From an uncultured Opitutaceae bacterium (lineage in GTDB: Bacteria > Verrucomicrobiota > Verrucomicrobiia > Opitutales > Opitutaceae): DNA of 64,000 nucleotides. Of this stretch, positions 1 to 64,000 are shown piece after piece. The stretch spans positions 1-64,000 of the forward strand of contig CAJBES010000104.1 in NCBI GenBank assembly GCA_903952145.1. The letters are read 5' to 3'. The position numbers and the translations under genes were made by a program. The first letter of the stretch is position 1. Each line of letters starts with the position of its first letter. Below the pieces are notes generated by a model. That model made no database searches, was not told where the DNA came from, and was given only the letters and a program-made list of their open reading frames with translations.

Positions 1-2510
1 AGATTGCCGTCGCGGCAGCTCACGCCGTATTTCGCCTCGGTGAGGACAAAGAGACCGGCGCGCTCACCCTCACTGCTCACCGTCGCCCAGCGGCTCATCG
101 GCCATTCCCACATCGCCTCGGCTTCGCGCGTCGTCGCCAGCTGCGGACGCAGCACGCTGCCGAACGGCGTGCCGCAGCGCACCTCGCGACCGCGGTAATG
201 CGTCGGAAAATGCAGCTTCAGCAGCGCGTCCGGCTCCTGCCAGTCGAGCCCGACCGTGATGCGCAGCACACTCGCGCCCGGTTCCAGCGCATAACGCAAT
301 GTGGCGGTGCTCTTCGCGCCGACCTGGCGGGTGACCGTGAACCCGTTTTTCACGGCGGTGAATTTGGCCGGCGCCCGGGCCGGCTGACCGAGTGAAAGCG
401 AATGCCGGTCAATGTCCCACGGACCGAAGTTTGCCGGCTGCTCGGGATAGACCACGAGTTCGCCGGCACCGGCGGCCAGTTCCACCGCGCGGCCGTCCAC
501 CGACAGTCCCGCGAGCCGGCCCTGCGCATCGAGCCGCGCCGTGACCCGGCCGTTGTCCAACGTGCGGCCCTGCACCGTGACTGGTGGAAGACCGCGCACG
601 GTGGCATCCGCCACGCGCACTCCCGTGAGCGGCGGCAAATCGACGACCCGACGTCCGACGGTGCAGCGCCGCGCCAGTGGCAGCGGATTGAAAAGGCACG
701 CGTCGCCCTTGGCACCGAGCGTCCTCGTGGCCGCGGTTCCCAGATCGCGGGCGAGGGCCGCCAGCTCCGGCAGCCCATTGGCGTAAACCTCGGGGATCGA
801 ACTGCCGGGAATGTAGTCGTGGAACTGCGCGAACACCATCCGTCGCCAGGCGTGCGCCAAATCCGCCCCGGCCGCACCGCGGGTCGCGACCAGCGCCGCC
901 TCACGCAGCTGCAACGCGCGTTCGAGGGCGCGGAAATGCGCCTTCACGCGGCTTTGCGTGGTGAATGTGCCGCGGTGGTATTCGAGGTAGATTTCACCGT
1001 CGAGCGCCGGCAGTTGCGCCTGTTTCGCCGCCAGGCGGTCGAAGAACGCCTCGGGCTGGTCCCACTTGAGCGCCGGCAGGCCGCGCAATGACGAGAGCCG
1101 GCGGGCGCGCTCGCACATCTCCTCGCTCGGGCCGCCGCCGCCGTCGCCCCAGCCGTTGGGCATCAGGAATTCATCGTGCAGGTCACCCTGCTGGTGTTGG
1201 TGCGACGCGGCGCGCAGCTGGTCCACCGCCATCGTATTGTTGAACTGCACGCCCTGCGTTACATGGCTCACGACCGCGTGCCCGCCCGGGCCTCGCCAGA
1301 CGAAGCTCGAATGCGGAAAGCGGTTGACGGTGTTCCAGGTCGTCTTGGTCGTGAAAAAATACTCCACGCCGCTCAGGCGCATGAGCTGCGGCAGGCAGGC
1401 GTTGAATCCGAAAAGGTCCGGCAGCCAGAGCGTGCGCGAATGCCGGCCCGTGAGTTTTTTAAACGCGTCCTGCCCGAGCATGAAGCTACGCGCAAGCCCC
1501 TCGCCGCAGGCCACGTGCGAATCGCTCTCCACATACATGCCGCCGGTGGCCTCCCACTGGCCGGCGCGCAGCCGCGCGCGCACCGCCCGCAGCAACTCCG
1601 GTGCGCGCCGCCCGACCGCCTCGTAGCTCGCCGGTTGCGAGTAGGCGAAGCGGAACTCCGGGTAGAGCGCCATCAGCCGGTTCACGTTGGCAAAGGTGTG
1701 CACGGCCTTGCCCTCGCCCACCTGCTCGGTCCACAGCCACACGAGGTCGAGGTGCGAATGACCCGTGAGTGCAGCGCGGCTCAGCGGCGCGACGTCGCGC
1801 ATCTCGCGGTAGATTTTCGCCAGCTCGCGCCGGAGCGCGATTACTCCCGCGGTATCAAACGCATCCAGCGCCGTGTCGAGCCCACGCAGCAGCCGGCGGT
1901 AGAGCGGCGACACGTCGGTGAGCGCGGGTTGCTGCGTCTGGCTGAACAGTTCGCGCGGCACGCCGGGAAACTCCTTCGCCCGCAGCTCAATCATCCAGTC
2001 GTAAAGGCAGTTGAGATCGTGGTAGGCGTGCCAGTTCTCGTTGTCGCGCCGCAGCAGCCGGGCGCCGTGGAAAACATTCCCCTCCGCGCCGAGCCCCTTG
2101 GCGTCGGGATGCCAGATCGCGGACTGCACGCACAGGCTCTCGACCCACACCTCGCGGACGCCGGCCGGCAGCTCGCAATGCCGGTGCGCCACGTCGAAGC
2201 CGTAGAAGGGCACGCCGTTCACGAACAGCGTCGCCTCGCCCTGTTCGTCCCAGTGCAGCCAGCGCCCGCCGCCGGCGGGGATTGCCACACGGCCCCAGCG
2301 CTGGTCGTAGAGCCGGCCCCAGCTTTCGCCGTCGCGCACGGCGCGAAGCGGCATTTTCTTTGCCGCGGCCGGCGGCACATGGTCGGGTCGGCCGGCGGTG
2401 ACCTCGACGCGCAGCGGCCGCGGGTCGCGCCAGATCATCTCGGCAAGGCGGGCAACACCGCGCTGGGTGCGCAGAGGAGTGAGCTGAAGGAGAGGATTGA
2501 GCGGGAACAT
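1..2510 (-). CDS. Alpha-mannosidase, glycoside hydrolase family 38 (C-terminus cut by window edge)
   Basis: Reverse frame from ATG at 2510 (MFPLNPLLQLTPLRTQRGVARLAEMIWRDPRPL...) reads open to the window edge; contains ALTGHSHLDLVWLWTEQVGEGKAVHTFANVNRLM and GGMYVESDSHVACGEGLARSFMLGQ, typical of GH38. Absent as one ORF from the track because no stop lies inside the window. Confidence 0.9.
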   Translation of the reverse strand, partial: MFPLNPLLQLTPLRTQRGVARLAEMIWRDPRPLRVEVTAGRPDHVPPAAAKKMPLRAVRDGESWGRLYDQRWGRVAIPAGGGRWLHWDEQGEATLFVNGVPFYGFDVAHRHCELPAGVREVWVESLCVQSAIWHPDAKGLGAEGNVFHGARLLRRDNENWHAYHDLNCLYDWMIELRAKEFPGVPRELFSQTQQPALTDVSPLYRRLLRGLDTALDAFDTAGVIALRRELAKIYREMRDVAPLSRAALTGHSHLDLVWLWTEQVGEGKAVHTFANVNRLMALYPEFRFAYSQPASYEAVGRRAPELLRAVRARLRAGQWEATGGMYVESDSHVACGEGLARSFMLGQDAFKKLTGRHSRTLWLPDLFGFNACLPQLMRLSGVEYFFTTKTTWNTVNRFPHSSFVWRGPGGHAVVSHVTQGVQFNNTMAVDQLRAASHQHQQGDLHDEFLMPNGWGDGGGGPSEEMCERARRLSSLRGLPALKWDQPEAFFDRLAAKQAQLPALDGEIYLEYHRGTFTTQSRVKAHFRALERALQLREAALVATRGAAGADLAHAWRRMVFAQFHDYIPGSSIPEVYANGLPELAALARDLGTAATRTLGAKGDACLFNPLPLARRCTVGRRVVDLPPLTGVRVADATVRGLPPVTVQGRTLDNGRVTARLDAQGRLAGLSVDGRAVELAAGAGELVVYPEQPANFGPWDIDRHSLSLGQPARAPAKFTAVKNGFTVTRQVGAKSTATLRYALEPGASVLRITVGLDWQEPDALLKLHFPTHYRGREVRCGTPFGSVLRPQLATTREAEAMWEWPMSRWATVSSEGERAGLFVLTEAKYGVSCRDGN

Positions 2511-2526
2511 CGCGGCCGACTCTCGC

Positions 2527-2550
2527 GGATTGCACCGCACCGTGCAATCC
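2527..2550. promoter_or_regulatory. Inverted repeat in divergent promoter (GGATTGCAC-N6-GTGCAATCC), candidate operator
   Basis: Perfect 9-bp arms, 6-nt spacer, in the 57-bp gap between divergent genes starting at 2510 (-) and 2568 (+). Confidence 0.5.
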
Positions 2551-2567
2551 CTTCTCATGCCGACCCG

Positions 2568-3494
2568 ATGCACTCCACGCTCCTCATCCTCGCCGCCGGC
2601 ATGGGTTCACGCTACGGCGGCCTGAAGCAGATCGACCCCGTCGGTCCCTCCGGCGAAACCGTCCTCGATTACGCGGTGTTCGACGCCCTGCGGGCCGGAT
2701 TCGGCCGCGTGGTGTTCATCATCCGCCGCGACTTCGAGGCGGCCTTCCGCGCGCAGATCGGCGTCAAATACGCCGGCCGCATCGCCGTGGACTACGTGTT
2801 CCAGTCACTCGACGCCCTGCCCGACGGCTTCACTCCGCCTCCCGGCCGCGAAAAGCCCTGGGGCACCGGCCACGCCGTGTGGTGTGCGCGCGACGCGGTC
2901 CGCGAACCCTTCGCCGTCATTAACGCCGACGACTTTTACGGCCGCGATTCCTTCGCCCGGCTGGGCCGCTTCCTCACCGGCCCCGCCCTCGCCCCGTGCG
3001 GTTCCGATCCCAAACCGGCTCACCGTGCGTCGGCCACGCCTGCCGCGCCGTTCGCGATGGTCGGCTTCCGGCTCGACCGCACCCTGTCCGAGCACGGCGC
3101 CGTCTCGCGCGGCATCTGCACCGCCGGGACGGACGGACGGCTCGCATCTATCGTCGAGCACACCGGCATCCTGCCGGAGGAGATCGGCCCCGGGAAAAAA
3201 TACACCGGCGCCGAGATCGCCTCGCTCAACTGCTGGGCCTTCACCCCCGCCCTTTTCGCGGGGCTCGACGCGCAGCTGCGCACCTTCCTGGTCGAGCGGG
3301 GCGGCGAAGCGAAGTCCGAGTTCTACCTGCCCGCCGCCGTCTCCACGATGATCGCTCTGGGCGCCGCCACCGTGGACGTCCTGCCCACGGACAGCTCGTG
3401 GTTTGGCGTCACCTACCGGGAGGACAAGCCGCTCGTTGCCGCCGCCCTCGCCGAACTTGTGCGCGCCGGCCAATATCCGGCCAAGCTGGCTTGA
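2568..3494 (+). CDS. Nucleotidyltransferase family protein (NTP-transferase domain, sugar-1-phosphate type)
   Basis: MHSTLLILAAGMGSRYGGLKQIDPVGPSGETVLDYAVFDA; LAAGxGSR(Y)GGxKQ signature; VINADDFYG. The first two thirds of track ORF 1176..3494 is antisense to GH38, so start reassigned to 2568. Confidence 0.85.
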   Translation: MHSTLLILAAGMGSRYGGLKQIDPVGPSGETVLDYAVFDALRAGFGRVVFIIRRDFEAAFRAQIGVKYAGRIAVDYVFQSLDALPDGFTPPPGREKPWGTGHAVWCARDAVREPFAVINADDFYGRDSFARLGRFLTGPALAPCGSDPKPAHRASATPAAPFAMVGFRLDRTLSEHGAVSRGICTAGTDGRLASIVEHTGILPEEIGPGKKYTGAEIASLNCWAFTPALFAGLDAQLRTFLVERGGEAKSEFYLPAAVSTMIALGAATVDVLPTDSSWFGVTYREDKPLVAAALAELVRAGQYPAKLA

Positions 3495-3630
3495 AACGGC
3501 TTTCTCCGGCTGGAAAAGTCGCAAGCCAAGACCGGCCTTCCGGAGCGAAAACCCCCATGAGCGCCCCCTTTTTTCTACTGCCTGGATTTCAGCCGCGTTG
3601 ATCCGTGAAATCCGTGGTGCATAAATTTCC

Positions 3631-6180
3631 ATGAACACCTGGCCCGTCCTCAAAACCTACTCCGGCGAAAAACTCGCCCGCGTGGCCCTGCCCGTCGGCG
3701 GCATCGGCACCGGCACCGTCTCCTTCTGCGGCTGGGGCGCATGGCGGCACTGGGAAGTAGCCAACCGTCCCGCCAAGGGCTTCACCCCGGTCGGCCAGGG
3801 CCGCGCCGCACCGTTCTTTGCGCTCCACGCCGCCAAGCGCGGCGAGGCGCCCGTCACGCGTCTGCTGGAGGGGCCGCTGCCGGTCGGTGAATGGGAAGGG
3901 GCCGAAGGCTCGCCGATGCCCAACGCCGGCCTGCCGCGTTTCCGCCGCGCACGCTTCCACGCGGCCTATCCGCTCGGGCAGCTCGAGCTGCTGGACGAGG
4001 CCGTGCCGCTGCGCGCGACCCTGCAGGTGTTCAATCCGCTCATCCCCGGCGACAGCGCCCGCAGCGGCCTGCCCGTCGCGCTGGTGCGCGTGACCCTGCG
4101 CAACCCCAACCGCGTGTCCGTCCGCGCCGCCGTCGCCGCCGCCCTGCCCAATTTCATCGGCATGGACGGCTTCGCGATGCAACCCGACTTTTTCCGCGGC
4201 CGGTTCGATCCCACCGGCGCCAAGGCCAACGTGAACACCTGGCGCGAGGGCGGCGGCCTGCGCGGCGTGGCGCTGTCGCCCGGCGGCGTCGCCGCCGATC
4301 ATCCCGCGTGGGGCACGCTCGCCCTCGCCACCACCGCCCGGCGCGGCGTCAGTCATCGCACGGCCTGGGTCGAGCACGGCTGGAGCGATGCGCTGCTGGA
4401 GTTCTGGGACGATTTTTCCGCCGACGGCCGGATCGAGGAGCGCACCGCCCAGACCGACACGCCCACCGCCTCGCTTGCCGTCAGTGTCGACGTGCCGCCG
4501 GGCGGCGAGCGCCACCTCGAGTTCGTGCTGGCGTGGCATTTTCCCAACCGCGAGGCGTGGGGCAAACCCGCCGGGGAGAAACCGGAGCTTGTCGGCAACT
4601 TCTACACCACGCAGTTTGCCGACGCGTGGGCCGCCGCCGCGCACGCCGCCAAAAACTGGCCCGCACTGGAGCGCAACACCGTCGCCTTTGTCCGCAGCGT
4701 GACGGACAGCAGCCTGCCGCCCGCGGTGCGCGAGGCCGCGCTCTGCAACCTCTCCACGCTGCGCTCACAGACCTGTTTCCGCACCGCTGACGGCCGCTTC
4801 TTCGGCTGGGAAGGCTGCTTCGACCACAAGGGCAGCTGCCACGGCAGCTGCACGCACGTGTGGAATTACGAGCACGCCACCGCCCTGCTCTTCCCCGACT
4901 TCGCCCGCTCGATGCGTGAGACGGAGTTTTCCGACTGCACGATGTTCGACGACGGCCTGATGGGCTTCCGCGTCGGCCTGCCGTTCAAACCGGGCACCAG
5001 TTACCGTCTCGCCGCCGCCGATGGGCAGATGGGCTGTCTCCTGAAACTGCACCGCGAGTGGCGACTCTCCGGCGACACGGCGTGGTTGCGTTCGCTCTGG
5101 CCGCAGGCCCGCCGCGCGTTGGAGTTTGCCTGGCTTCCCGGCGGCTGGGATGCCGACCAGGACGGCGTCATGGAGGGCTGTCAGCACAACACGATGGACG
5201 TGGAGTATTTCGGCCCCAACCCGCAGATGGCCTCTTGGTATCTCGGTGCCCTGTGCGCCGCCGCGGCGATGGCCCGCGCGCTCGGCGAGGCGGACTTCGC
5301 CGCGAAATGCGACGGCCTCTTTGCCCGCGGCCGCGCCTGGGTGGACACCAATCTCTTCAACGGCGACTACTACGAGCACCATATCCGGCCCGTGCCCGAC
5401 TGGAAGGCGGTGCATCAGGGACTGGCCGTCGGCATGGGCGCGAAGGACCCCGCCAAGCCCGACTTCCAGCTCGGCGCCGGCTGCCTCGTGGACCAGCTCG
5501 CCGGCCAGGTAAACGCCCACTTCGAGGACCTCGGCCATCTACTCGACCCGGCGCACGAGCGCGCGGCGCTCCGCGCGGTGCTCGCCTACAACCGCCGCCG
5601 CGGGTTTCACGCTCACTTCAACCACATGCGCAGTTACGTGCTCGGCGACGAGACGGCCCTGCTCATGGCCTCGTATCCGCGGGGCCGGCGCCCGGAGCGG
5701 CCGTTTCCCTACTATACCGAGGTGATGACGGGCTTCGAATACTGCGTGGCCCTGCATCTGCTGCAGGAAGGCCTGACCCGCGACGGCCTGAAGGTGGTGC
5801 GCGACATCCGCGCCCGCTACGACGGCCGCAAGCGCAATCCCTTCGACGAGGCCGAGTGCGGCCACCACTACGCACGCGCACTCGCCAGTTGGGGCCTCAT
5901 CCCCGCCCTCACCGGCTGCCACTGGTCCGCGCTCACCGGTGTGATGCGCTTCGCCCCGGCCAAGCGGCGCGTTTCCTGGCCGTGGAGCGCCGGCTCCGCG
6001 TGGGGCACGGTGACGCTGGTTCCAAGCAAGCGCTGCACCAAAGTCGCCCTGCAAGTGCTGGGCGGTCGGCTTGCCCTCAACCGCTTTGAGCTCGCGGCCT
6101 CCGGCACTTGCAACTGGCCCCGTCCGAAAACCCTCGCCGCCGGCAGGATCCTTGAGTTTCAAGTTCCGGTTCCCGCATGA
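3631..6180 (+). CDS. GH116 family glycosyl hydrolase (GBA2-like beta-glucosidase/beta-glucosidase 2 superfamily)
   Basis: MNTWPVLKTYSGEKLARVALPVGGIGTGTVSFCGWGAWRHWEVANRP; CQHNTMDVEYFGPNPQMASWYLGAL motif. Confidence 0.87.
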   Translation: MNTWPVLKTYSGEKLARVALPVGGIGTGTVSFCGWGAWRHWEVANRPAKGFTPVGQGRAAPFFALHAAKRGEAPVTRLLEGPLPVGEWEGAEGSPMPNAGLPRFRRARFHAAYPLGQLELLDEAVPLRATLQVFNPLIPGDSARSGLPVALVRVTLRNPNRVSVRAAVAAALPNFIGMDGFAMQPDFFRGRFDPTGAKANVNTWREGGGLRGVALSPGGVAADHPAWGTLALATTARRGVSHRTAWVEHGWSDALLEFWDDFSADGRIEERTAQTDTPTASLAVSVDVPPGGERHLEFVLAWHFPNREAWGKPAGEKPELVGNFYTTQFADAWAAAAHAAKNWPALERNTVAFVRSVTDSSLPPAVREAALCNLSTLRSQTCFRTADGRFFGWEGCFDHKGSCHGSCTHVWNYEHATALLFPDFARSMRETEFSDCTMFDDGLMGFRVGLPFKPGTSYRLAAADGQMGCLLKLHREWRLSGDTAWLRSLWPQARRALEFAWLPGGWDADQDGVMEGCQHNTMDVEYFGPNPQMASWYLGALCAAAAMARALGEADFAAKCDGLFARGRAWVDTNLFNGDYYEHHIRPVPDWKAVHQGLAVGMGAKDPAKPDFQLGAGCLVDQLAGQVNAHFEDLGHLLDPAHERAALRAVLAYNRRRGFHAHFNHMRSYVLGDETALLMASYPRGRRPERPFPYYTEVMTGFEYCVALHLLQEGLTRDGLKVVRDIRARYDGRKRNPFDEAECGHHYARALASWGLIPALTGCHWSALTGVMRFAPAKRRVSWPWSAGSAWGTVTLVPSKRCTKVALQVLGGRLALNRFELAASGTCNWPRPKTLAAGRILEFQVPVPA

Positions 6181-7283
6181 GCACCACTCCGGTTCCCGCC
6201 CACTTTCCCGACGTCCTGCGCCAGTTCCCGCTGGCCGGCCGTTATGTCTCCGCCGCGCCCTACGGCAGCGGCCACATCAACGACACCTACGTGGTGCACC
6301 AGGACGAGGGCCGGCCGGCGCCGAAGCGCTATGTCGCGCAGCGCATCAACCACAACATTTTCAAGAATGTGCCGGCGCTCATGGACAACGTGCAGCGCGT
6401 CACCGCCCACCTGGCCCGCAAGGAGGGTCCTGGCTCGCGCGCGCTGGCCCTCGTGCCGGCGCACGGCAGTCGCGCCGTCATCCGGGACGAATTCGGCGGC
6501 TGGTGGCGTTTCTACGACTTCGTCGAGGGTGCGCACACCGTGGACCGCGTGACCAACGAAGCCGAAGCCCGCGAGGCCGCGGGCGCTTTCGGCGACTTTC
6601 AGGCCCAACTCGCCGACCTGCCCGGCGGGCGCCTGCAGGAGACCATCCCCAATTTTCATCACACCCGCAGTCGTTTCGAGAACTTCCGCCGCGCCATGGC
6701 CGAGGACCAGGCCGGCCGCGCCGCCGAAGTGCAGCCCGAGATCGAGTTCGCCTGCTCCCGTGAGGCTGACTCCGACGTCCTGCTCAAGCTCCTCGCCAAG
6801 GGCGAGGTTTCCGAGCGTGTCACGCACAACGACACCAAGATCAACAACGTCATGCTCGACGACGTCACCCGACGCGCCGTCGCCGTCATCGACCTCGACA
6901 CCGTGATGCCCGGCCTGCCGCTCTACGACTTCGGCGAGATGATGCGCACTTCCGCCAGCTCCACCGCCGAGGATGACCCCGACGCCGGCAGCATGCACCT
7001 CGTGCTCCCGTATTTCCGCGTCCTCGTCGAGGGTTACCTCGCCTCCGCCGTCGGCGGCGTGCTCAACGCCACCGAGCGCGCCCACCTCGGTTTCGCCGGC
7101 CAGCTCATGACCTACGAGAACGGCCTGCGCTTTCTCACCGACTACCTACAGGGCGACACCTACTACAAGATCCAGCATCCCCGCCACAACCTTGACCGCT
7201 GCCGCACGCAGTTCGCCCTCGTCCGCAGCATCGTGGCGCAGCAGGACGCCTTGGGCCGCATTCTCGAATCCATCCAGCCATGA
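6177..7283 (+). CDS. APH/choline-kinase-fold phosphotransferase, NahK-like (N-acetylhexosamine 1-kinase type)
   Basis: AAPYGSGHINDTYVV N-lobe, THNDTKINNVMLDD Brenner-type motif, AVIDLDTVMPGLPLYDFGEMMRT; 4-bp ATGA overlap with GH116. Confidence 0.78.
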   Translation: MSTTPVPAHFPDVLRQFPLAGRYVSAAPYGSGHINDTYVVHQDEGRPAPKRYVAQRINHNIFKNVPALMDNVQRVTAHLARKEGPGSRALALVPAHGSRAVIRDEFGGWWRFYDFVEGAHTVDRVTNEAEAREAAGAFGDFQAQLADLPGGRLQETIPNFHHTRSRFENFRRAMAEDQAGRAAEVQPEIEFACSREADSDVLLKLLAKGEVSERVTHNDTKINNVMLDDVTRRAVAVIDLDTVMPGLPLYDFGEMMRTSASSTAEDDPDAGSMHLVLPYFRVLVEGYLASAVGGVLNATERAHLGFAGQLMTYENGLRFLTDYLQGDTYYKIQHPRHNLDRCRTQFALVRSIVAQQDALGRILESIQP

Positions 7284-8128
7284 AATTCACCCGACCTGAA
7301 GCCGATGTCTTTATACCCGCCGGCGGCGATCCCGCCGCGGCCCTTGCCCGCACCACGCACCTGTGCGTGATCGCGCACCAGGACGACATTGAGATCAACG
7401 CCTATCCCGCCGTCGCCGATTGCTACGGCCGCACCGACCGGTTCTTCACCGGCGTGGTGGTCACCGACGGCGCCGGCTCAGCCCGCACCGGCCCCTTCGC
7501 CGGCTACACCGACAACCAGATGAAGCTCGTGCGCGTCGAGGAACAACGCGCCGCCGCGCGGATCGGCCACTACAACCTGCAGCTCCAGCTCGCCCACACC
7601 AGCGCCGATGTGAAAAAGTCCGGCCATCCCGGCGTGCAGGCCGACCTCAGCGCCATTTTCTCCGCCTGCCGCCCGCAGGTGGTCTACCTCCACCAGCCGC
7701 TCGACAAGCACGACACCCACGTCGGCGTGATGCTGCGCTGTCTGGAGTCCATCCGCGCCCTGCCCAAGGCCCGGCGGCCCGCGCGCGTCCTCGGTGTCGA
7801 GGGCTGGCGCGGACTCGACTGGGTCATGGATGACGAAAAGGTCGCCATGGACTGCGGCGCCCACCCCGAACTCGCGCTCCAGCTCATGCAGGTCTATGCG
7901 TCGCAGATCGCCGGCGGCAAGCGCTACGACACCGCGGCACTGGGCCGCCGCCAGGCCAATGCCACCTTCCACAATGCCCACGCCACCGATCAGTTTAACA
8001 TGGTCGCCTGGGCGCTGGATCTCACGCCCCTGGTCATGGACGAAACGCTGTCCGTCGCCGACTTCGCCCTCGCCCGCATCGAACGCTTGCGCGCCGACAC
8101 CGTCTCCCGTTTCGCCAAGCTGGGCTGA
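7280..8128 (+). CDS. PIG-L family deacetylase
   Basis: LCVIAHQDDIEINAYPAV (AHxDD motif), QPLDKHDTHVGVM (HxxH); 4-bp ATGA overlap with upstream kinase. Confidence 0.85.
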   Translation: MKFTRPEADVFIPAGGDPAAALARTTHLCVIAHQDDIEINAYPAVADCYGRTDRFFTGVVVTDGAGSARTGPFAGYTDNQMKLVRVEEQRAAARIGHYNLQLQLAHTSADVKKSGHPGVQADLSAIFSACRPQVVYLHQPLDKHDTHVGVMLRCLESIRALPKARRPARVLGVEGWRGLDWVMDDEKVAMDCGAHPELALQLMQVYASQIAGGKRYDTAALGRRQANATFHNAHATDQFNMVAWALDLTPLVMDETLSVADFALARIERLRADTVSRFAKLG

Positions 8129-8162
8129 GCGCGTGGTGTGAAGGTTTGGTTTGAGTGGGAGC

Positions 8163-8432
8163 GCGGACGGCTCGTCCGCTCAACCCAGATATTTCATGAA
8201 GCCATGAAATATCCGCCGCTTGCGGCCGACTAAACTCGCGACAAAGTCGGAGTTGTCGGGGCTAGTGGCTTTTGGCCCAAAAGCCAAAAAATGACCAGCC
8301 GGCGGCAGGAACCTGCCCGGGTGTCCGTCCCCGCCGCCACCGCCTCGTAAAGCTGAGTTGAGTGTGTGGCTTGGAGCTTTGTGTATGCCGTATCGGTGCT
8401 TTAGGGTAAAAGCCTGCCGGCAGGCTCCTGCC
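8163..8432. repeat. Cluster of short palindromes in noncoding gap
   Basis: GCGGACG-gct-CGTCCGC (8163-8179); GATATTTCAT-N6-ATGAAATATC (8188-8213); TGGCTTTTGGcCCAAAAGCCA (8266-8286, followed by A-run); GGCAGGaaCCTGCC (8304-8317); AGCCTGCCGGCAGGCT/GGCAGGctCCTGCC (8411-8432). Confidence 0.7.
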
Positions 8433-8549
8433 CAAGCTACTCCGCCATGATCTGCATTTCCCAAGCTGAGATCCGTGCCAATCCGGGCTTCATCCGAAGT
8501 CAAAATTCAGCGGACTTGGTTGCGGTTCGGCCGCGCTGGGCTTGGGCGC

Positions 8550-9125
8550 TCAGTGTTCCGAGACCAAACGGATGGCCGCGGGCTCGTCCTCCTCGATGCC
8601 GGGGAAGCGGCCAATGTCGGGGTTGAGGAAAAAATTGTCGTGCAGGTCGTCGTTGGCGGTGGACACCTCGCCAATGATGCACTCGTCACTGGTCGGATAA
8701 AACGCATGCCAGACGCCCGGCATAAGTGTCACCCGTGAGCCGGCGGGCAGCGCGAAAGGCTCGCCGGTGCGCACCGCCACCGGCACACCGTTGATCGGGA
8801 CGCTCAGGGTCGCCGGCAGCGACGCCCCGTCCACGGGCTTGGCGGGCCAGAGCTGCAGGGTGAGCTCCCCGACGCGGCAGATGATATCCTCCTTCTTCTG
8901 TGCATGCGTGTGGCACGGTGTGTACTGGCCGCGGCGCCCATACATGAGCTTCTCGCAATACTCCGGCTCGGTCGCGAGGTTGATGAGCGTGAGCCCGAGG
9001 TGCGGGAAATCTCGCAGCCCAAAGTCGGTGATGTCCCAGCGGGGCGACGGTGGCAGCGTCCAGTGATGGCGCCCGAAACAGGCGAGCGCAAGGCGGTAGG
9101 CGGTGTTGATCTCGGAGCGTTTCAT
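8550..9125 (-). CDS. D-lyxose ketol-isomerase-like cupin (sugar isomerase)
   Basis: MKRSEINTAYRLALACFGRHHWTLPPSPRWDITDFGLRDFPHLG...YTPCHTHAQKKEDIICRVGELTLQLW; HTHxxKxE metal motif. Start at internal ATG of track ORF 8550..9536, overlapping upstream stop. Confidence 0.8.
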   Translation of the reverse strand: MKRSEINTAYRLALACFGRHHWTLPPSPRWDITDFGLRDFPHLGLTLINLATEPEYCEKLMYGRRGQYTPCHTHAQKKEDIICRVGELTLQLWPAKPVDGASLPATLSVPINGVPVAVRTGEPFALPAGSRVTLMPGVWHAFYPTSDECIIGEVSTANDDLHDNFFLNPDIGRFPGIEEDEPAAIRLVSEH

Positions 9126-10270
9126 GGTGCGGAGGTGAGGAAGGAAAGGTCCACGGCCTGCCGCACGGTTTTGCCGGAGGCGGCGCGCAGCACGAGGTGG
9201 TCGCCGCGGAAGTCCACGCGGCGGACGGTGTCGAAGCCGCGCGGGATGGCGGCAACCCCCATGATGTAGGGCACGATGAGCGGACGGCGCGGATCGAGCC
9301 GCAGGGTGGTCGGGATGCCGCGCCGCGAGACCGGATTGGGTGCGGCGGATTCGGCGAGTCCGAAGTGAAAGTAACTCGTCACGTCCTCGAGCCCCAGCAC
9401 GCTGCGGTGCCGGCTGCTCCAGGGTGCCATGTGCCGGCCGCCGTTGGAATGCCAGAGCACCGTCGAGGCCAGCACCCGCGGATCCTTCAGCGCAAACCAC
9501 ACGTAGCGCTGCTCCGGGAAGGTCACCGCCGTCCACGCCACCGGTGTGTCCGCAAGGGACGAGAGCATCACCAAGTCCTCAAAGCCTGCCCGCGCCGGGT
9601 AGCGCGTCAGATCGGTCGTGCCACCAGTCGCCAGGGGCACGCGGCGCAGGTCGCGGATCTTCGCCCCGATCTTGAGCGCGGAATAGCCGCCTTGGGCGGG
9701 CAATTCGAACTGCTCCGGGCAGGTCTGGGCAAAGCGCCACGGGCTGAGCGCGATGCGGCCGGAGCCGGGCTTGTCCGGAAACTTCAAGGTCGCGTGGTGC
9801 CCGAGGCACATCGGCCCGCTCATGCCGTGGAGCTCGTGTCGGATGTAGAGGTTGGCTTCACCGGGCCGCAGCGTGATGCGCTTCACCACCCGGCCGGGCC
9901 GGACGCGGGTTTTCAATTCGGCGACCAGCGTCCCGGCGCCCGACTCCCGCGCCAGCAGCTTCCAGACGCCTTCCGCCGTCTCGCCGTGCACGGGATGTTT
10001 TTCGCCGCGCCACGGCCGGGCGTTGCCCCCGAAGGGCGCACAGAAAAAATCTCCGCGCAGCGGCCGCAACGCACCGGATGCCTCCGCCGGCAGCGGCTCG
10101 CCGTGCCAGGGCGCGATGGCGAAGGGCTGCACCGGGCCGGTGTCGGTCTGGAAGGTCACCGGCGCGAGGTGTCCGCCGCGGCAGGTGAGGAAGGCCTCCA
10201 CACGGTCGCTGGCAAAACGCCACGAGGGCTGATGGGCGATGGTTTGCTTGGTGATACCGGTCGGTTTCAT
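9122..10270 (-). CDS. Hypothetical protein, possibly galactose-mutarotase-like fold
   Basis: 382 aa ORF; HELHGMSGPMCLGHHATLKFPDKPGSGRIALSPW style of mutarotase-superfamily proteins; translationally overlaps the isomerase. Confidence 0.6.
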   Translation of the reverse strand: MKPTGITKQTIAHQPSWRFASDRVEAFLTCRGGHLAPVTFQTDTGPVQPFAIAPWHGEPLPAEASGALRPLRGDFFCAPFGGNARPWRGEKHPVHGETAEGVWKLLARESGAGTLVAELKTRVRPGRVVKRITLRPGEANLYIRHELHGMSGPMCLGHHATLKFPDKPGSGRIALSPWRFAQTCPEQFELPAQGGYSALKIGAKIRDLRRVPLATGGTTDLTRYPARAGFEDLVMLSSLADTPVAWTAVTFPEQRYVWFALKDPRVLASTVLWHSNGGRHMAPWSSRHRSVLGLEDVTSYFHFGLAESAAPNPVSRRGIPTTLRLDPRRPLIVPYIMGVAAIPRGFDTVRRVDFRGDHLVLRAASGKTVRQAVDLSFLTSAP

Positions 10271-10617
10271 GAGCCAAAGGTTGGCGGCCCGACAGCCCGG
10301 TGGCGAGTCTGCTCCGCTGCATCACCGGGCTATAAGCCGGGGTGCCACTTCGGTTAAGCCGCCGGCGTGCCTGCCGCTGGGTCCGGCCATGTTGTCGCCA
10401 GATTCCAATATGTGCCTGTCCTCATGCCGACCAAAGTGGACGCGCAGGTCCCACTGCGCGCCAAGGCGCATGCGTCCGCCGTGTTGTGTTCGTGGCCGGC
10501 CGCGGGATCTGCCGGCTCACCCAAGGCTGCGCGGGCGCGACCAAGCCGCGTCGTGAACAATTGAGCCGCGCCCAAGGGTTGCATCAACGCCGCCGTTGCC
10601 TACCATGCCCCCAACGC

Positions 10618-11943
10618 ATGTTCGGCCTGCCCATCGAGATTCTGTTCATCTGTGTGCTGGTGATCGCCAACGGGGTGCTCGCCATGGCCGAGACTGCGGT
10701 CGTCTCCGCACGGAAGTCCAAGCTGCGCCGGCTGGCCGACGCCGGCGACTCCGCCGCCAAGCAGGCCCTTGCGCTCGCGGCCAACCCGGCCCGCTTTCTG
10801 GCACTGGTGGAGTTCTGGCTGACGCTCAGCAGCACGATCGCCGGCGTGCTCGGTGGGGCCCGCCTCGCCGGACCGCTGGGTGTGTGGCTCGCCCGGACCG
10901 CGGTGCTGGCACCCTACGCGCCGGCCCTCGCCTTCGTCATCGTGGCACTCGGCCTCACCGCGTTTGTCCTGCTCTTTGGGGAACTCGTGCCGAAGCGCAT
11001 TGGCCTGGCCTACCCTGAGCGGGTCGCCGGCCTGCTCGCCGGCACCATGCGCACGCTCGCCTGGCTGGCCGCGCCGTCCCTGCGGCTCTTTGAACTCGCC
11101 ACCGAGGGGATCCTGCGGCTCATCCGCTTCCGCCCCGATCCCGGCGCCACCGTGGTGAGCGAGGACGAGGTGCGTGCGCTTGTGGAACAGGGCCTGCACG
11201 CCGGCGTCTTTCAACGCGCGGAGCAGCAGATGGTGGAGGGTGTGCTCGCGCTCGACCAGCGGTCCATCACCACCCTCATGACGCCGCGGCCGAAGATGGT
11301 CTTCCTCAACCTCGAGGATTCCGAGGAGATCAACTGGCGCAAGATCGTCACCAGCGGCCATTCGCATTTTCCGGTCTTCCACGGCAACCGCGACCAGGTC
11401 GTCGGCATGGTCTCGGTCAAGGCGATCTGGGCCAACTCCGCCATCGGCCTGCCCGCCACGCTGAAGAACCTTGTCGTCACGCCGCTCACGGTGCCGGAGA
11501 CCCTCAACGCGGCCCAGTTGCTCGAGCAGTTCAAACGGTCCGGCAAACACCTCGCCATCGTCACCGATGAGTTTGGCGCCGTGCAGGGGCTGGTGACCCT
11601 CATTGATGTGTTCGAGGCCATCGTGGGCGATCTGCCCGACCACGGCCCGCGCCAGGCACAGCCCGAGGTGCGCCGCCGCGAGGACGGCTCGTGGCTCATC
11701 GACGCCACCCTGCCCGTCGCCGAGTTGAAGACCCTCCTCGGCCTCAAGGTCCGCCTGCCGCGCGAAGGCGAGGCGGATTACAAGACCCTCGGCGGCTTCG
11801 TGATGACCTATTTCGGGCGCATCCCCGTGGCGGGCGACTGGTTCGTCTGGGCCGGCTGGCGCTTCGAAGTGGTCGATATGGACCGCCACCGCATCGACAA
11901 GTTGCTGGTGAGCCGCACCCCGGCCCCCGCCGCGCCGGCCTGA
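10618..11943 (+). CDS. CNNM/CBS/CorC_HlyC domain membrane protein (hemolysin family)
   Basis: MFGLPIEILFICVLVIANGVLAMAETAVVSARKSKLRRLAD; MTPRPKMVFLNLEDS; DEFGAVQGLVTLIDVFEAIVGDL; start moved from track 10342 to ATG 10618. Confidence 0.9.
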   Translation: MFGLPIEILFICVLVIANGVLAMAETAVVSARKSKLRRLADAGDSAAKQALALAANPARFLALVEFWLTLSSTIAGVLGGARLAGPLGVWLARTAVLAPYAPALAFVIVALGLTAFVLLFGELVPKRIGLAYPERVAGLLAGTMRTLAWLAAPSLRLFELATEGILRLIRFRPDPGATVVSEDEVRALVEQGLHAGVFQRAEQQMVEGVLALDQRSITTLMTPRPKMVFLNLEDSEEINWRKIVTSGHSHFPVFHGNRDQVVGMVSVKAIWANSAIGLPATLKNLVVTPLTVPETLNAAQLLEQFKRSGKHLAIVTDEFGAVQGLVTLIDVFEAIVGDLPDHGPRQAQPEVRRREDGSWLIDATLPVAELKTLLGLKVRLPREGEADYKTLGGFVMTYFGRIPVAGDWFVWAGWRFEVVDMDRHRIDKLLVSRTPAPAAPA

Positions 11944-11971
11944 GCCGTCGGCCGGACGGATCCACCACCCC

Positions 11972-13129
11972 ATGGCCCCGTTCCTCCCACTTGCCCTCGG
12001 CATCCTCGTCGCCGCCGGCTGGCTTGTTCTCGCCGGCGTGCTGATGCGTGGTAACCGCCGCCTGCGCCGGCTGGCCGCACTCGGCGCCGCGCCGCCGGCC
12101 CGTTGGCCGCGGGTCTCCATCGTCTTCGCCGCGCGCAACGAGGGTCATGCCGTGGGCGCAGCCGTCACCACCATGCTCGCGCTCGATTATCCCGACTGGG
12201 AGCTCATCGCCGTCAATGACCGCTCCGATGACAGCACCGGGGCCGTGCTCGATGCCCTCGCCGGCTGCGAACCGCGTCTGTCGGTCGTCCATGTCGGCAC
12301 CCTGCCGCCGGGTTGGCTGGGGAAGACCCATGCGCTGCACCTCGGCGCGGCCCGGGCATCGGGTGACTTCATCCTGTTTACCGACGCCGACGTCCACTTC
12401 CGGCCCGATGCGCTGCGCCGCGCCGTCGCCCATGCCGAGGCCACGGGGCTCGCCCTGTTGACCGCCGTGCCGGCACTCCACGGGCCGGGCCACGCCCTGG
12501 GGGTGTGCGTCAACGCCTTCAGCCTCGCGTTCACCGCCTGGCTGCGGCCGTGGCGCATCCCGGACCTGCACTGTGATGCGCATGGCAGCGTCGGCGCCTT
12601 CGGGCTGGTGCGCACCGCCACCTATCGCGCCCTTGGCGGTCATGCGCCGCTACGGCTGCGCCCCGACGACGACATCAAACTCGGCCTGCTTTTCAAACAA
12701 CACGGCGCCCGCTGCGAACTGCTCCACGGCAGCGGCGCTCTCACCGTGGCATGGTATGGGAGCGTGGGCGCCATGGTCCGCGGGCTGGAGAAAAATGGTT
12801 ACGCTGCCACCGACTACCGTCCGTGGCTCGTGGGGCTCGGGGCCGCGGGGCAAGCGCTTTTCTTCCTCTGGCCCATCGCCGCGCTCGGCCTGACGCACGG
12901 GGCGACCTGGGGGCTGCACGCCGGTGCCGTGGCGGTGATGCTGGGGCTCGGCTGTGATCAAACCCGTTTCACCGGCGGTCGCTGGTGGCATGGGCTTTTC
13001 CTGCCGCTCGGCGCCGCGGTTTTCGGCTATGCGGTGGTCCGCTCCATGGTCGTCACCCTCCGGCGCGGCGGCATTGTCTGGCGCGGCACCTTCTACCCGT
13101 TGCGCGAACTACGGGCCAACCGCCTGTGA
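11972..13129 (+). CDS. Glycosyltransferase family 2 with C-terminal membrane segments
   Basis: VSIVFAARNEGHAVGAAVTTMLALDYPDWELIAVNDRSDDST; FTDADVHFRPDAL. Confidence 0.85.
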   Translation: MAPFLPLALGILVAAGWLVLAGVLMRGNRRLRRLAALGAAPPARWPRVSIVFAARNEGHAVGAAVTTMLALDYPDWELIAVNDRSDDSTGAVLDALAGCEPRLSVVHVGTLPPGWLGKTHALHLGAARASGDFILFTDADVHFRPDALRRAVAHAEATGLALLTAVPALHGPGHALGVCVNAFSLAFTAWLRPWRIPDLHCDAHGSVGAFGLVRTATYRALGGHAPLRLRPDDDIKLGLLFKQHGARCELLHGSGALTVAWYGSVGAMVRGLEKNGYAATDYRPWLVGLGAAGQALFFLWPIAALGLTHGATWGLHAGAVAVMLGLGCDQTRFTGGRWWHGLFLPLGAAVFGYAVVRSMVVTLRRGGIVWRGTFYPLRELRANRL

Positions 13130-13176
13130 CGGCCACGCCGGGGCGTGCCGCCCTGCCGGATTTCAATGGGCTGCGC

Positions 13177-13692
13177 TCAGTTGCCGGCGGCGCCAACCAC
13201 CTTCAGCACATCCTCAGCCTGCTGCTTCGTCGAAGCGCTGTAGTCGGCCCAGACGATCTTGCCGCCTTTGATCAGATAGGCCTGGCGCTTGGCAAAGCCC
13301 AGCGTCGTCGGCACGCCGAAAGCCGCGACCACTTTCTTGTCGTGGTCGGCGATGAGCGTGAACGGCAGGTTATATTTCTCCTTGAAGGCCTTCTGGGTCT
13401 CGGGCTGGTCGGTGCTCACGCCGATGACGGCCACGCCCTTGGCCGAAAGATCTTCAAACGCATCGCGCAACGAGCAGCCCTGGGCGGTGCAGCTGGGGGT
13501 ATCGGCCTTGGGGTAGAAATAAACCAGCGTGTAGGGCTGCTGGGCGTAGACATCAGCCAGGGCGAGCGTGGTCCCGGTTTCGGTGACGCCGGAGACGGCG
13601 GGCGCGGCGGCGCCCACGGCGAGTGGTTCGGCAGAGGAAAAGAGCGACATGGTAAGAAAAATAGCGAAGGCGAGGACGGGGCGGAGTTTCAT
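13177..13692 (-). CDS. Peroxiredoxin (BCP-type, exported)
   Basis: Signal-like MKLRPVLAFAIFLTMSLFSSA then YTLVYFYPKADTPSCTAQGCSLRDAFEDL. Confidence 0.88.
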   Translation of the reverse strand: MKLRPVLAFAIFLTMSLFSSAEPLAVGAAAPAVSGVTETGTTLALADVYAQQPYTLVYFYPKADTPSCTAQGCSLRDAFEDLSAKGVAVIGVSTDQPETQKAFKEKYNLPFTLIADHDKKVVAAFGVPTTLGFAKRQAYLIKGGKIVWADYSASTKQQAEDVLKVVGAAGN

Positions 13693-13841
13693 ACGCTTCC
13701 ATCCATACCCACCAGGCCGCCTTTCGCAAGCGGGCCGGCCAAACGCACCTGAACCAATGGAAGCGGCCGGCACCCCCGGGTTGCCCGGACCTGGCAAACG
13801 CTTCCGCGGCCTGCAATTCCCGCTGATGTGGCCGGCGGGAA

Positions 13842-14927
13842 CTACCGCGCCGGCGTCAGCACCCGCGCCGCGGCCTGTGCCTTCAGGCAGAGCTCGGCGG
13901 CCTTGAAGGCGTGCGCCTGGGTCATCGCCCTTTCGGTACGGTTCAGGCAGTCGAGGATGAGCTCGCCGAAGAAGCGGAAGCCGACCCGGCCGGCGACGTT
14001 CATGAGCTGTTCGCCGCGATCATCGACCAAAACCAGGTTGTCGCCCGCGTCGCCGCGGCCGACGTCCACGTATTTGCGCAGCTCGATGTAGCCCTTCGTG
14101 CCGAGGATCACGGTGCGGCCGTCGCCCCACGTGCGCAGGCCGTCGGGCGTGAACCAGTCCACGCGGATGTAGTTCGAGGTCCCGTTGTCGCCGATGAGCG
14201 AAGCCTCGCCAAAATCCTCCAGCCCGGGGGTGTCGGGATTGGCAAAGTTGCCCACGGCGGCATGGGCGACGGTCGCGTCAGTCGCACCGCTGTAGAAAAG
14301 AAACTGCTCGAACTGGTGGCTGCCGATGTCGCAAAGAATGCCGCCGTAGCGGGCCTTGTCAAAAAACCACGCCGGGCGCGAGGGCTTGTTCAGCCGGTGC
14401 GGCCCGAGCCCGAGCACCTGGATCACCCGCCCGATGGCGCCGCCGTGCACGAGGTCGCCGGCGTGCATGGCGCACTCCACATGCAGCCGCTCGCTGTAAT
14501 ACACCATGTATTTGCGGCCGGTGGCGGCCACGGTGCGCTGCGCTTCGGCCAGCTGGGCGAGCGTGGTGAAGGGAGTCTTGTCGGTGAAATAGTCCTTGCC
14601 CGCCCGCATCACCCGGACGCCGATCGGACCGCGGTCACAAGGCACCGCCGCGGCCGCGACAAGATGCACCGCCGGGTCGGCCAGGATTTCGTCGAAGCTG
14701 CGCGCCACCTGCACCTGCGGGTAGGCCTTGCGAAAGGCCGCCACCTTCGCGGGGTCGGCATCGTAAACCCACTGGAGCGTCGCGCCGGCTTCGATCAGCC
14801 CGTTGCACTGGCCATGGATGTGCCCATGTTCCAAATAGGCCGCGGCAAACCCAAACTCACCCGGTTTCACCACCGGGTTTGGCTTGCCCTGCGGCGCGTA
14901 GTTCATGCCATCGGATATTTGCGCCAT
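13842..14927 (-). CDS. Gfo/Idh/MocA family oxidoreductase
   Basis: AGATLQWVYDADPAKVAAFRKAYPQVQVARSFDEILADPAVHLV; MRAGKDYFTDKTPFTTLAQL; WFFDKARYGGILCDIGSHQ. Confidence 0.87.
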   Translation of the reverse strand: MAQISDGMNYAPQGKPNPVVKPGEFGFAAAYLEHGHIHGQCNGLIEAGATLQWVYDADPAKVAAFRKAYPQVQVARSFDEILADPAVHLVAAAAVPCDRGPIGVRVMRAGKDYFTDKTPFTTLAQLAEAQRTVAATGRKYMVYYSERLHVECAMHAGDLVHGGAIGRVIQVLGLGPHRLNKPSRPAWFFDKARYGGILCDIGSHQFEQFLFYSGATDATVAHAAVGNFANPDTPGLEDFGEASLIGDNGTSNYIRVDWFTPDGLRTWGDGRTVILGTKGYIELRKYVDVGRGDAGDNLVLVDDRGEQLMNVAGRVGFRFFGELILDCLNRTERAMTQAHAFKAAELCLKAQAAARVLTPAR

Positions 14928-15128
14928 GCAGCCAGCAGGCTCCCGCCGCCGGGGTGAGTCAAATTTTAAGGCGCCCGGGAAGCTGCCACGCAATCCGTCA
15001 CACCGGCCTTCCCCGCGGCCAAACCGTCATTTTCACTTATGAAGTGAAATGTGGATTTATGTGTCCTGGCCCAAACCAACGCCAATGGCATCGACGCACC
15101 GCGGTTTTTCGCTCCATCCTCCGTTTCC

Positions 15129-16175
15129 ATGACGACCACCTCTCCTCTCGGCTTTGGCATCATCGGCACCGGCATGATCGCCGGTTACCACGCGCAGGCG
15201 ATCAGCCGCACGGCGGGGGCCCGGCTGGTCGGCGTCGCCGACTGTGTCGCGACGTCCGCCCGGTCTTTTGCCGAAAAACACGGGGTGAAATTTGCGACCG
15301 CCGAAGTCGCCACCCTCGTCGCCCGGTCAGACATCCAGGTGATCTGCATCACGACCCCGAGCGGCGCACATCTCGAACCCGCGCTCGCCGCCATCGCAGC
15401 CGGCAAGCATGTAATCATCGAAAAACCCCTCGAGATCACGACGGCCCGCGCCGACCGCATCATCGAGGCGGCGGCAAAGGCCGGGGTGCTGCTGGCTCCG
15501 ATCTTCCAATCCCGTTTTGGCGCGGGGGCGCAGAGGGTGAAAGCGGCCGTTGCCGCCGGCCGCCTCGGGCGTCTCGTGCTCGCCAGCGCCTACGTCAAGT
15601 GGCACCGCGACGCATCCTATTACACCGGTTGGAAAGGCACCCTGGCAATCGATGGGGGCGGGGCGGTGATCAACCAATCCGTGCACGGCCTCGATCTGCT
15701 GCAGTGGTTCGCCGGGCTGCCGGAGGAAGTTTTCGCCTGCAAGACCCGCCGGGTGCACACCGGCATCGAAGCGGAGGACACCGCATGCGCCGTGTTCCGC
15801 TACCCCGGTGGCGCGCTGGGCGGGTTCGAGGCCACCACTGCGGCATGGCCCGGCTGGGCGCGCCGCATCGAGTTGTGCGGCGAGCACGGCTCGATTGTGC
15901 TCGAGGACGACCATATCGCCCGCTGGGATTTCCGCACGGCCCATCCGGAAGACGCAGCGATCCGCACCGCCGCCAACGACAGCGCCCTTGGGGCCGGGGC
16001 CGGGGCGGCAAACACCATTTCGAGCGAGGGGCACCTCCGCCAGATCGGCGATCTGGTCACCACCATCCGCACCGGCCGCCCGCTGGCCGTCGACGGCCGC
16101 GAGGCACGCAAAGCCGTCGCCCTCGTCAACGCCATCTATGCCTCCGCTGAGCGCGGCGTCCCGGTGAAACTGTAA
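15129..16175 (+). CDS. Gfo/Idh/MocA family oxidoreductase
   Basis: LGFGIIGTGMIAGYHAQAISRTAGARLVGVADC; AAGKHVIIEKPLEIT. Confidence 0.9.
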   Translation: MTTTSPLGFGIIGTGMIAGYHAQAISRTAGARLVGVADCVATSARSFAEKHGVKFATAEVATLVARSDIQVICITTPSGAHLEPALAAIAAGKHVIIEKPLEITTARADRIIEAAAKAGVLLAPIFQSRFGAGAQRVKAAVAAGRLGRLVLASAYVKWHRDASYYTGWKGTLAIDGGGAVINQSVHGLDLLQWFAGLPEEVFACKTRRVHTGIEAEDTACAVFRYPGGALGGFEATTAAWPGWARRIELCGEHGSIVLEDDHIARWDFRTAHPEDAAIRTAANDSALGAGAGAANTISSEGHLRQIGDLVTTIRTGRPLAVDGREARKAVALVNAIYASAERGVPVKL

Positions 16176-16248
16176 GCCTGCCGCGCGTCCGCCAAGCCCG
16201 CGTTTTGACGTTGATTCGACCACCCGGCTGGCGCGTATTGGGGGAAAA

Positions 16249-17223
16249 TTGAACAGGCCCGTGCTCATCGACTGTCACAATCACCTCGGCGTTGACCTGT
16301 TCTTCTACCTGAACGGCTACCACCCCTACGCGCAGGATCTGCCCGCGCTAGTGACCGAGGGCCGGCGCTGCGGCATCGACCGCTGGGTGGTGTTTCCGAT
16401 GGTGACCAACCTCACCTTCGACGTGCCGGCGATGCGCGCCGCGAAATTCACCTACGGCGGCCTCGAGACCGTGCCCTACGTGTTCGAGAACGAGCGCATG
16501 TTCCGCGAGCTCTACGAACTCTACCCTGATCTCGGCCGGCTCACCCTGCCCTTCGCCATCCTCGACCCGATGCGCGAACCTGCCGCCCAGCTGAAGAAAC
16601 TGCGCGAGTTCCGCCCCCGGTTCCCGTTTTACGGTCTCAAGATCCAGGCAACCATCATCCAGTCCGATGTCACCGCGCTCCTGACCACCGGTCGCGGCTT
16701 TCTCGACTTCGCCGCGGAGTTCAACCTGCCCTTCCTCATCCACTCGAGCGTAAAGCCTGACGATGTCTGGTCGCAGGCGCGGGACATTCTCCGGGTCGCC
16801 GAAGCCACGCCCGGCGTCCGCTTCTGCCTCGCGCATTCCTGCCGTTTCGACCGCGAATGCCTCGACCGCGTGGCGCAACTGCCCAACACGTGGTTCGACT
16901 GCTCCGCCCACCGCATCCATTGCGAATGCGTGAACCTCGGGCTGCCCGCCGTCGCACCGCAGCCGCACCGCTTCGCCGCCGACTATCGCAACCCCACCAC
17001 AGTGCTGCGCGACCTCGCTGAGGCCTATCCGACGAAACTCATCTGGGGTTCCGACACGCCATTCCAAAGCTACGTGGACAAGGACTATTCATTGCGCAGC
17101 ACCTATGCCGAGGAAACCGCCTGTCTCCACGCACTGCCCACCCGACTCAAGCAGGCCGTCGCCCACGGCAACCTCCTCGCCCTCCTTCAGCTCAAAGATG
17201 CCAACCTTCTCCCTCAAGGGTAA
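16249..17223 (+). CDS. Amidohydrolase_2-type metal-dependent hydrolase (TTG start)
   Basis: VLIDCHNHLGVDLFFYLNGYHPY; FCLAHSCRFDRECLDRV; LIWGSDTPFQSYVD. Confidence 0.8.
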   Translation: MNRPVLIDCHNHLGVDLFFYLNGYHPYAQDLPALVTEGRRCGIDRWVVFPMVTNLTFDVPAMRAAKFTYGGLETVPYVFENERMFRELYELYPDLGRLTLPFAILDPMREPAAQLKKLREFRPRFPFYGLKIQATIIQSDVTALLTTGRGFLDFAAEFNLPFLIHSSVKPDDVWSQARDILRVAEATPGVRFCLAHSCRFDRECLDRVAQLPNTWFDCSAHRIHCECVNLGLPAVAPQPHRFAADYRNPTTVLRDLAEAYPTKLIWGSDTPFQSYVDKDYSLRSTYAEETACLHALPTRLKQAVAHGNLLALLQLKDANLLPQG

Positions 17224-17392
17224 CTCCGCCCTCGTCACCGGCTTCCCCAAGGGCATCGGCCTCGGCCTTGCCCACGGCCTCCATGCCGCCGGCGCGACCA
17301 CCTTTCTTCTGTCGTCCGCCGCCAGCTCCTTCACCGGCCAGATTCCCGGGGTGGATGGCGGATTGACCGTCGGGCAGATCGGGCGGAGGTAA
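17198..17392 (+). pseudogene. Short-chain dehydrogenase remnant with in-frame internal deletion
   Basis: 64 aa: MPTFSLKGNSALVTGFPKGIGLGLAHGLHAAGATTFLLSS (SDR N-terminus, TGxxxGIG) joined to AASSFTGQIPGVDGGLTVGQIGRR (SDR C-terminus); catalytic core missing. Confidence 0.8.
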
Positions 17393-17398
17393 GACGGC

Positions 17399-18487
17399 AT
17401 GGCCACGACCGCCACCCTCGCCACCCCCGCCGTGCTTGTGGACCGCGCGCGGCTTGAGGCCAACATCGCGGACATGCAGCGCGTCTGCGATGCCCATGGC
17501 GTCGAGCTCCGCCCGCACATCAAGACGCACAAGATGGTCGAGGTCGCCCGCCGGCAGCTCGCCGCCGGCGCCCGCGGGCTCACCTGCGCCAAGCTCGGCG
17601 AGGCCGAGGCCATGCTGCCCTCCGGCGTGCGCAGCCTGTTCGTCGCCCATTCCCTCGCGGATCCAGGCCAGGCTCCGCGCGTCGCCGCACTCGCGGACCG
17701 GCTCGACGATTTCCGCGTCGCCGTCACGAGCGAGGCGCACGCCATCGTCCTCGCCACGGTCGCCGCGGCCGCCGGCCGCAAACTCGCGGTGATGATGGCC
17801 GTGGACACCGGCCTCGGCCGCGAGGGCGTGCGCGAGCTGGCCGCGGCGCAGCGTCTCGCCGTGTGGCTGGGCCGCAGCCGCCACCTCGCGCTCCGCGGTT
17901 TCTACACGCACGAAGGCAATTTTTACGGCCTGCCGCGCGAACAGCAGCTCACGCACGTCAGTGAGCTCCTCGACCGGCTCTGCGCCGTGCGCGACGCCAT
18001 CGATCGCACCCTGCCCGTGTGGCCCGGCTGCAGTGTCTCCGCGAAGCTCATCGCCGCCGCCAGCGCCGGCCGCGTGCAGGCGGTGCGCCCTGGCGCCTAC
18101 ATGTTTGGCGACCTCTCCCTCTCCGAGGTGACCGGCGTCATGCCGTCCGCAACGGTGGCGGTGCACGTGCTCGCAACCGTGGTGGACAAACCCGAGCCGG
18201 GCCTCGCCCTGATCGATGCCGGCTCGAAGACCTTTTCCTCCGACCGCACGGCCGACAATATCCATGCCCGCGCCGCCGACGGCCGCGATCTCGCCGTCGT
18301 GCGCGTCAACGAGGAGCATGGCTACGTGCGCGGTGCGGCGGTGGAGGCCCTGCGCGTGGGCGAACGCCTTGCCTTCACCCCGGCGCACATCTGCCCGGTC
18401 ATCAACCTCACCGACGAGGTCACCGTGACCGGGGGCGGACAAATCGTGGACACGTGGCGCGTCGAGGCCCGCGGCAAAAACCGCTGA
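17399..18487 (+). CDS. D-threonine aldolase / D-serine dehydratase-like PLP fold III enzyme
   Basis: TPAVLVDRARLEANIADMQRVCDAHGVELRPHIKTHKMVEVARRQLAAGARGLTCAKLGEAE; C-terminal NEEHGYVRG and PAHICPVINL. Confidence 0.87.
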   Translation: MATTATLATPAVLVDRARLEANIADMQRVCDAHGVELRPHIKTHKMVEVARRQLAAGARGLTCAKLGEAEAMLPSGVRSLFVAHSLADPGQAPRVAALADRLDDFRVAVTSEAHAIVLATVAAAAGRKLAVMMAVDTGLGREGVRELAAAQRLAVWLGRSRHLALRGFYTHEGNFYGLPREQQLTHVSELLDRLCAVRDAIDRTLPVWPGCSVSAKLIAAASAGRVQAVRPGAYMFGDLSLSEVTGVMPSATVAVHVLATVVDKPEPGLALIDAGSKTFSSDRTADNIHARAADGRDLAVVRVNEEHGYVRGAAVEALRVGERLAFTPAHICPVINLTDEVTVTGGGQIVDTWRVEARGKNR

Positions 18488-18669
18488 ACCACAACGGCGC
18501 CGGTGCTCCCAATCCTCCCAACCAACCACGGCTTTCACGGATTAATAATGGATTCCCGGACCAATCTGCTTCAAATCGCATTCCAAGTGCTCATTCGTGC
18601 TCACACGGCATCTGAAAAACGTGCTCGAAGCCAATAGGGGAAAATGAGGCGCAGAACGTCTTAAATAGC

Positions 18670-18858
18670 ATGGGCCGCCAAATCTTTTTTCTCTCGCCGG
18701 GTTGCCTGACGGAGCTGACGCGGGCCGACCGGTTCCTCGACGAGATGAACCGGGTGATGCCGTGGACGGAACTGGTGACCGAGGCGATCTTCGCCCGGGG
18801 GTGGTATCTCTTCCAAGCCCGCCCGGCAAAAACCGCACGTTTTTCAGGGACTCCTTAA
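18670..18858 (+). pseudogene. N-terminal fragment of IS5-family transposase
   Basis: LTRADRFLDEMNRVMPWTELVTEAIF resembles the IS5 N-terminus (xxFLxEMxxVVPWxxL); no DDE domain follows. Confidence 0.6.
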
Positions 18859-18882
18859 CAATGCCTGGTCCGACCCTAATCC

Positions 18883-19866
18883 GTGCCCTCCGTGAAATCC
18901 GTGAATAAAAATACTTCCGCACCGTTACGCCTCGCGATGCTCGGGATGATTCCGGGCAACGGCCATCCGTTCTCCTGGTCAGGCATCATCAATAGTTACG
19001 CCCCAGCCGCGCTTGCCCAGTGCCCTTACGCGGGGATCACCAAATACCTCGGCGCGCACCCGCCGGAAACCGTGGGTATTCCCGGCGCCCGCGTCACCCA
19101 CCTCTGGACCGATGATCCCTCCGAAGCACCGCTGGTCGCTGCGACCGCGCTCATTCCCCATGTCGTCCAAAAACCGGAGGATGTCATCGGTCACGTCGAC
19201 GCGGTGCTGATTGCCACCGACGACGGCTTCGACCATGTGCGCCGCGCACGACCCTTCGTCGAGGCCGGTCTGCCCGTGTTTGTGGACAAACCCCTTGCGA
19301 CCAGTCTCGACGATCTCCGCACCTTCATTGCATGGGGCAAGGCTGGTGCGGCCCTTCTCTCCTCCAGCGGCATGCGCTACGCGCCCGAACTCGACCCTTA
19401 CCTCGACGGTCATTCCGATCTCGGCCCGCTGCGCTGGGTGTCCAGCGTCACCGCGAAGACTTGGGAGCGCTACGGCATCCACGCCCTCGAGCCTGTTTTC
19501 CGCCTCACCGGCCCGGGCTTCACCTCCGTCCGGCTCGAAACCGCTCCCGGCTTCGAGCTCGCGCATCTCATCCACCGCTCCGGCACGCAGGTCACGCTCC
19601 CGGTCATTTACGACGGCGTCGCCGCCTTCGGCACGCTCCATCTCTGCGGGCAAAACGGCCAGGCCACGATCCGCTGCACCGACACCTATACCACCTTCCG
19701 CCGCCAGCTGGTCGCCTTCGTGGACTTCCTGCGCGCCGGAAAATCCGCCTACCCGTTCAGCGATACGGTCGAACTCATGGCCATTATCATTGCCGGGCTC
19801 CGCAGCCGCGCCGAGGGTTGCCGTCGCGTTGAGGTTGCTGAAATACTCACCCAACTCCCCTTATGA
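18883..19866 (+). CDS. Gfo/Idh/MocA family oxidoreductase
   Basis: LRLAMLGMIPGNGHPFSWSGIINSY; VDAVLIATDDGFDHVRRARPFVEAGLPVFVDKPLATSLDDL. Confidence 0.82.
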   Translation: MPSVKSVNKNTSAPLRLAMLGMIPGNGHPFSWSGIINSYAPAALAQCPYAGITKYLGAHPPETVGIPGARVTHLWTDDPSEAPLVAATALIPHVVQKPEDVIGHVDAVLIATDDGFDHVRRARPFVEAGLPVFVDKPLATSLDDLRTFIAWGKAGAALLSSSGMRYAPELDPYLDGHSDLGPLRWVSSVTAKTWERYGIHALEPVFRLTGPGFTSVRLETAPGFELAHLIHRSGTQVTLPVIYDGVAAFGTLHLCGQNGQATIRCTDTYTTFRRQLVAFVDFLRAGKSAYPFSDTVELMAIIIAGLRSRAEGCRRVEVAEILTQLPL

Positions 19867-20684
19867 AACTACGTCCCAGCCGCATCCTTCGCCTGCTTCG
19901 CGAATCCCGCTTCGTGTCCACCATGAAGCTCAACCTCACCGATCCCCGGGTGACCGAGATGGCCGGAATCGCCGGCTACGACGCCCTGTGGCTCTGCAAC
20001 GAGCATGTGCCGACGGACTGGACGACGCTCGAGCACGCGATCCGGGCCGCCCGGCTTTACGACATGGACACCCTCGTCCGCGTTGCCAAGGGCAGCTACA
20101 GCGACTATGTGCGGCCCCTCGAAGCCGGTGCCACCGGCATCATCGTGCCCCACGTTGAGAGCGCGGAGGAAGCGCAAAGGATCATCTCGTGGACCCGCTT
20201 TCACCCCCTCGGCAAGCGGGCCCTCGACGGTGGCAACACCGACGGCGCCTACTGCACCGCGCCCGTCGAGGAATACCTGCATCACAGTAACACGGAAAAA
20301 CTGATCGTGCTCCAGATCGAGTCACCCGAGGGGCTGGCCCAGGTCGAGGCCATCGCCGCCGTGCCGGGTTTCGACGGCTTTCTCTTCGGTCCGGGCGACT
20401 TTAGCCATCGCATCGGCCAGGCCGGAAAACTCACGCTCCCCGAGGTCACCACCGCCCGCGTACGGGTTGCCAACGCCGCGAAAAAACACGGCAAGTTTGC
20501 GATGACCGCCGGGCTGTATGTGCCGTTCGCGCAGCTCGTCACAGAAGGTCACACCGTCTTCAATCTCGGTTCCGACGTGGGCGGCCTGAATACGTGGTTC
20601 ACGCAGCGGATGGAACTCCTGCAGGACCACATCAAGGCCCTGCCCCCCGGTGCCGCCGGCAAGAACCAGTCCCCTTATGCCTGA
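19863..20684 (+). CDS. HpcH/HpaI aldolase/citrate lyase family protein (paralog 1)
   Basis: LWLCNEHVPTDWTTLEHAIRAARLYDMDTLVRVAKGSYSDYVRPLEAGATGIIVPHVESAEEA; GKRALDGGNTDGAYC; ATGA overlap with upstream gene. Confidence 0.88.
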   Translation: MKLRPSRILRLLRESRFVSTMKLNLTDPRVTEMAGIAGYDALWLCNEHVPTDWTTLEHAIRAARLYDMDTLVRVAKGSYSDYVRPLEAGATGIIVPHVESAEEAQRIISWTRFHPLGKRALDGGNTDGAYCTAPVEEYLHHSNTEKLIVLQIESPEGLAQVEAIAAVPGFDGFLFGPGDFSHRIGQAGKLTLPEVTTARVRVANAAKKHGKFAMTAGLYVPFAQLVTEGHTVFNLGSDVGGLNTWFTQRMELLQDHIKALPPGAAGKNQSPYA

Positions 20685-20771
20685 GGCCAAACGGCTCCGC
20701 CGCGCGACCCGTTCATCCGCCGCGGAGCCGGACGCCTGAAGACCACCCCGCCGCGCGCAACGATTATCACC

Positions 20772-22040
20772 ATGATCATCATCAAGGAAGGCGGTCACCG
20801 GCTGTTTGAAACCGACCCCGAAACCGCGCGCTACGTGGGCGAAATGCTCGGTGAGCTGCGGCGGCGCGGGCTCGATGCCGTGCGTGATCTCAGCCGGAAA
20901 TTCGACGGCTGGGATCCCCCGGATTTCGAGCTGACCGCTCCGCAAATCGCCGCGGCGATCGCCCAATGCCCGGATCAACTCGTGCGCGACACGGAGTTCT
21001 GTCAGGACAATGTCCGCCGTTTTGCCGAGGCCCAGTTGCAGACCCTCCGCCCGATGGAGATCGAACTGCGCCCGGGCGTGTGGCTGGGGCACCGCCACAT
21101 TCCGGTGCAACGGGTCGGCAGCTACGTTCCCGGGGGGCGCTACCCCATGTTCGGGTCGGCCCAGATGAGCATCATCCCCGCTAAAGTGGCGGGCGTGGCA
21201 ACTGTCGTCGCCTGCACCCCCCCGGTGAAGGAGGGCGGGTATTACCCGGCGACGATCAACGCCATGAAACGCGCCGGAGCCGACCGGATTTTTGTGCTCG
21301 GTGGGGTGCCCGCGATGGCGCTGATGGCTTTCGGCCTGGGCGGCGTCGATCCCGTGGACATCCTGTGCGGTGCGGGCAACAAGTTCGTCGCGGAAGCCAA
21401 GCGCCAGCTTTTCGGATCCTGCGGCATCGACCTGCTCGCCGGACCGACCGAGATCGCTATCATTGCCGACGACGGGGCTGATCCGGCGCTCGTCGCCTGC
21501 GACCTGCTCGGTCAGGCCGAGCACGACCCGAACAGCGGCCAGCTCTGCGTATGCCTGGGCGAGCCCTTTGCGCACGCCGTGCTGCAGGAAGTCAACCGGC
21601 AGCTCGCCATCCTCCCGACCCGCGACATCGCGCAACAATCCTGGGAGCGTAACGGCAAACTCTACGTCGCCGCGGATGCCGACGAGGCCATCCGCCTGTC
21701 CGACGACTACGCGCCCGAACACCTCGAGCTGCATGTCCGCAACCTGGATTATTTTTTCGAAAGGCTGCAGAACTACGGTTCGCTCTTCATCGGCGAAGAG
21801 ACGACCGTTGCCTATGGCGACAAGAGCATCGGCACCAACCACATCCTGCCGACGAGCCGCGCCGCACGTTACACCGGCGGCGTCTGGGTGGGCAAGTTCC
21901 TCAAGACTGTGACCTACCAACGCATGACTCCCGCCGCCAGCCGGGAAGTCGGCGCTGTGACGGCCCGGCAGTGCGATGTCGAACGCATGCAGGCCCATGC
22001 CATCACGGCGCGGGTGCGCGTGGCGCGGTATTCCTCCTGA
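20772..22040 (+). CDS. Histidinol dehydrogenase family protein (catabolic HisD-like)
   Basis: VGSYVPGGRYPMFGSAQMSIIPAKVAGV; LLAGPTEIAIIADDGADP; AEHDPNSGQ; YAPEHLELH; GTNHILPTSRAARYTGG. Confidence 0.88.
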   Translation: MIIIKEGGHRLFETDPETARYVGEMLGELRRRGLDAVRDLSRKFDGWDPPDFELTAPQIAAAIAQCPDQLVRDTEFCQDNVRRFAEAQLQTLRPMEIELRPGVWLGHRHIPVQRVGSYVPGGRYPMFGSAQMSIIPAKVAGVATVVACTPPVKEGGYYPATINAMKRAGADRIFVLGGVPAMALMAFGLGGVDPVDILCGAGNKFVAEAKRQLFGSCGIDLLAGPTEIAIIADDGADPALVACDLLGQAEHDPNSGQLCVCLGEPFAHAVLQEVNRQLAILPTRDIAQQSWERNGKLYVAADADEAIRLSDDYAPEHLELHVRNLDYFFERLQNYGSLFIGEETTVAYGDKSIGTNHILPTSRAARYTGGVWVGKFLKTVTYQRMTPAASREVGAVTARQCDVERMQAHAITARVRVARYSS

Positions 22041-22078
22041 CGCGCCATCGTCATTTTTCCGCTCAAACCTTCTTCCCC

Positions 22079-22867
22079 ATGCCTGAGCACTCCTCGTTTT
22101 CCCTCCACGGCAAAATGGTCGTCCAATGCGGCGGCACCGGTCTCCTCGGCCGCGCCCTCGTCGCTGCGCTCGGCGCCGCCGGGGCCACGCTCGTGGTCGC
22201 CTCACGCGACCAGGCCAAAATCGAGACCGCCCTCGCCCCCGGTCGCGCGGCCGGGCAGTTGCTGCACGCCGAGTCCGTGGACATCACCGACGAAGCCTCG
22301 GTGGCCGGCCTGCGTGACCGCATCATCGCCGCCCACGGACGCATCGACGGGATGGTGTTCAACGCGGTCAGCCGGCCGATGCGCAACGAGCAAGCCCCCC
22401 TCGCAGCGTGGCAGGAATCGATGGCCGTCAATGCCACCGGTTTTTTCCTCACCCTGCGCACCTTTGCGGACGCGATGGCGGTCCAACCCGCCGGCGGCAG
22501 CATCGTCAACATCGCTTCCATGCAGGGCATGATCGGCTGCAACCCCTGGCTCTACGAAGGCACCGCGATGGGCACCGTGCCGGACTATTTTTTCCACAAG
22601 GGCGGCATGATCAATCTCACGCGCCACTACGCGTCGGTTTACGGCCAGCGCAAAGTGCGCGTCAACGTCGTCTCCCCCGGTGGCATCTACAATCCCGAGA
22701 AGCCCCAGGCGGACGCTTTTCTCGAGCGCTACGGCAAGATGACCATGCTCGGCCGCATGGCCGACGCCCCGGAAATTGGCGGCGCGGTTGCCTTCCTGTT
22801 GAGTGATGCCGCCAACTATATCACCGGTGTCAACCTGCCGGTGGATGGCGGTTACACGGCCAAGTGA
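22079..22867 (+). CDS. SDR family oxidoreductase
   Basis: LHGKMVVQCGGTGLLGRALVAALGAAGATLVVASRD; GSIVNIASMQGMIG; YITGVNLPVDGGYTAK. Confidence 0.88.
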   Translation: MPEHSSFSLHGKMVVQCGGTGLLGRALVAALGAAGATLVVASRDQAKIETALAPGRAAGQLLHAESVDITDEASVAGLRDRIIAAHGRIDGMVFNAVSRPMRNEQAPLAAWQESMAVNATGFFLTLRTFADAMAVQPAGGSIVNIASMQGMIGCNPWLYEGTAMGTVPDYFFHKGGMINLTRHYASVYGQRKVRVNVVSPGGIYNPEKPQADAFLERYGKMTMLGRMADAPEIGGAVAFLLSDAANYITGVNLPVDGGYTAK

Positions 22868-22901
22868 GCCCGGAGCGATTGCTTCCCAGGAGATTTCAAT
22901 C

Positions 22902-24014
22902 ATGACGCCTCGCCAAAGACTGCTCACCGCCTACACCGGGGGCCGGCCGGATTCTGTCCCGGCCCTCGCCGACCTGTCTTACTGGCACGCCGGCAACGGC
23001 GGCGGCAAGTTCATCCCGGGCAAGACGGATGGGGCCAACCGCGACAAGGTGGCAACCCTGCTCACCCTGCACCGGCGCACGGGTGCGGCGATTCACGTCA
23101 ACCTGGGCTCATTTTACAACGAGGTGCACCACCCGTCGGTGCGGGCCGCCTCCGGCATCCGCGGCGAACACTATTTTCACCGGCTGGAAACTCCGCTTGG
23201 CACCGTCGAGGAGATCCGCGAGTGGTCGCCGGTCACCTTCAGCTGGCCCATCACCCACCACATGATTCAGGACGTGGAGGACCTGAAGGTGGTCCGTCAT
23301 GTCTTCGAACACCTCACCTACACGGCGAATTGGGATCTGCTGCGCGAGGTGGACGCGCAGGTCGGCGAACTGGGCCTGCCCTTGGTGCAGGTGCCCTACT
23401 CCGGCATGGGCTTTCTGATGAGCCGCTACGCCGGCGTCGAACTCACGGTCATGCTGGCGATCGACGCCCCGGATGAACTGACCGAGACGCTGGCCGTGAT
23501 CAACGCGGCCCACGCGAAGAGTTGCCGCCTGATGGCGGAGGGGCCCTCACAGGTCATGATTCACTCCGACAATCTTTCCGCCGACGTGCAAAGCCCCCCT
23601 TGGGTGCTGCGCCACAGCGGCGAACACTACGCGCGGATGGCGGCCATCGCGCACGAATACGGCAAGCCCATCGTCACCCACATTGACGGCCGGCTGCGCG
23701 GTTTGCTCCGCACCACCCGTGACTTGGGTTTCGATGGTGCGGACGCGGTGACCCCGGCCCCTTGGGGTGACCTGACTCCCGCGGAGTGCCGGGCCGAGGC
23801 CGGCCCCCGCTACGTACTCTCCGGCGGCGTCCCGCCCGGCAGTTTTCATCCGGACGTTCCGCTGGCGGTTTTCGACGCGCAGGTGGAGGCCTGGCTGGCG
23901 CTCCGTCACCAGAGTCCAGCCCTGATCATTGCGCCCGGTGACCAACTACCTCCGGACGGTGATCTTGACCGGGTCACCCGCATGGTGGCAGCCGCGGCCC
24001 GGGCCACTTACTGA
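22902..24014 (+). CDS. Uroporphyrinogen decarboxylase (UroD/MtaA) family protein
   Basis: MTPRQRLLTAYTGGRPDSVPALADLSYW; HIDGRLRGLLRTTRDLGFDGADAVTPAPWGDLTPAECRAEAG; LSGGVPPGSF. Confidence 0.8.
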   Translation: MTPRQRLLTAYTGGRPDSVPALADLSYWHAGNGGGKFIPGKTDGANRDKVATLLTLHRRTGAAIHVNLGSFYNEVHHPSVRAASGIRGEHYFHRLETPLGTVEEIREWSPVTFSWPITHHMIQDVEDLKVVRHVFEHLTYTANWDLLREVDAQVGELGLPLVQVPYSGMGFLMSRYAGVELTVMLAIDAPDELTETLAVINAAHAKSCRLMAEGPSQVMIHSDNLSADVQSPPWVLRHSGEHYARMAAIAHEYGKPIVTHIDGRLRGLLRTTRDLGFDGADAVTPAPWGDLTPAECRAEAGPRYVLSGGVPPGSFHPDVPLAVFDAQVEAWLALRHQSPALIIAPGDQLPPDGDLDRVTRMVAAAARATY

Positions 24015-24053
24015 AACCGCGGCACGGCGAACCCTGCTTTACCTCATTACCTT

Positions 24054-24833
24054 ATGAATCCCGGCCTCAACCTGCAGGGTAAAATCATCTGGGTCACCGG
24101 CGGCGCCGGTTACCTTGGTTCCGTCATCACGCGCGAACTCGATGCGCAAGGCGCCCAGGTTATCTGCATCGATCTGGCGGGCCGCGCCGAGGCACTCGTG
24201 CGCGAGCACGCCCTCACCCGCACGGTCCCGCTCTCGCTGGATGTGAACGATGCCGCGGCCCTGCCCGCCGTGCTTGATGCCACGATCGCCGCGCACGGCC
24301 TGCCCGATGGCGTCGCGCACCTCGCGTTCGCCTCCTCCAGCGGCCACCGCTTGGAAACGCTCCCGGCCGCCGAATTTCAAAAGACATTTGATCTCGCGCT
24401 CACGCCGACCTTCGTCCTCTGCCGCGCCCTGGCCGAAAAAATGAAACCGCGGGGCTCAGGCAGTATTGTGCTGTTCTCCAGCATGTATGGCGTCGTCGCC
24501 CCGGATCCGCGTATCTACCACGCGCCCCTGACGCCCAACCCGATCGACTACGGCGCGAGCAAGGCCGCCCTGCTGCAACTCGCCCGCTATCTGGCGGTGC
24601 ATTACGGTCCGAGCGGCCTTCGCTTCAACTGCATCACGCCCGGACCATTCCCCAACCCCGGCGTGCAGCAGGCCCACCCGAAATTCATCGATGCGCTCGC
24701 CCAAAAGACCGCGCTCCGCCGTATCGGCCGCAACACCGAGATCGTCGGACCCGTTCTTTTCCTGCTCTCCGACAGCGCTTCATTCGTCACCGGCCACAGC
24801 CTGGTGGTCGACGGCGGCTGGACTGCTTGGTGA
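24054..24833 (+). CDS. SDR family oxidoreductase
   Basis: LQGKIIWVTGGAGYLGSVITRELDAQGAQVICIDL; IDYGASKAALLQLARYLAVHY; FVTGHSLVVDGGWTAW. Confidence 0.9.
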   Translation: MNPGLNLQGKIIWVTGGAGYLGSVITRELDAQGAQVICIDLAGRAEALVREHALTRTVPLSLDVNDAAALPAVLDATIAAHGLPDGVAHLAFASSSGHRLETLPAAEFQKTFDLALTPTFVLCRALAEKMKPRGSGSIVLFSSMYGVVAPDPRIYHAPLTPNPIDYGASKAALLQLARYLAVHYGPSGLRFNCITPGPFPNPGVQQAHPKFIDALAQKTALRRIGRNTEIVGPVLFLLSDSASFVTGHSLVVDGGWTAW

Positions 24834-24943
24834 CGCTTCCCCGACGACCCTCACCACCGGGCGCAGCCAGCTTTGCCATGAGGCCGGATAACGCCGGCGC
24901 GCAGTCCTGCCTCATCAGGGCAACGGTCATCGTCCCGGGAAAA

Positions 24944-26677
24944 TCAGGCGGGATCGATGCCGGGCCGGATCGCCAGCTCGATGCTCACGATCGTGACGGG
25001 CTGGTCGCCGCCGTTCTCGATCGTGACTTCATTCCACCCGTCGCGCACCAGATCGACCGGGAAACGGAAATTGCAGCCCTTGTGCTCCGGCGTGAGGTGG
25101 GTGAGCGGCCCGCAGGGAAACAGCAATTGATCCGTCAGCGTGTATTCCAGGCGCGGCCAGCAACCGTTGCAAGCCACCGGCAGGACCGCAGCCCGGTCGC
25201 CCGCCTTGAGCACAACCTGGACCACGAGTTCCAGCCCGCGATCCGTGGGCTCGGCGCACATCGGCAGGCGGAAGGACCGGTTCCACCATTTCTCCAGGGT
25301 CACCGGCAACTGCGGCGTAATCTCAAAGGGCGGCAGCACCAGGCCGTGACCGCTCAGGGAAAACGTGTAGTGCTTGGGCTGACCGCGCAGCCAATCGAGC
25401 CGGTGAATGTCGCGCAGCGCGGTGTAATCGGAGATCAGTCCGGGAATCCGCCCGGGATCGGTGCAATAAAAATTAAACCACTCGATGCCATCGGCCCCGA
25501 GGACGAGTTTGCCGGCCGCATTCGCCCGCAGCATCTCGTGACTGGAGGAGATGAAACGAATGCCCTGGGTGTGGTTGATGGCCGGCGCGTGCGTGGGCAG
25601 CGGGTTGGCCCCGTCCTCGATCACCCCGTAAATGGTCACACGGTCGCCGAGTTTTTGCCGCAGGGTGTCATGCGGCATCTCCCACGCGGTGCACCAGAAC
25701 CCGGAGGGCGCCACAAAATCGATCACGCCTTCCCGACAAAGCGTGACCACATCGAGCCCGATGCTTTTCAGGGTTTCCAACTGGCCCGGAATGCGCAGGC
25801 CCAGCGGGTAGGGCCGGCCGGTCTGTTGCGCGCGGCGCGCGGTCAGCGCGCGCACCTGGCGGATCCAATCGCTCATCATGTCGATGGTTTCCCGGGTCGC
25901 ATTGGGTTCACAGCAAAGCGGCTGGCGCCACCAGTCCAGTTCCAGGCCCTCGTAATCGTAATCCTCCACCACCTCCTTGATCTGGGTGAACATCAGCTCC
26001 CGGACCTCCGCTTTTTCATAGTTCAGGCCCGTGCGATAGCCCGGCTCGAACATCGTCGGGGCATAACCGCTGTGCTGCAGCCGCATCTCCGGCTGCTTGA
26101 GCAGCGGCACGTTGAAGAAACTGCCGTTGATGTTTTTGTGCCCGTGATAATCGTTCATCCGGATGCTGACCCATGGGGAGACACCCCGGCGGCGGCAGGC
26201 CTTGGCCGCCTCGGCCAGCCAGTCCACCCCGGCATCCAGCAGATCTTGATAGAGATTCATGAAGGCCATGATCCGGTCGATGAACCGCTCCACGTCCTCC
26301 GCCTCGGTGGCGCCCTGACAAATCGCATGGCCGCGGAAATACTCCCGGTCGCCCCGCACATAGCCATCGAGGATGGTCGGGATGACTTTGCTCGGATACC
26401 AGGCACGCGAGGCGTTGGCGTTTATAATAAAGGTGTCGATGCCATTGTCCGCCAACCGATCCACGTAGTTGTGGATCGCCGTGGACTTGAACGGCCCGCC
26501 CACCGGCGTGGTCGCCGGGTCAAGAATCCCGCTGCGGGCATTGACGACCTGCTGCAGGGAGAAGTCCTCGGGTTGCCATTTTTCCGGGTTGTAGAAAAAG
26601 ACGCAGGTGTCGCCGTTGAAGAGATTGCGGTGGCGCTTGGCGAGGGGCTTGGGCGTCGGGGCGGGGTCGCGGGTCAT
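24944..26677 (-). CDS. Uncharacterised TIM-barrel hydrolase-like protein with C-terminal beta-sandwich (paralog 1)
   Basis: NLFNGDTCVFFYNPEKWQPEDF...VSIRMNDYHGHKN...YDYEGLELDWWRQP...ADGIEWFNFYCTDPG...FRFPVDLVRDGWNEVTIENGGDQPVTIVSIELAI; similar layout to 59631..61064. Confidence 0.7.
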   Translation of the reverse strand: MTRDPAPTPKPLAKRHRNLFNGDTCVFFYNPEKWQPEDFSLQQVVNARSGILDPATTPVGGPFKSTAIHNYVDRLADNGIDTFIINANASRAWYPSKVIPTILDGYVRGDREYFRGHAICQGATEAEDVERFIDRIMAFMNLYQDLLDAGVDWLAEAAKACRRRGVSPWVSIRMNDYHGHKNINGSFFNVPLLKQPEMRLQHSGYAPTMFEPGYRTGLNYEKAEVRELMFTQIKEVVEDYDYEGLELDWWRQPLCCEPNATRETIDMMSDWIRQVRALTARRAQQTGRPYPLGLRIPGQLETLKSIGLDVVTLCREGVIDFVAPSGFWCTAWEMPHDTLRQKLGDRVTIYGVIEDGANPLPTHAPAINHTQGIRFISSSHEMLRANAAGKLVLGADGIEWFNFYCTDPGRIPGLISDYTALRDIHRLDWLRGQPKHYTFSLSGHGLVLPPFEITPQLPVTLEKWWNRSFRLPMCAEPTDRGLELVVQVVLKAGDRAAVLPVACNGCWPRLEYTLTDQLLFPCGPLTHLTPEHKGCNFRFPVDLVRDGWNEVTIENGGDQPVTIVSIELAIRPGIDPA

Positions 26678-26839
26678 ATGGAGTTGAAGACCCCCACCTT
26701 CGGCCAAAGCCGCCGGCGGGCCACGCTAAAATGACAAATCGGCTGCCCCGCTGCGGACGTCGCAGGCCGCCGGAGTTGAGCAAACTTTAAGAGCGCCAGG
26801 GCGCAAGGAACGGGGAAAACATCGCTCACTGCCGACCCT

Positions 26840-27313
26840 TTATCCCTTTCCCCTTATCCCAAGCCCCTCCCCACCGTCCTCGTCATCGGCGGCGGCGGCA
26901 AACGCCACCGGCGCACCTTCTTCGCCACTTTCAACATGATTGCCGCGGTGGGCGCCACCCGGCACCCCGCCCGCAAATTGCAGCGCGTCCGAAGACTGGG
27001 CATAACCGATGTCCTCGATCAAGTCGCGCGTCACGACGGTGATGGCCTGGGGTATGCTCAACAACGGCTGGTTGGTCTTGAAGCCCGTGGCGGCGTTCGT
27101 TGTCACGTAGCCCTTGTCCTGTGTCGTCGTCACCTCGAAGTGTGACAGCTGAACCACGTTATCGTCACTCTGCTTTGCCTCCACGGCCGATGGACCGGGA
27201 TCTTCTGTCTTTGGGGCTTCTTGGGCTGAAATTGGCGCATACGCCAAGATGAGACAAAGGACGCCGAAGCACTGAACCGCTGCGCGCCCTTGATGGCTAA
27301 CGTTGTTTTTCAT
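26840..27313 (-). pseudogene. Truncated TonB-dependent receptor (signal peptide and start of plug domain only)
   Basis: MKNNVSHQGRAAVQCFGVLCLILAYAPISAQ...VQLSHFEVTTTQDKGYVTTNAATGFKTNQPLLSIPQAITVVTRDLIEDIGYAQSSDALQFAGGVPG, then unrelated sequence; no barrel. Confidence 0.75.
26868..26932 (+). pseudogene. 5' fragment of a Gfo/Idh/MocA gene
   Basis: LPTVLVIGGGGKRHRRTFFAT closely matches LPTVLIIGCGSIGERHLRTFLAT at 37096..; nucleotide identity extends across CTCCCCACCGTCCT...CGCACCTTC with a 6-nt gap. Confidence 0.55.
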
Positions 27314-27401
27314 GGTGTGGGGTGGCCCAGAGGTGAGGGAACTTGTGGATTGGTTCTGACAACGCACAGGGCCGCATACCATTTGAGCTCGGTCAAGAAC
27401 A

Positions 27402-27411
27402 CAATGTATAC
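27402..27411 (+). promoter_or_regulatory. Candidate GntR/FadR-family operator CAATGTATAC
   Basis: GTATAC core upstream of the TonB receptor remnant; identical 10-mer on the opposite strand at 27669-27678. Confidence 0.45.
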
Positions 27412-27668
27412 TATTAAAGCTTTGACTGTATTCTTAATGATTAGGCTTGGTGTACTAAAAGATGAAGCGGCATAACCCCCAATTGATTGATTCCACGGGT
27501 ATGCGCCCTGCACGCCGGGGAATGCGTGGATCAATTCCGCCAGCCAACTTTGCTGTATGGGCCTGACTACTCCGACTTGCGCAGTTGGAATGCGCCGCAA
27601 AACCCGCCGCCCATTGGCGAGCACTTGGAAAACCGGCACGCAAGCTTGCTTGCTTTAAAATTCAGACG

Positions 27669-27678
27669 GTATACATTG
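27669..27678 (-). promoter_or_regulatory. Candidate GntR/FadR-family operator CAATGTATAC
   Basis: 12 bp upstream of the GntR gene start; identical in inverse orientation to 27402-27411. Confidence 0.5.
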
Positions 27679-27689
27679 CTGAAAAAGTC

Positions 27690-28454
27690 ATGAAGAAGCC
27701 CGTTCACTCCAATGTCGCGTATAATTACATTCGTAAGGCCATCCTGAGTGGGGAATATTCTCCTGGCCAACCACTTCTGGAAGCTGATCTCGCCAAAAAA
27801 ACCGATGTAAGCCGCACACCCGTGCGGGAGGCCCTGCGTCAACTCGAGTCTGAAGGTTTGATCACCATGCGGGCGAACATCGGCGCAACGGTCAAATCGA
27901 TGACGATGAAGGAATATCGGGAAATGAGCGAAGTGCGGCAGGCCCTTGAAAGCAGCGCTGCCGGGTTCGCCGCCTCGCAACGCACCGAAGCCGATCTCGA
28001 GTCCATCTCGGCCGCCTTCCATAAAATGGAGACGGCGGTGCAGGCGATCGCAAAACAGGACACCGAGCCCTATACCTTGCTGAAGGAGGTAACGAGCGAG
28101 GACATCCGTTTTCACCTGGCCATTCTGAACGCCGCCGGAAATGACCTGATGAAAAAGGAAATCCTGCGCCTGCACCTCATCAAGCGGGTGGTCTCATGCC
28201 TCCATCCCGACATGGCCAGGATCCAGCCTTCGACCAGTGAGAAGGCCAAGCGTGATGCGCGCCGGGCCGAAAGTCTGGCCAGCCATCGCAAAATTTACGA
28301 AGCCATCCGCAAGGGCGACGCCACGGCCGCCAAGAGCGCGATGGAGCAGCACATCCAGGAGGTAATCGATCTCAGTCTGCTGGCCATGGCCCGATTGAAG
28401 GATGCCACGCCGGTCAGTGAGCCTAGCGAAGAGGAACTCGAATACATGTCCTGA
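27690..28454 (+). CDS. GntR family transcriptional regulator, FadR/FCD subfamily
   Basis: VAYNYIRKAILSGEYSPGQPLLEADLAKKTDVSRTPVREALRQLESEGLITMRANIGATV; helical C-terminus with SHRKIYEAIRKGDATAAKSAMEQHI. Confidence 0.92.
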   Translation: MKKPVHSNVAYNYIRKAILSGEYSPGQPLLEADLAKKTDVSRTPVREALRQLESEGLITMRANIGATVKSMTMKEYREMSEVRQALESSAAGFAASQRTEADLESISAAFHKMETAVQAIAKQDTEPYTLLKEVTSEDIRFHLAILNAAGNDLMKKEILRLHLIKRVVSCLHPDMARIQPSTSEKAKRDARRAESLASHRKIYEAIRKGDATAAKSAMEQHIQEVIDLSLLAMARLKDATPVSEPSEEELEYMS

Positions 28455-28483
28455 GGCGGTGCACCCGCTGGATGCCGGAATGT

Positions 28484-28601
28484 AGGGCGGGGATTCCGAT
28501 CCCCGCCATCGTAGCCACGAGCGTGAGCGAGTGGTGTTTGTCCACTCGCTCACGCTCGTGTCTGCAATTTCCGCAAAGGCGGGGATCGGAATCCCCGCCC
28601 T
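28484..28601. repeat. BIME/REP-like nested inverted repeat, possible bidirectional terminator
   Basis: Outer perfect 24-bp arms AGGGCGGGGATTCCGATCCCCGCC (28484-28507) and inverse (28578-28601), each arm itself a hairpin; inner perfect 19-bp arms CACGAGCGTGAGCGAGTGG (28516-28534/28542-28560) with 7-nt loop; lies between convergent genes. Confidence 0.85.
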
Positions 28602-28651
28602 AATTCGCAAACGCAGGCCAACAGTCATTCTGCGCAACCCCGGTTCGCTCC

Positions 28652-30268
28652 CTATCGCTCCCGGCCATTGGTCCCGGCCGATTGCAACTGTCGCGCGAAC
28701 ATCAGCGCCCGGGCCTCGCTCTGATTTTGGGCTGCTTCCAGCCGTTCGCGCGCCAGCCCGTGCGCCGGCTGATCGGGCCGGGCGTGCACCAGGCCGCCGA
28801 GCGCGGCAATGCGCGCATCCTGGGGCAGGGTCGCCAGCCATGCGTCCCGGGTCAGCGCCGCCAAATCCGCCCGGGCCGCCTCCGGCATCTGTTCGTCCAG
28901 CGCCGCCGCCAGCTTGGCGGGGCTGCCCTGCGGGCCGGTCAGCCGGTAGAGATTGCGCGGCAGCAGATCGCGGCTGTTGCCGCCGGCGGAAAAATAACTG
29001 ATGCCCAGCATGTAGCCATCGGCCGGCGAAACAAAGGCGGCGACCTCCGGGCTCATCGGCACGCCGCGAATGCTGGGCGGCCAGCCACTCTGGGCGGAAA
29101 AAAGCGCGTTGCCCTCCTGGCTCGCCAGAAAGCGCATGAAGTCGATGGCCTCGGCTTTCAGGGGGCTGCGCTTGTTGAGATAAAACCCAAACGAGGTCAT
29201 GTCATTGCCGTCGGCAAACGGCCCCAGGATGTAGGGGCCGACCACCGGATCGTCCCTGGTCGGCTGCGGCGCGCGCAACGCATCCACGTCAAATGACGCC
29301 TGGTCGTGCAGCGTCCGCGCCGCGCCCGACTGTGCGAAAATGAACAGCGCATCGCCGTGCAGGAACTCGCGCATGGCTTCATCGCGCGAGAGCTGCTGGA
29401 ACCCCGGTTTCATCTGCGCGCTGAATTCCCCCACCAGCGTGAGCCCGGCCAGCATGGCCGGCCGTTGGAAATCCCATTTCCCCTGGAGGTAGCCGCCTAG
29501 CACATGGGGCGCGGAGAGCGAGAGGAGCCCGTCGCGGTCGAGTTCAGGCACCAGGCGCGAAGTCGTGCCCATCAGATACATGCCCATCAGGAGCGTGGCC
29601 GTGTCTTTGCTGCCCGCAAAAAGCGCGATTGGCCTTTGCCGCGCCTGGCCGTAGGCGGACAAGCGCTCCGCCACCGCCCGCAATTCAATCAGGGTGGTCG
29701 GCACGCGATCCGAGCCGGTCACCTCCCGCAACAGCTGCCGGTTGCTGAACAGCCGGAATGACCCGCGCGCCTGCGTCACGGCGTAATACTGGCCGGGCTC
29801 GGGCGAGTTCAGCCGCTGCTCTAGCAGTTCGTCGGAAAATGTTTTCAGCCAGGGCACGCCCTCGAGCGATGTACCGCGGTTGTAGGGATTCGGCTCCTGC
29901 AGCTGCGCGGTGATCGGCGCGAAGTAGCGCACGGGAATATCAGACATCCCCTGCAGCCACGCGCCGTATTCGACGATGTCCGCCGAGTTCTCGCCGACGA
30001 AATTTGTCCGCAGCCATTGCCGGTAGATCGACGGCGGGATGACCATCTGCTTTACCCGCACGTGGGGATTGAGTTCCTCGTAGCGCTTAATCACGTCGTT
30101 GAGTCCGTCGGCCGGACCCACCTCATTTTGCCAGTGTGCGAGGCGGATCGTCACCGCCCGGGCCCTCGGAGGACCGGCGATCTGGAGATGCACCCAGGCC
30201 GCCAGCGCCACCCAGAGCGCCAACGCAGCCAAGCCCGCGATCCACGGTTGGATCCTGGGCAGCTTCAT
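28652..30268 (-). CDS. Extracellular solute-binding protein (ABC sugar-type), no adjacent permease
   Basis: N-terminal membrane anchor then VTIRLAHWQNEVGPADGLNDVIKRYEELNPHVRVKQMVIP; FMRFLASQEGNALFSAQSGWPPSI. Confidence 0.82.
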   Translation of the reverse strand: MKLPRIQPWIAGLAALALWVALAAWVHLQIAGPPRARAVTIRLAHWQNEVGPADGLNDVIKRYEELNPHVRVKQMVIPPSIYRQWLRTNFVGENSADIVEYGAWLQGMSDIPVRYFAPITAQLQEPNPYNRGTSLEGVPWLKTFSDELLEQRLNSPEPGQYYAVTQARGSFRLFSNRQLLREVTGSDRVPTTLIELRAVAERLSAYGQARQRPIALFAGSKDTATLLMGMYLMGTTSRLVPELDRDGLLSLSAPHVLGGYLQGKWDFQRPAMLAGLTLVGEFSAQMKPGFQQLSRDEAMREFLHGDALFIFAQSGAARTLHDQASFDVDALRAPQPTRDDPVVGPYILGPFADGNDMTSFGFYLNKRSPLKAEAIDFMRFLASQEGNALFSAQSGWPPSIRGVPMSPEVAAFVSPADGYMLGISYFSAGGNSRDLLPRNLYRLTGPQGSPAKLAAALDEQMPEAARADLAALTRDAWLATLPQDARIAALGGLVHARPDQPAHGLARERLEAAQNQSEARALMFARQLQSAGTNGRER

Positions 30269-31086
30269 GAACCACCCTCCTTTTCCCGGCGCACGAGCTC
30301 AAGCATCCGCTGCTGCACGTTGTAGCGGCGGAGGGAAACCGGATACTCCCGCAGAAACCGGTCGAAGTAGGTGCGGGCCTGCTTATATTGGCCCGCGCGC
30401 AGCGAGAGTTCCCCAATTTGCAGCACCAGGTCCTCGGGGATGAGGGCGAACAGCCCGCCCGTGCGTTCCGCCGCGATCAAATGCGGCAGCACTTCATCGA
30501 GCGGACGATTGTAGAACAATCCCGCCCAGCCGATCTGCATTTGCAAATCGCGCCGCAATGCCGGCTCCGTGATGGCCCCCAGCAAGGCGGCCGCCGCAGC
30601 CAGCCGGGCCGCCGGGTCGGCCGGTTCCGGCAGCGCATAGAGTGAAATCAAACCCAGCTTGACGAGGCCGAGCTGGGCCCAATGGCTGGCGGGATGGCGT
30701 TGCGCCAGCTCCCGGTATAGTTCACCCGCCCTCGCATAGTTGGCGGGAGTCGAGTGCACCTGGTGCAATCGCGCCCTCAGATAAAGCGCCCGGGCTGAAA
30801 GGTCGTCGACCTCTAACGTCAGGTCGGCGAGGACCAGATCCAACTCCCGCAAGCGATCTCCCGTAAGCGGCAGCCGGGTCAGGGCCACAACGACTCCGGC
30901 CAGGGCACGCTCGCGCGCATCGATCAATTCCACCTGCCGCAGTTCCGCCTTGGCCTCTGCGGGCTGACTGTCTGCAATCGAGTTCCAAACCGCCTCCAGC
31001 CCTGATGCCGCCTTCACCGAGGAAAAAAGGCCTGGAATCCCCCACAACAGGAGGAGGGTGCGGTAGGTGATCGACAAGCGGTTCAC
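30265..31086 (-). CDS. Exported TPR-like repeat protein
   Basis: Signal-like N-terminus; alpha-helical repeats (ARAGELYRELAQRHPASHWAQLGLVKLG; GQYKQARTYFDRFLREYPVSLRRYNVQQRMLEL); ATGA overlap with the solute-binding protein. Confidence 0.65.
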   Translation of the reverse strand: MNRLSITYRTLLLLWGIPGLFSSVKAASGLEAVWNSIADSQPAEAKAELRQVELIDARERALAGVVVALTRLPLTGDRLRELDLVLADLTLEVDDLSARALYLRARLHQVHSTPANYARAGELYRELAQRHPASHWAQLGLVKLGLISLYALPEPADPAARLAAAAALLGAITEPALRRDLQMQIGWAGLFYNRPLDEVLPHLIAAERTGGLFALIPEDLVLQIGELSLRAGQYKQARTYFDRFLREYPVSLRRYNVQQRMLELVRREKEGGS

Positions 31087-31115
31087 GAGCGGAATCAGTA
31101 GTTTGAACTGGTAAC

Positions 31116-31121
31116 GTATAC
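31116..31121. promoter_or_regulatory. GTATAC core upstream of TPR/solute-binding protein operon
   Basis: TAACGTATACTT 30 bp upstream of the gene starting at 31086 (-). Confidence 0.35.
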
Positions 31122-31281
31122 TTTTTTATGGATTAAACAGCGGCAATAAAGCCGAATCAAATAAAAATTTTTGCGACATCCAGTAAATCATAAACTATTG
31201 CTTTTAATGTATTAACTGTTGTTTACGCCAAGTTGAGCGCCTTGTTTCTGGTTTCTGCTGTCTGGCGGGCTAAATGAATAA

Positions 31282-31319
31282 TTGACAGTTAACGGCACTA
31301 TAAAATACATTTTGTATAC
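31282..31319 (+). promoter_or_regulatory. Candidate promoter/operator for the HpcH/HpaI operon
   Basis: TTGACA at 31282, inverted repeat ATACA-TTT-TGTAT at 31305-31317, GTATAC at 31314-31319, within AT-rich gap. Confidence 0.4.
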
Positions 31320-31465
31320 TTAATAATTCCCGCCTGCCTTGCCACATGCAAACCCCAAACTTTCAATTTTGGCCAGCGGCCGTGGCCGTATGGGTGCCGC
31401 AGCCCAGACCCTGCGGTTAACTCCCGTCGCGTCCTCCTCAACGAAATCCACACCTCCTTTTCCGC

Positions 31466-32287
31466 ATGAAACCCAGATCCAGCCGCATCCTGAAACTTCT
31501 CGCCGACGGCCAATTGCCCACTGTCTTCAAACTCAACCTGGCCGACCCGCGCGCCATCGAGATCGCTGCGCTTGGCGGCGTGGATGCGGTCTGGCTGTGC
31601 AATGAGCATGTGCCCAACGACTGGCTCAACCTCGAGCATCAGATCCGCGCCGCGCGCATCCATGATGTCGACACCCTCGTGCGGGTCGGACGCGGCAGCT
31701 ACAGCGATTACATTCGTCCCTTCGAGGCCGATGCGACGGGCATCATTGTGCCCCACGTCGCCGATGCGGCCGAGGCCCGCCAGATTGTGGAGTGGGTGCG
31801 GTTTCATCCCGTGGGCAAGCGGGCGCTCGACGGAGGCAACCTCGACGGCCAGTTCTGCCTGCTCCCGTTTGACGAATATCTGGTGCATTCCAACCGCGAG
31901 CGCCTCGTGATCCTGCAGATTGAGTCGCCCGAGGCCTTGGAGCAGGTGGAGGCGATTGCCGCCGTGCCTGGTTTCAACGGCATTCTCTTCGGGGCCGGCG
32001 ACTTCAGCCATCGGATCGGCAAGGCCGGGCAAATCGATGATCCCGTGGTCGCCGCCGCCCGCAAGCGCGTGGGCGCCGCCTGCCGGCGGCATGGCAAATT
32101 CGCCATGAGCGCACGGCTGGCGGAACCGCTCAGCGACCTGGTCGCCGAGGGCTATCGCGTGATGGGCGTCGGCGCCGATGTGCTGGGGCTCACCGCTTAC
32201 GTCCACCAGCGGCTGCAGGTGGTCCAGGGTCATATCGATGGCCTGCCGGCTGCGCTTAAACCGTCCGCGCGTTCAGTCTACGCCTAG
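31466..32287 (+). CDS. HpcH/HpaI aldolase/citrate lyase family protein (paralog 2)
   Basis: Collinear with 19863..20684: VWLCNEHVPNDWLNLEHQIRAARIHDVDTLVRVGRGSYSDYIRPFEADATGIIVPHVADA; GKRALDGGNLDGQFC. Confidence 0.88.
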   Translation: MKPRSSRILKLLADGQLPTVFKLNLADPRAIEIAALGGVDAVWLCNEHVPNDWLNLEHQIRAARIHDVDTLVRVGRGSYSDYIRPFEADATGIIVPHVADAAEARQIVEWVRFHPVGKRALDGGNLDGQFCLLPFDEYLVHSNRERLVILQIESPEALEQVEAIAAVPGFNGILFGAGDFSHRIGKAGQIDDPVVAAARKRVGAACRRHGKFAMSARLAEPLSDLVAEGYRVMGVGADVLGLTAYVHQRLQVVQGHIDGLPAALKPSARSVYA

Positions 32288-32340
32288 GATTGAGCTGGTT
32301 CTCGCGCTTGGCATGCTGCAATCCGTTCCCCTCCCCACCC

Positions 32341-33273
32341 ATGAAGATCCCAATCAAGGCGGCCAAAAAAATCGAGGGTCCCCTGGTGCCCATCATGCCG
32401 GCATTCGATGCCGACGAAAAACTCGACCTTGATTCCACCTGCCGGTGGGTGGAGTGGCAGATCGCCTCCGGGATCAGAAATTTTTGGACGACCTACGGCA
32501 CGTCCCACTATATGAGCCTGACCGATGAGGAGATTTACGCGCTCAATCAGGCCGTCGCCGGTGTCACCCGGAAAAAGGCCGTCTTCATCGCGAGCACCAA
32601 CTTCACCTGGCCGGCCGCCAAGTGCCTGGAGTTCATTCATGCCGCCCGCGCGTGGGGCGCCGATGTCGTCAAGATTCAGGTGGACTGGCGCTGGAATCCC
32701 AACCAGGACGCCGTCTTCGATTTTTACCGCCGCATCACCCTCGGCACCAGCCTGCCCCTCTTCGCCTACACGCTGGCCGCGCCGAATGTAAAGGGCATGA
32801 ACCGCCGGCTGCTGGAGCGCATCATGACCCTGCCGCAGTTCGTGGGCATGAAAAACGACACAGGCGATTTCTACGAACAGTGCGACTACCTCCGCGGCGT
32901 GCGCCTGGCGGGCAGTTCGCTCAATGTCATGACGGGAGGCTCCATGGCCTCGTTCCTGCACAACCACCAATTCGGCGCCCGCGCCTTTGCCGTCGGCATC
33001 GGTACAGTTTTCCCCAAGGTGGCCCTGCGCTTCTATGCGGCGCTGCGGGCGGGCCGGCTCGCCGCCTGCGCCCGGATCGTACAGGAATGCGAAGAGCCCT
33101 TTTACGACCTGTATGCCCGCATCAGGGTTTCGCACTGGGCCTGTTTCCACACGATGCTGAGGGAGCGCGGCCTGTTTAGCTCCGACCAGATGCGGTTTCC
33201 GCTGCTCACCGCCAAGCCGGACGATCGCAAAGCCATCCGAAAGCTCATGCGGTTGCCCGCGCTGAACGCCTGA
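32341..33273 (+). CDS. Dihydrodipicolinate synthase (DapA/NAL) superfamily aldolase
   Basis: EGPLVPIMPAFDADEKLDLDSTCRWVEWQIASGIRNFWTTYGTSHYMSLTDEE; FVGMKNDTGDFYE with candidate Schiff-base Lys. Confidence 0.83.
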   Translation: MKIPIKAAKKIEGPLVPIMPAFDADEKLDLDSTCRWVEWQIASGIRNFWTTYGTSHYMSLTDEEIYALNQAVAGVTRKKAVFIASTNFTWPAAKCLEFIHAARAWGADVVKIQVDWRWNPNQDAVFDFYRRITLGTSLPLFAYTLAAPNVKGMNRRLLERIMTLPQFVGMKNDTGDFYEQCDYLRGVRLAGSSLNVMTGGSMASFLHNHQFGARAFAVGIGTVFPKVALRFYAALRAGRLAACARIVQECEEPFYDLYARIRVSHWACFHTMLRERGLFSSDQMRFPLLTAKPDDRKAIRKLMRLPALNA

Positions 33274-33300
33274 GCCGGCCGGGAACTCACGAATTTCTCA

Positions 33301-34455
33301 ATGAAGATAACCCTTTCCGATCCCATCCTGGTGGCGGAAGGTCCCGCCAGGGAAATCCGCTGGGGCCGCTACCAGTTCCCCACCTTTGGCCGCATCGGCA
33401 ATCGTATCACCCTGACGTTCCACGTCGCGGAGGACAGCCCCCGCGCCTATGGCCAGATCGGCGAACAGCCCAATCGCGGCCTCTCGGCCGACGGCGGCCG
33501 CACCTGGTCGCTCGTGCGGGCCACCGAGCCCACCGACGGGTTGCTGTTGCCCAATGGCGATCATATCCGCATTGGCACCCCCGAGGTCACTCCCAAGTCG
33601 ATTCCCGTGGGCGAACTGACGCTGCCAGCTCCCGTCGGCACGCTCATCGGCACCTACGGCCACCTTCCCTACACCTATTACCGCCACGATGAACTGCCCC
33701 TCATCCTGCAGGGCGTGCCACTCTCGCGCCGGCCGGCCGGCTCCGATCGGTGGGTGGAGGAACGGGCCCGGCTCGATGATCCGGCTATGCAGCGCTACAC
33801 GATCCAGGAAGTTTTTCCCGTCGTCTGGTGGGGCGATGTGCATCTGACTACCGACGGTTCGCTGCTGGCGATCGTCTACCCCTGCTCAGCCGAGGGCGAG
33901 GTGGCTTGCTACCGCTCCCGCGATTTCGCCCGCTCCTGGCAGCCGCAAGGCCGTATTCTGTATCGCCCCGATCTCAAGGCCGATCCCCTGGCCGCGGGAC
34001 GCACGTGGGGTTTCACGGAACCTGGCACCGTGATCCTGCGGGATGGCTCACTCCTCGCCGCCCTGCGCACCACGGATGGTCTCGGTGTCGGCCCCATGTA
34101 TCTCACCCGCTCCAAGGATCAGGGACGGTCCTGGCCGGCGCCCCATGTGATGAGTCCAACCGGCGTGATGCCGCGGCTCCTCCAACTGGGCAACGGCGTC
34201 ATCGTGCTCAGCTCCGGGCGGCCCGGCGTCGATCTCCGTTTCAGTTTTGACCACCGCGGGGAGACCTGGACCGAACCGCATGCACTCGTGCCGCTGACCT
34301 CCGACGACGTGCAGGCCGACAGCTGCGGCTACACCAACCTCATTGCGCTCGATGATGATTCCTTTCTCGTCGCTTACAGTTGGTTCAAACGTCCAGGAAC
34401 CGACGGTCAGACGCACAAGGCCGTGCTGGTGCGCCGGGTCACGGTTCTGCCCTAG
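33301..34455 (+). CDS. Sialidase/BNR-repeat (exo-alpha-sialidase-like) protein
   Basis: Asp-box motifs LSADGGRTWS, SKDQGRSWPAP, FDHRGETWTEP; EPGTVILRDGSLLAALRTT. Confidence 0.75.
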   Translation: MKITLSDPILVAEGPAREIRWGRYQFPTFGRIGNRITLTFHVAEDSPRAYGQIGEQPNRGLSADGGRTWSLVRATEPTDGLLLPNGDHIRIGTPEVTPKSIPVGELTLPAPVGTLIGTYGHLPYTYYRHDELPLILQGVPLSRRPAGSDRWVEERARLDDPAMQRYTIQEVFPVVWWGDVHLTTDGSLLAIVYPCSAEGEVACYRSRDFARSWQPQGRILYRPDLKADPLAAGRTWGFTEPGTVILRDGSLLAALRTTDGLGVGPMYLTRSKDQGRSWPAPHVMSPTGVMPRLLQLGNGVIVLSSGRPGVDLRFSFDHRGETWTEPHALVPLTSDDVQADSCGYTNLIALDDDSFLVAYSWFKRPGTDGQTHKAVLVRRVTVLP

Positions 34456-34486
34456 CCGTTTGCCGGTCCGCCTCTCGGGTCCACCC

Positions 34487-36823
34487 ATGAAATATGAAGC
34501 TGCCGTCAATCAGCGCGATGACGCGCTGATCGCATCAAGGCTGAACGGCTTTGTTCCGGCCGAGGTTTACGATGCCCACGCCCACCCCTATCACCCCGGC
34601 CACTTTGCACCCGGGGCCTGGAGCTTTCTCGCGGACCAAGGTCCGCTCGGTTGCACGGAGCATCGTGCCGCCCTGCAGCGGTATATGCCCGCGACGACCA
34701 TCCACGGCGCCTACTTCGGCCTGCCGCACCCGTCCGCGGACCGGCCGGCCATAAACGCCTGGGTCGCCGGGCAGGTCCAGGCACATGGGACTCCCCTCAG
34801 CCGGGCTTTTCTGCTGGTGGCACCGGACGATGACCAGGCCATGGTCGCCGCCGCCCTGCACGACGGACAGTTCTGCGGTCTCAAGGTCTATCACTGCTAT
34901 GCCGGACGCCCCGACACGATGAATGCGACGGTCGAGGAGTATGCTCCGGAGTGGATGTGGGCGTTGCTCGACCAGGTGCACGGAATCTTGCTGCTGCATA
35001 TTGTCCGGGACGGCGCGTTGGACGATCCCGTCAACCAGCAGTCCCTCCGCCGGCTTTGCCGCACCTATCCCAACGCACGGCTCCAGCTGGCCCATATTGC
35101 CCGCAGCTTCAATTACCGGAATGCGCGCAGTGCCCTGCACACCATCGCCGACCTGGATAACGCGGTCGTGGATACGTCCGCCATCTGCGAGACCGAGGCA
35201 TTGCGGGCCGCGCTGGAGATTCTCGGTCCGCGCCGGGTGCTGTGGGGCTCGGACTTTGCCGTCAGTGAAATGCGCGGCCGCTGTGTGACGACCGGCGCCC
35301 ATTTCTTCTGGCTGCACCCACAGGGGCTGCATCCCGCCCTCCAGGCCCCCACCACCACCGCGATGACCCTTGTGGGCATCGAATCTTTGCTCTGCCTGCG
35401 CGAAGCGTGCGAGGACCTCGGCCTCACGCCTGATGACATCGGGGATGTTTTTCTGCACAATGCCCGGCGCCTGCTCGCCCCGCATCTGCCGGCGGCGACC
35501 GTGCCGGCAGAACGACCCGGCGCCGCGCTGTGGCAGCGGGCGCGGGCCGTGATTGCGGGCGGCACCGGCCTCATGTCCAAGCGCGCCGAGATGTTTGATG
35601 CGCGCGGCTGGCCGGCCTATTTCTCGCGCTGCGCCGGGGCCGAGGTCTGGGATCTGGAGGGCCGGCGCCATCTGGATTTTACGGGCGGCGTCGGCGCCGT
35701 GCTGCTGGGTTATGCCGACCCGGAGGTGACGGCGGCGGTGCGCCGCCGCCTCTCCCTCGGCACCTATTGCACCCTGGTCAACCCGCAGGAGGTGGAGCTG
35801 GCCGAGCAGCTGCTCGCCCTGCATCCATGGGCCGGCAAGGTCAAATATGCGCGCGGCGGCGGGGAGGCGATGATGATGAGCGTCCGGATCGCGCGCGCCG
35901 CCACCGGCCACAGCGGCGTGGCCTTCTGCGGCTACCACGGCTGGCACGACTGGTATCTGGCCGCCAATCTGGGCGCGACCGATGCGCTTAACGGCCATTT
36001 GCTGCCCGGCCTCGAGCCCCGGGGCGTCCCGCGCGAACTGCAGGGGACTGCCGTGCCCTTCCGCTACAACGATCTCGCCTCACTCGACCGTGCGCTGGCG
36101 CAGCTCAGCGGCAATCTCGCCGCGGTGGTGATGGAGCCCATGCGGTCGCAGTTGCCCAAGGATGATTTCATCGGACAGGTCGCCGCCCGTTGCCGGACGG
36201 CGGGGGCGGTATTCGTGGTGGATGAGGTGACCAGTGGTCTGCGCTACGGTTTTCCGGGGGCGTTGAGCCGGTTCGGCATTGAGCCCGATCTGGCGGTCTA
36301 CGCCAAGGCCATGGGCAACGGCTTTCCCTTTGCCACTGTCATTGGCCGCGAGGAAATCATGAAGGCCTCGTGCGGGAGTTTCATCTCATCCAGCTATTGG
36401 ACTGACGGCATCGGCCCCGCGGCCGCATTGGCCGTGCTGGCCAAGGCGCAGCGGATCCGCGCGCATGAACTGGTCTGGGCGCGGGGCGGGCAACTGCAGG
36501 CGGCGTTGCGGGCCATTGCCGCGCGCCATCCCGCGTGCCGCCTCACGGTGGGGGGCATGCCCGCGACGCCTACCCTGACTTTCGACCTCGGCGCGGATGC
36601 GCCGCTCGCACAAACCCTCTACACCCGCAAAATGCAGCAACGGGGGCTGCTCGTTTCCTCCTATTTTTATCTCATGGTCGCCCATGCAGAGACGCATATT
36701 GCACAACTGCTCGAGTGCCTGGATCCAGTGCTGGGCGAGATCAGCCAAACAATCGAGTCTGGCAAACTGGCCGCCGAGTCAGGCGCAGCACGAGGCCAGC
36801 GGGGATTTACCCGGCTCGCGTAA
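34487..36823 (+). CDS. Fusion: amidohydrolase_2-like domain + class III (GSA-type) aminotransferase
   Basis: N-half YDAHAHPYHPGHF...RLQLAHIARSFNY...VLWGSDFAVSEM; C-half HLDFTGGVGAVLLGYADPEVTAAV...FVVDEVTSGLRYGFPGALSRFGIEPDLAVYAKAMGNGFP; one uninterrupted frame. Confidence 0.85.
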   Translation: MKYEAAVNQRDDALIASRLNGFVPAEVYDAHAHPYHPGHFAPGAWSFLADQGPLGCTEHRAALQRYMPATTIHGAYFGLPHPSADRPAINAWVAGQVQAHGTPLSRAFLLVAPDDDQAMVAAALHDGQFCGLKVYHCYAGRPDTMNATVEEYAPEWMWALLDQVHGILLLHIVRDGALDDPVNQQSLRRLCRTYPNARLQLAHIARSFNYRNARSALHTIADLDNAVVDTSAICETEALRAALEILGPRRVLWGSDFAVSEMRGRCVTTGAHFFWLHPQGLHPALQAPTTTAMTLVGIESLLCLREACEDLGLTPDDIGDVFLHNARRLLAPHLPAATVPAERPGAALWQRARAVIAGGTGLMSKRAEMFDARGWPAYFSRCAGAEVWDLEGRRHLDFTGGVGAVLLGYADPEVTAAVRRRLSLGTYCTLVNPQEVELAEQLLALHPWAGKVKYARGGGEAMMMSVRIARAATGHSGVAFCGYHGWHDWYLAANLGATDALNGHLLPGLEPRGVPRELQGTAVPFRYNDLASLDRALAQLSGNLAAVVMEPMRSQLPKDDFIGQVAARCRTAGAVFVVDEVTSGLRYGFPGALSRFGIEPDLAVYAKAMGNGFPFATVIGREEIMKASCGSFISSSYWTDGIGPAAALAVLAKAQRIRAHELVWARGGQLQAALRAIAARHPACRLTVGGMPATPTLTFDLGADAPLAQTLYTRKMQQRGLLVSSYFYLMVAHAETHIAQLLECLDPVLGEISQTIESGKLAAESGAARGQRGFTRLA

Positions 36824-37086
36824 ACACCCCCGCACCGGCCGCCGCCCACCGTGTGGCGCAGCGAAACCACCGACGTGCCCCACTCAACCACCAGGCCAAA
36901 ACGGAAGCCGGAACCCATGGGCACGGCCAATCGCCGCCCCGTTGGGCGATGGACGTTTCCCCTCCGGAGGCTGCACGGGCGCATCCGGCGGCGCCCATCG
37001 GCCACAGCCATTGGCGGCCGGTCGTCCCCCAAGCATCCGGCTTCGACTTTGCCTCAGCGACCTGGCAACCTCAGCCACCTCCCTGC

Positions 37087-38088
37087 ATGAGCTCTCTCCC
37101 CACCGTCCTTATCATCGGCTGCGGCAGCATCGGCGAACGCCATCTGCGCACCTTCCTCGCCACCGGCCGCTGCCGCGTCCTCGCCTGCGACAACCGCCCG
37201 CCCATTCTCGCGGCCATGGCGGAACGCTACGCCGCACCCACCGCGGCGGATTGGCGCACGGCCCTCGCCACCCCGGGTCTTTATGCCGCGGTCGTTGCCA
37301 CGCCGGCGCCCAGCCACGTTGCCATCGCCACGGAAATCCTGCGCGCGGGCAAACACTGCCTCATCGAGAAACCCCTCGCACTCACGCTCGACGGCATGGA
37401 GGCGCTCACCGCCGCGCACACTGCCGGCGGCCGCGCCGCCGGCATCGCCTATGTGCATCACTTCCTCACCGAGGTCGCCGCCGCCCGCGCCTTCCTGCAG
37501 ACGGGCACCCTCGGCCGCGTGCTCCACGCAAGCGTCGTGTCGGGGCAGGACTTCCCTTTTTTCCGTCCCGCCTACCGCGAGATCTACTACCGCGACCGCG
37601 CCCAGGGCGGCGGCGCAATCCAGGACGCATTCACCCACCTCGCCAACCTCATGGAGTGGTTCCTCGGCCCGGTCGCCACGCTCAGTTGCGAAGCCGGCCA
37701 CCAGGCCCTCGCCGGCGTGGAGGTTGAGGACACCGTGGCCGTGACCGCACGCACGCACGCCGGCGCGATCGTCGTCTGGTCGCTCAACCAGTTTCAGGCC
37801 CCCAACGAAACCACGCTCCAGTTCAACGCCGAGCATGGCAGCGTGACGGTCGAGTATCACCGCCGGCGCTGGGGCCGTCTCGCCCGCGGCGACCAGGCCT
37901 GGACTTGGGAAACCTTTCCGCCCGCCGAGCGCGACGCCCCCTTCATCGCGCAGGCGCATGCCTTCCTCGATCAGTGCGAAGTCAAACCCACGGGTGTCGC
38001 CTCGCTCGCTGACGGCATTCAGGCCGTGCGCCTGAATCTCGCCACCTTCGAGTCGTTGCGCACCGGCCGGCGCGTGACGGTGGCGTAA
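37087..38088 (+). CDS. Gfo/Idh/MocA family oxidoreductase
   Basis: LPTVLIIGCGSIGERHLRTFLATGRCRVLACD; LRAGKHCLIEKPLALTLDG; start reassigned from track 36535. Confidence 0.88.
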   Translation: MSSLPTVLIIGCGSIGERHLRTFLATGRCRVLACDNRPPILAAMAERYAAPTAADWRTALATPGLYAAVVATPAPSHVAIATEILRAGKHCLIEKPLALTLDGMEALTAAHTAGGRAAGIAYVHHFLTEVAAARAFLQTGTLGRVLHASVVSGQDFPFFRPAYREIYYRDRAQGGGAIQDAFTHLANLMEWFLGPVATLSCEAGHQALAGVEVEDTVAVTARTHAGAIVVWSLNQFQAPNETTLQFNAEHGSVTVEYHRRRWGRLARGDQAWTWETFPPAERDAPFIAQAHAFLDQCEVKPTGVASLADGIQAVRLNLATFESLRTGRRVTVA

Positions 38089-38137
38089 GCTCTCGCCAGC
38101 CGGGCAGAATCACGTTTTCGCCAGATCATATCTCTCG

Positions 38138-41100
38138 ATGACACCCTTGGAATTCACCATCGATTGGGGCTACCAGTTCCTGTACTCCCGTCGTCACTAT
38201 CATCCCGCTTATTGCTGGGACGGCCGGATCGAATGCCGTGGCGGTTCTATCCACACCGTGCACCAGCTGCGCTACCCCGTGGTTTGGTGGGGCGTGGTCC
38301 TCTCGCCTGAGGAAACCAAGCTGGAGGGTTGCACGTGGCAATCCACCACCCGCCGCGGGATGTCCGGCATCCGCGTGACGGCGGACTGCGGGGAGGCGGC
38401 GGAGTTCGTCCTCGCCACGGCCCAAGGCGAGTTCCGGTTTTCCGCCCGACGGATTCGCGAGGAAGGCCGCATCGTCTTCCCTGTCGGCTCGAAGTATTCG
38501 CACTGCACGATCCTCGTCACGCGCAAAGGCCACCTCTGGTTCCGCCCGCCGCCCTTGCCGCAGGAAACGGCCATTGACGCCGCCGCGTTGCAGGGCGTGC
38601 CGCACGGCAACTGGCAGCGCATGGACCAGGCGTGGATTGCCCCCGGAGCCCGCGCCGGATTCGAACTCACCCTGCCGGCCACCACGGCGGACGGCGAATC
38701 GCATTGGCTGCTGCATCTGCAAGCCATGTCGATGGGCGGCACGCCCGAACAGCCGCAGCTGAACGTGAAAGACTATGTGCCGATCGAGGTGCGGGCCGAC
38801 GGCCGCAGCCTGGCGGCGTTCCGCCATTACCTGCGCTTCCACGACCAACACCTCCAGATTCTCAACGACCTGTGGCTCGAAATCCCGTTCTCCGCGCTCC
38901 TGCCGGGGCCACACCGGTTCGAGTTGGTCAACCAACACCGGACGCTCTCGCTCCTGGTCAACCGCGTATCGATCCGCCCGCGGGTTCACCGGCACCTCGA
39001 CCTGACCGCTCCGCGTTGGGCGCTCGTGGGCCGCGAGTTCATCCTGCGGCTGCAAATTCTGGAATCGGGCGCACCGGTCGCCCTGGATTACGATCCGGCG
39101 GCCTTCCGCCTGGTCTCGGAACTGTCGCCCGATCGTCCCCTGCACGCCGGACCGCACGAGCTCCGCCTGGTGCCGCTGCAACCGCAGCGCGATGCGCGGA
39201 TCGGCGCCACCGACCTGCGCTCCGGGCGGCGCATGACCACGACCCTCGCCGCCATTTACCAGCTGCCGGCCGAGACGCCCGAGGTGAAGATCGGCTACGA
39301 CATGACCTTTGTCGCGCACGACGACACGGGGGAGATGGACTGGCTGCTCGACTACACGCAGCGCACGCAACTGGCCAATCTCGTAATCTTCCGCGCCTTC
39401 ACCCCGTGCCCGATCGCACCGACAACGCTGCAGCGTTGGGGTCGGTTTTGTCGGGAGCACGGGCTGTACGTCGAAACCGTGAACTGTCTGGAAACCGATG
39501 CTCTGCCGGCGGCCGCAGGGGATCACTTTCATTCGGGCGGCACGCACGAACTCAGCGGTGTCGTCTACGCGCACAACCCTGACAACGGCTCCCGCACAAT
39601 GAAGGACGCGGCGGAGCGCTTCACCGATTTCATCCGCGAACCTGTGCGCGGCGTGCGCGCCCTCGGCGTGCCGGTCGCGTTCGGCGATGCCAGCTGCGGA
39701 CACCGCTACAGCCTGATGGCCGGGGCGACCTTTCTGCGCGCGGAGACCATGGTGCCGCACACGACGCTCCTGCTCACCCAGGCACGGCCGGCGGCCCAGG
39801 CGCTGGGCACGGGCGAATGGGGCGTGCACATCGCCATCCAGCACGCCAAGCAGCCGTATCTCGAATCGCACCTCGGCTGGTATTATCTTTCCCTCGCCCA
39901 GCCATGGATCATGGGCGCGAATTTCCTCTACGAGGAGGACAGCCTCTTCGTCATGAGCAAGGAGGAGCGCCAGTGCTGGGACGATGCCTTGACCAAGGGC
40001 AAGCGCGACATGACGCGCGACTTCCTGCGCTTTGCCCAGACGCATCCGCGCACGCGCCGGCCGGAGGTCGCCATCGGCGCCTTGCTCGGTCGCTACGCCG
40101 CACCGTTCAACGGTTTCATCTGCGATTCCGAACAAGACCCCTCCTATTCTGTCTGGGGCCGGTTCGGTCGCACCGATCCGACCTGGGGGCACCGGCAACC
40201 CGAAAAAGCGCATCAGGTGCTTGACGTGCTCATGCCCGGCGCGAGCACGCACCCGCTGCGCCAGCAACACGACCGGCGGCGCTTCTTTTTCTCCGGCTCG
40301 CCCCACGGCGATTTCGACCAGCCGCCCATCGAAGCCGGGCGGGAGTTTCTCGCGCGTTACCGTTTGTTGCTGCTCCTCGGCTGGAATACCCTGATCGAGG
40401 CGGACTACCGCAAGCTCCGGCAATATGTGGAGGCCGGCGGCACCCTGCTGCTCGGCGTTCCCCAACTCTCCACCCACGAGGGCCGCGACTTCCTCCAAGC
40501 GTTCGACGATCTGGCCCTGTATCAGAACGGCAATGTGGCCGACCTGTGTGGCGTCACCATCACCGGTCGCGGTCCGCGCTACAGCGGACGCTGGCAGGCG
40601 GTGGACGAGACCTTCGCCGGAGCAGCTTGCCCGCCACTCTCGCGCGCGCCGAGCGTCGCGCCGGATGAGGACGGCCCGTGTCACGTGGCGGCAGTCAGCC
40701 TGGCTGGCGCACGCCCGGTCATCGTGGATGCGTCCAACCAGCAACCGCTGCTCGTCGAGCACCGGCTTGGCCAAGGTCGCGTGTATCTCATCACGACCTG
40801 GGCTTATCCCGGACACGAAGAGCTGGCCGACTTCTCGGGTGCCGTGGTCGACCGCTTGTGCCGCGAACATCAAGGCGCCTGCCGCGTCGCAGATCCCAGC
40901 CGGGAAGTCTTTTGGACCCACTGGCCCGATGCCGCGGGCTCCGGCAAGCTGTTCCTGCTTAACACCGACTGGACCGAGCGCGGCAACGTGAAAACGGTCA
41001 CGGTCGAGACCCCGTCCCTGCGCTTCGCGTGCACCGTACGCGAACGGGAGATGAGCATCGTCACCCTGCTGCCCTTCGGCGCTTTGGTACAGGAGACGGC

Positions 41101-41320
41101 CGGGCCACATGTGGAAACGCTGCGCATCGCTGCCAACGCAGCGCAACTGCGGGTGCACACCGCCCACCCCACGCGCTTCCGCCTGCACGCCGCCGACTCG
41201 TGGCACGTCCAAGTCGATGGGATATCCGTGCCCCTGTCCGGAGGTGCCGCGCAGGGTTGGAGTTTCGACCTGCCCGCCGGCCCCCTCACCCAACACGAAC
41301 TGCAGATCACCCGGTGTTAG
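38138..41320 (+). CDS. Large uncharacterised protein, putative glycosidase-like (TIM-barrel plus GATase-like region)
   Basis: 1060 aa; LLLLLGWNTLIEADYRKLRQYVEAGGTLLLGVPQLSTH typical of beta-galactosidase-like GATase domains; LLVEHRLGQGRVYLITTWAYPG. Confidence 0.65.
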   Translation: MTPLEFTIDWGYQFLYSRRHYHPAYCWDGRIECRGGSIHTVHQLRYPVVWWGVVLSPEETKLEGCTWQSTTRRGMSGIRVTADCGEAAEFVLATAQGEFRFSARRIREEGRIVFPVGSKYSHCTILVTRKGHLWFRPPPLPQETAIDAAALQGVPHGNWQRMDQAWIAPGARAGFELTLPATTADGESHWLLHLQAMSMGGTPEQPQLNVKDYVPIEVRADGRSLAAFRHYLRFHDQHLQILNDLWLEIPFSALLPGPHRFELVNQHRTLSLLVNRVSIRPRVHRHLDLTAPRWALVGREFILRLQILESGAPVALDYDPAAFRLVSELSPDRPLHAGPHELRLVPLQPQRDARIGATDLRSGRRMTTTLAAIYQLPAETPEVKIGYDMTFVAHDDTGEMDWLLDYTQRTQLANLVIFRAFTPCPIAPTTLQRWGRFCREHGLYVETVNCLETDALPAAAGDHFHSGGTHELSGVVYAHNPDNGSRTMKDAAERFTDFIREPVRGVRALGVPVAFGDASCGHRYSLMAGATFLRAETMVPHTTLLLTQARPAAQALGTGEWGVHIAIQHAKQPYLESHLGWYYLSLAQPWIMGANFLYEEDSLFVMSKEERQCWDDALTKGKRDMTRDFLRFAQTHPRTRRPEVAIGALLGRYAAPFNGFICDSEQDPSYSVWGRFGRTDPTWGHRQPEKAHQVLDVLMPGASTHPLRQQHDRRRFFFSGSPHGDFDQPPIEAGREFLARYRLLLLLGWNTLIEADYRKLRQYVEAGGTLLLGVPQLSTHEGRDFLQAFDDLALYQNGNVADLCGVTITGRGPRYSGRWQAVDETFAGAACPPLSRAPSVAPDEDGPCHVAAVSLAGARPVIVDASNQQPLLVEHRLGQGRVYLITTWAYPGHEELADFSGAVVDRLCREHQGACRVADPSREVFWTHWPDAAGSGKLFLLNTDWTERGNVKTVTVETPSLRFACTVREREMSIVTLLPFGALVQETAGPHVETLRIAANAAQLRVHTAHPTRFRLHAADSWHVQVDGISVPLSGGAAQGWSFDLPAGPLTQHELQITRC

Positions 41321-41543
41321 CCGGATGCCCGCCGCAAGCATGGCCACGCTGGTCCAGATTGATCAGGAACATGGCCACAGAAAGCACCGAAGACCCAGCC
41401 AGAGAGAGCTGCATCCTGTGTTTTGTGCCTCTGGTGGCCAAACTGCTTGGGCTAGCCCAATTTGACGGGCACAAGTTGAGTCCAAATAAAGGGCTCAACC
41501 ATGACCAAGAAGCTGGCAACCCCGGCATGATCCGGCGGGCCAT

Positions 41544-41563
41544 GTTGCCTTGGGCAAGGCAAC
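41544..41563. repeat. Inverted repeat GTTGCCTTG-gg-CAAGGCAAC
   Basis: Perfect 9-bp arms with 2-nt loop in intergenic region 41321-41764. Confidence 0.5.
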
Positions 41564-41764
41564 GCGGCAGGGCCAGCCGCCCGGCCAGTGCAACGGTCGC
41601 CACCGGGTCGCTCGCTCGCGGTGAGCCCAACCCGTGCGCGGCGGGAACCGGGGTTGGCGCGGGCCAACCAAAGGCACGGGGCAGCATTGGCAGGCGCAAA
41701 GCGCGCGGCAACGCCCTGCTTCTGTCCTTGAGCCGCGCGTGGTTTCGGCCACGAATGGCCCCCC

Positions 41765-42472
41765 ATGAAAATCTGCCTGTATGGCGTGCCCGGCACCACC
41801 GCGGCCAAACGTCCCCTCAAAGATCCCCGGCTCGATGCCGCACACAAGCTCGTGGAAGCCGACAAGAGGGCCTACGCACTGGTGGATGTGGCCGGCGATG
41901 ACGGCCTGGCTGACGCCGATGCCATTGTCGCGACGACGGACAGCGTGCTCGATCTGATCCTGCAGGACCTTGAATTCGTCGAAACCCGCCTCGGGAACGA
42001 GCCGGCTGAGGCGGAAAAAGCCGTGCTTTTGAGAATGCAGGCGGATCTCGAAGCGAGCCGTTGCCTGAGCGCGTGCGCCTACTCCGGGGCGGACTGGGCG
42101 GCGGTGAATGCGAGCGGCCTGATCACGCGGAAATCCATCGTCGTCGCCGCGGCCGAGGAGTTGGCGCAACCCGACGCGCTGCTGGTGCGCGCCGTCGCCG
42201 CAGCCGGCTGGATTTCCTTCCTGACCGTCGGCGGCAAGGAAAACCGCGCCTGGCTTATCCGGCAGGGAACGACCGCGTGGGAATCCGGCGGGGCGATCCA
42301 CACCGACATCCAGCACGGTTTCATCCGCGCCGAGATCATCGGCTGGGCGGATTTCATCGCCGCGGGCGGCGAGACGCAGGCCAAGCGCGCCGGCAAACTC
42401 CGCCTGGAGATGAAATCCTACGTGATGCAGGACTACGACCTGGTGAACTTCCGGTTCAACAAGACCTCCTAG
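41765..42472 (+). CDS. YchF-like protein lacking the P-loop; DUF933/TGS C-terminal domain
   Basis: C-terminal SFLTVGGKENRAWLIRQGTTAWESGGAIHTDIQHGFIRAEIIGWADFIAAGGETQAKRAGKLRLEMKSYVMQDYDLVNFRFN matches the YchF C-terminus; N-terminal GVPG without GKS/T, short DVAG and DLEFVETRL remnants. Confidence 0.8.
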   Translation: MKICLYGVPGTTAAKRPLKDPRLDAAHKLVEADKRAYALVDVAGDDGLADADAIVATTDSVLDLILQDLEFVETRLGNEPAEAEKAVLLRMQADLEASRCLSACAYSGADWAAVNASGLITRKSIVVAAAEELAQPDALLVRAVAAAGWISFLTVGGKENRAWLIRQGTTAWESGGAIHTDIQHGFIRAEIIGWADFIAAGGETQAKRAGKLRLEMKSYVMQDYDLVNFRFNKTS

Positions 42473-42529
42473 CCGATTTAGCCTCCAGCAGCCGGCCCCC
42501 CTGATTGCCCGGGCCGTTGGGCCCGGGCC

Positions 42530-44206
42530 TCATTTGCCGAACCCGCTGAAGTGCTTCACCTCGTCGGGATACTCGAAGCAGGTCTGGTAGGTCTTCGCGC
42601 TGGCGGCCAGCTTGAGAAACACGTCGAGCGGCACGATCTCGACCGGACCCCGGAGCTGCGTGATCATGGCGACGAGGCTGGCCACCGAGTTGGTTTCGCG
42701 CACGTGCACCAGCAGGAAGTAGGGCCGCCGGGGATTGAGCGCGATCAGCTCGTTCATATCCGCCGCCACCGCATCGCGCGGCCGGTTCGGATCGATATAG
42801 TAATCGTAGGAGATCATCGGGCGGCTGTCGCGCAGGTCGCGGGTGTGGGCCGGGCCGTAGCCGTTGACGAAGCCGATCACGTCGGGGAAGGCCTCATAAT
42901 AGCGATCCACGATGTCCTTGGGCAGGTCGGCGTTGCCCACGTTGCCGTCGGCGGCCGAGTTGTCCAGGATCTCCAAAACCGGGAGATCCAGCAGCTGCAT
43001 CATCGCGCCGGCCTCCTGCATCAAGGGGGCGAAGCGGTCCGCCGGGATGTGCTTCGGATACATGTAACTCGGCGCGGAAAGCCCGCCGATGAGATAATCG
43101 TTGGGGGTGGCCGACTCGTAGAAATATTGCAGGGCGGCGGGCGAGAACAGCGACCAGTCCATCGGCACCTGCCAGGCAAACGGCATTTTGCCGCGGTCCG
43201 GACTGGTCCACGCGCTGAGCCCCATCTGGTCGGACTGGACAAAGGAAATGTAAACCTTCGGCCCGGGCGTCAGCTGCGCGTCGCGCGCGACGCTGTGCCG
43301 GTTGGCATATTTGAACCCGGGCGTAACCGTAAAGAGGCAGTTGAAGCTGAGATTGGGCAGATTATACAGCCCTTCCATTTTCAATCCGTAGGTGGAGGTC
43401 AGGGTCACGTGCTGCTCCTCGGTGTCCTTGCTGTAGGGATGCCAGCCGAAGACATACCCGTCGCGATTCACGCCGGCCAGGATGCGCCGCTCCAGGGCCG
43501 TTTCCTCCGGATACTTAGGATTAGCCGCCAGGGCCTCGAAAAACATCCGCTGGGCCACGCCAATGTCCGCCATGGCCGGCACCATCACCGCCCCCATCTG
43601 CCCGCCCATCAGCATGACCGCATCGTGGTTGCACCGCGCCCAGTAGCGGTCGTAGGCGTCCTGGTAGATCTGCACATCCGCCTGACCGGTGTAGCGGCCG
43701 CGCAGGTCGTCGATCTGTTTCAGCCTCGCCTTTTCCACGAGCGGGATCAGGTCCGCCGTGACCACCACGGCGTCTTCCAACCCCGCAATGGTGAACGCCA
43801 CATTGAGCGAGGAACTCACCTGCGGGTCCCACACCACGTAGCCCTTCGCATGGCCCTTGAAAAGCTCCAGGACGGCGGCGCCCGTTTTGATCTCGGTGAA
43901 GCGCACCTGGTATCTGCGCTGGTAAAATTCATACAATGGTCCGGGGATCTCCCATTGGTAGTCCGGCGCCTGCATGATATACAGCTGCGGTGCCAGGCGG
44001 TTGGCCAGCCCCTGCAGACTGATGACCATCGCCTTTTCCGGCAGACCGCCCACCACCCGCCAGTCGGAGTCAAACTGGATCGACCAGGCCGCGGCGCCGA
44101 TGTGGGCGGCGCGGGCCGGGAGTTTGAGTTCGGCCCAGGTCCGGGGCGCCGCAACGCCCCAGACCAGCACGCCGACCAAGGCAACCAAGTATGATGTTCG
44201 CTTCAT
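42530..44206 (-). CDS. GxGYxYP-family exported protein (variant motif)
   Basis: Signal peptide; SLQGLANRLAPQLYIM; GGLSAPSYMYPKHIP in the place of GxGYxYP; VNGYGPAHTRDLRDSRPMISYDYYID. Confidence 0.7.
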   Translation of the reverse strand: MKRTSYLVALVGVLVWGVAAPRTWAELKLPARAAHIGAAAWSIQFDSDWRVVGGLPEKAMVISLQGLANRLAPQLYIMQAPDYQWEIPGPLYEFYQRRYQVRFTEIKTGAAVLELFKGHAKGYVVWDPQVSSSLNVAFTIAGLEDAVVVTADLIPLVEKARLKQIDDLRGRYTGQADVQIYQDAYDRYWARCNHDAVMLMGGQMGAVMVPAMADIGVAQRMFFEALAANPKYPEETALERRILAGVNRDGYVFGWHPYSKDTEEQHVTLTSTYGLKMEGLYNLPNLSFNCLFTVTPGFKYANRHSVARDAQLTPGPKVYISFVQSDQMGLSAWTSPDRGKMPFAWQVPMDWSLFSPAALQYFYESATPNDYLIGGLSAPSYMYPKHIPADRFAPLMQEAGAMMQLLDLPVLEILDNSAADGNVGNADLPKDIVDRYYEAFPDVIGFVNGYGPAHTRDLRDSRPMISYDYYIDPNRPRDAVAADMNELIALNPRRPYFLLVHVRETNSVASLVAMITQLRGPVEIVPLDVFLKLAASAKTYQTCFEYPDEVKHFSGFGK

Positions 44207-44742
44207 TTTCCTTCCTCCGCGTTGATCCGGTGAAAGACGTAGACCAGCGGCTCGTTCCGGCTGGAGTGCAGTTCGATCAGCGTGAGCGTATCGCCCAGCT
44301 CCCCGAGGCGATACTCACTGTAAATCCGCATGACCGTGTCGCCCTGGGATACTTCCACCGGCATCTCCGCCGCAATGCGCAGCGTGCGACCGCCGTCCAG
44401 CCAGGCCGCCGTGGCGTGCGTCACGCCGCTCCGCGCCGGATACACCGCCATGTGCCGCTGCTCTACCCGGAACATATGCGCCAGGGACACGGGCTGCGCC
44501 GTGTCAAACGTGTTGGTCGCCTCCAGCTTGGTCGAACGCCACTGCATCCGGTGGGTGATCGCCACCTGCGAACCCTCGAGCCCGATCACCAGGTCCATCT
44601 TGTGCCAGCCGTCGAGCGGTGCGCTCTGGGCCGGATCCATCCGCCAATGCCCGGCCAAAACTGGATTCGCCCCCGCCAGCGAAGCCAGCACCAGGGCGGC
44701 CAGCCCGCCCAGCAGAGTTCGTTTCATCGTTCTTGATCTCAT
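44203..44742 (-). CDS. Exported hypothetical protein
   Basis: Signal peptide MKRTLLGGLAALVLASLAGANPVLA; ATGA overlap with downstream GxGYxYP gene. Confidence 0.6.
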   Translation of the reverse strand: MRSRTMKRTLLGGLAALVLASLAGANPVLAGHWRMDPAQSAPLDGWHKMDLVIGLEGSQVAITHRMQWRSTKLEATNTFDTAQPVSLAHMFRVEQRHMAVYPARSGVTHATAAWLDGGRTLRIAAEMPVEVSQGDTVMRIYSEYRLGELGDTLTLIELHSSRNEPLVYVFHRINAEEGK

Positions 44743-45037
44743 AAAATTGATCCGCCGTTTCCTGCGTCACCCGGGTGCTGCCCCCGCAGGCCGGAAACCA
44801 GAAATGCAGAGGCCGGAGCATTTAAGGACCGGCGGGCCTTGGCAAAGACTTTTACCCGGTGTGCAATGTGCGAGGCAAAGACCAACCAAGGGGGCGGCCC
44901 CGTTACCGCCGTTTCAAGAAAGACGTGGCTGCTGCAACGGCCCGACGGCGCCACAACCTGGCAAGACCGCTGTCGCCTGAACCCAGGTTCGTAGAAAATT
45001 CTCGTCTCCGGTCTCAACGGCAGCTAATCGCCCGGAG

Positions 45038-45595
45038 ATGAGCCCAACCCGTGACTCCAACCCGGCCCCGCCGCCGTTGTCATTTCGGAAAGCCCGTGCG
45101 GAAGATGCAGAACGCATCGCACACCTGGTCAATTCCGCGTATCGCGGTGACTCCAGCCGGGCCGGCTGGACCACGGAGGCCGAGCTCATCGACGGCGCGC
45201 GGACGAACCCGCAGGAGATCCTGGGCCTGATCGAAGGCGAAGGGTCGCTGATCCTGCTGTGCCTCCGGGGCGATGACATCGTCGGCTCCGTTTATCTCCA
45301 GCGCCGGGCCGCCGCGGCTTACCTGGGGCTGCTTGTGGTCAATCCACAACTGCAGGGCGCGGGCATCGGCAAGCAACTCATGGCCGCGGCGGAGACGCTC
45401 GTGCGGACCGAGTGGGGCAGCACCAAGATGACGATGACGGTGATCTCGGTGCGGCAGGAACTCATCGCGTTCTACGAGCGCCGCGGCTACCGCCGGATTG
45501 GCGAATCACACCCGTTCCCCGCCAGCATCGGCGCCAGCATTCCCAAGGTTCCGGGCCTGCAGTTCGAAGTGTTGGAAAAATCCCTGGCCGGCTGA
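45038..45595 (+). CDS. GNAT family N-acetyltransferase
   Basis: FRKARAEDAERIAHLVNSAYRGDSS; LGLLVVNPQLQGAGIGKQLMAAAE; YERRGYRRIGE. Confidence 0.9.
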   Translation: MSPTRDSNPAPPPLSFRKARAEDAERIAHLVNSAYRGDSSRAGWTTEAELIDGARTNPQEILGLIEGEGSLILLCLRGDDIVGSVYLQRRAAAAYLGLLVVNPQLQGAGIGKQLMAAAETLVRTEWGSTKMTMTVISVRQELIAFYERRGYRRIGESHPFPASIGASIPKVPGLQFEVLEKSLAG

Positions 45596-45727
45596 GCCCA
45601 CCAGGTCTGCCGCAAGACCCTGTCCCACGCGGGAAGCCCACGTAGAGGCCAGCGAGTGAAGTCGGTTGCCGGTTGTTAATTACTGCAATCATCTATCCCC
45701 GTTCACCATTTGCGGTTCCCGCAAGAT

Positions 45728-45741
45728 GGGTAACGTTACCC
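45728..45741. promoter_or_regulatory. 14-bp perfect palindrome GGGTAACGTTACCC, candidate operator
   Basis: Directly upstream of ADH start at 45762. Confidence 0.5.
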
Positions 45742-45761
45742 GGCAACCCTCCTTCCCTCCC

Positions 45762-46820
45762 ATGGCCAAACCCGTCTGTTATTCCACCAAAGCCTTCTCC
45801 ACCGCCAGTGCCGCGACTCCGCTGAACGCGGCCACCATCGAGCGCCGCCAGCCGACCGCCAGCGACGTCAAAATCCAGATCCTCTACTGCGGCGTCTGCC
45901 ACTCCGATCTGCACTTCGCGCGCAACGAATGGGGCTTCACCCAGTATCCGGCAGTGCCCGGTCACGAAATCGTGGGCCGCGTGACGGCGGTAGGAAGCGG
46001 TGTTACCAAGTTCAAGGTCGGCGACACGGTCGGCGTGGGCTGCCTCGTTGATTCCTGCCGCACCTGCCCGGATTGCCGCTCGGGATTGGAGCAATTCTGC
46101 ACCGACATGGTGATGACCTACGGCAGCATGGACAAACACCTCAACGCCCCGACCCTCGGCGGCTACGCGCAGAGCATTGTGGTGACGGAGGACTTCGTGC
46201 TCCGGATACCCGCCAACCTCGATCTCGCGGCGGTCGCGCCGCTGCTGTGCGCGGGCATCACGACGTATTCGCCGCTGCGTCGCTGGAAGGTCGGTCCCGG
46301 GCAGAAGGTCGGCATCGTTGGTTTGGGCGGTCTCGGCCACATGGCCGTGAAGTTTGCCCGCGCCTTCGGCGCCCATGTGGTGCTGTTCACCACGTCGCCG
46401 GGCAAGGCCGCGGACGCCAAGCGTCTCGGGGCGCAGGAGGTCGTCGTCTCCACCGACGAGGCCCAGATGGCGGCCCAGGCCAACAGCTTTGATTTCATTC
46501 TCGATGCCGTGTCGGCGACCCACGACATCAACGCCTACTTCAACCTGCTGAAGCGGGACGGCAACCTGGTGCTGGTCGGCGCGCCCGAGAAGCCGCTGCC
46601 GGTGGCGGCGTTTCCCCTGATCTTCCGCCGCCGCTCGTTCTCCGGTTCGCTGATCGGCGGGTTGCCCGAGACACAGGAGATGCTGGATTTCTGTGGGGCG
46701 CACAACATCACGAGCGACATCGAGATGATCCGCATGGACCAGATCAACGCCGCCTACGAGCGCATGCTGAAGAGCGACGTGAAATACCGCTTCGTGATCG
46801 ACATGGCGACACTGGCCTGA
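45762..46820 (+). CDS. Zinc-dependent NAD(P) alcohol dehydrogenase (YahK/CAD-like)
   Basis: CGVCHSDLHFARNEWGFTQYPAVPGHEIVG; DSCRTCPDCRSGLEQFC; GIVGLGGLGHMAVKFARA. Confidence 0.93.
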   Translation: MAKPVCYSTKAFSTASAATPLNAATIERRQPTASDVKIQILYCGVCHSDLHFARNEWGFTQYPAVPGHEIVGRVTAVGSGVTKFKVGDTVGVGCLVDSCRTCPDCRSGLEQFCTDMVMTYGSMDKHLNAPTLGGYAQSIVVTEDFVLRIPANLDLAAVAPLLCAGITTYSPLRRWKVGPGQKVGIVGLGGLGHMAVKFARAFGAHVVLFTTSPGKAADAKRLGAQEVVVSTDEAQMAAQANSFDFILDAVSATHDINAYFNLLKRDGNLVLVGAPEKPLPVAAFPLIFRRRSFSGSLIGGLPETQEMLDFCGAHNITSDIEMIRMDQINAAYERMLKSDVKYRFVIDMATLA

Positions 46821-47211
46821 ACGCAGCCGAGCTGCGCGGCCCTAAGCGATAAGCAATAAGCGGGTCCGAAAGGGGTCAGGCTGGGCTTTGGCGCCTCGCG
46901 CGCCTGCGGCGGCTAACCATCCGTGAACCGTCTTCCGTCCTCCGCATCAAACCACAGGTCACTTCGCCCTTAATGGGTGACATTTCGTTTCGCAGCTCCG
47001 CGACCCTGCGTGAATTAGGAGTGATTTTCAGGAGCTTATTCCCCTGGTTGCCGGCCCGAGGCCGGGCCGGGTTGCTCGCGATCTGGTGAGAGCCGCGCGG
47101 CGGCCGGGGCATTAGCCCACGGCCACGAGTCAGCCACCTGACCTAATCTCTGTGCGCGGACCGGCAAAATCCTTTGCTTCGCCCGGCGCGCCGCCCCATT
47201 GGCATGGAGGC

Positions 47212-48333
47212 ATGACCCGACGCGAACGACTGATGGCTACACTGCAGGGCCGGCCTGTCGACCGGCCGGCGGTCAGTTTTTATGAGATCGGCGGCTTCGA
47301 TATCAACCCGCGCGATCCGGATCCATTCAACATCTACAACGATCCCTCCTGGCAGCCCTTGCTGGCGCTGGCGGAGGAGCAGACCGACCTGATCCGGATG
47401 CGGTCGCCGCGGCTGCGCCCGGCGTCCACGCCGTACATCACCACGGCAACCACCGAGGAGAGCGAATCCCGGCTGACCCGCACGACGGTGCGGGCCGGCG
47501 GACGCACCCTCACGTCGCTCACGCGGCGCGACCGCGCGGTGAATACGATCTGGGTGCTGGAGCATCTGCTCAAGGATGTGGACGACCTGAAGGCCTACCT
47601 GGAACTCCCGGACGAGGCCCTGGCCGAGGAGGTGGACGTGGCCGACCTTCACGCGGACGACAAAATACTCGGCGACCGCGGCATCGTGATGGTGGACACG
47701 CCGGATCCGCTCTGCCTGGCGGCGGCCCTGTTCTCGATGGAGGATTACGTGGTCGTCGCCTTCACCGAGCCCGGCCTGTTTCACCGCTTGCTGGAGAAAC
47801 TGGCCCGGGTGCTCCACCGCCGCACGGAAATCGTGGCGCGGGAGTTTCCCGGCCGCCTCTGGCGGATCTACGGGCCGGAGTACGCCTCCGAACCCTTCCT
47901 GCCCAACCGTCTGTTCGAGGAATACGTGATTCGCTACACCGGGCCGATGGTCGGGCTGATCCAGCGCTACGGCGGGTTTGCGCGTATCCACTGCCATGGG
48001 CACATCCGCCATCTGCTGCGGCACTTCGTGGGCATGGGCGCCACGGCCACCGACCCCATCGAACCGCCGCCCCAGGGTGACATCACACTCGCCGAGGTGC
48101 GCCGCGACTACGGCAAGGACCTGGTTCTCTTCGGCAACCTCGAGATCGCCGATATCGAGAACCTGAGCCCGCCGCAATTCGAGCGGGTCGTGGCGCAAAC
48201 GTTGCGCGAGGGTACCGCGGGCGAAGGCCGGGGCTTTGTTCTCCTGCCCTCCGCCGGACCCTATGGCCGCACCATCACGCCCACGACGCTGGCCAACTAC
48301 GAAACGATGGTGCGGCTGGTGAACCGCGGGTAG
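47212..48333 (+). CDS. Uroporphyrinogen decarboxylase family protein
   Basis: MTRRERLMATLQGRPVDRPAVSFYEIGG; IHCHGHIRHLLRHFVGMGATATDPIEPPPQGDITLAEVRRDYGKDLVLFGNLE. Confidence 0.85.
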   Translation: MTRRERLMATLQGRPVDRPAVSFYEIGGFDINPRDPDPFNIYNDPSWQPLLALAEEQTDLIRMRSPRLRPASTPYITTATTEESESRLTRTTVRAGGRTLTSLTRRDRAVNTIWVLEHLLKDVDDLKAYLELPDEALAEEVDVADLHADDKILGDRGIVMVDTPDPLCLAAALFSMEDYVVVAFTEPGLFHRLLEKLARVLHRRTEIVAREFPGRLWRIYGPEYASEPFLPNRLFEEYVIRYTGPMVGLIQRYGGFARIHCHGHIRHLLRHFVGMGATATDPIEPPPQGDITLAEVRRDYGKDLVLFGNLEIADIENLSPPQFERVVAQTLREGTAGEGRGFVLLPSAGPYGRTITPTTLANYETMVRLVNRG

Positions 48334-48360
48334 GTCCGGCAGGCGCCCCAAGGTTTATGC

Positions 48361-48374
48361 GCGAGCAAGCTCGC
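48361..48374. repeat. REP-like hairpin GCGAGC-AA-GCTCGC
   Basis: Perfect 6-bp arms immediately after the UroD gene. Confidence 0.45.
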
Positions 48375-48443
48375 TGCCCATGTGTAGCCGTCGCGCTTGG
48401 CAAAATCGAAAATGCTCTGACGCGCTGCCGCTGATCGAGACGC

Positions 48444-48468
48444 GGCGGATTGGGATAATCCGCCCTAC
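48444..48468 (-). repeat. REP-like element GTAG + GGCGGATT-ATCCC-AATCCGCC
   Basis: GTAG head followed by an 8-bp stem hairpin; same architecture as the 28484 arms. Confidence 0.6.
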
Positions 48469-48736
48469 CTCGTTCCAAGCCAAAGCGCGAGCGCCCATCG
48501 TCGTCGCCTCAGCCGGAGTGGTGGCGCAAGCCGCCATAGTCCGGCTCGCCCGGCCCACTGTTCCTCCAGGCCAACCAGCTGTTACCCGACGGTTCGGAGC
48601 CACTGTTGCGCACCGTGCTTGCGCAGGGCGTCGGGCCGACTACCTCGTTTGCAACGCTGGCGTTTTTTGACATGCCTTTGCCTAATTCCAGTCGCGCAAA
48701 GTGGGTCAAAACCCTAGGCACCCTAGACCGATTTCC

Positions 48737-49948
48737 ATGAGCACAACACTGATCTCCAACGCCCGCATCGTCTACCCGGGAAAACAAATCGTCCCGGGCC
48801 GGCTGCTGTTGCAGGGCGGGCTTATCGCCGCGATTGATCCCGCCCCGGCCGCGGTTCCTGCGAATGCTACGCGCATCGACGCCAGCGGTCGGTTGCTCAC
48901 GCCCGGCCTGATCGACATCCACACGCACGGCGTCGGTCATTTTCTTTACGAAGCCTCCCCCGCACAATTGTGTGCCGGGCTCCCATTCGTCGCACGCTTT
49001 GGCACCACAGGCGTCCTTCCCACCCTGTATCGTGTCATGAACCGCCCTTCACTGCCGCTACTGGCGCGGCTTTCCCAGGCACTGGACTCGGTCCGGGGCG
49101 TCGCCGTGCCGGGCTGGCATCTCGAGGGTCCATTCCTTAAGCTTCCCGGCGCCGGTGCCGACACGATTCCCGGAGATCTTGTGCTGCTCGAGGAGATTAT
49201 CGCGGCCACGGGCGGCAGAACACGCGCGATGTCCATCAGCCCGGACACCCCCAACATCATTCCGATCATCGAATACCTGGTCGGACACGCCATCATTCCT
49301 TTCATCACCCACACCCACGCATCTGTGGCGGAAACGGAGCGCGCCATCGACGCCGGTGCGTGTCACGCGACGCATTTTTACGACGTGTTCCCGATACCGG
49401 ATGTTACGGAACCCGGCGTGCGCCCCTGCGGCGCGGTTGAGGCGATCCTGGCCGATCCACGCTGCATGGTTGATTTTGTCTGCGACGGCGTGCATGTCGC
49501 GCCGGTTGCGGTTCGCGTAGCGCTCGCGGCCAAAAGGTTCGCCGGTGTCATCCTCATAACCGACTCCAACATCGGCGCCGGCCTGCCCGACGGAATCTAC
49601 CCCACCACCTTCGGCTTTCCCGTGAAAGTCGCGGCTGGCAACGCTGCGCGCATCCACGACCCCGCCCACAAAAATCACGGCGCGCTGGCTGGCAGCGCGC
49701 TCACCATGAACATCGGCATCGCCAACTTGCACCGCTGGCTGAAAATCCCGCCAGAGCAAATCTGGGCGATGGGCACGGCCAATCCCGCGCACCTGCTGGG
49801 GTTGCGCGGCAAGGGTGTGATCGAACCGGGCGCCGACGCTGACGTCGTGGTTTGGAACACGGACTTTACGCCCGCATATACGTGGGTCGCCGGCGAACTC
49901 GTGTTCAGCGCGGCTGGCTCCACCATGAGCCCACGGTTCGATCCTTGA
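48737..49948 (+). CDS. nagA: N-acetylglucosamine-6-phosphate deacetylase
   Basis: LLTPGLIDIHTHGVGHFLYE; WHLEGPFLKLPGAG; ATHFYDVFPI; LAGSALTMNIGIANL; NPAHLLGLRGKGVIEPGADADVVVW. Confidence 0.85.
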   Translation: MSTTLISNARIVYPGKQIVPGRLLLQGGLIAAIDPAPAAVPANATRIDASGRLLTPGLIDIHTHGVGHFLYEASPAQLCAGLPFVARFGTTGVLPTLYRVMNRPSLPLLARLSQALDSVRGVAVPGWHLEGPFLKLPGAGADTIPGDLVLLEEIIAATGGRTRAMSISPDTPNIIPIIEYLVGHAIIPFITHTHASVAETERAIDAGACHATHFYDVFPIPDVTEPGVRPCGAVEAILADPRCMVDFVCDGVHVAPVAVRVALAAKRFAGVILITDSNIGAGLPDGIYPTTFGFPVKVAAGNAARIHDPAHKNHGALAGSALTMNIGIANLHRWLKIPPEQIWAMGTANPAHLLGLRGKGVIEPGADADVVVWNTDFTPAYTWVAGELVFSAAGSTMSPRFDP

Positions 49949-50027
49949 GCTGTCTGCACCACTTGGTCGAAATTGCCCCGGTCCCGCCCCTCGGCCCACT
50001 CGAGAAGATCCGACCAGATTTTTTCCC

Positions 50028-50297
50028 ATGACGATGAATCTTTACTATGATTCCCTGCGCAAATGTAACGGTGCCGACGGTTATGTCATCGTCCGCAGCT
50101 AGTTCACCCCGGAGATATTTCGCGAACCCCAAGCACAGCTCGCTCGCTACAAGGACAGCCTGAAGAACCAACTGGCGAAGCGCGGTATCGCCGTCTCGTC
50201 GTAGGGCCGCGTCGCCAACCGCCCAAGCCGTGCGTTCACGCTCCGCCAAGCTCGACTATCTCCACGGCAATCGTTTGCGCGACCACCGGAAGCCGCC
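50028..50297 (+). pseudogene. Interrupted ORF with two in-frame TAG codons, family unknown
   Basis: MTMNLYYDSLRKCNGADGYVIVRS*FTPEIFREPQAQLARYKDSLKNQLAKRGIAVSS*GRVANRPSRAFTLRQARL; stops at 50100 and 50202. Confidence 0.3.
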
Positions 50298-50586
50298 CCA
50301 TATCGAATAAACCAGCCGTTGCACGGTGGCCGGCAGTTGCTCCTGCAGCCTGCTGATTGTCTCCAAGTAGCTGTGAATGTGTCTGCGATATGCCCCGAAC
50401 ATCAGAAGCCGGGCCACGCGCGGCATAGCTGGCAGAGCCGGCGGGGGCATCACCCGTTCCCGATGCACGCGAACACCACGCGGCTGCACTGTGAGCCAGC
50501 CTGTCCGCAGTGGCGCCCTGATCGCGGCCGTCAGTGATCACCGGCTCACCCCGCGCCCACCGGTTCTACTGCCGGATACCCGGGCA

Positions 50587-51960
50587 TCACACGGCGAAAC
50601 GCTTTTCAGCATAAATTGCCACCGTGGACGACTGTGGCTCTGCCACGCGGTCGCTGTGCACCATTGCGAGGAGAGCGTCTGGCAGACTGTGAAAATATCC
50701 CACAGCAACTGCGGCAAATGCCGCCGCCCCAAGGCAGGCGCGCTCGTGGCACCTCGGAGCGATGATGGTGGCATCAAGCATGTCAGCGTTGATCTGCAGC
50801 CACGTGCTGCTCCGCGCACCGCCTCCGGTGGCGATCACCCGTCGCACAACGCGTTTCCCCTGCACCCGGCGCAACAACGTTCGGTGTGTCGCGCTGATCC
50901 GCTCCATCAGGCTGCGCACGATCGCGCCATGCCGCCGGCTCGCATCCGCCGGAGCCACGGATTCTGGCGGCGTGCCCGGCGGCACCAGGGCCACCAAGTC
51001 CACCAACTGGGCAATACTCAGGTGCGGGGCAGAATGCCGCTGATAAGCTTCGAGCTGGTTGGCCCCCGCCGGATCAAAGGCCAGCCGATAGAACCGGCCG
51101 TCCACGTGCGGACCATGGTAACAATCCGCCACCGGCTCAACCGTGTCCACCAGCATCAGCGCGGCTAGGACGGTGCCCGTGGAGATGCTCGCATCGGCCA
51201 GCCGCTCAAGACCGGATCCGATCGCCGCCATGTGATGGTCCAACCCGCCCACCGCAAAACACACCCCTGGCGGCAGGCCCAATAACTCCAGCGCGCGCGG
51301 CACGGTCCGACCACACGTTGTCCCTGGCCGCAGCGGACGAGATAGCGAGGTGCGCGGCACATCAAAGAACTCCAGCGCCTCCGGCCACCACCCGCCACCG
51401 GCGGTCGAATACAAACCCGTGAACGCAGCCGTGCTGGCGTCACCCGCCGGTTCGCCGGTGAGTGAGAAGGTGAAATAGTCGGAAAGTGTCATTACCCGTG
51501 TCGCCCGGCGCCAGACGTCGGGCTGGTGTTGCTGCAACCAGCGCCACTTGGCTGGCGCGCACTCCGCCGTCAGACCGGCGAAGCCGGTGGTGCGGCGGAA
51601 CCGCTCCGAGTCCCCGAATTTCCCTACCGCCGGCTCCAGGGGATGCGCCCGGCGGTCGGTCCAGATCACCAGCGGCGTCAGTGGCCCGCCGTAGCGGTCG
51701 AGCAGCACAAAGGTGTTGGCCTGCGACGCATACGACAAACCCGCGATATCGCTGCCGCTCGCGCCGGCCTGCGCGAGTGCGTCGGCCAGGGCCGTCCGCA
51801 ACAGGCGCCAGAAGTCCTCCACCGGCAGCTCGCTCCACCCGGGCTCCGGTGAGCGTTTGTCGACCGCCACACGCCCCAGCCCGCGCAGCGCACCGGTTGG
51901 GTCAAACAACCCCACCTTGAAATAGGAGGTGCCAAAATCGAGGCCCAGCAGCAGTGCCAT
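50587..51960 (-). CDS. FGGY-family carbohydrate kinase
   Basis: LLLGLDFGTSYFKVGLFDPTG; PLVIWTDRRAHPLE; ISTGTVLAALML; RVIATGGGARSSTWLQINADMLDATI. Confidence 0.9.
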   Translation of the reverse strand: MALLLGLDFGTSYFKVGLFDPTGALRGLGRVAVDKRSPEPGWSELPVEDFWRLLRTALADALAQAGASGSDIAGLSYASQANTFVLLDRYGGPLTPLVIWTDRRAHPLEPAVGKFGDSERFRRTTGFAGLTAECAPAKWRWLQQHQPDVWRRATRVMTLSDYFTFSLTGEPAGDASTAAFTGLYSTAGGGWWPEALEFFDVPRTSLSRPLRPGTTCGRTVPRALELLGLPPGVCFAVGGLDHHMAAIGSGLERLADASISTGTVLAALMLVDTVEPVADCYHGPHVDGRFYRLAFDPAGANQLEAYQRHSAPHLSIAQLVDLVALVPPGTPPESVAPADASRRHGAIVRSLMERISATHRTLLRRVQGKRVVRRVIATGGGARSSTWLQINADMLDATIIAPRCHERACLGAAAFAAVAVGYFHSLPDALLAMVHSDRVAEPQSSTVAIYAEKRFAV

Positions 51961-51973
51961 GGGACGTTAAAGG

Positions 51974-53317
51974 CTATTCCTCGGTCGCCAGCAAGGCGAG
52001 CGTCGCCTCGACCATGCGCCGGCCGTTTTCCGGACCGAACAGGGCGTTCGTTGCCTCATATGCGCCACAGGCCGCCGCCTCGGGCGTGGCGATATAGCCC
52101 TGCAGCTCACCGTTCGCGAGCGTGATCACGAAGGTGCTCGGTCTGCCGGCCTTCACCTCGAGGGCATACTCCACAAAGAACTCGCCGGGCCACAGCACGA
52201 ATTGCCAGACGCCGAGTTCGATCAGCTGGATCTCCGCCGGCGTGCAGCCGTGCGCCGCCGCCTCCAGCCGTCCATCCGCGGCCGCACGAGCCAGCGCCAC
52301 CGTTTCCTCCGCCCCAAACCAGTCACACTCGGCCGTGCGCACCGCCGTCCGCGGAGCCTGCGCTGAACGCAGGGACGCAAAGCGCGTCCTCGCCTCGTGC
52401 GCCCGGGCCTCGGCGGCAGCAAGCGGCGGCAGCGTCCGCAGTTGCAGCGCCACCTGGACGCTCCGCGTGCGCAGCGGCAGTGTCCGCGTGAAGACGATGC
52501 CCGGCATCACTCCGGCGATGGACGCCCCGAGCCTTTCCCCGAGTCGCCGGGCCTCGGCAAAGGTGTTCTCCCGGGTGACGTGGCGCGGGCTCTGATTTCC
52601 CGAGGCGCCATTATGGTAGAGAATGGGACAATCCTGCGGCAGCATTCCCTGGGTCCGCAAATACTGCCGGGTAAAATGGGGGAAATCGGCGCTGATCAGC
52701 GTCGAATCCTCGTGCAGCACGGTGGGGTGCATCGCATAGGCCACCATGCAGGCCAGGGGCCGGTGGTCCGCCACCGCCCGCACCACCAGCACCGGAACCT
52801 CAGGATCAGCCGGACCGGCCGGATCGTGGCGGTTCGTGCCCACGCCCTTCGCAGTGGCGACCGCCAGACCCGCCTCGGCGGGTCTGGCGGACCGGACCGC
52901 CGCGCAACCCGCCTCCACCATGCCGTCGGCCACCCGTTGCACGTAATTGGGATCGGCTTTCGGCACCACCGGGTCGGTGCTGTTGCTCAGGCAGTCGGCC
53001 ATCACCGGGCCCGAATGCGTATGGGTTGCCGTGAGGGCAATCGCACCCACGGGCACGCCGGTCTGGAGGCTGATGCGACGGCGCACTTCGTGGGCGAGTT
53101 GTTGCCCGACGAAGATCAGATCGTTCGCGATCAAGAGAACCTGCCCGTCTCCGTGACGCAGGAAAAGTGCCGCCGCTTCCAGCCGGTCGTGCACCCCGGT
53201 GCTGAGGCGCGGCACATGCGGGTAGCCAAAAAGAAAAACACTGGCCTGGGGCGTAAGATCAGCCGTGGCGGCACCCGCCCACAGGGTGGCGGCCGCGGGA
53301 TTGGAGGTGGGCGGCAT
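51974..53317 (-). CDS. Neutral/alkaline non-lysosomal ceramidase N-terminal-like protein
   Basis: LWAGAATADLTPQASVFLFGYPHVPRLSTGVHDRLEAAALFL; IALTATHTHSGPVM; YHNGASGNQSPRHV. Confidence 0.8.
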   Translation of the reverse strand: MPPTSNPAAATLWAGAATADLTPQASVFLFGYPHVPRLSTGVHDRLEAAALFLRHGDGQVLLIANDLIFVGQQLAHEVRRRISLQTGVPVGAIALTATHTHSGPVMADCLSNSTDPVVPKADPNYVQRVADGMVEAGCAAVRSARPAEAGLAVATAKGVGTNRHDPAGPADPEVPVLVVRAVADHRPLACMVAYAMHPTVLHEDSTLISADFPHFTRQYLRTQGMLPQDCPILYHNGASGNQSPRHVTRENTFAEARRLGERLGASIAGVMPGIVFTRTLPLRTRSVQVALQLRTLPPLAAAEARAHEARTRFASLRSAQAPRTAVRTAECDWFGAEETVALARAAADGRLEAAAHGCTPAEIQLIELGVWQFVLWPGEFFVEYALEVKAGRPSTFVITLANGELQGYIATPEAAACGAYEATNALFGPENGRRMVEATLALLATEE

Positions 53318-53424
53318 GGGAGAACTCCCAATCGTGCGGTTCCAGCACCGCGTGTAAATGTTATATTTTGTTCTATATTCTATTTATTTGACATCCTAAA
53401 TCATTTTCCTGCCCACTCCCGACC

Positions 53425-54201
53425 GTGAGAAATCTGCCTTCCGCCGCCCGTCAGGCCCAGATCCGCGAACAGTTCGCCGCGCGGCCGGGCGTGTCCGTCT
53501 CGGAGCTGGCGCGCCAATTCGGCGTCTGCGTGATGACGATTCGCCGGGATCTCACGGCACTCGAGGGCAAGTCGCATATTCAGCGCACGCACGGCGGGGC
53601 GGTGCTCACCGAGCGGATGATGCTGGAATTCGACTACCGCGATCGCCGTGGATACCAACGGGCAGCCAAGCAAGCCATCGCGCGGGAAGCCCGGAAGCTT
53701 GTTCAGCCCGGCCAGCGCCTGATCCTCGACACCGGGACCACCACTCTCGAACTCGCCGCTCTGCTGAAGGACGGCAAGGACCTGACCGTCATCACCCCGA
53801 GTCTGGCGGTTGCGTCCGAGTTGCAGCACGCTCCGGGCGTCGAGGTGATTCTCCTCGGCGGTGTCATTCGCCGTGGCAGCCCCGACCTCACCGGCCCCGC
53901 CACTGAGCACTGTCTTGAACTGTTCGCCGCCGACTTTGCCTTCCAGGGCGCCGATGGCATCGGAACCGACGGCGCCATCTACAACTCCGATCTCCGCCTG
54001 GCCCGCGTCGACAAGATCATGCGCCGCGTGGCGGCCAAGTCCTGTGTGCTGGCCGACAGCAAGAAGATCGGCCTGACTGCCCTCGCCCGCAACGGCACGC
54101 TGGCCGACGTCGCCATCTTCATCACCGACACCGCCGCCCCCGCCGCCGCGCTCAGGCGCTTCGCCAAGCTCGGGACCCAGATCATCACCGTCACCCCCTG
54201 A
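53425..54201 (+). CDS. DeoR/GlpR family transcriptional regulator (GTG start)
   Basis: QAQIREQFAARPGVSVSELARQFGVCVMTIRRDLTALEGKSHIQRTHGGAV; LDTGTTTLELAALL. Confidence 0.92.
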   Translation: MRNLPSAARQAQIREQFAARPGVSVSELARQFGVCVMTIRRDLTALEGKSHIQRTHGGAVLTERMMLEFDYRDRRGYQRAAKQAIAREARKLVQPGQRLILDTGTTTLELAALLKDGKDLTVITPSLAVASELQHAPGVEVILLGGVIRRGSPDLTGPATEHCLELFAADFAFQGADGIGTDGAIYNSDLRLARVDKIMRRVAAKSCVLADSKKIGLTALARNGTLADVAIFITDTAAPAAALRRFAKLGTQIITVTP

Positions 54202-54211
54202 ATCCCTTCCC

Positions 54212-55597
54212 ATGAGCACCTCCGTTCCCAACTCCTTCGCCACCCTCGAGTGGGGTCGCGTCGATCTTCAGCGCGTCCCTCACCTGCCGGTGCCACCGCC
54301 CGGGCCGCTTTCCAAGCAATACCACGACCGTTGCACCAAGTATTTCAAGGGCTTGAGTGCACAGGTTAAGCTGTTCCCGGTGTCCTTTGAATCCGGCCAA
54401 GGCTGCGTGCTGAAGGACGTCGATGGCAATGAATACATCGATTTTTCGTCCGGCATCTACGTCACCACGCTCGGCCATTGTCATCCGAAAATTTCCGAAG
54501 CCATCGCCCGGGCTGCGTCGCAGCTGATGAATGCGCATGACTTCACCACGCCGGTTAAAACCGCCCTGATGGAGAAACTGGCGTCCATCCTGCCCGGTGA
54601 CCTGAATGGCTTTCAGCTTTACGATTCCGGCACCACGGCGGTCGAAGCGGGCATGCGGGTGATGCGAGCCGCCACCGGCAAGCATGAGACCGTCAGCTGT
54701 TTTTACGACTATCACGGCAAGACCTACGGAGCAGTTTCATTGGGGCAAATCCGTTCCAGTGTATACGGCGCCACCCGGGCCCCAGGTTCCCATATGGTGC
54801 CACGACCCGACGCCTACCGCCCACTTTGGACCAAAGCGGACGGCACGATCGACACTGATGCCTACATCAGATTCTACGGCGAATACCTCGACAAGGCCAC
54901 CGTGGGTTCAGTCGCCGGCTTTGTGCTTGAACCGATTCAAGGCTGGGGCGGATCCGTAATGCCGCCGGACGACTTTTTCCCCAAGCTGCGCAAATTCTGC
55001 GATGCCCGGAAACTGCTGTTGATGGCGGATGAGGTGCTCACCAGTTGGGGTCGCACCGGCAAGTGGCTGTGCATGGAGCATTGGGGGGTGGTGCCGGATA
55101 TCGTCACCATTGGCAAAGGCTTCGGGAATGGCTTTCCCGTCACCTGCGTGGCGGTGCGTGAGCCTTACAAGGAGAGCTTTGAGTCAATTTCCGCTTCCAG
55201 CAGCTACGGAGGCAATCCGATGGCTTGTGCCGCCGCCTTGGCCTCTACTGAGGTCATCGAGGAAGAGGGGCTGCTCGCTCATGCCGAACACCTGGGCGAG
55301 ATTGCACTGCGCCGCATGCAAAAGATGAAGGCAACGCACAAGATCGTCGGCGACGTCCGCGCCAAGGGCTGTCTCATGGGCATCGAACTTGTCAAGGACC
55401 GCACCACCAAGGAGCCCTTTGACCAGGCTGGCACCCTCGTCTACCAGAAGGCCTTTCGCAAGGGCCTCGCCTGGATCCCCGCCGGCCATATCCTGCGCAT
55501 GAGTCCGCCCATCGTCATGGACGATGCGACCTTGCTCAAGGGCCTTGACCTCATCGACGAGGCCATCGGCGAAACCGCCCAAGAACTCGGCTACTGA
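54212..55597 (+). CDS. Class III aminotransferase
   Basis: GCVLKDVDGNEYIDFSSGIYVTTLGHCHPKISEAI; LLLMADEVLTSWGRTGKWLCMEHWGVVPDIVTIGKGFGNGFP. Confidence 0.92.
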   Translation: MSTSVPNSFATLEWGRVDLQRVPHLPVPPPGPLSKQYHDRCTKYFKGLSAQVKLFPVSFESGQGCVLKDVDGNEYIDFSSGIYVTTLGHCHPKISEAIARAASQLMNAHDFTTPVKTALMEKLASILPGDLNGFQLYDSGTTAVEAGMRVMRAATGKHETVSCFYDYHGKTYGAVSLGQIRSSVYGATRAPGSHMVPRPDAYRPLWTKADGTIDTDAYIRFYGEYLDKATVGSVAGFVLEPIQGWGGSVMPPDDFFPKLRKFCDARKLLLMADEVLTSWGRTGKWLCMEHWGVVPDIVTIGKGFGNGFPVTCVAVREPYKESFESISASSSYGGNPMACAAALASTEVIEEEGLLAHAEHLGEIALRRMQKMKATHKIVGDVRAKGCLMGIELVKDRTTKEPFDQAGTLVYQKAFRKGLAWIPAGHILRMSPPIVMDDATLLKGLDLIDEAIGETAQELGY

Positions 55598-55734
55598 AGC
55601 ACCCATCCTGTCCTGCCTGTGAAAACAATAAGCTGTAGCAGCCTTGGTCATGGTCTGATGGGCGGGAATCAGCCAGCACGGTCCAATGTGTCTGGCAGTT
55701 GCATCATCGCTGCCAGCGCGCACACTCCCGGCTT

Positions 55735-57012
55735 GTGAAATCCCTCGACACCAAAATCACCGAAATCCGGGCCAACGCCTCCTCCCGGGCGTTCATCCTG
55801 GCGGACGCCAAGGACGCCGACATGGCGTTTGGCGTGCGAGCGCCCGGCCCACGCACCTACCTCGCGCAGCGCGGTGAGCGCCCGGCGCGATTTTCGCCGG
55901 AAGTCTGGACCCGTGAGGAATTCGGTTACCGCAACCTGCCGGAGTTCCTGGACATCATCCGTGAAGTCACGCACCAGGGCATCGTCGATATTCTGCTGAT
56001 GTCGGCCTATGTGAACGACCAGCTGTCGGTCAAGGAGGGGCTGTTCCGCAATTCACCGGTCACCCCAGCGGCCAGAGCCAATGACACGACGGACGTTTGG
56101 GCCATCCGCCATGGCTGCTACACCCAGGAAAAATCCCACCCATTCCGGAGCGCCAGCATCGACCACATCCAGTGCGGCCAGATCGAGTGCGACCGCACCA
56201 CTGACCAGTTCCCCGGGGCCAACCTCGGGCTCTATTCGATTACTTTTGTCAACCAGCTGGCGCAGGACCGCGAAGCCCTGCGCTGGTTCAAGGAGTTTCG
56301 CGAGGAAGCCGAGCGCAAACACTTCCGCTATTTCCTCGAAGTCTTCGATCCCAATGTGGCCAGCGGGATCCCGCCCGAAAACCTGGGTGAATTCATCAAC
56401 GACAACATCCTCCGCGTGCTCGCCGGAGTGCCGGAGGCCGGCCGGCCCCTCTTCCTGAAGATCGTCTACCATGGACCAAAGGCGATGGAGGAGCTGGCCC
56501 AATACGACCCGAACCTGGTGGTGGGTGTTCTCGGCGGCAGTGCGGGCACAACCTTCGATGCGTTCCGGCTGATCCACGACGCCCAGAAATACGGCGCGCG
56601 CGTCGCCCTCTTTGGCCGCAAAATCAACCAGGCCGAGCACCAGCTCGCCTTTATCGAGATGCTGCGCCGCATCACCGATGGCCTGATCGAACCCGCCGAA
56701 GCTGTCCGGGCCTATCATGGCGAACTGCAAACCAGGAACATCAAACCCAACCGGTCGCTCGAGCAGGACCTCGTGCTCACCGATCAGGCGATGAGCTACG
56801 ACGGTGCGGCCACCCGCCGGTCGCGGGTCGAGATGCGCGACAACCCGCTCGCCAGACCCAAGGCGCCGGCGGCCGAGCAAACCGATTGGCCCACCCGCAC
56901 AGATGGTGCGCCAGATTTTGAACGGATGGACCCGGCCCAACGCCTCGCCTACCACCGCACGCGGCTCGCGCGACAGTTCGGCGAAGCCCGCCGCATTCCA
57001 CGCGATTCATGA
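55735..57012 (+). CDS. Uncharacterised TIM-barrel aldolase-like protein
   Basis: VKSLDTKITEIRANASSRAFILADAKDADMAFG; HFRYFLEVFDPNV; LFLKIVYHGPKAMEELAQYDPNLVVGVLGGSAGTTFDAFRLIHDAQKYGARVALFGRKIN; GTG start inferred. Confidence 0.7.
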   Translation: MKSLDTKITEIRANASSRAFILADAKDADMAFGVRAPGPRTYLAQRGERPARFSPEVWTREEFGYRNLPEFLDIIREVTHQGIVDILLMSAYVNDQLSVKEGLFRNSPVTPAARANDTTDVWAIRHGCYTQEKSHPFRSASIDHIQCGQIECDRTTDQFPGANLGLYSITFVNQLAQDREALRWFKEFREEAERKHFRYFLEVFDPNVASGIPPENLGEFINDNILRVLAGVPEAGRPLFLKIVYHGPKAMEELAQYDPNLVVGVLGGSAGTTFDAFRLIHDAQKYGARVALFGRKINQAEHQLAFIEMLRRITDGLIEPAEAVRAYHGELQTRNIKPNRSLEQDLVLTDQAMSYDGAATRRSRVEMRDNPLARPKAPAAEQTDWPTRTDGAPDFERMDPAQRLAYHRTRLARQFGEARRIPRDS

Positions 57013-57098
57013 ATCCCTCTGCGCCACGACCAGCGACACAGGTTCACGATGTCCCCATAAGCCGCGATCGTTGAGCGGTGCGCCCAAAAGTTTCTTTA

Positions 57099-58235
57099 TG
57101 CTCACCTCTCCTCTCGCTCCCCGCGTCGCCGTCATCGGCGCCGGTCTCATGGGCCGTGAAGTCGCCAGTGCCTTTGGCCGCTGGTTCGTTCTCCTGGACT
57201 GCCCCGTTCGCCCCGAACTCGTCGCCGTGTGCGATGTCAACCCTGCCGCCTTGGCATGGTTCCGCCAGGTGCCTACGGTCAAATACTTCGATACCGATCA
57301 CCGCACCCTCCTCGCCCGTGCCGACATCGACGTCGTTTACGTGGCCGTCCCCCACCATCTCCACGAATCACTCTACTGCGATGTCCTCCGCGCCGGCAAG
57401 GACCTGTTCGCCGAGAAACCCTTCGGCATCGACCTCGCCGCCGCCGGCCGCATCCGGGACGAAGGCGCGAAACGCGGCCGCTTCGTGCGCGTCTCCTCCG
57501 AGTTCCCCTTCCTTCCCGGCGTGCAGCGGGCAATTGCCGCCGCCCGCTCCGGTTCGTTCGGCAAGATCCTGGGCATCCGGAACAGTTTTCTCCATTCCAG
57601 TGACCTCGACCCGGCCAAACCCATCCACTGGAAACGCCAGACCAGGTTCTGCGGTGAGGCCGGCGTCATGAATGATCTCGGCCTCCACGTGGCCCATATC
57701 CCCTTGCGCCTGGGCTGGAAACCCACCCGGCTCTACGCCCAACTCCAGAAGATCTACTCCGAGCGCCCCGACGGCAAGGGTGGCACCACCCCCAGCGACA
57801 CTTGGGACAACGCCACCCTCCACTGCACCGTCGATCTGCCCGGCCAGGCCGGCGTTCCCCTGACTTTGGAGACCAAACGGATGAGTCCTGCAAATATGAA
57901 CACATGGGAGATCGAAATCCTCGGGACCGACAGCGGAGTGCGCTACTCCACCAAAACAACCCAAGACGCTGCTAACCTATTCCCGAGGCAAGGAGCAGGT
58001 TTGGGCCTCGGTCGACCTCGGCTTCGCCATGCCTTTCAAGACCATCACCGGCGGCATTTTTGAGCCCGGTTTCCCCGACATCATCCAGCAGATGTGGGCC
58101 ACCTACCTCACCGAACGCGCCGGCCAACTGGGCGACCGTTTCGGCTGCGCCACGCCCGACGAAGCCGTTGCCCACCACGAACTCTGGGCCGCCGCCCTGC
58201 AAAGCCACACCGAACAACGCGTCGTGGCCCTGTAA
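57099..58235 (+). pseudogene. Gfo/Idh/MocA oxidoreductase with a single-nucleotide frameshift near 57953-57962
   Basis: VAVIGAGLMGREVASAFGRWF...GKDLFAEKPFGIDLAAAG in frame 1; after YSTKT the coding sense continues in another frame as KTLLTYSRGKEQVWASVDLGFAMPFKTITGGIFEPGFPDIIQQMWATYLTERAGQLGDRFGCATPDEAVAHHELWAAALQSHTEQRVVAL*. Confidence 0.8.
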
Positions 58236-58417
58236 TTCCAACCGCCAGTGATTCTAGCCCCGCAAGTCTGTCGACTTGAAAACTACCCGCCTCCAAGCCG
58301 CTCCTGGCTGTAACCGTGACTTCATCCCCGCCGGGGCTGAACGCGCCGGGGTGCCAGCCGTCTTCTGGGACGCAGACTTCACCGCCGCCCGCACCCAGGT
58401 CAAAGGTCACTCTGTTT

Positions 58418-59362
58418 ATGAAAAAAAACTCCGGTAAGTTTACGTTCGCTCCGGCGGACTTCATTCCGTTCCGCGACACGAAGGCGATTGCCCGTGTCCG
58501 CAAGATCAAGCGGGAGGACATCACGAAACACCGCAATCCCGACTTCCGCATCACAGTCCTGCCCGACACCGCGATCGAATTCATCTGGATCACGGACATG
58601 TTCTTCCGGATCAAAGCGGCCATGGAGGCCGGTGAGACGTTCGTCATGATCATGCCCAATCCCTGGCCGGGTTACAGCAAGCTCGCCGCCATGCTCAACC
58701 GCGCCCGCATCAACTGCCGGAAGCTGCACACGTTCAACATGGACGAATACGCCGACGAGCAGGGCCGGATCGCGCCCGAGTCGTGGGAATTCGGCTTCGG
58801 CCACGCCTTCAAGAAGTATTTCTGGGCCCAGCTGGAACCCAAGCTCCGCCCGGCGGAAAAGCAGGTGCGAATCTTTACGGACCGGAACCTGAAGGATTAC
58901 GGCAAAATGCTCGCCGATCTCGGCGGCGCCGACATCTGCTACAGCGGCCCGGGCTGGACGGGCCATCTCGCATTTATTGAACCTGACGCCCCCGAGTTTG
59001 CCGGCTCATTGGAGCAATGGAAGCAAATGGGCCCGCGCGTTTGCACGCTCAGCCCGTTCACCATCGCGCAAAATTCCCTCCATGGCTGCTTCGGCATGAG
59101 CGGCGATCTGTGCGCCGTGCCACCCAAGGCGGCCACCATCGGGCCGGCCGAGGTCATAGCGGCCAAGCACCGGATCGACCTGCACACGATTACGGTCGAC
59201 GGCTCCTTCGCCTCCTGGCAGCGCCTGACCACGCGTCTGGTGCTGCATGGTCCCGTGACACCACGCGTGCCGGAGTCGATCCTACAGACGCTCCGCACCG
59301 ATGTCTGGGTGTCGGAGTCGATCGCCGCGAACATCGAGACCCGCTGGGACAAGGGCTATTGA
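58418..59362 (+). CDS. Glucosamine-6-phosphate deaminase (NagB/RpiA-fold)-like protein
   Basis: KLHTFNMDEYADEQGRIAPESWEFGFGHAFKKYFW; DICYSGPGWTGHLAFIEPDAPEF; CAVPPKAATIGPAEVIAAKHRIDLHTI. Confidence 0.82.
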   Translation: MKKNSGKFTFAPADFIPFRDTKAIARVRKIKREDITKHRNPDFRITVLPDTAIEFIWITDMFFRIKAAMEAGETFVMIMPNPWPGYSKLAAMLNRARINCRKLHTFNMDEYADEQGRIAPESWEFGFGHAFKKYFWAQLEPKLRPAEKQVRIFTDRNLKDYGKMLADLGGADICYSGPGWTGHLAFIEPDAPEFAGSLEQWKQMGPRVCTLSPFTIAQNSLHGCFGMSGDLCAVPPKAATIGPAEVIAAKHRIDLHTITVDGSFASWQRLTTRLVLHGPVTPRVPESILQTLRTDVWVSESIAANIETRWDKGY

Positions 59363-59630
59363 GGTCCCGCAGCGATGCGAGCACGCCACGCGCCCCACGA
59401 AATCCCGTCGGGGCGCGCCGGAAAAGCGGAACTGACGGCGGGAGGCAGAATCACTTTTGGGCATGATCACTGAAGACAAGCTCCCACACCTCACCTGGCT
59501 GGTTCCCGGGGTCCTTTTCTGATGGGGCGATCCAAAACATAGGGCAGCCACAAACGAGCGGCCTCTCTTGGCTTTGCGTCCAAGTAGGCAAAGCCGGCCC
59601 CGAAATGGCCGGCCGCACCGGCCACCGGCC

Positions 59631-61064
59631 TCACCACAGCCCCAAGTTGATCCGCCAGAGGTGCAGGGGTCGGTCCGTGTCGTTGTGCACCACGAGTTCG
59701 TTGTCCCCGGCCCGGAGGAGATCGGGCGCAAAGCGGAAACTGCGGCACTCCTCCCTGCGGGGACGCGCCAACCCGGCCGGCTGGTCCGCATCATAGGTGT
59801 ACTCGAGGAACAGCTCGGGGGCCCGCGCGCGTTGGAAACACTCCAGCGCTTGCCCGTTCAGGGTGGCCCGAACATCCCCGCCGGTTTGCAGCAGCAACCG
59901 CGCCCGCCCGGCCGGTAAGGCCGCAGGTGGCACCCGCAGGGCCACGGTGAACGTCTCCCCCACCGCCAGCGTCACCGGCAGGATCCCCGGCAGGTCCACA
60001 TCCTTGCGCCACCGCCGTTGCGTCACGGAAAAGAGCAGCGGTTTGCGGCAGGCTGTCGCGGGATCCCCGATCCCCGCAATCATGCCGGCATATACCTCCT
60101 GGTTCAAGCCACGGCCGGTGAGGGGGAAGTTGAACATGCTGATGCCATCGGCCCCGGACTCGTAAAGCCCGGTGCAAAGCCCGCGCACGGACTCGGCGCT
60201 CTGCCACTGAAACCCGTGCAGCCCCTCAATCGTCGCGTAGATCGGCACGGCATGCGCGCCCATCGCCGCCCGCATTTCCGCGATCGGCATGAAGTAGTCG
60301 GAGGTGAGAAACGCTCCCGCCGTCACGGCATCCACCAAGCCGAGCCGCGTCCACTCCACCACCTCGGTGCCGAGAACCCGGCAGCCGGCCAGTGAAGTCG
60401 GCACCCGGGCAAAGAGTTTGATGCCCTTCGCGTTGGTCATGGCGCGGATCTCCGCCATGAACCGGGTCAGGTGATCGCGTTTCGCCCAGACCTCCTGCGG
60501 CGTGCCGGACAGGTGCCGGGGAAAGCGCATCCAATCGAGCTGGATCCCGTCCATCTGATAGTTCGCCAGCACTTCCGCAAAATACCTGACGAAATACGGC
60601 GGCACCGCCGGATGGGAGTAATCCAACGCAAAGTTCATGTTGTCGTGGTCCCCGCGGTCGATCGCGGCCTGGTCCACGATGCAGTCGGGTTGCTGTTCGC
60701 GCACCATGGGAAGATTCCAGCCGTCGGCGTCCTCCGGGTTGTGCACATCGTTCATGCGAAAGGTAACAAAGGTCTCCTTCCCCGACGCCCGCAGCCGGCC
60801 CAGGTAGTAGCCAAAGGGATCGTTCCCCTTGGCGTGTTCCTTGACGAGCTGCCGGCAGCGCGGGTCCACCTTGCCCACCTTGGTCGGATAATAGAAGCGC
60901 CCCGCGCCACAGCACAGCAGGTAGGTGGAAACATTCGGCGGACAATCCTCCACCGCCTCGTCGATGTCCTTGGTGTAGTCCTCGCCCAGCTGGCTGAAGA
61001 CGTTGTGCCCGTCATCGTCGAGCAGGATGCGAGGCTCGTTCAGGCGGCGGAAAGAGGGATGCAT
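59631..61064 (-). CDS. Uncharacterised TIM-barrel hydrolase-like protein with C-terminal beta-sandwich (paralog 2)
   Basis: LNEPRILLDDDGHNVF...FVTFRMNDVHN...MDGIQLDWMRFPRHLSG...GADGISMFNFPLTGRGLNQ...RSFRFAPDLLRAGDNELVVHNDTDRPLHLWRINLGLW. Confidence 0.7.
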   Translation of the reverse strand: MHPSFRRLNEPRILLDDDGHNVFSQLGEDYTKDIDEAVEDCPPNVSTYLLCCGAGRFYYPTKVGKVDPRCRQLVKEHAKGNDPFGYYLGRLRASGKETFVTFRMNDVHNPEDADGWNLPMVREQQPDCIVDQAAIDRGDHDNMNFALDYSHPAVPPYFVRYFAEVLANYQMDGIQLDWMRFPRHLSGTPQEVWAKRDHLTRFMAEIRAMTNAKGIKLFARVPTSLAGCRVLGTEVVEWTRLGLVDAVTAGAFLTSDYFMPIAEMRAAMGAHAVPIYATIEGLHGFQWQSAESVRGLCTGLYESGADGISMFNFPLTGRGLNQEVYAGMIAGIGDPATACRKPLLFSVTQRRWRKDVDLPGILPVTLAVGETFTVALRVPPAALPAGRARLLLQTGGDVRATLNGQALECFQRARAPELFLEYTYDADQPAGLARPRREECRSFRFAPDLLRAGDNELVVHNDTDRPLHLWRINLGLW

Positions 61065-61363
61065 AAGTGGGATCGGAAAATGACGGCGGATCGGGGAAAC
61101 AGCCAACCAGCCTGACCGTCGCGTTCCTCAGGACGAGCTATTCATTATGCTTTCAGCCATTGCGTGCCGTGGCGCGCCAGGTCATGCCGTTGAGCCAGCC
61201 GGCACCAGTGCCGCTGCCCTTGCGTGAGCATGACTCATCACCCGAACCCACCCGACCGCGTCCATGAACCCGCCCGATCGAATTCGTCGCCACTTGGCTG
61301 ATGCGCAATTGGAGCAATTAAAGGCGTTTTTCACCGCACTGGGCTTGGCCTGATCAATTTCTC

Positions 61364-62278
61364 ATGAACTACCAAATCGGCGTCCATGGCGACGACACCC
61401 AAACTGAATTAATTCTGGTCAGTCCGGCGGGTATAATCTGCGGACAGCGCATCATCATCGGCTGCAATCCCGATATCTACCTCGACCAGGACACGATTCG
61501 TTCTGTCCTTTTGGAAGGACTGGACGCCCTCGCCGCGCAGGCCAAGGTCCGGGACGCAGATGCCACCATCGCGCACACCCTGCTGTGTCTCCCCGGCAGC
61601 CCCAGTTTTTGGGACGGGATCGTCGCCCGCCTGCACCATTTCAGTAAAGCCACTGCCTGCCCACCTTACCTCCCCGTCCTGGAACTCGCGACCCGTGGTC
61701 ATCCGGGCCTCGTCGTGGATTGCGGAAGGCTCCGGTCATTCGTGGCGGCCCGCGGCCCTGATAACGGCATGCACAGCGCCCGCAACTTCGGCTGCCGCCT
61801 GAGTGATCCGGGCAGTGACTACGACCTCGGGCGACGCGCCCTGATCCGCGCCCTCACCGAGTTACAGGGTTGGGCTGAGCCCTCCGACCTGGGCCACGCT
61901 GTTTGCACGGCGATGAAGGCAACCGAACCGATCCTGCTCGCCACCAAACTCAACGGGCCTTCCGTCTCGTCTGCCCAGGTCGCCGACCTCGCCCCGTCGG
62001 TCATCGCGCTGGCCGCCCAAGGTGACGCCGCAGCCGTCGCTGTGGTTCGCGAGTCATTAGGTGAGTTGTTGCTGATCACCCGCGACGTGCGGACCAAACT
62101 CTTTGGCGGATCAACCCTCACCGACCGCCCCGTTGCCATCGGCCTGCGCGGAGCAATTCTGCAAACCGCGCTGGCGCAGCAAGTGGTGGTGGAGGTCCTC
62201 GATACCATTACAACACCCGTGCTGATCGCCGAAAACCCCGGCGAAGGCTTGCGCCGCCTGCTCGTTCGCACCGCCTGA
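61364..62278 (+). CDS. BadF/BadG/BcrA/BcrD or NAGK-like ATPase-fold protein with altered phosphate motif
   Basis: MNYQIGVHGDDTQTELILVSPAGIICG aligns to VDGGGTKT-type N-termini; LVVDCGRLRSFVAARG; LGRRALIRALTELQGW. Confidence 0.6.
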   Translation: MNYQIGVHGDDTQTELILVSPAGIICGQRIIIGCNPDIYLDQDTIRSVLLEGLDALAAQAKVRDADATIAHTLLCLPGSPSFWDGIVARLHHFSKATACPPYLPVLELATRGHPGLVVDCGRLRSFVAARGPDNGMHSARNFGCRLSDPGSDYDLGRRALIRALTELQGWAEPSDLGHAVCTAMKATEPILLATKLNGPSVSSAQVADLAPSVIALAAQGDAAAVAVVRESLGELLLITRDVRTKLFGGSTLTDRPVAIGLRGAILQTALAQQVVVEVLDTITTPVLIAENPGEGLRRLLVRTA

Positions 62279-62302
62279 TATCCCGAAGGTAATTCGCCTG
62301 GT

Positions 62303-63412
62303 GTGCCACTTATGCGCGAATCATTTCTGCAATTGCTGCGTGGCGAGAAGCCAAGTGAGGTGGTGTGGACGGCCGATATCAGCTACTGGGTGGATGGTTG
62401 CGTCCACGCAGGCAAAGCCGACCCGAAATGGCAGACCGAACTGGGCCACCTTGAGCTTTGCCGCGACCTCGGCTGCATGCCCTATTACTGGTATGGCAAA
62501 TTCTGGGCGGCCGAGCCGCAGTTCGCCGGCGTGGAGGTCATCGTTGAAAATAATCTTGGTCTGCGCCGGTGCACCTGGCGGACTCCGGTCGGCGACCTGA
62601 TCGGGGAAACCGCTTTCATGGAGGAGAGCTGGTCGGAAGCGCCGGTGCGCTATGCCGTGCAGACGGAGCACGACCTTGATATTCTGCTGTTCATGCTGGC
62701 ACGACGGCGGATGGAGCCGGTGAATCTGGCTGACTACCGGCAGCGGCTGGAGCTGTGGGCCCGTTATGATGGCGTGCCTTGCCTGGGTCTGCCGCGCAGT
62801 CCCTTGCCCGCCTTCATCGTCGAGTGGGCCGGCGTGGAGCACGGGGCTTTGTTGGCGATGGATTGTCCGGAGAAGGTGGCCGAAGCCTTGAACCTGATGG
62901 AACAGCAGGAGCGGCCGGTCATTGAAGCCGTGTGCGCGCTGGCCCCGCCGGTGGTGCATTTCCCCGACAACCTGTCGAGTGCCAACCTGACTTCATTCTT
63001 CGACCAACACATGGCGGCCCGGTATCGGCGGCGCCTCGAGCCGTTGCACGCGGCCGGTGTGCGGTGTGCCGTGCATCTGGATGGCACCGTGCGCGGGCTG
63101 CTGCCCAAACTGGCGCAGGTTGGTTTTGATGCCGTGGAGGCGCTGACACCAAAACCGATGGGTGATGTCGGCTTGCAGGAGATGCGCGCAGTGGCCGCCA
63201 GCGGAAGCCTGGTGTTGTGGGGGGGCGTCCCCGGCGCCATGTTTGCCCCGCCGTTTGTCTGGCCCGACATGCAGACGCACGTAGAAAAGCTGCTGGAATG
63301 CTGGCGGGACCAGCCCTTCATCGTCGGTGTGGCCGACCAAGTGCCGCCAAATGGAGACATCGGGCTTGTCCGGCAGGTGGCGAAACTTTTGGCGGCAAGG
63401 CCGCCCTCCTGA
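62303..63412 (+). CDS. Uroporphyrinogen decarboxylase family protein
   Basis: MRESFLQLLRGEKPSEVVWTADISYW; VHLDGTVRGLLPKLAQVGFDAVEALTPKPMGDVGLQEMRAVAASGSLVLWGGVPGAMF. Confidence 0.82.
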   Translation: MPLMRESFLQLLRGEKPSEVVWTADISYWVDGCVHAGKADPKWQTELGHLELCRDLGCMPYYWYGKFWAAEPQFAGVEVIVENNLGLRRCTWRTPVGDLIGETAFMEESWSEAPVRYAVQTEHDLDILLFMLARRRMEPVNLADYRQRLELWARYDGVPCLGLPRSPLPAFIVEWAGVEHGALLAMDCPEKVAEALNLMEQQERPVIEAVCALAPPVVHFPDNLSSANLTSFFDQHMAARYRRRLEPLHAAGVRCAVHLDGTVRGLLPKLAQVGFDAVEALTPKPMGDVGLQEMRAVAASGSLVLWGGVPGAMFAPPFVWPDMQTHVEKLLECWRDQPFIVGVADQVPPNGDIGLVRQVAKLLAARPPS

Positions 63413-63550
63413 CCCGCGAACGCTTGCTCCACCGTCTGACATTTTAACCGGTCCTGACAGCGCGCCCCGCGGTCGAGGCTCCTGCCTAGTCCCGGTCGCG
63501 CCCTGCCCGTCAAATCGCCCAGGCTAGACGCTATCTGAAAGACCTTGATC

Positions 63551-64000
63551 TTATCGCTCCTTTGCCAGCTGGGGATGGGCGAGCGGGTAGTTCCCGTGCC
63601 GTTTGAACGCCTCGTATTGGCGCTGCGCCTGGGCCGCCGTGACGCCGATGGACTCGGGTTGCTGGTAAGCCTTGACCATGAAACCCCCGCCGTAATTGCC
63701 CAGTTGCCAGATTTGCTGCCGGGCCTCCGCCTCGATGGCGTCCAGACTGCCCGCAGTCATGGTTTTTTGGATGTCCGTGCTGTTCCAAAAACAGATTTTG
63801 CCCCCGTAGTTTTTCCCCAGCCATTCGATTCCCATGAGGGTGGGCTGGTCCAGCTGCAAGACGTCGCAACCGCCTTCGATGAACAGGTCCATGTAGGGGC
63901 GAACCTGACCGCAGCAGTGATGGATGAAGTGCATCCCATGCTCGTGCAGCAGGTCCGTGGTGCGCTTGTAGCGCGGGAAATACAGTTCGCGAAACTGGGC
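63551..64000 (-). CDS. Uroporphyrinogen decarboxylase family protein, C-terminal part (runs off right edge)
   Basis: AQFRELYFPRYKRTTDLLHEHGMHFIHHCCGQVRPYMDLFIEGGCDVLQLDQPTLMGIEWLGKNYGGKICFWNSTDIQKTM; open to the window end. Confidence 0.8.
   Translation of the reverse strand, partial: AQFRELYFPRYKRTTDLLHEHGMHFIHHCCGQVRPYMDLFIEGGCDVLQLDQPTLMGIEWLGKNYGGKICFWNSTDIQKTMTAGSLDAIEAEARQQIWQLGNYGGGFMVKAYQQPESIGVTAAQAQRQYEAFKRHGNYPLAHPQLAKER

Follow-up and report, generated by a model that had tools for sequence, protein, structure and literature searches.

A conserved fusion of an amidohydrolase and a class III aminotransferase in a catabolic gene setting of an uncultured Opitutaceae bacterium

We analysed a 64,000-nucleotide stretch of DNA from an uncultured Opitutaceae bacterium (the window) and found that it encodes a genuine and widespread fusion enzyme, in which an N-terminal amidohydrolase is joined to a C-terminal class III aminotransferase. 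Sequence comparison supports a real fusion with functionally linked halves, each with its catalytic set conserved, and likewise supports the catabolic setting and the co-occurrence with Gfo/Idh and HpcH genes. We propose, at about an even chance, that the protein is one bifunctional catabolic enzyme through which an amino-sugar-like compound enters a Gfo/Idh-SDR-HpcH route. The gene and its two halves are as follows.

34487..36823, + strand: fusion gene, 778 aa, N-terminal Amidohydro_2 and C-terminal class III aminotransferase (open reading frame and translation, Pfam, 39 other full-length homologues)
34487..35494, + strand: amidohydrolase half, residues 1-336, with the metal-ligand-type set H31, H33, K133, H171, H203 and D256 (alignment A2)
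35495..36823, + strand: aminotransferase half, residues 337-778, with PLP lysine K607 and aspartate D579 (alignments A1 and A3; 5i92 profile match)

The preliminary description of this DNA reported a single 778-aa frame, and the translation is indeed stop-free and contains all the motifs named there (DAHAHP, HIARS, GSDF, DEVTSG and AKAMGNG). Amidohydro_2 and Aminotran_3 co-occur in this one protein, both with Pfam matches above the curated cut-offs. Amidohydro_2 (PF04909) covers residues 28-330 (37.9 bits against a cut-off of 26.4; profile positions 1-287 of 289), and Aminotran_3 (PF00202) covers residues 378-681 (124.3 bits against 30.5). A longer open frame is possible from an in-frame TTG at 34343; the ATG at 34487 (MKY...) is common to the fusion relatives in the alignment. 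GC3 ranged from 0.75 to 0.90 along the frame, with a drop to 0.65 in the last stretch only.

The window lies in contig C104 of a 341-contig draft assembly, and thus the reading that an assembly or frameshift artefact fused two genes had to be weighed. Split gene pairs in other genomes would also agree with such an artefact. However, 39 other full-length fusions, among them isolates and a one-contig genome, align across the linker, which is short, conserved in position and crossed by an open frame. Conservation across so many records makes a frameshift or join implausible, and we rejected the artefact, whose probability we regard as negligible. No assembly join lies between the domains, a point that the preliminary description had listed for checking, and its refuting case of orthologues that are always split is contradicted by the fusions in the 39 other records.

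Genome contigs and 387 genomes of the phylum were scanned for the fusion. Including the window's own, 40 full-length fusions were found, and the other 39 were 37-75% identical to the window protein. According to record titles and tree labels, which for metagenome-assembled genomes (MAGs) depend on binning, the fusion-bearing records represent at least eight phyla (Verrucomicrobiota, Bacteroidota, Planctomycetota, Spirochaetota, Hydrogenedentota, Armatimonadota, Acidobacteriota and Lentisphaerota); one Clostridia MAG also carried the fusion. Three carriers are isolates, Chitinophaga alhagiae and two Membranihabitans (loci L013, L014 and L017), and the fusion of the one-contig genome, G122, is 74% identical to that of the window. 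Within the family, 22 of 200 genomes were counted as carriers, one of which (G488) has the first half only, with one stop. Such patchiness is what one expects of an accessory catabolic gene. The plasmid records searched contained stand-alone aminotransferases only and no fusion. No description of the architecture was found in the literature searched, a set with few subscription journals; both domain families are well known, and by that literature it is their combination that appears new.

Eight residues are invariant across 38 hydrolase halves in alignment A2: D29, H31, H33, K133, H171, H203, D229 (of a DTS motif) and D256. The HxH, K, H, H and D positions match up with those of further Amidohydro_2 proteins that the window's genome encodes. 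The barrel ligand pattern is shared with L005 and with the window protein at 16249-17223, and L002 and L003 are without the K. In a PDB sequence search, solved structures gave weak and partial matches (best E 1.8e-7 over 79 positions), and the solved Amidohydrolase 2 protein 4dlf aligned at the GSD motif region only. The sole NCBIfam match was to L-fucono-1,5-lactonase (NF052480), with 16.8 bits and an E of 0.004 against an equivalog cut-off of 400 bits. The bond cleaved is not callable because the hydrolase half is too distant from any characterised Amidohydro_2 enzyme.

In the aminotransferase halves, D579 and K607 are invariant, and the stretches around them line up with those that hold the PLP aspartate and lysine in solved glutamate-1-semialdehyde (GSA) aminomutases. 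The profile match to enzymes such as 5i92 reached an E of 2e-61. The C-6' aminotransferases 7lld and 7lm0 were among the PDB matches; some class III aminotransferases act on sugars. The equivalog cut-offs of HemL (GSA aminomutase, TIGR00713; 168 against 527 bits) and PRK06209 (NF004856; 219 against 486 bits) were missed, and a HemL or haem role was therefore rejected. Since the metal-ligand-type and PLP residues are invariant, both halves look catalytically competent and are predicted to be active. Another aminotransferase of this sub-family, encoded as a stand-alone protein, is present in the window's genome (L109 9121-10488, G000:C86; 49% identity to the window's aminotransferase half), flanked by Gfo/Idh and FGE-sulfatase-like genes, with an SSF transporter nearby.

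Split hydrolase and aminotransferase genes lie adjacent on the same strand in seven pairs (L036, L042, L080, L106/L172 from one genome, L173, L174 and L175), and one further pair is head-to-head (L069). Conservation of the fusion and adjacency of the split genes indicate that the halves are functionally linked. The earlier suggestion of a coupled hydrolase and transaminase thus holds for a genuine two-domain enzyme with linked halves, and its amide or lactam specificity was not decided by the distant relatives. At L172, the split genes lie within one run of propeller, Gfo/Idh, amidohydrolase, aminotransferase, Gfo/Idh, SDR, HpcH and SDR genes. A glutamate dehydrogenase gene located 3' of the split aminotransferase of L042 fits recycling of the amino acceptor and does not fix the direction of the reaction.

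We built quick trees of both halves, of which the aminotransferase tree has poorly resolved deep branches. In the hydrolase tree, the fused rows group with one solo row in a 99* clade, and the five split rows tested fall outside it. The aminotransferase tree mixes fused, split and solo rows, with seven changes, four of which starred branches make necessary. Although the hydrolase tree favours one fusion event, we make no such claim here, as the aminotransferase tree needs several changes. The association of the two domains is recurrent, and fusion may have followed gene adjacency. At L186 (G012:C38, 4442-7830), a further hydrolase from this amidohydrolase family adjoins a GSA-type aminotransferase of a different lineage and a Gfo/Idh gene, which suggests repeated pairing of this family with aminotransferases. 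Separately, stand-alone aminotransferase relatives at L075 (7371-9410), L077 (7194-9296) and L083 (7239-9299) carry an N-terminal SpsF-type cytidylyltransferase-like domain, which looks like a second fusion within the same aminotransferase sub-family.

The genes around the fusion in the window are listed below; the last seven entries lie further upstream, where GfoIdhA belongs to a companion gene run.

31466..32287, + strand: HpcH/HpaI-type aldolase, with which the same-strand run begins (Pfam PF03328; a relative in 21 of 22 fusion-positive family genomes)
32341..33273, + strand: DHDPS-family aldolase/dehydratase (Pfam, NCBIfam; nearest model the 5-dehydro-4-deoxyglucarate dehydratase subfamily, below cut-off)
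33301..34455, + strand: BNR_2 propeller-type protein (Pfam; a BNR_2 neighbour in 12 of 48 fusion loci)
37087..38088, + strand: Gfo/Idh/MocA-type oxidoreductase, 263 bp downstream of the fusion (start by translation; groups with Gfo/Idh family N13 and gives a score with the N13 profile)
16249-17223, + strand: second Amidohydro_2 protein
17399-18487, + strand: D-threonine-aldolase/BhcC-like protein
18883..19866, + strand: Gfo/Idh-type dehydrogenase, GfoIdhA (in all fusion-positive family genomes searched)
19863..20684, + strand: second HpcH aldolase, GarL-like, adjoining GfoIdhA
21971-22867, + strand: SDR dehydrogenase
22803-24014, + strand: URO-D-like gene between the two SDR genes
24054-24833, + strand: SDR dehydrogenase

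The fusion had been placed at the end of a candidate operon with HpcH, DapA-like (DHDPS) and BNR genes. These neighbours were confirmed; the operon end is uncertain, as the same-strand Gfo/Idh gene follows 263 bp on and a search of that gap gave no terminator-like site. Orthologues of the proteins at 16249-17223 and 17399-18487 adjoin the fusion itself in three Opitutaceae loci (L130, L132 and L133). A histidinol-dehydrogenase-type protein at 20772-22040 scores above the hisD domain cut-off, lies within the Gfo/Idh-HpcH-SDR run and has a relative in L194; it may be a catabolic alcohol dehydrogenase. Starting 49 bp after the downstream Gfo/Idh gene, a 1060-aa + strand frame (38138-41320) overlaps an antisense 1073-aa open frame and matches no Pfam family at 0.001.

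Across 48 fusion loci, the neighbours included propeller-like proteins (15), SDR (13), BNR_2 (12), MFS (9), HpcH and SSF (8 each), along with NHL, MR_MLE and Gfo/Idh at 7 loci each; SusD was present in Bacteroidota. The setting is one of glycan or sugar-acid catabolism. The propeller-like proteins recurring beside the fusion are apparently secreted and about 500 aa long (L012 3266-4732, family N3). Family N3 has no Pfam or PDB sequence match, and "propeller-like" is our reading of the sequence, not a profile-based assignment; these proteins are possibly uncharacterised glycan-cleaving enzymes.

Co-occurrence was evaluated in the 200 genomes of the family, comprising 22 carriers and 178 non-carriers. 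Genes of the GfoIdhA type were present in all 22 carriers and in 38 of the non-carriers (Fisher p 1.3e-13), and the HpcH aldolase in 21 and 42, respectively (p 3.4e-11); these p-values are too small, being inflated by genome relatedness, and the nesting is still striking. As a control, we used an unrelated Amidohydro_2 gene from the window's genome; it was not linked to the fusion (3/22 against 25/178). The Gfo/Idh-HpcH pair also occurs away from the fusion, accompanied by genes for SDRs, TonB receptors and propeller proteins, and we therefore read the fusion as a module for entry into a route that already existed.

In the route that we propose, the N-terminal metal-dependent TIM-barrel (Amidohydro_2) would hydrolyse a C-N or C-O bond (a lactone, a lactam or an N-acyl group) of an amino-sugar-like substrate, and the PLP domain would pass the substrate's amino group on to a keto acid. 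The sugar acid left behind, in keto or aldehyde form, would next serve the Gfo/Idh and SDR dehydrogenases as substrate, and lastly the HpcH-type aldolase would split it by a retro-aldol reaction into pyruvate and a short aldehyde. We infer what class of substrate is used, which bond is cleaved, in what order and direction the steps run and whether channelling takes place. Several observations count against this route: HpcH, Gfo/Idh and SDR genes lie near the fusion at only 7-13 of the 48 loci, many genomes with GfoIdhA and HpcH lack the fusion, the weak structural matches of the hydrolase half leave its bond unassigned, and the aminotransferase half could be an aminomutase or run in the amination direction.

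As a variant of the bifunctional catabolic enzyme, the N-terminal half could be a sugar lactonase like the COG3618/Amidohydro_2 lactonases, with the aminotransferase acting on another carbon of the same sugar acid. MR_MLE, HpcH, DHDPS, Gfo/Idh and SDR neighbours fit an oxidative non-phosphorylating sugar-acid route, and L-fucono-1,5-lactonase, although a very weak match, is the only one in NCBIfam; its score falls far under the cut-off and the 4dlf alignment is confined to the GSD region. We consider the variant possible but doubtful. Lactonase, deacylase and lactamase forms of this half are inseparable here because it has no close characterised relative. An unlikely alternative is that the N-terminal half hydrolyses an amide or a lactam, giving an omega-amino acid that the C-terminal half then deaminates. 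The domain order fits, and caprolactamase followed by a class III omega-aminotransferase offers a precedent in separate proteins (PMC6061476). However, the hydrolase of that precedent is of the ATP-dependent oxoprolinase type and not Amidohydro_2, and the neighbours of the fusion are sugar-acid-type enzymes, among which we saw no set for adipate or beta-oxidation.

An enzyme of surface-glycan (nonulosonic-acid-like) biosynthesis, working in the amination direction, seems quite improbable. Stand-alone aminotransferase relatives do lie in pseudaminic-acid-type clusters, with DegT in 26, CTP_transf_3 in 25, PseB in 22 and NeuB in 20 of 48 loci, and the split pair of L080 is on a contig with capsule/polysialyltransferase-like genes. 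In contrast, none of these four genes was found at the 48 fusion loci, which hold SusD, transporters and propeller proteins, and no NeuB match was found in the window's own genome. A role in pseudaminic-acid biosynthesis in this organism was rejected on these grounds.

The conserved fusion suggests that two reactions share one pathway. It ties amidohydrolase and aminotransferase sub-families, both without assigned function, to a widespread Gfo/Idh-SDR-HpcH catabolic gene set, bears on the orphan aminotransferase recurring in pseudaminic-acid clusters, and offers an entry point to the substrate through one gene with two half-reactions. A broader proposal, which we make tentatively while leaning against it, is that this undescribed hydrolase-transaminase of at least eight phyla channels an unstable amino or imino intermediate from one of its active sites to the other and defines a new route for breaking down an amino sugar acid or nonulosonic-acid-like component of environmental glycans.

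We compared the fusion with known systems. It shares the HxH...K...H...H...D pattern and a Pfam match above cut-off with the Amidohydro_2 (COG2159-COG3618) hydrolases, lactonases and decarboxylases; unlike them, it carries a C-terminal aminotransferase, and its matches to solved members are weak and partial. With GSA-type class III aminotransferases (HemL 5i92/6w80, D-phenylglycine aminotransferase and the PRK06209 group), it shares a fold-type I PLP domain, the PLP-site Lys and Asp and a near full-length profile match, whereas it falls below the NCBIfam equivalog cut-offs, is joined to a hydrolase and lies in a catabolic setting. The caprolactam degradation pair resembles the fusion at most in its working, hydrolysis and then deamination by a class III aminotransferase, and differs in consisting of separate proteins with an ATP-dependent hydrolase of another family (PMC6061476). 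In Legionella serogroup 6, a "glutamate-1-semialdehyde 2,1-aminomutase" is listed between the PseG and acylneuraminate cytidylyltransferase genes (PMC3694923), and we liken it to the fusion's aminotransferase by annotation and context only. The pseudaminic-acid-cluster class III aminotransferases in our loci, stand-alone or SpsF-type-fused, belong to the same sub-family and are about 39-50% identical to the window's aminotransferase half; unlike them, the fusion has a different partner domain and a different neighbourhood.

Follow-up and report, generated by a model that had tools for sequence, protein, structure and literature searches.

A compact YchF-like protein without an NTPase core in Opitutaceae and related lineages

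Introduction

YchF/OLA1 ranks as a universally conserved NTPase and is included in the minimal translation machinery, and the purpose of its ATPase activity is unresolved (PMC8779481, PMC11237923). YchF is found on ribosomes and has a positively charged cleft, formed by its helical domain together with its TGS domain (PMC8779481). In OsYchF1, 26S rRNA is bound by the TGS domain (PMC10144078). N20, a helix-1 residue of the ATPase domain, is the point from which E. coli YchF was mainly cross-linked to 30S proteins and IF3 (PMC8138138). We found no description of a YchF protein without a G domain in the open-licence literature. Here we describe such a protein, encoded in a contig of an uncultured Opitutaceae bacterium (CAJBES010000104.1, positions 1 to 64,000; this whole stretch of 64,000 nucleotides is called the window below).

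Results

The gene and its domain matches

The compact YchF-like gene without an NTPase core, as characterized by its reading frame, Pfam match, orthologs, and structure model, occupies 41765..42472 on the + strand; the parts of the gene given below lie on the same strand. It encodes 235 amino acids, with the ATG at 41765 and the stop codon ending at 42472; the open frame of 235 codons lies exactly where the initial annotation had put it. Its GC content of 66/46/83% at the three codon positions is that of a typical coding frame in a GC-rich genome. A promoter and terminator scan of 41250-42600 gave no signal above chance.

The C-terminal third had been read from the sequence alone as a YchF/OLA1 TGS domain, and the HMM search agreed: residues 150-232 (42212..42460) match PF06071 (YchF-GTPase_C, the DUF933/TGS domain) with E=3.9e-30 and 104.2 bits, above the gathering cut-off of 27 bits. 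The TIGR00092 equivalog model matched with 101.7 bits over its C-terminal 88 positions only and did not reach its cut-off of 279.2. A phmmer search of PDB sequences returned YchF/OLA1 chains only, the best being 1jal (E=5.1e-23, residues ~140-233). The P-loop motif GxxxxGK[ST] is present in all 40 canonical YchFs and in none of the 35 compact proteins that we compared; no GK[ST] was found in the 25 aligned compact orthologs.

Deletions relative to full-length YchF

Deletions were mapped against the full-length YchF of the same genome. Six collinear deletions were recovered, each missing in at least 90% of the compact proteins. The first removes 27 residues (NVGKSTLFNALT...NYPFCTI) after GVP, and with them Walker A, helix 1, and switch I. 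The second takes 18 residues of switch II (LVAGAS...FLAS) after DxAG, and the third 22 residues (VVRCFEDADVIH...PVRD) containing the segment FEDxxVIH, in which we take the catalytic histidine (His114 in E. coli) to lie. The fourth shortens the tip of the helical hairpin by nine residues, the fifth removes 38 residues from NVAE (the G4 motif NxxE) through the G5 region, and the sixth removes 19 residues of the linker 3' of the G4/G5 block. Strands 1-4, the KDPRLD helix, the two helices of the hairpin, and the TGS domain are kept in order. An hhalign comparison of compact and canonical YchF, spanning 224 columns with E=3.1e-37, agrees with this map. The N-terminal part is shorter than the YchF G domain, as had been noted, and the six deletions are what removed its nucleotide-binding motifs. 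The suggestion of a stand-alone DUF933/TGS protein does not hold, since YchF's first strands and its helical hairpin are also kept.

In the window, the YchF alignment places the first strand, MKICLYGVP, at residues 1-9 (41765..41791; strand at residues 2-6 in the model), with the 27-residue deletion at the junction 41791/41792. Strand 2, the KDPRLD helix, and strand 3 follow at residues 10-47 (41792..41905), up to the 18-residue deletion. The strand LADADAIVA is aligned at residues 48-56 (41906..41932) and is followed by the 22-residue deletion. The helical hairpin (41936..42052), which includes DLEFVETRL, has predicted helices at 58-77 and 82-96 according to DSSP of the model, aligns to YchF, and has the nine-residue shorter tip in the deletion map. 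A short linker helix and strand, aligned at residues 115-138 (42107..42178), stand where residues have been lost, 38 from G4/G5 and 19 more. A start site misplaced within a full-length YchF was rejected as an explanation: the frame is open for only ~11 codons upstream, and the six deletions are scattered along the alignment.

The stretch GVPGTTAAKR had been taken for the Walker A position. That it contains no P-loop is correct; it is, however, not a mutated Walker A motif, because the block was deleted outright. According to the alignment, this position is a deletion junction at which GVP is joined directly to the second strand of YchF: the segment 3' of GVP, with a conserved [GA]-K, aligns to the YchF strand NVGVVTVPD. 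The DVAG remnant (41885-41896, within the residue 10-47 segment) is a genuine G3 leftover in the window protein, although the 18 switch II residues directly after it are gone. It is not a conserved feature of the family: DxAG occurs in 6 of 35 compact proteins (6/25 in the group that includes the window protein, hereafter compact A, and 0/10 in a second group, compact B).

The conservation of the rebuilt N-terminal segment raises the possibility of a ligand sensor without hydrolysis, which would bind an alarmone or nucleotide in a non-Walker pocket formed by G14-K15 and KDPRLD. G14 and K15 hardly vary in A4, and canonical YchF shows no conservation of K15; K19, D20, R22, and D24 are invariant in 25/25 compact A sequences; and AtYchF1 is reported to bind ppGpp (PMC9748339). 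Every known base- or phosphate-contacting motif has nonetheless been deleted, G4 NxxE among them, K15 aligns to a strand and not to the P-loop, and the window protein itself has an alanine at position 14. We consider a sensor quite improbable.

Structure prediction

AlphaFold2 modeled the window protein from a 25-row alignment with a pLDDT of 92.3 and a pTM of 0.84. In a Foldseek search against the PDB, the model matched YchF/OLA1 with E values of 1e-15 to 1e-19, including YchF on the 50S subunit (8kie_y); all remaining matches were to more remote relatives (Rbg1) or to TGS domains on their own. The structural check proposed with the initial annotation thus returned a confident model whose strong PDB matches are limited to YchF/OLA1. 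No significant match was found in a viral structure library. A compact B protein was modeled with a pLDDT of 95.0 and the same order of secondary-structure elements as the window protein; its TM-score to YchF, normalized by query, reached 0.84.

Orthologs, selection, and distribution

Among 200 genomes of the window's family, 13 besides the window's own contained a full-length match (56-80% identity), while four other genomes of its genus, when searched, contained no full-length compact match. A scan of named genomes added 11 full-length orthologs (56-83% identical), which sit in Verrucomicrobia subdivision 3, Pedosphaera, Limisphaera, and Opitutaceae MAGs. The compact A orthologs, which had been proposed as a check, were thus found with the same deletions across many Verrucomicrobiota families. 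They are 233-235 amino acids long with a common C-terminal end point, and 25 compact A sequences align over their full length with a mean column identity of 74%, well beyond a chance resemblance.

Pairwise dN/dS values were 0.05-0.22 for the whole gene, far under 1, and 0.04-0.23 for the N-terminal 148 codons alone; the window gene gave 0.13-0.22 against its two nearest orthologs. Ordinary purifying selection acts on the entire protein and extends to its shortened N-terminal part; decay is excluded. The missing catalytic domain is what would speak for a functionless gene, either a YchF duplicate in decay or an artefact of truncated annotation. Against it stand the dN/dS values, the deletions and length shared across many families, conservation over the full length, and the confident fold, and we give this reading next to no credence. 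An assembly artefact or chimera was ruled out by an 80% identical copy in G003, a genome assembled as one contig. The view that the gene is a streamlined YchF derivative without a P-loop, maintained and not decaying, is borne out alike by the HMM matches, fold, orthologs, and dN/dS.

We define the compact NTPase-less YchF family by a length of ~230-235 amino acids, a full-length match to the N-terminal compact profile, the absence of a P-loop, and a PF06071 C-terminus; the window protein has all of these features. Within the class, scores against the compact profile are bimodal, with compact proteins at 135-195 bits and anything else at or below 37. Compact A is patchily distributed, occurring in 23 of 287 genomes of the class from ~14 families. 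In another phylum, that of the Acidobacteria MAG L044, no compact protein was found in 297 genomes, and the best among the matches listed were hairpins of full-length proteins. A compact gene on a contig labelled Acidobacteria (L039, JANLHE010000589.1) nests inside the Opitutaceae compact clade; this contig is probably misassigned or misbinned.

Paralogue or sole copy

At 93% completeness, with 4.05 Mb in 341 contigs, the assembly that the window comes from contains exactly two PF06071 genes: the compact gene and, on another contig, a full-length YchF with a 403-codon frame and the P-loop GLPNVGKST. The separate full-length YchF that the initial annotation had suggested looking for is therefore present, and the compact gene is a paralogue in this genome, not its sole YchF. 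Genomes with compact A usually have two PF06071 genes. One genome, G723, has three, with frames of 406, 370, and 237 amino acids. In three compact A genomes that are 85-93% complete (G599 and G604 of genus g252, with their compact matches at L125 and L127, and G662), we found no full-length YchF; replacement of YchF may have begun in the compact A clade too.

A phylum-wide search with the N-terminal profile recovered compact B in families f32, f47, and f61. These proteins (L048-L057) are 229-233 amino acids long and share 26-32% identity with the window protein. Each of the 11 compact B genomes has a single PF06071 gene, the compact one, and a TIGR00092 search at a permissive threshold found no full-length YchF in these 11. 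The same search recovered a full-length YchF from both sister genera, G237 and G400, and in the compact B genomes it gave N-terminal matches of a kind expected for other Obg-type and related GTPases; the search therefore worked. With seven of the 11 genomes 90-95% complete, it is very unlikely that the full-length gene is missing by chance from every one of them. Nearly all genomes in a 150-genome sample of the class of these compact B genomes have one PF06071 gene, and in f47 it is the compact one in each of the six genomes sampled. The NTPase-less compact protein is the sole YchF homologue in the 11 compact B genomes.

These counts bear on whether the compact protein might be a protein-protein adaptor or antagonist working off the ribosome, which would pair with full-length YchF, or bind another protein through its TGS face, and so tune YchF or a stress pathway. 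A full-length PF06071 protein is found with compact A in 17 of 20 genomes of a class-wide sample and in the window's genome, and known TGS domains contact proteins: that of OLA1 binds BRCA1/BARD1 (PMC8779481), and that of OsYchF1 contacts OsGAP1 (PMC10144078). However, compact B genomes offer no full-length YchF as a partner, and the patchy co-occurrence requires none. We regard an adaptor role as unlikely.

Phylogeny and type II YchF-like proteins

Canonical YchF, compact A, and compact B each form one clade with full or near-full support; compact B is thus not a recent truncation of a local canonical YchF. A quick tree placed both compact groups on the same side of a branch with an SH-aLRT of 83, whereas a more careful tree did not group them; the branches are long, and the AU test (p=0.475) neither rejected nor established a single origin. 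That the two groups share an identical set of deletions speaks for a single origin.

We also encountered full-length type II YchF-like proteins of 342-359 amino acids in Verrucomicrobiota, mostly with the P-loop GLPQ.GKKT and without DxAG (loci L058-L060, L062, L064, L096, L097, L099, L102, L104, L110, L112, and L119). GKK occurs in 13 of 16; its second lysine in GKKT occupies the place of the Mg2+-binding Ser/Thr. One locus listed with them, L109, reads GKAT, and L061 and L063 form a separate pair beside type II with GKTT/GKTA. In several genomes, for example G414, G277, and G374, type II is the only PF06071 gene, and it seems to have replaced canonical YchF there too.

Compact A, compact B, and type II have the hairpin signature ETRL-x-R in common. 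E73 and an arginine at position 78 are found in 100% of type II and compact B sequences and in 100% and 96%, respectively, of compact A; the window protein itself has N78 instead of the family's arginine. This signature, together with a GKKT P-loop without DxAG in type II, suggests a path that would have led from a degenerate P-loop to a deleted core.

Neighborhood

In the window, the compact gene has as its neighbors the adjoining ORF 38138-41320 (+), which encodes an unassigned protein of 1060 amino acids, and a convergent gene for a GxGYxYP protein. The 1060-amino-acid ORF has no Pfam match at E<=0.01. The place of the compact gene beside sugar genes had been called odd, but it carries no information, as the neighborhood is not conserved across 32 compact loci. 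In these loci, no neighbor recurs other than the compact gene itself and antisense or alternate-frame ORFs that overlap it. The genomic position gives no clue to function and no tie to translation.

Discussion

The window gene is a member of a conserved family and not a single oddity, and in some lineages this family provides the sole YchF. As to what the protein does, we think it fairly likely that it is a pseudo-NTPase from a YchF-type ancestor that modulates translation as a constitutive, nucleotide-independent binder of the ribosome or rRNA. The whole apparatus for nucleotide binding and hydrolysis has been excised, and the small sheet that is left would brace the helical hairpin and the TGS domain. 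Hairpin and TGS would dock on the ribosome or rRNA as in YchF, but no switch driven by ATP would be at work, and the surface of helix 1, through which E. coli YchF touches the 30S subunit and IF3, is lacking. The compact paralogue would work alongside full-length YchF in the window's organism, and in f32, f47, and f61 a protein of this kind has taken the place of YchF.

We infer binding to ribosome or RNA, and a regulatory role, from the parts that are kept. The basic cleft and rRNA-binding parts remain and the N20 helix is lost, so a nucleotide-independent ribosome or RNA binder with a changed interface appears likeliest; with helix 1 deleted, the binding mode cannot match that of E. coli YchF exactly. 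The TGS part of the compact proteins is more basic than that of canonical YchF (median pI 8.1-8.4 versus 6.9). The compact proteins are acidic overall (median pI 5.5), which counts against the explanation that we favor, as do the patchy distribution in the class and the lack of a translation-linked neighborhood.

Tentatively, we put forward a wider reading that may well prove correct or may not. An NTPase-less protein of ~230 residues would have replaced YchF in at least three family-level lineages (f47 in 6/6 sampled genomes, and parts of f32 and f61), so that the essential part of what YchF does would require neither nucleotide binding nor hydrolysis; in Opitutaceae and relatives, a nucleotide-independent branch would exist beside YchF. 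The compact family is a natural separation-of-function experiment, in which evolution has removed the catalytic core and isolated the helical/TGS part. It allows one to ask directly if ribosome binding and translational control require a nucleotide.

Among known systems, YchF/OLA1 itself (TIGR00092, an Obg-family P-loop ATPase) shares the DUF933/TGS domain, the hairpin, the first strand, and the fold neighbors with the compact protein. It has ~365 amino acids compared to 235, and the compact form has lost the block of Walker A, helix 1, and switch I, as well as switch II, the segment of the catalytic histidine, the hairpin tip, and G4/G5. Type II YchF-like proteins have the same hairpin signature but, unlike the compact proteins, keep a full-length G domain. 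Compact B agrees with the window protein in its six deletions and its secondary-structure order; it differs in sequence (26-32% identity) and in being the sole PF06071 gene. Other ribosome binders with a TGS domain, Rel/RelA/SpoT and Rbg1/DRG, have the TGS fold in common with the compact protein and gave weak Foldseek matches. In contrast to them, the compact protein has no synthetase, hydrolase, or GTPase domain, and the matches are TGS-restricted or far weaker. PseudoGTPase domains such as those of p190RhoGAP and degenerate septins (PMC5593906, PMC10731463) are also inactive derivatives of the GTPase fold. These, however, are eukaryotic, belong to unrelated families, and were inactivated by point mutations, whereas in compact YchF the catalytic elements were deleted.
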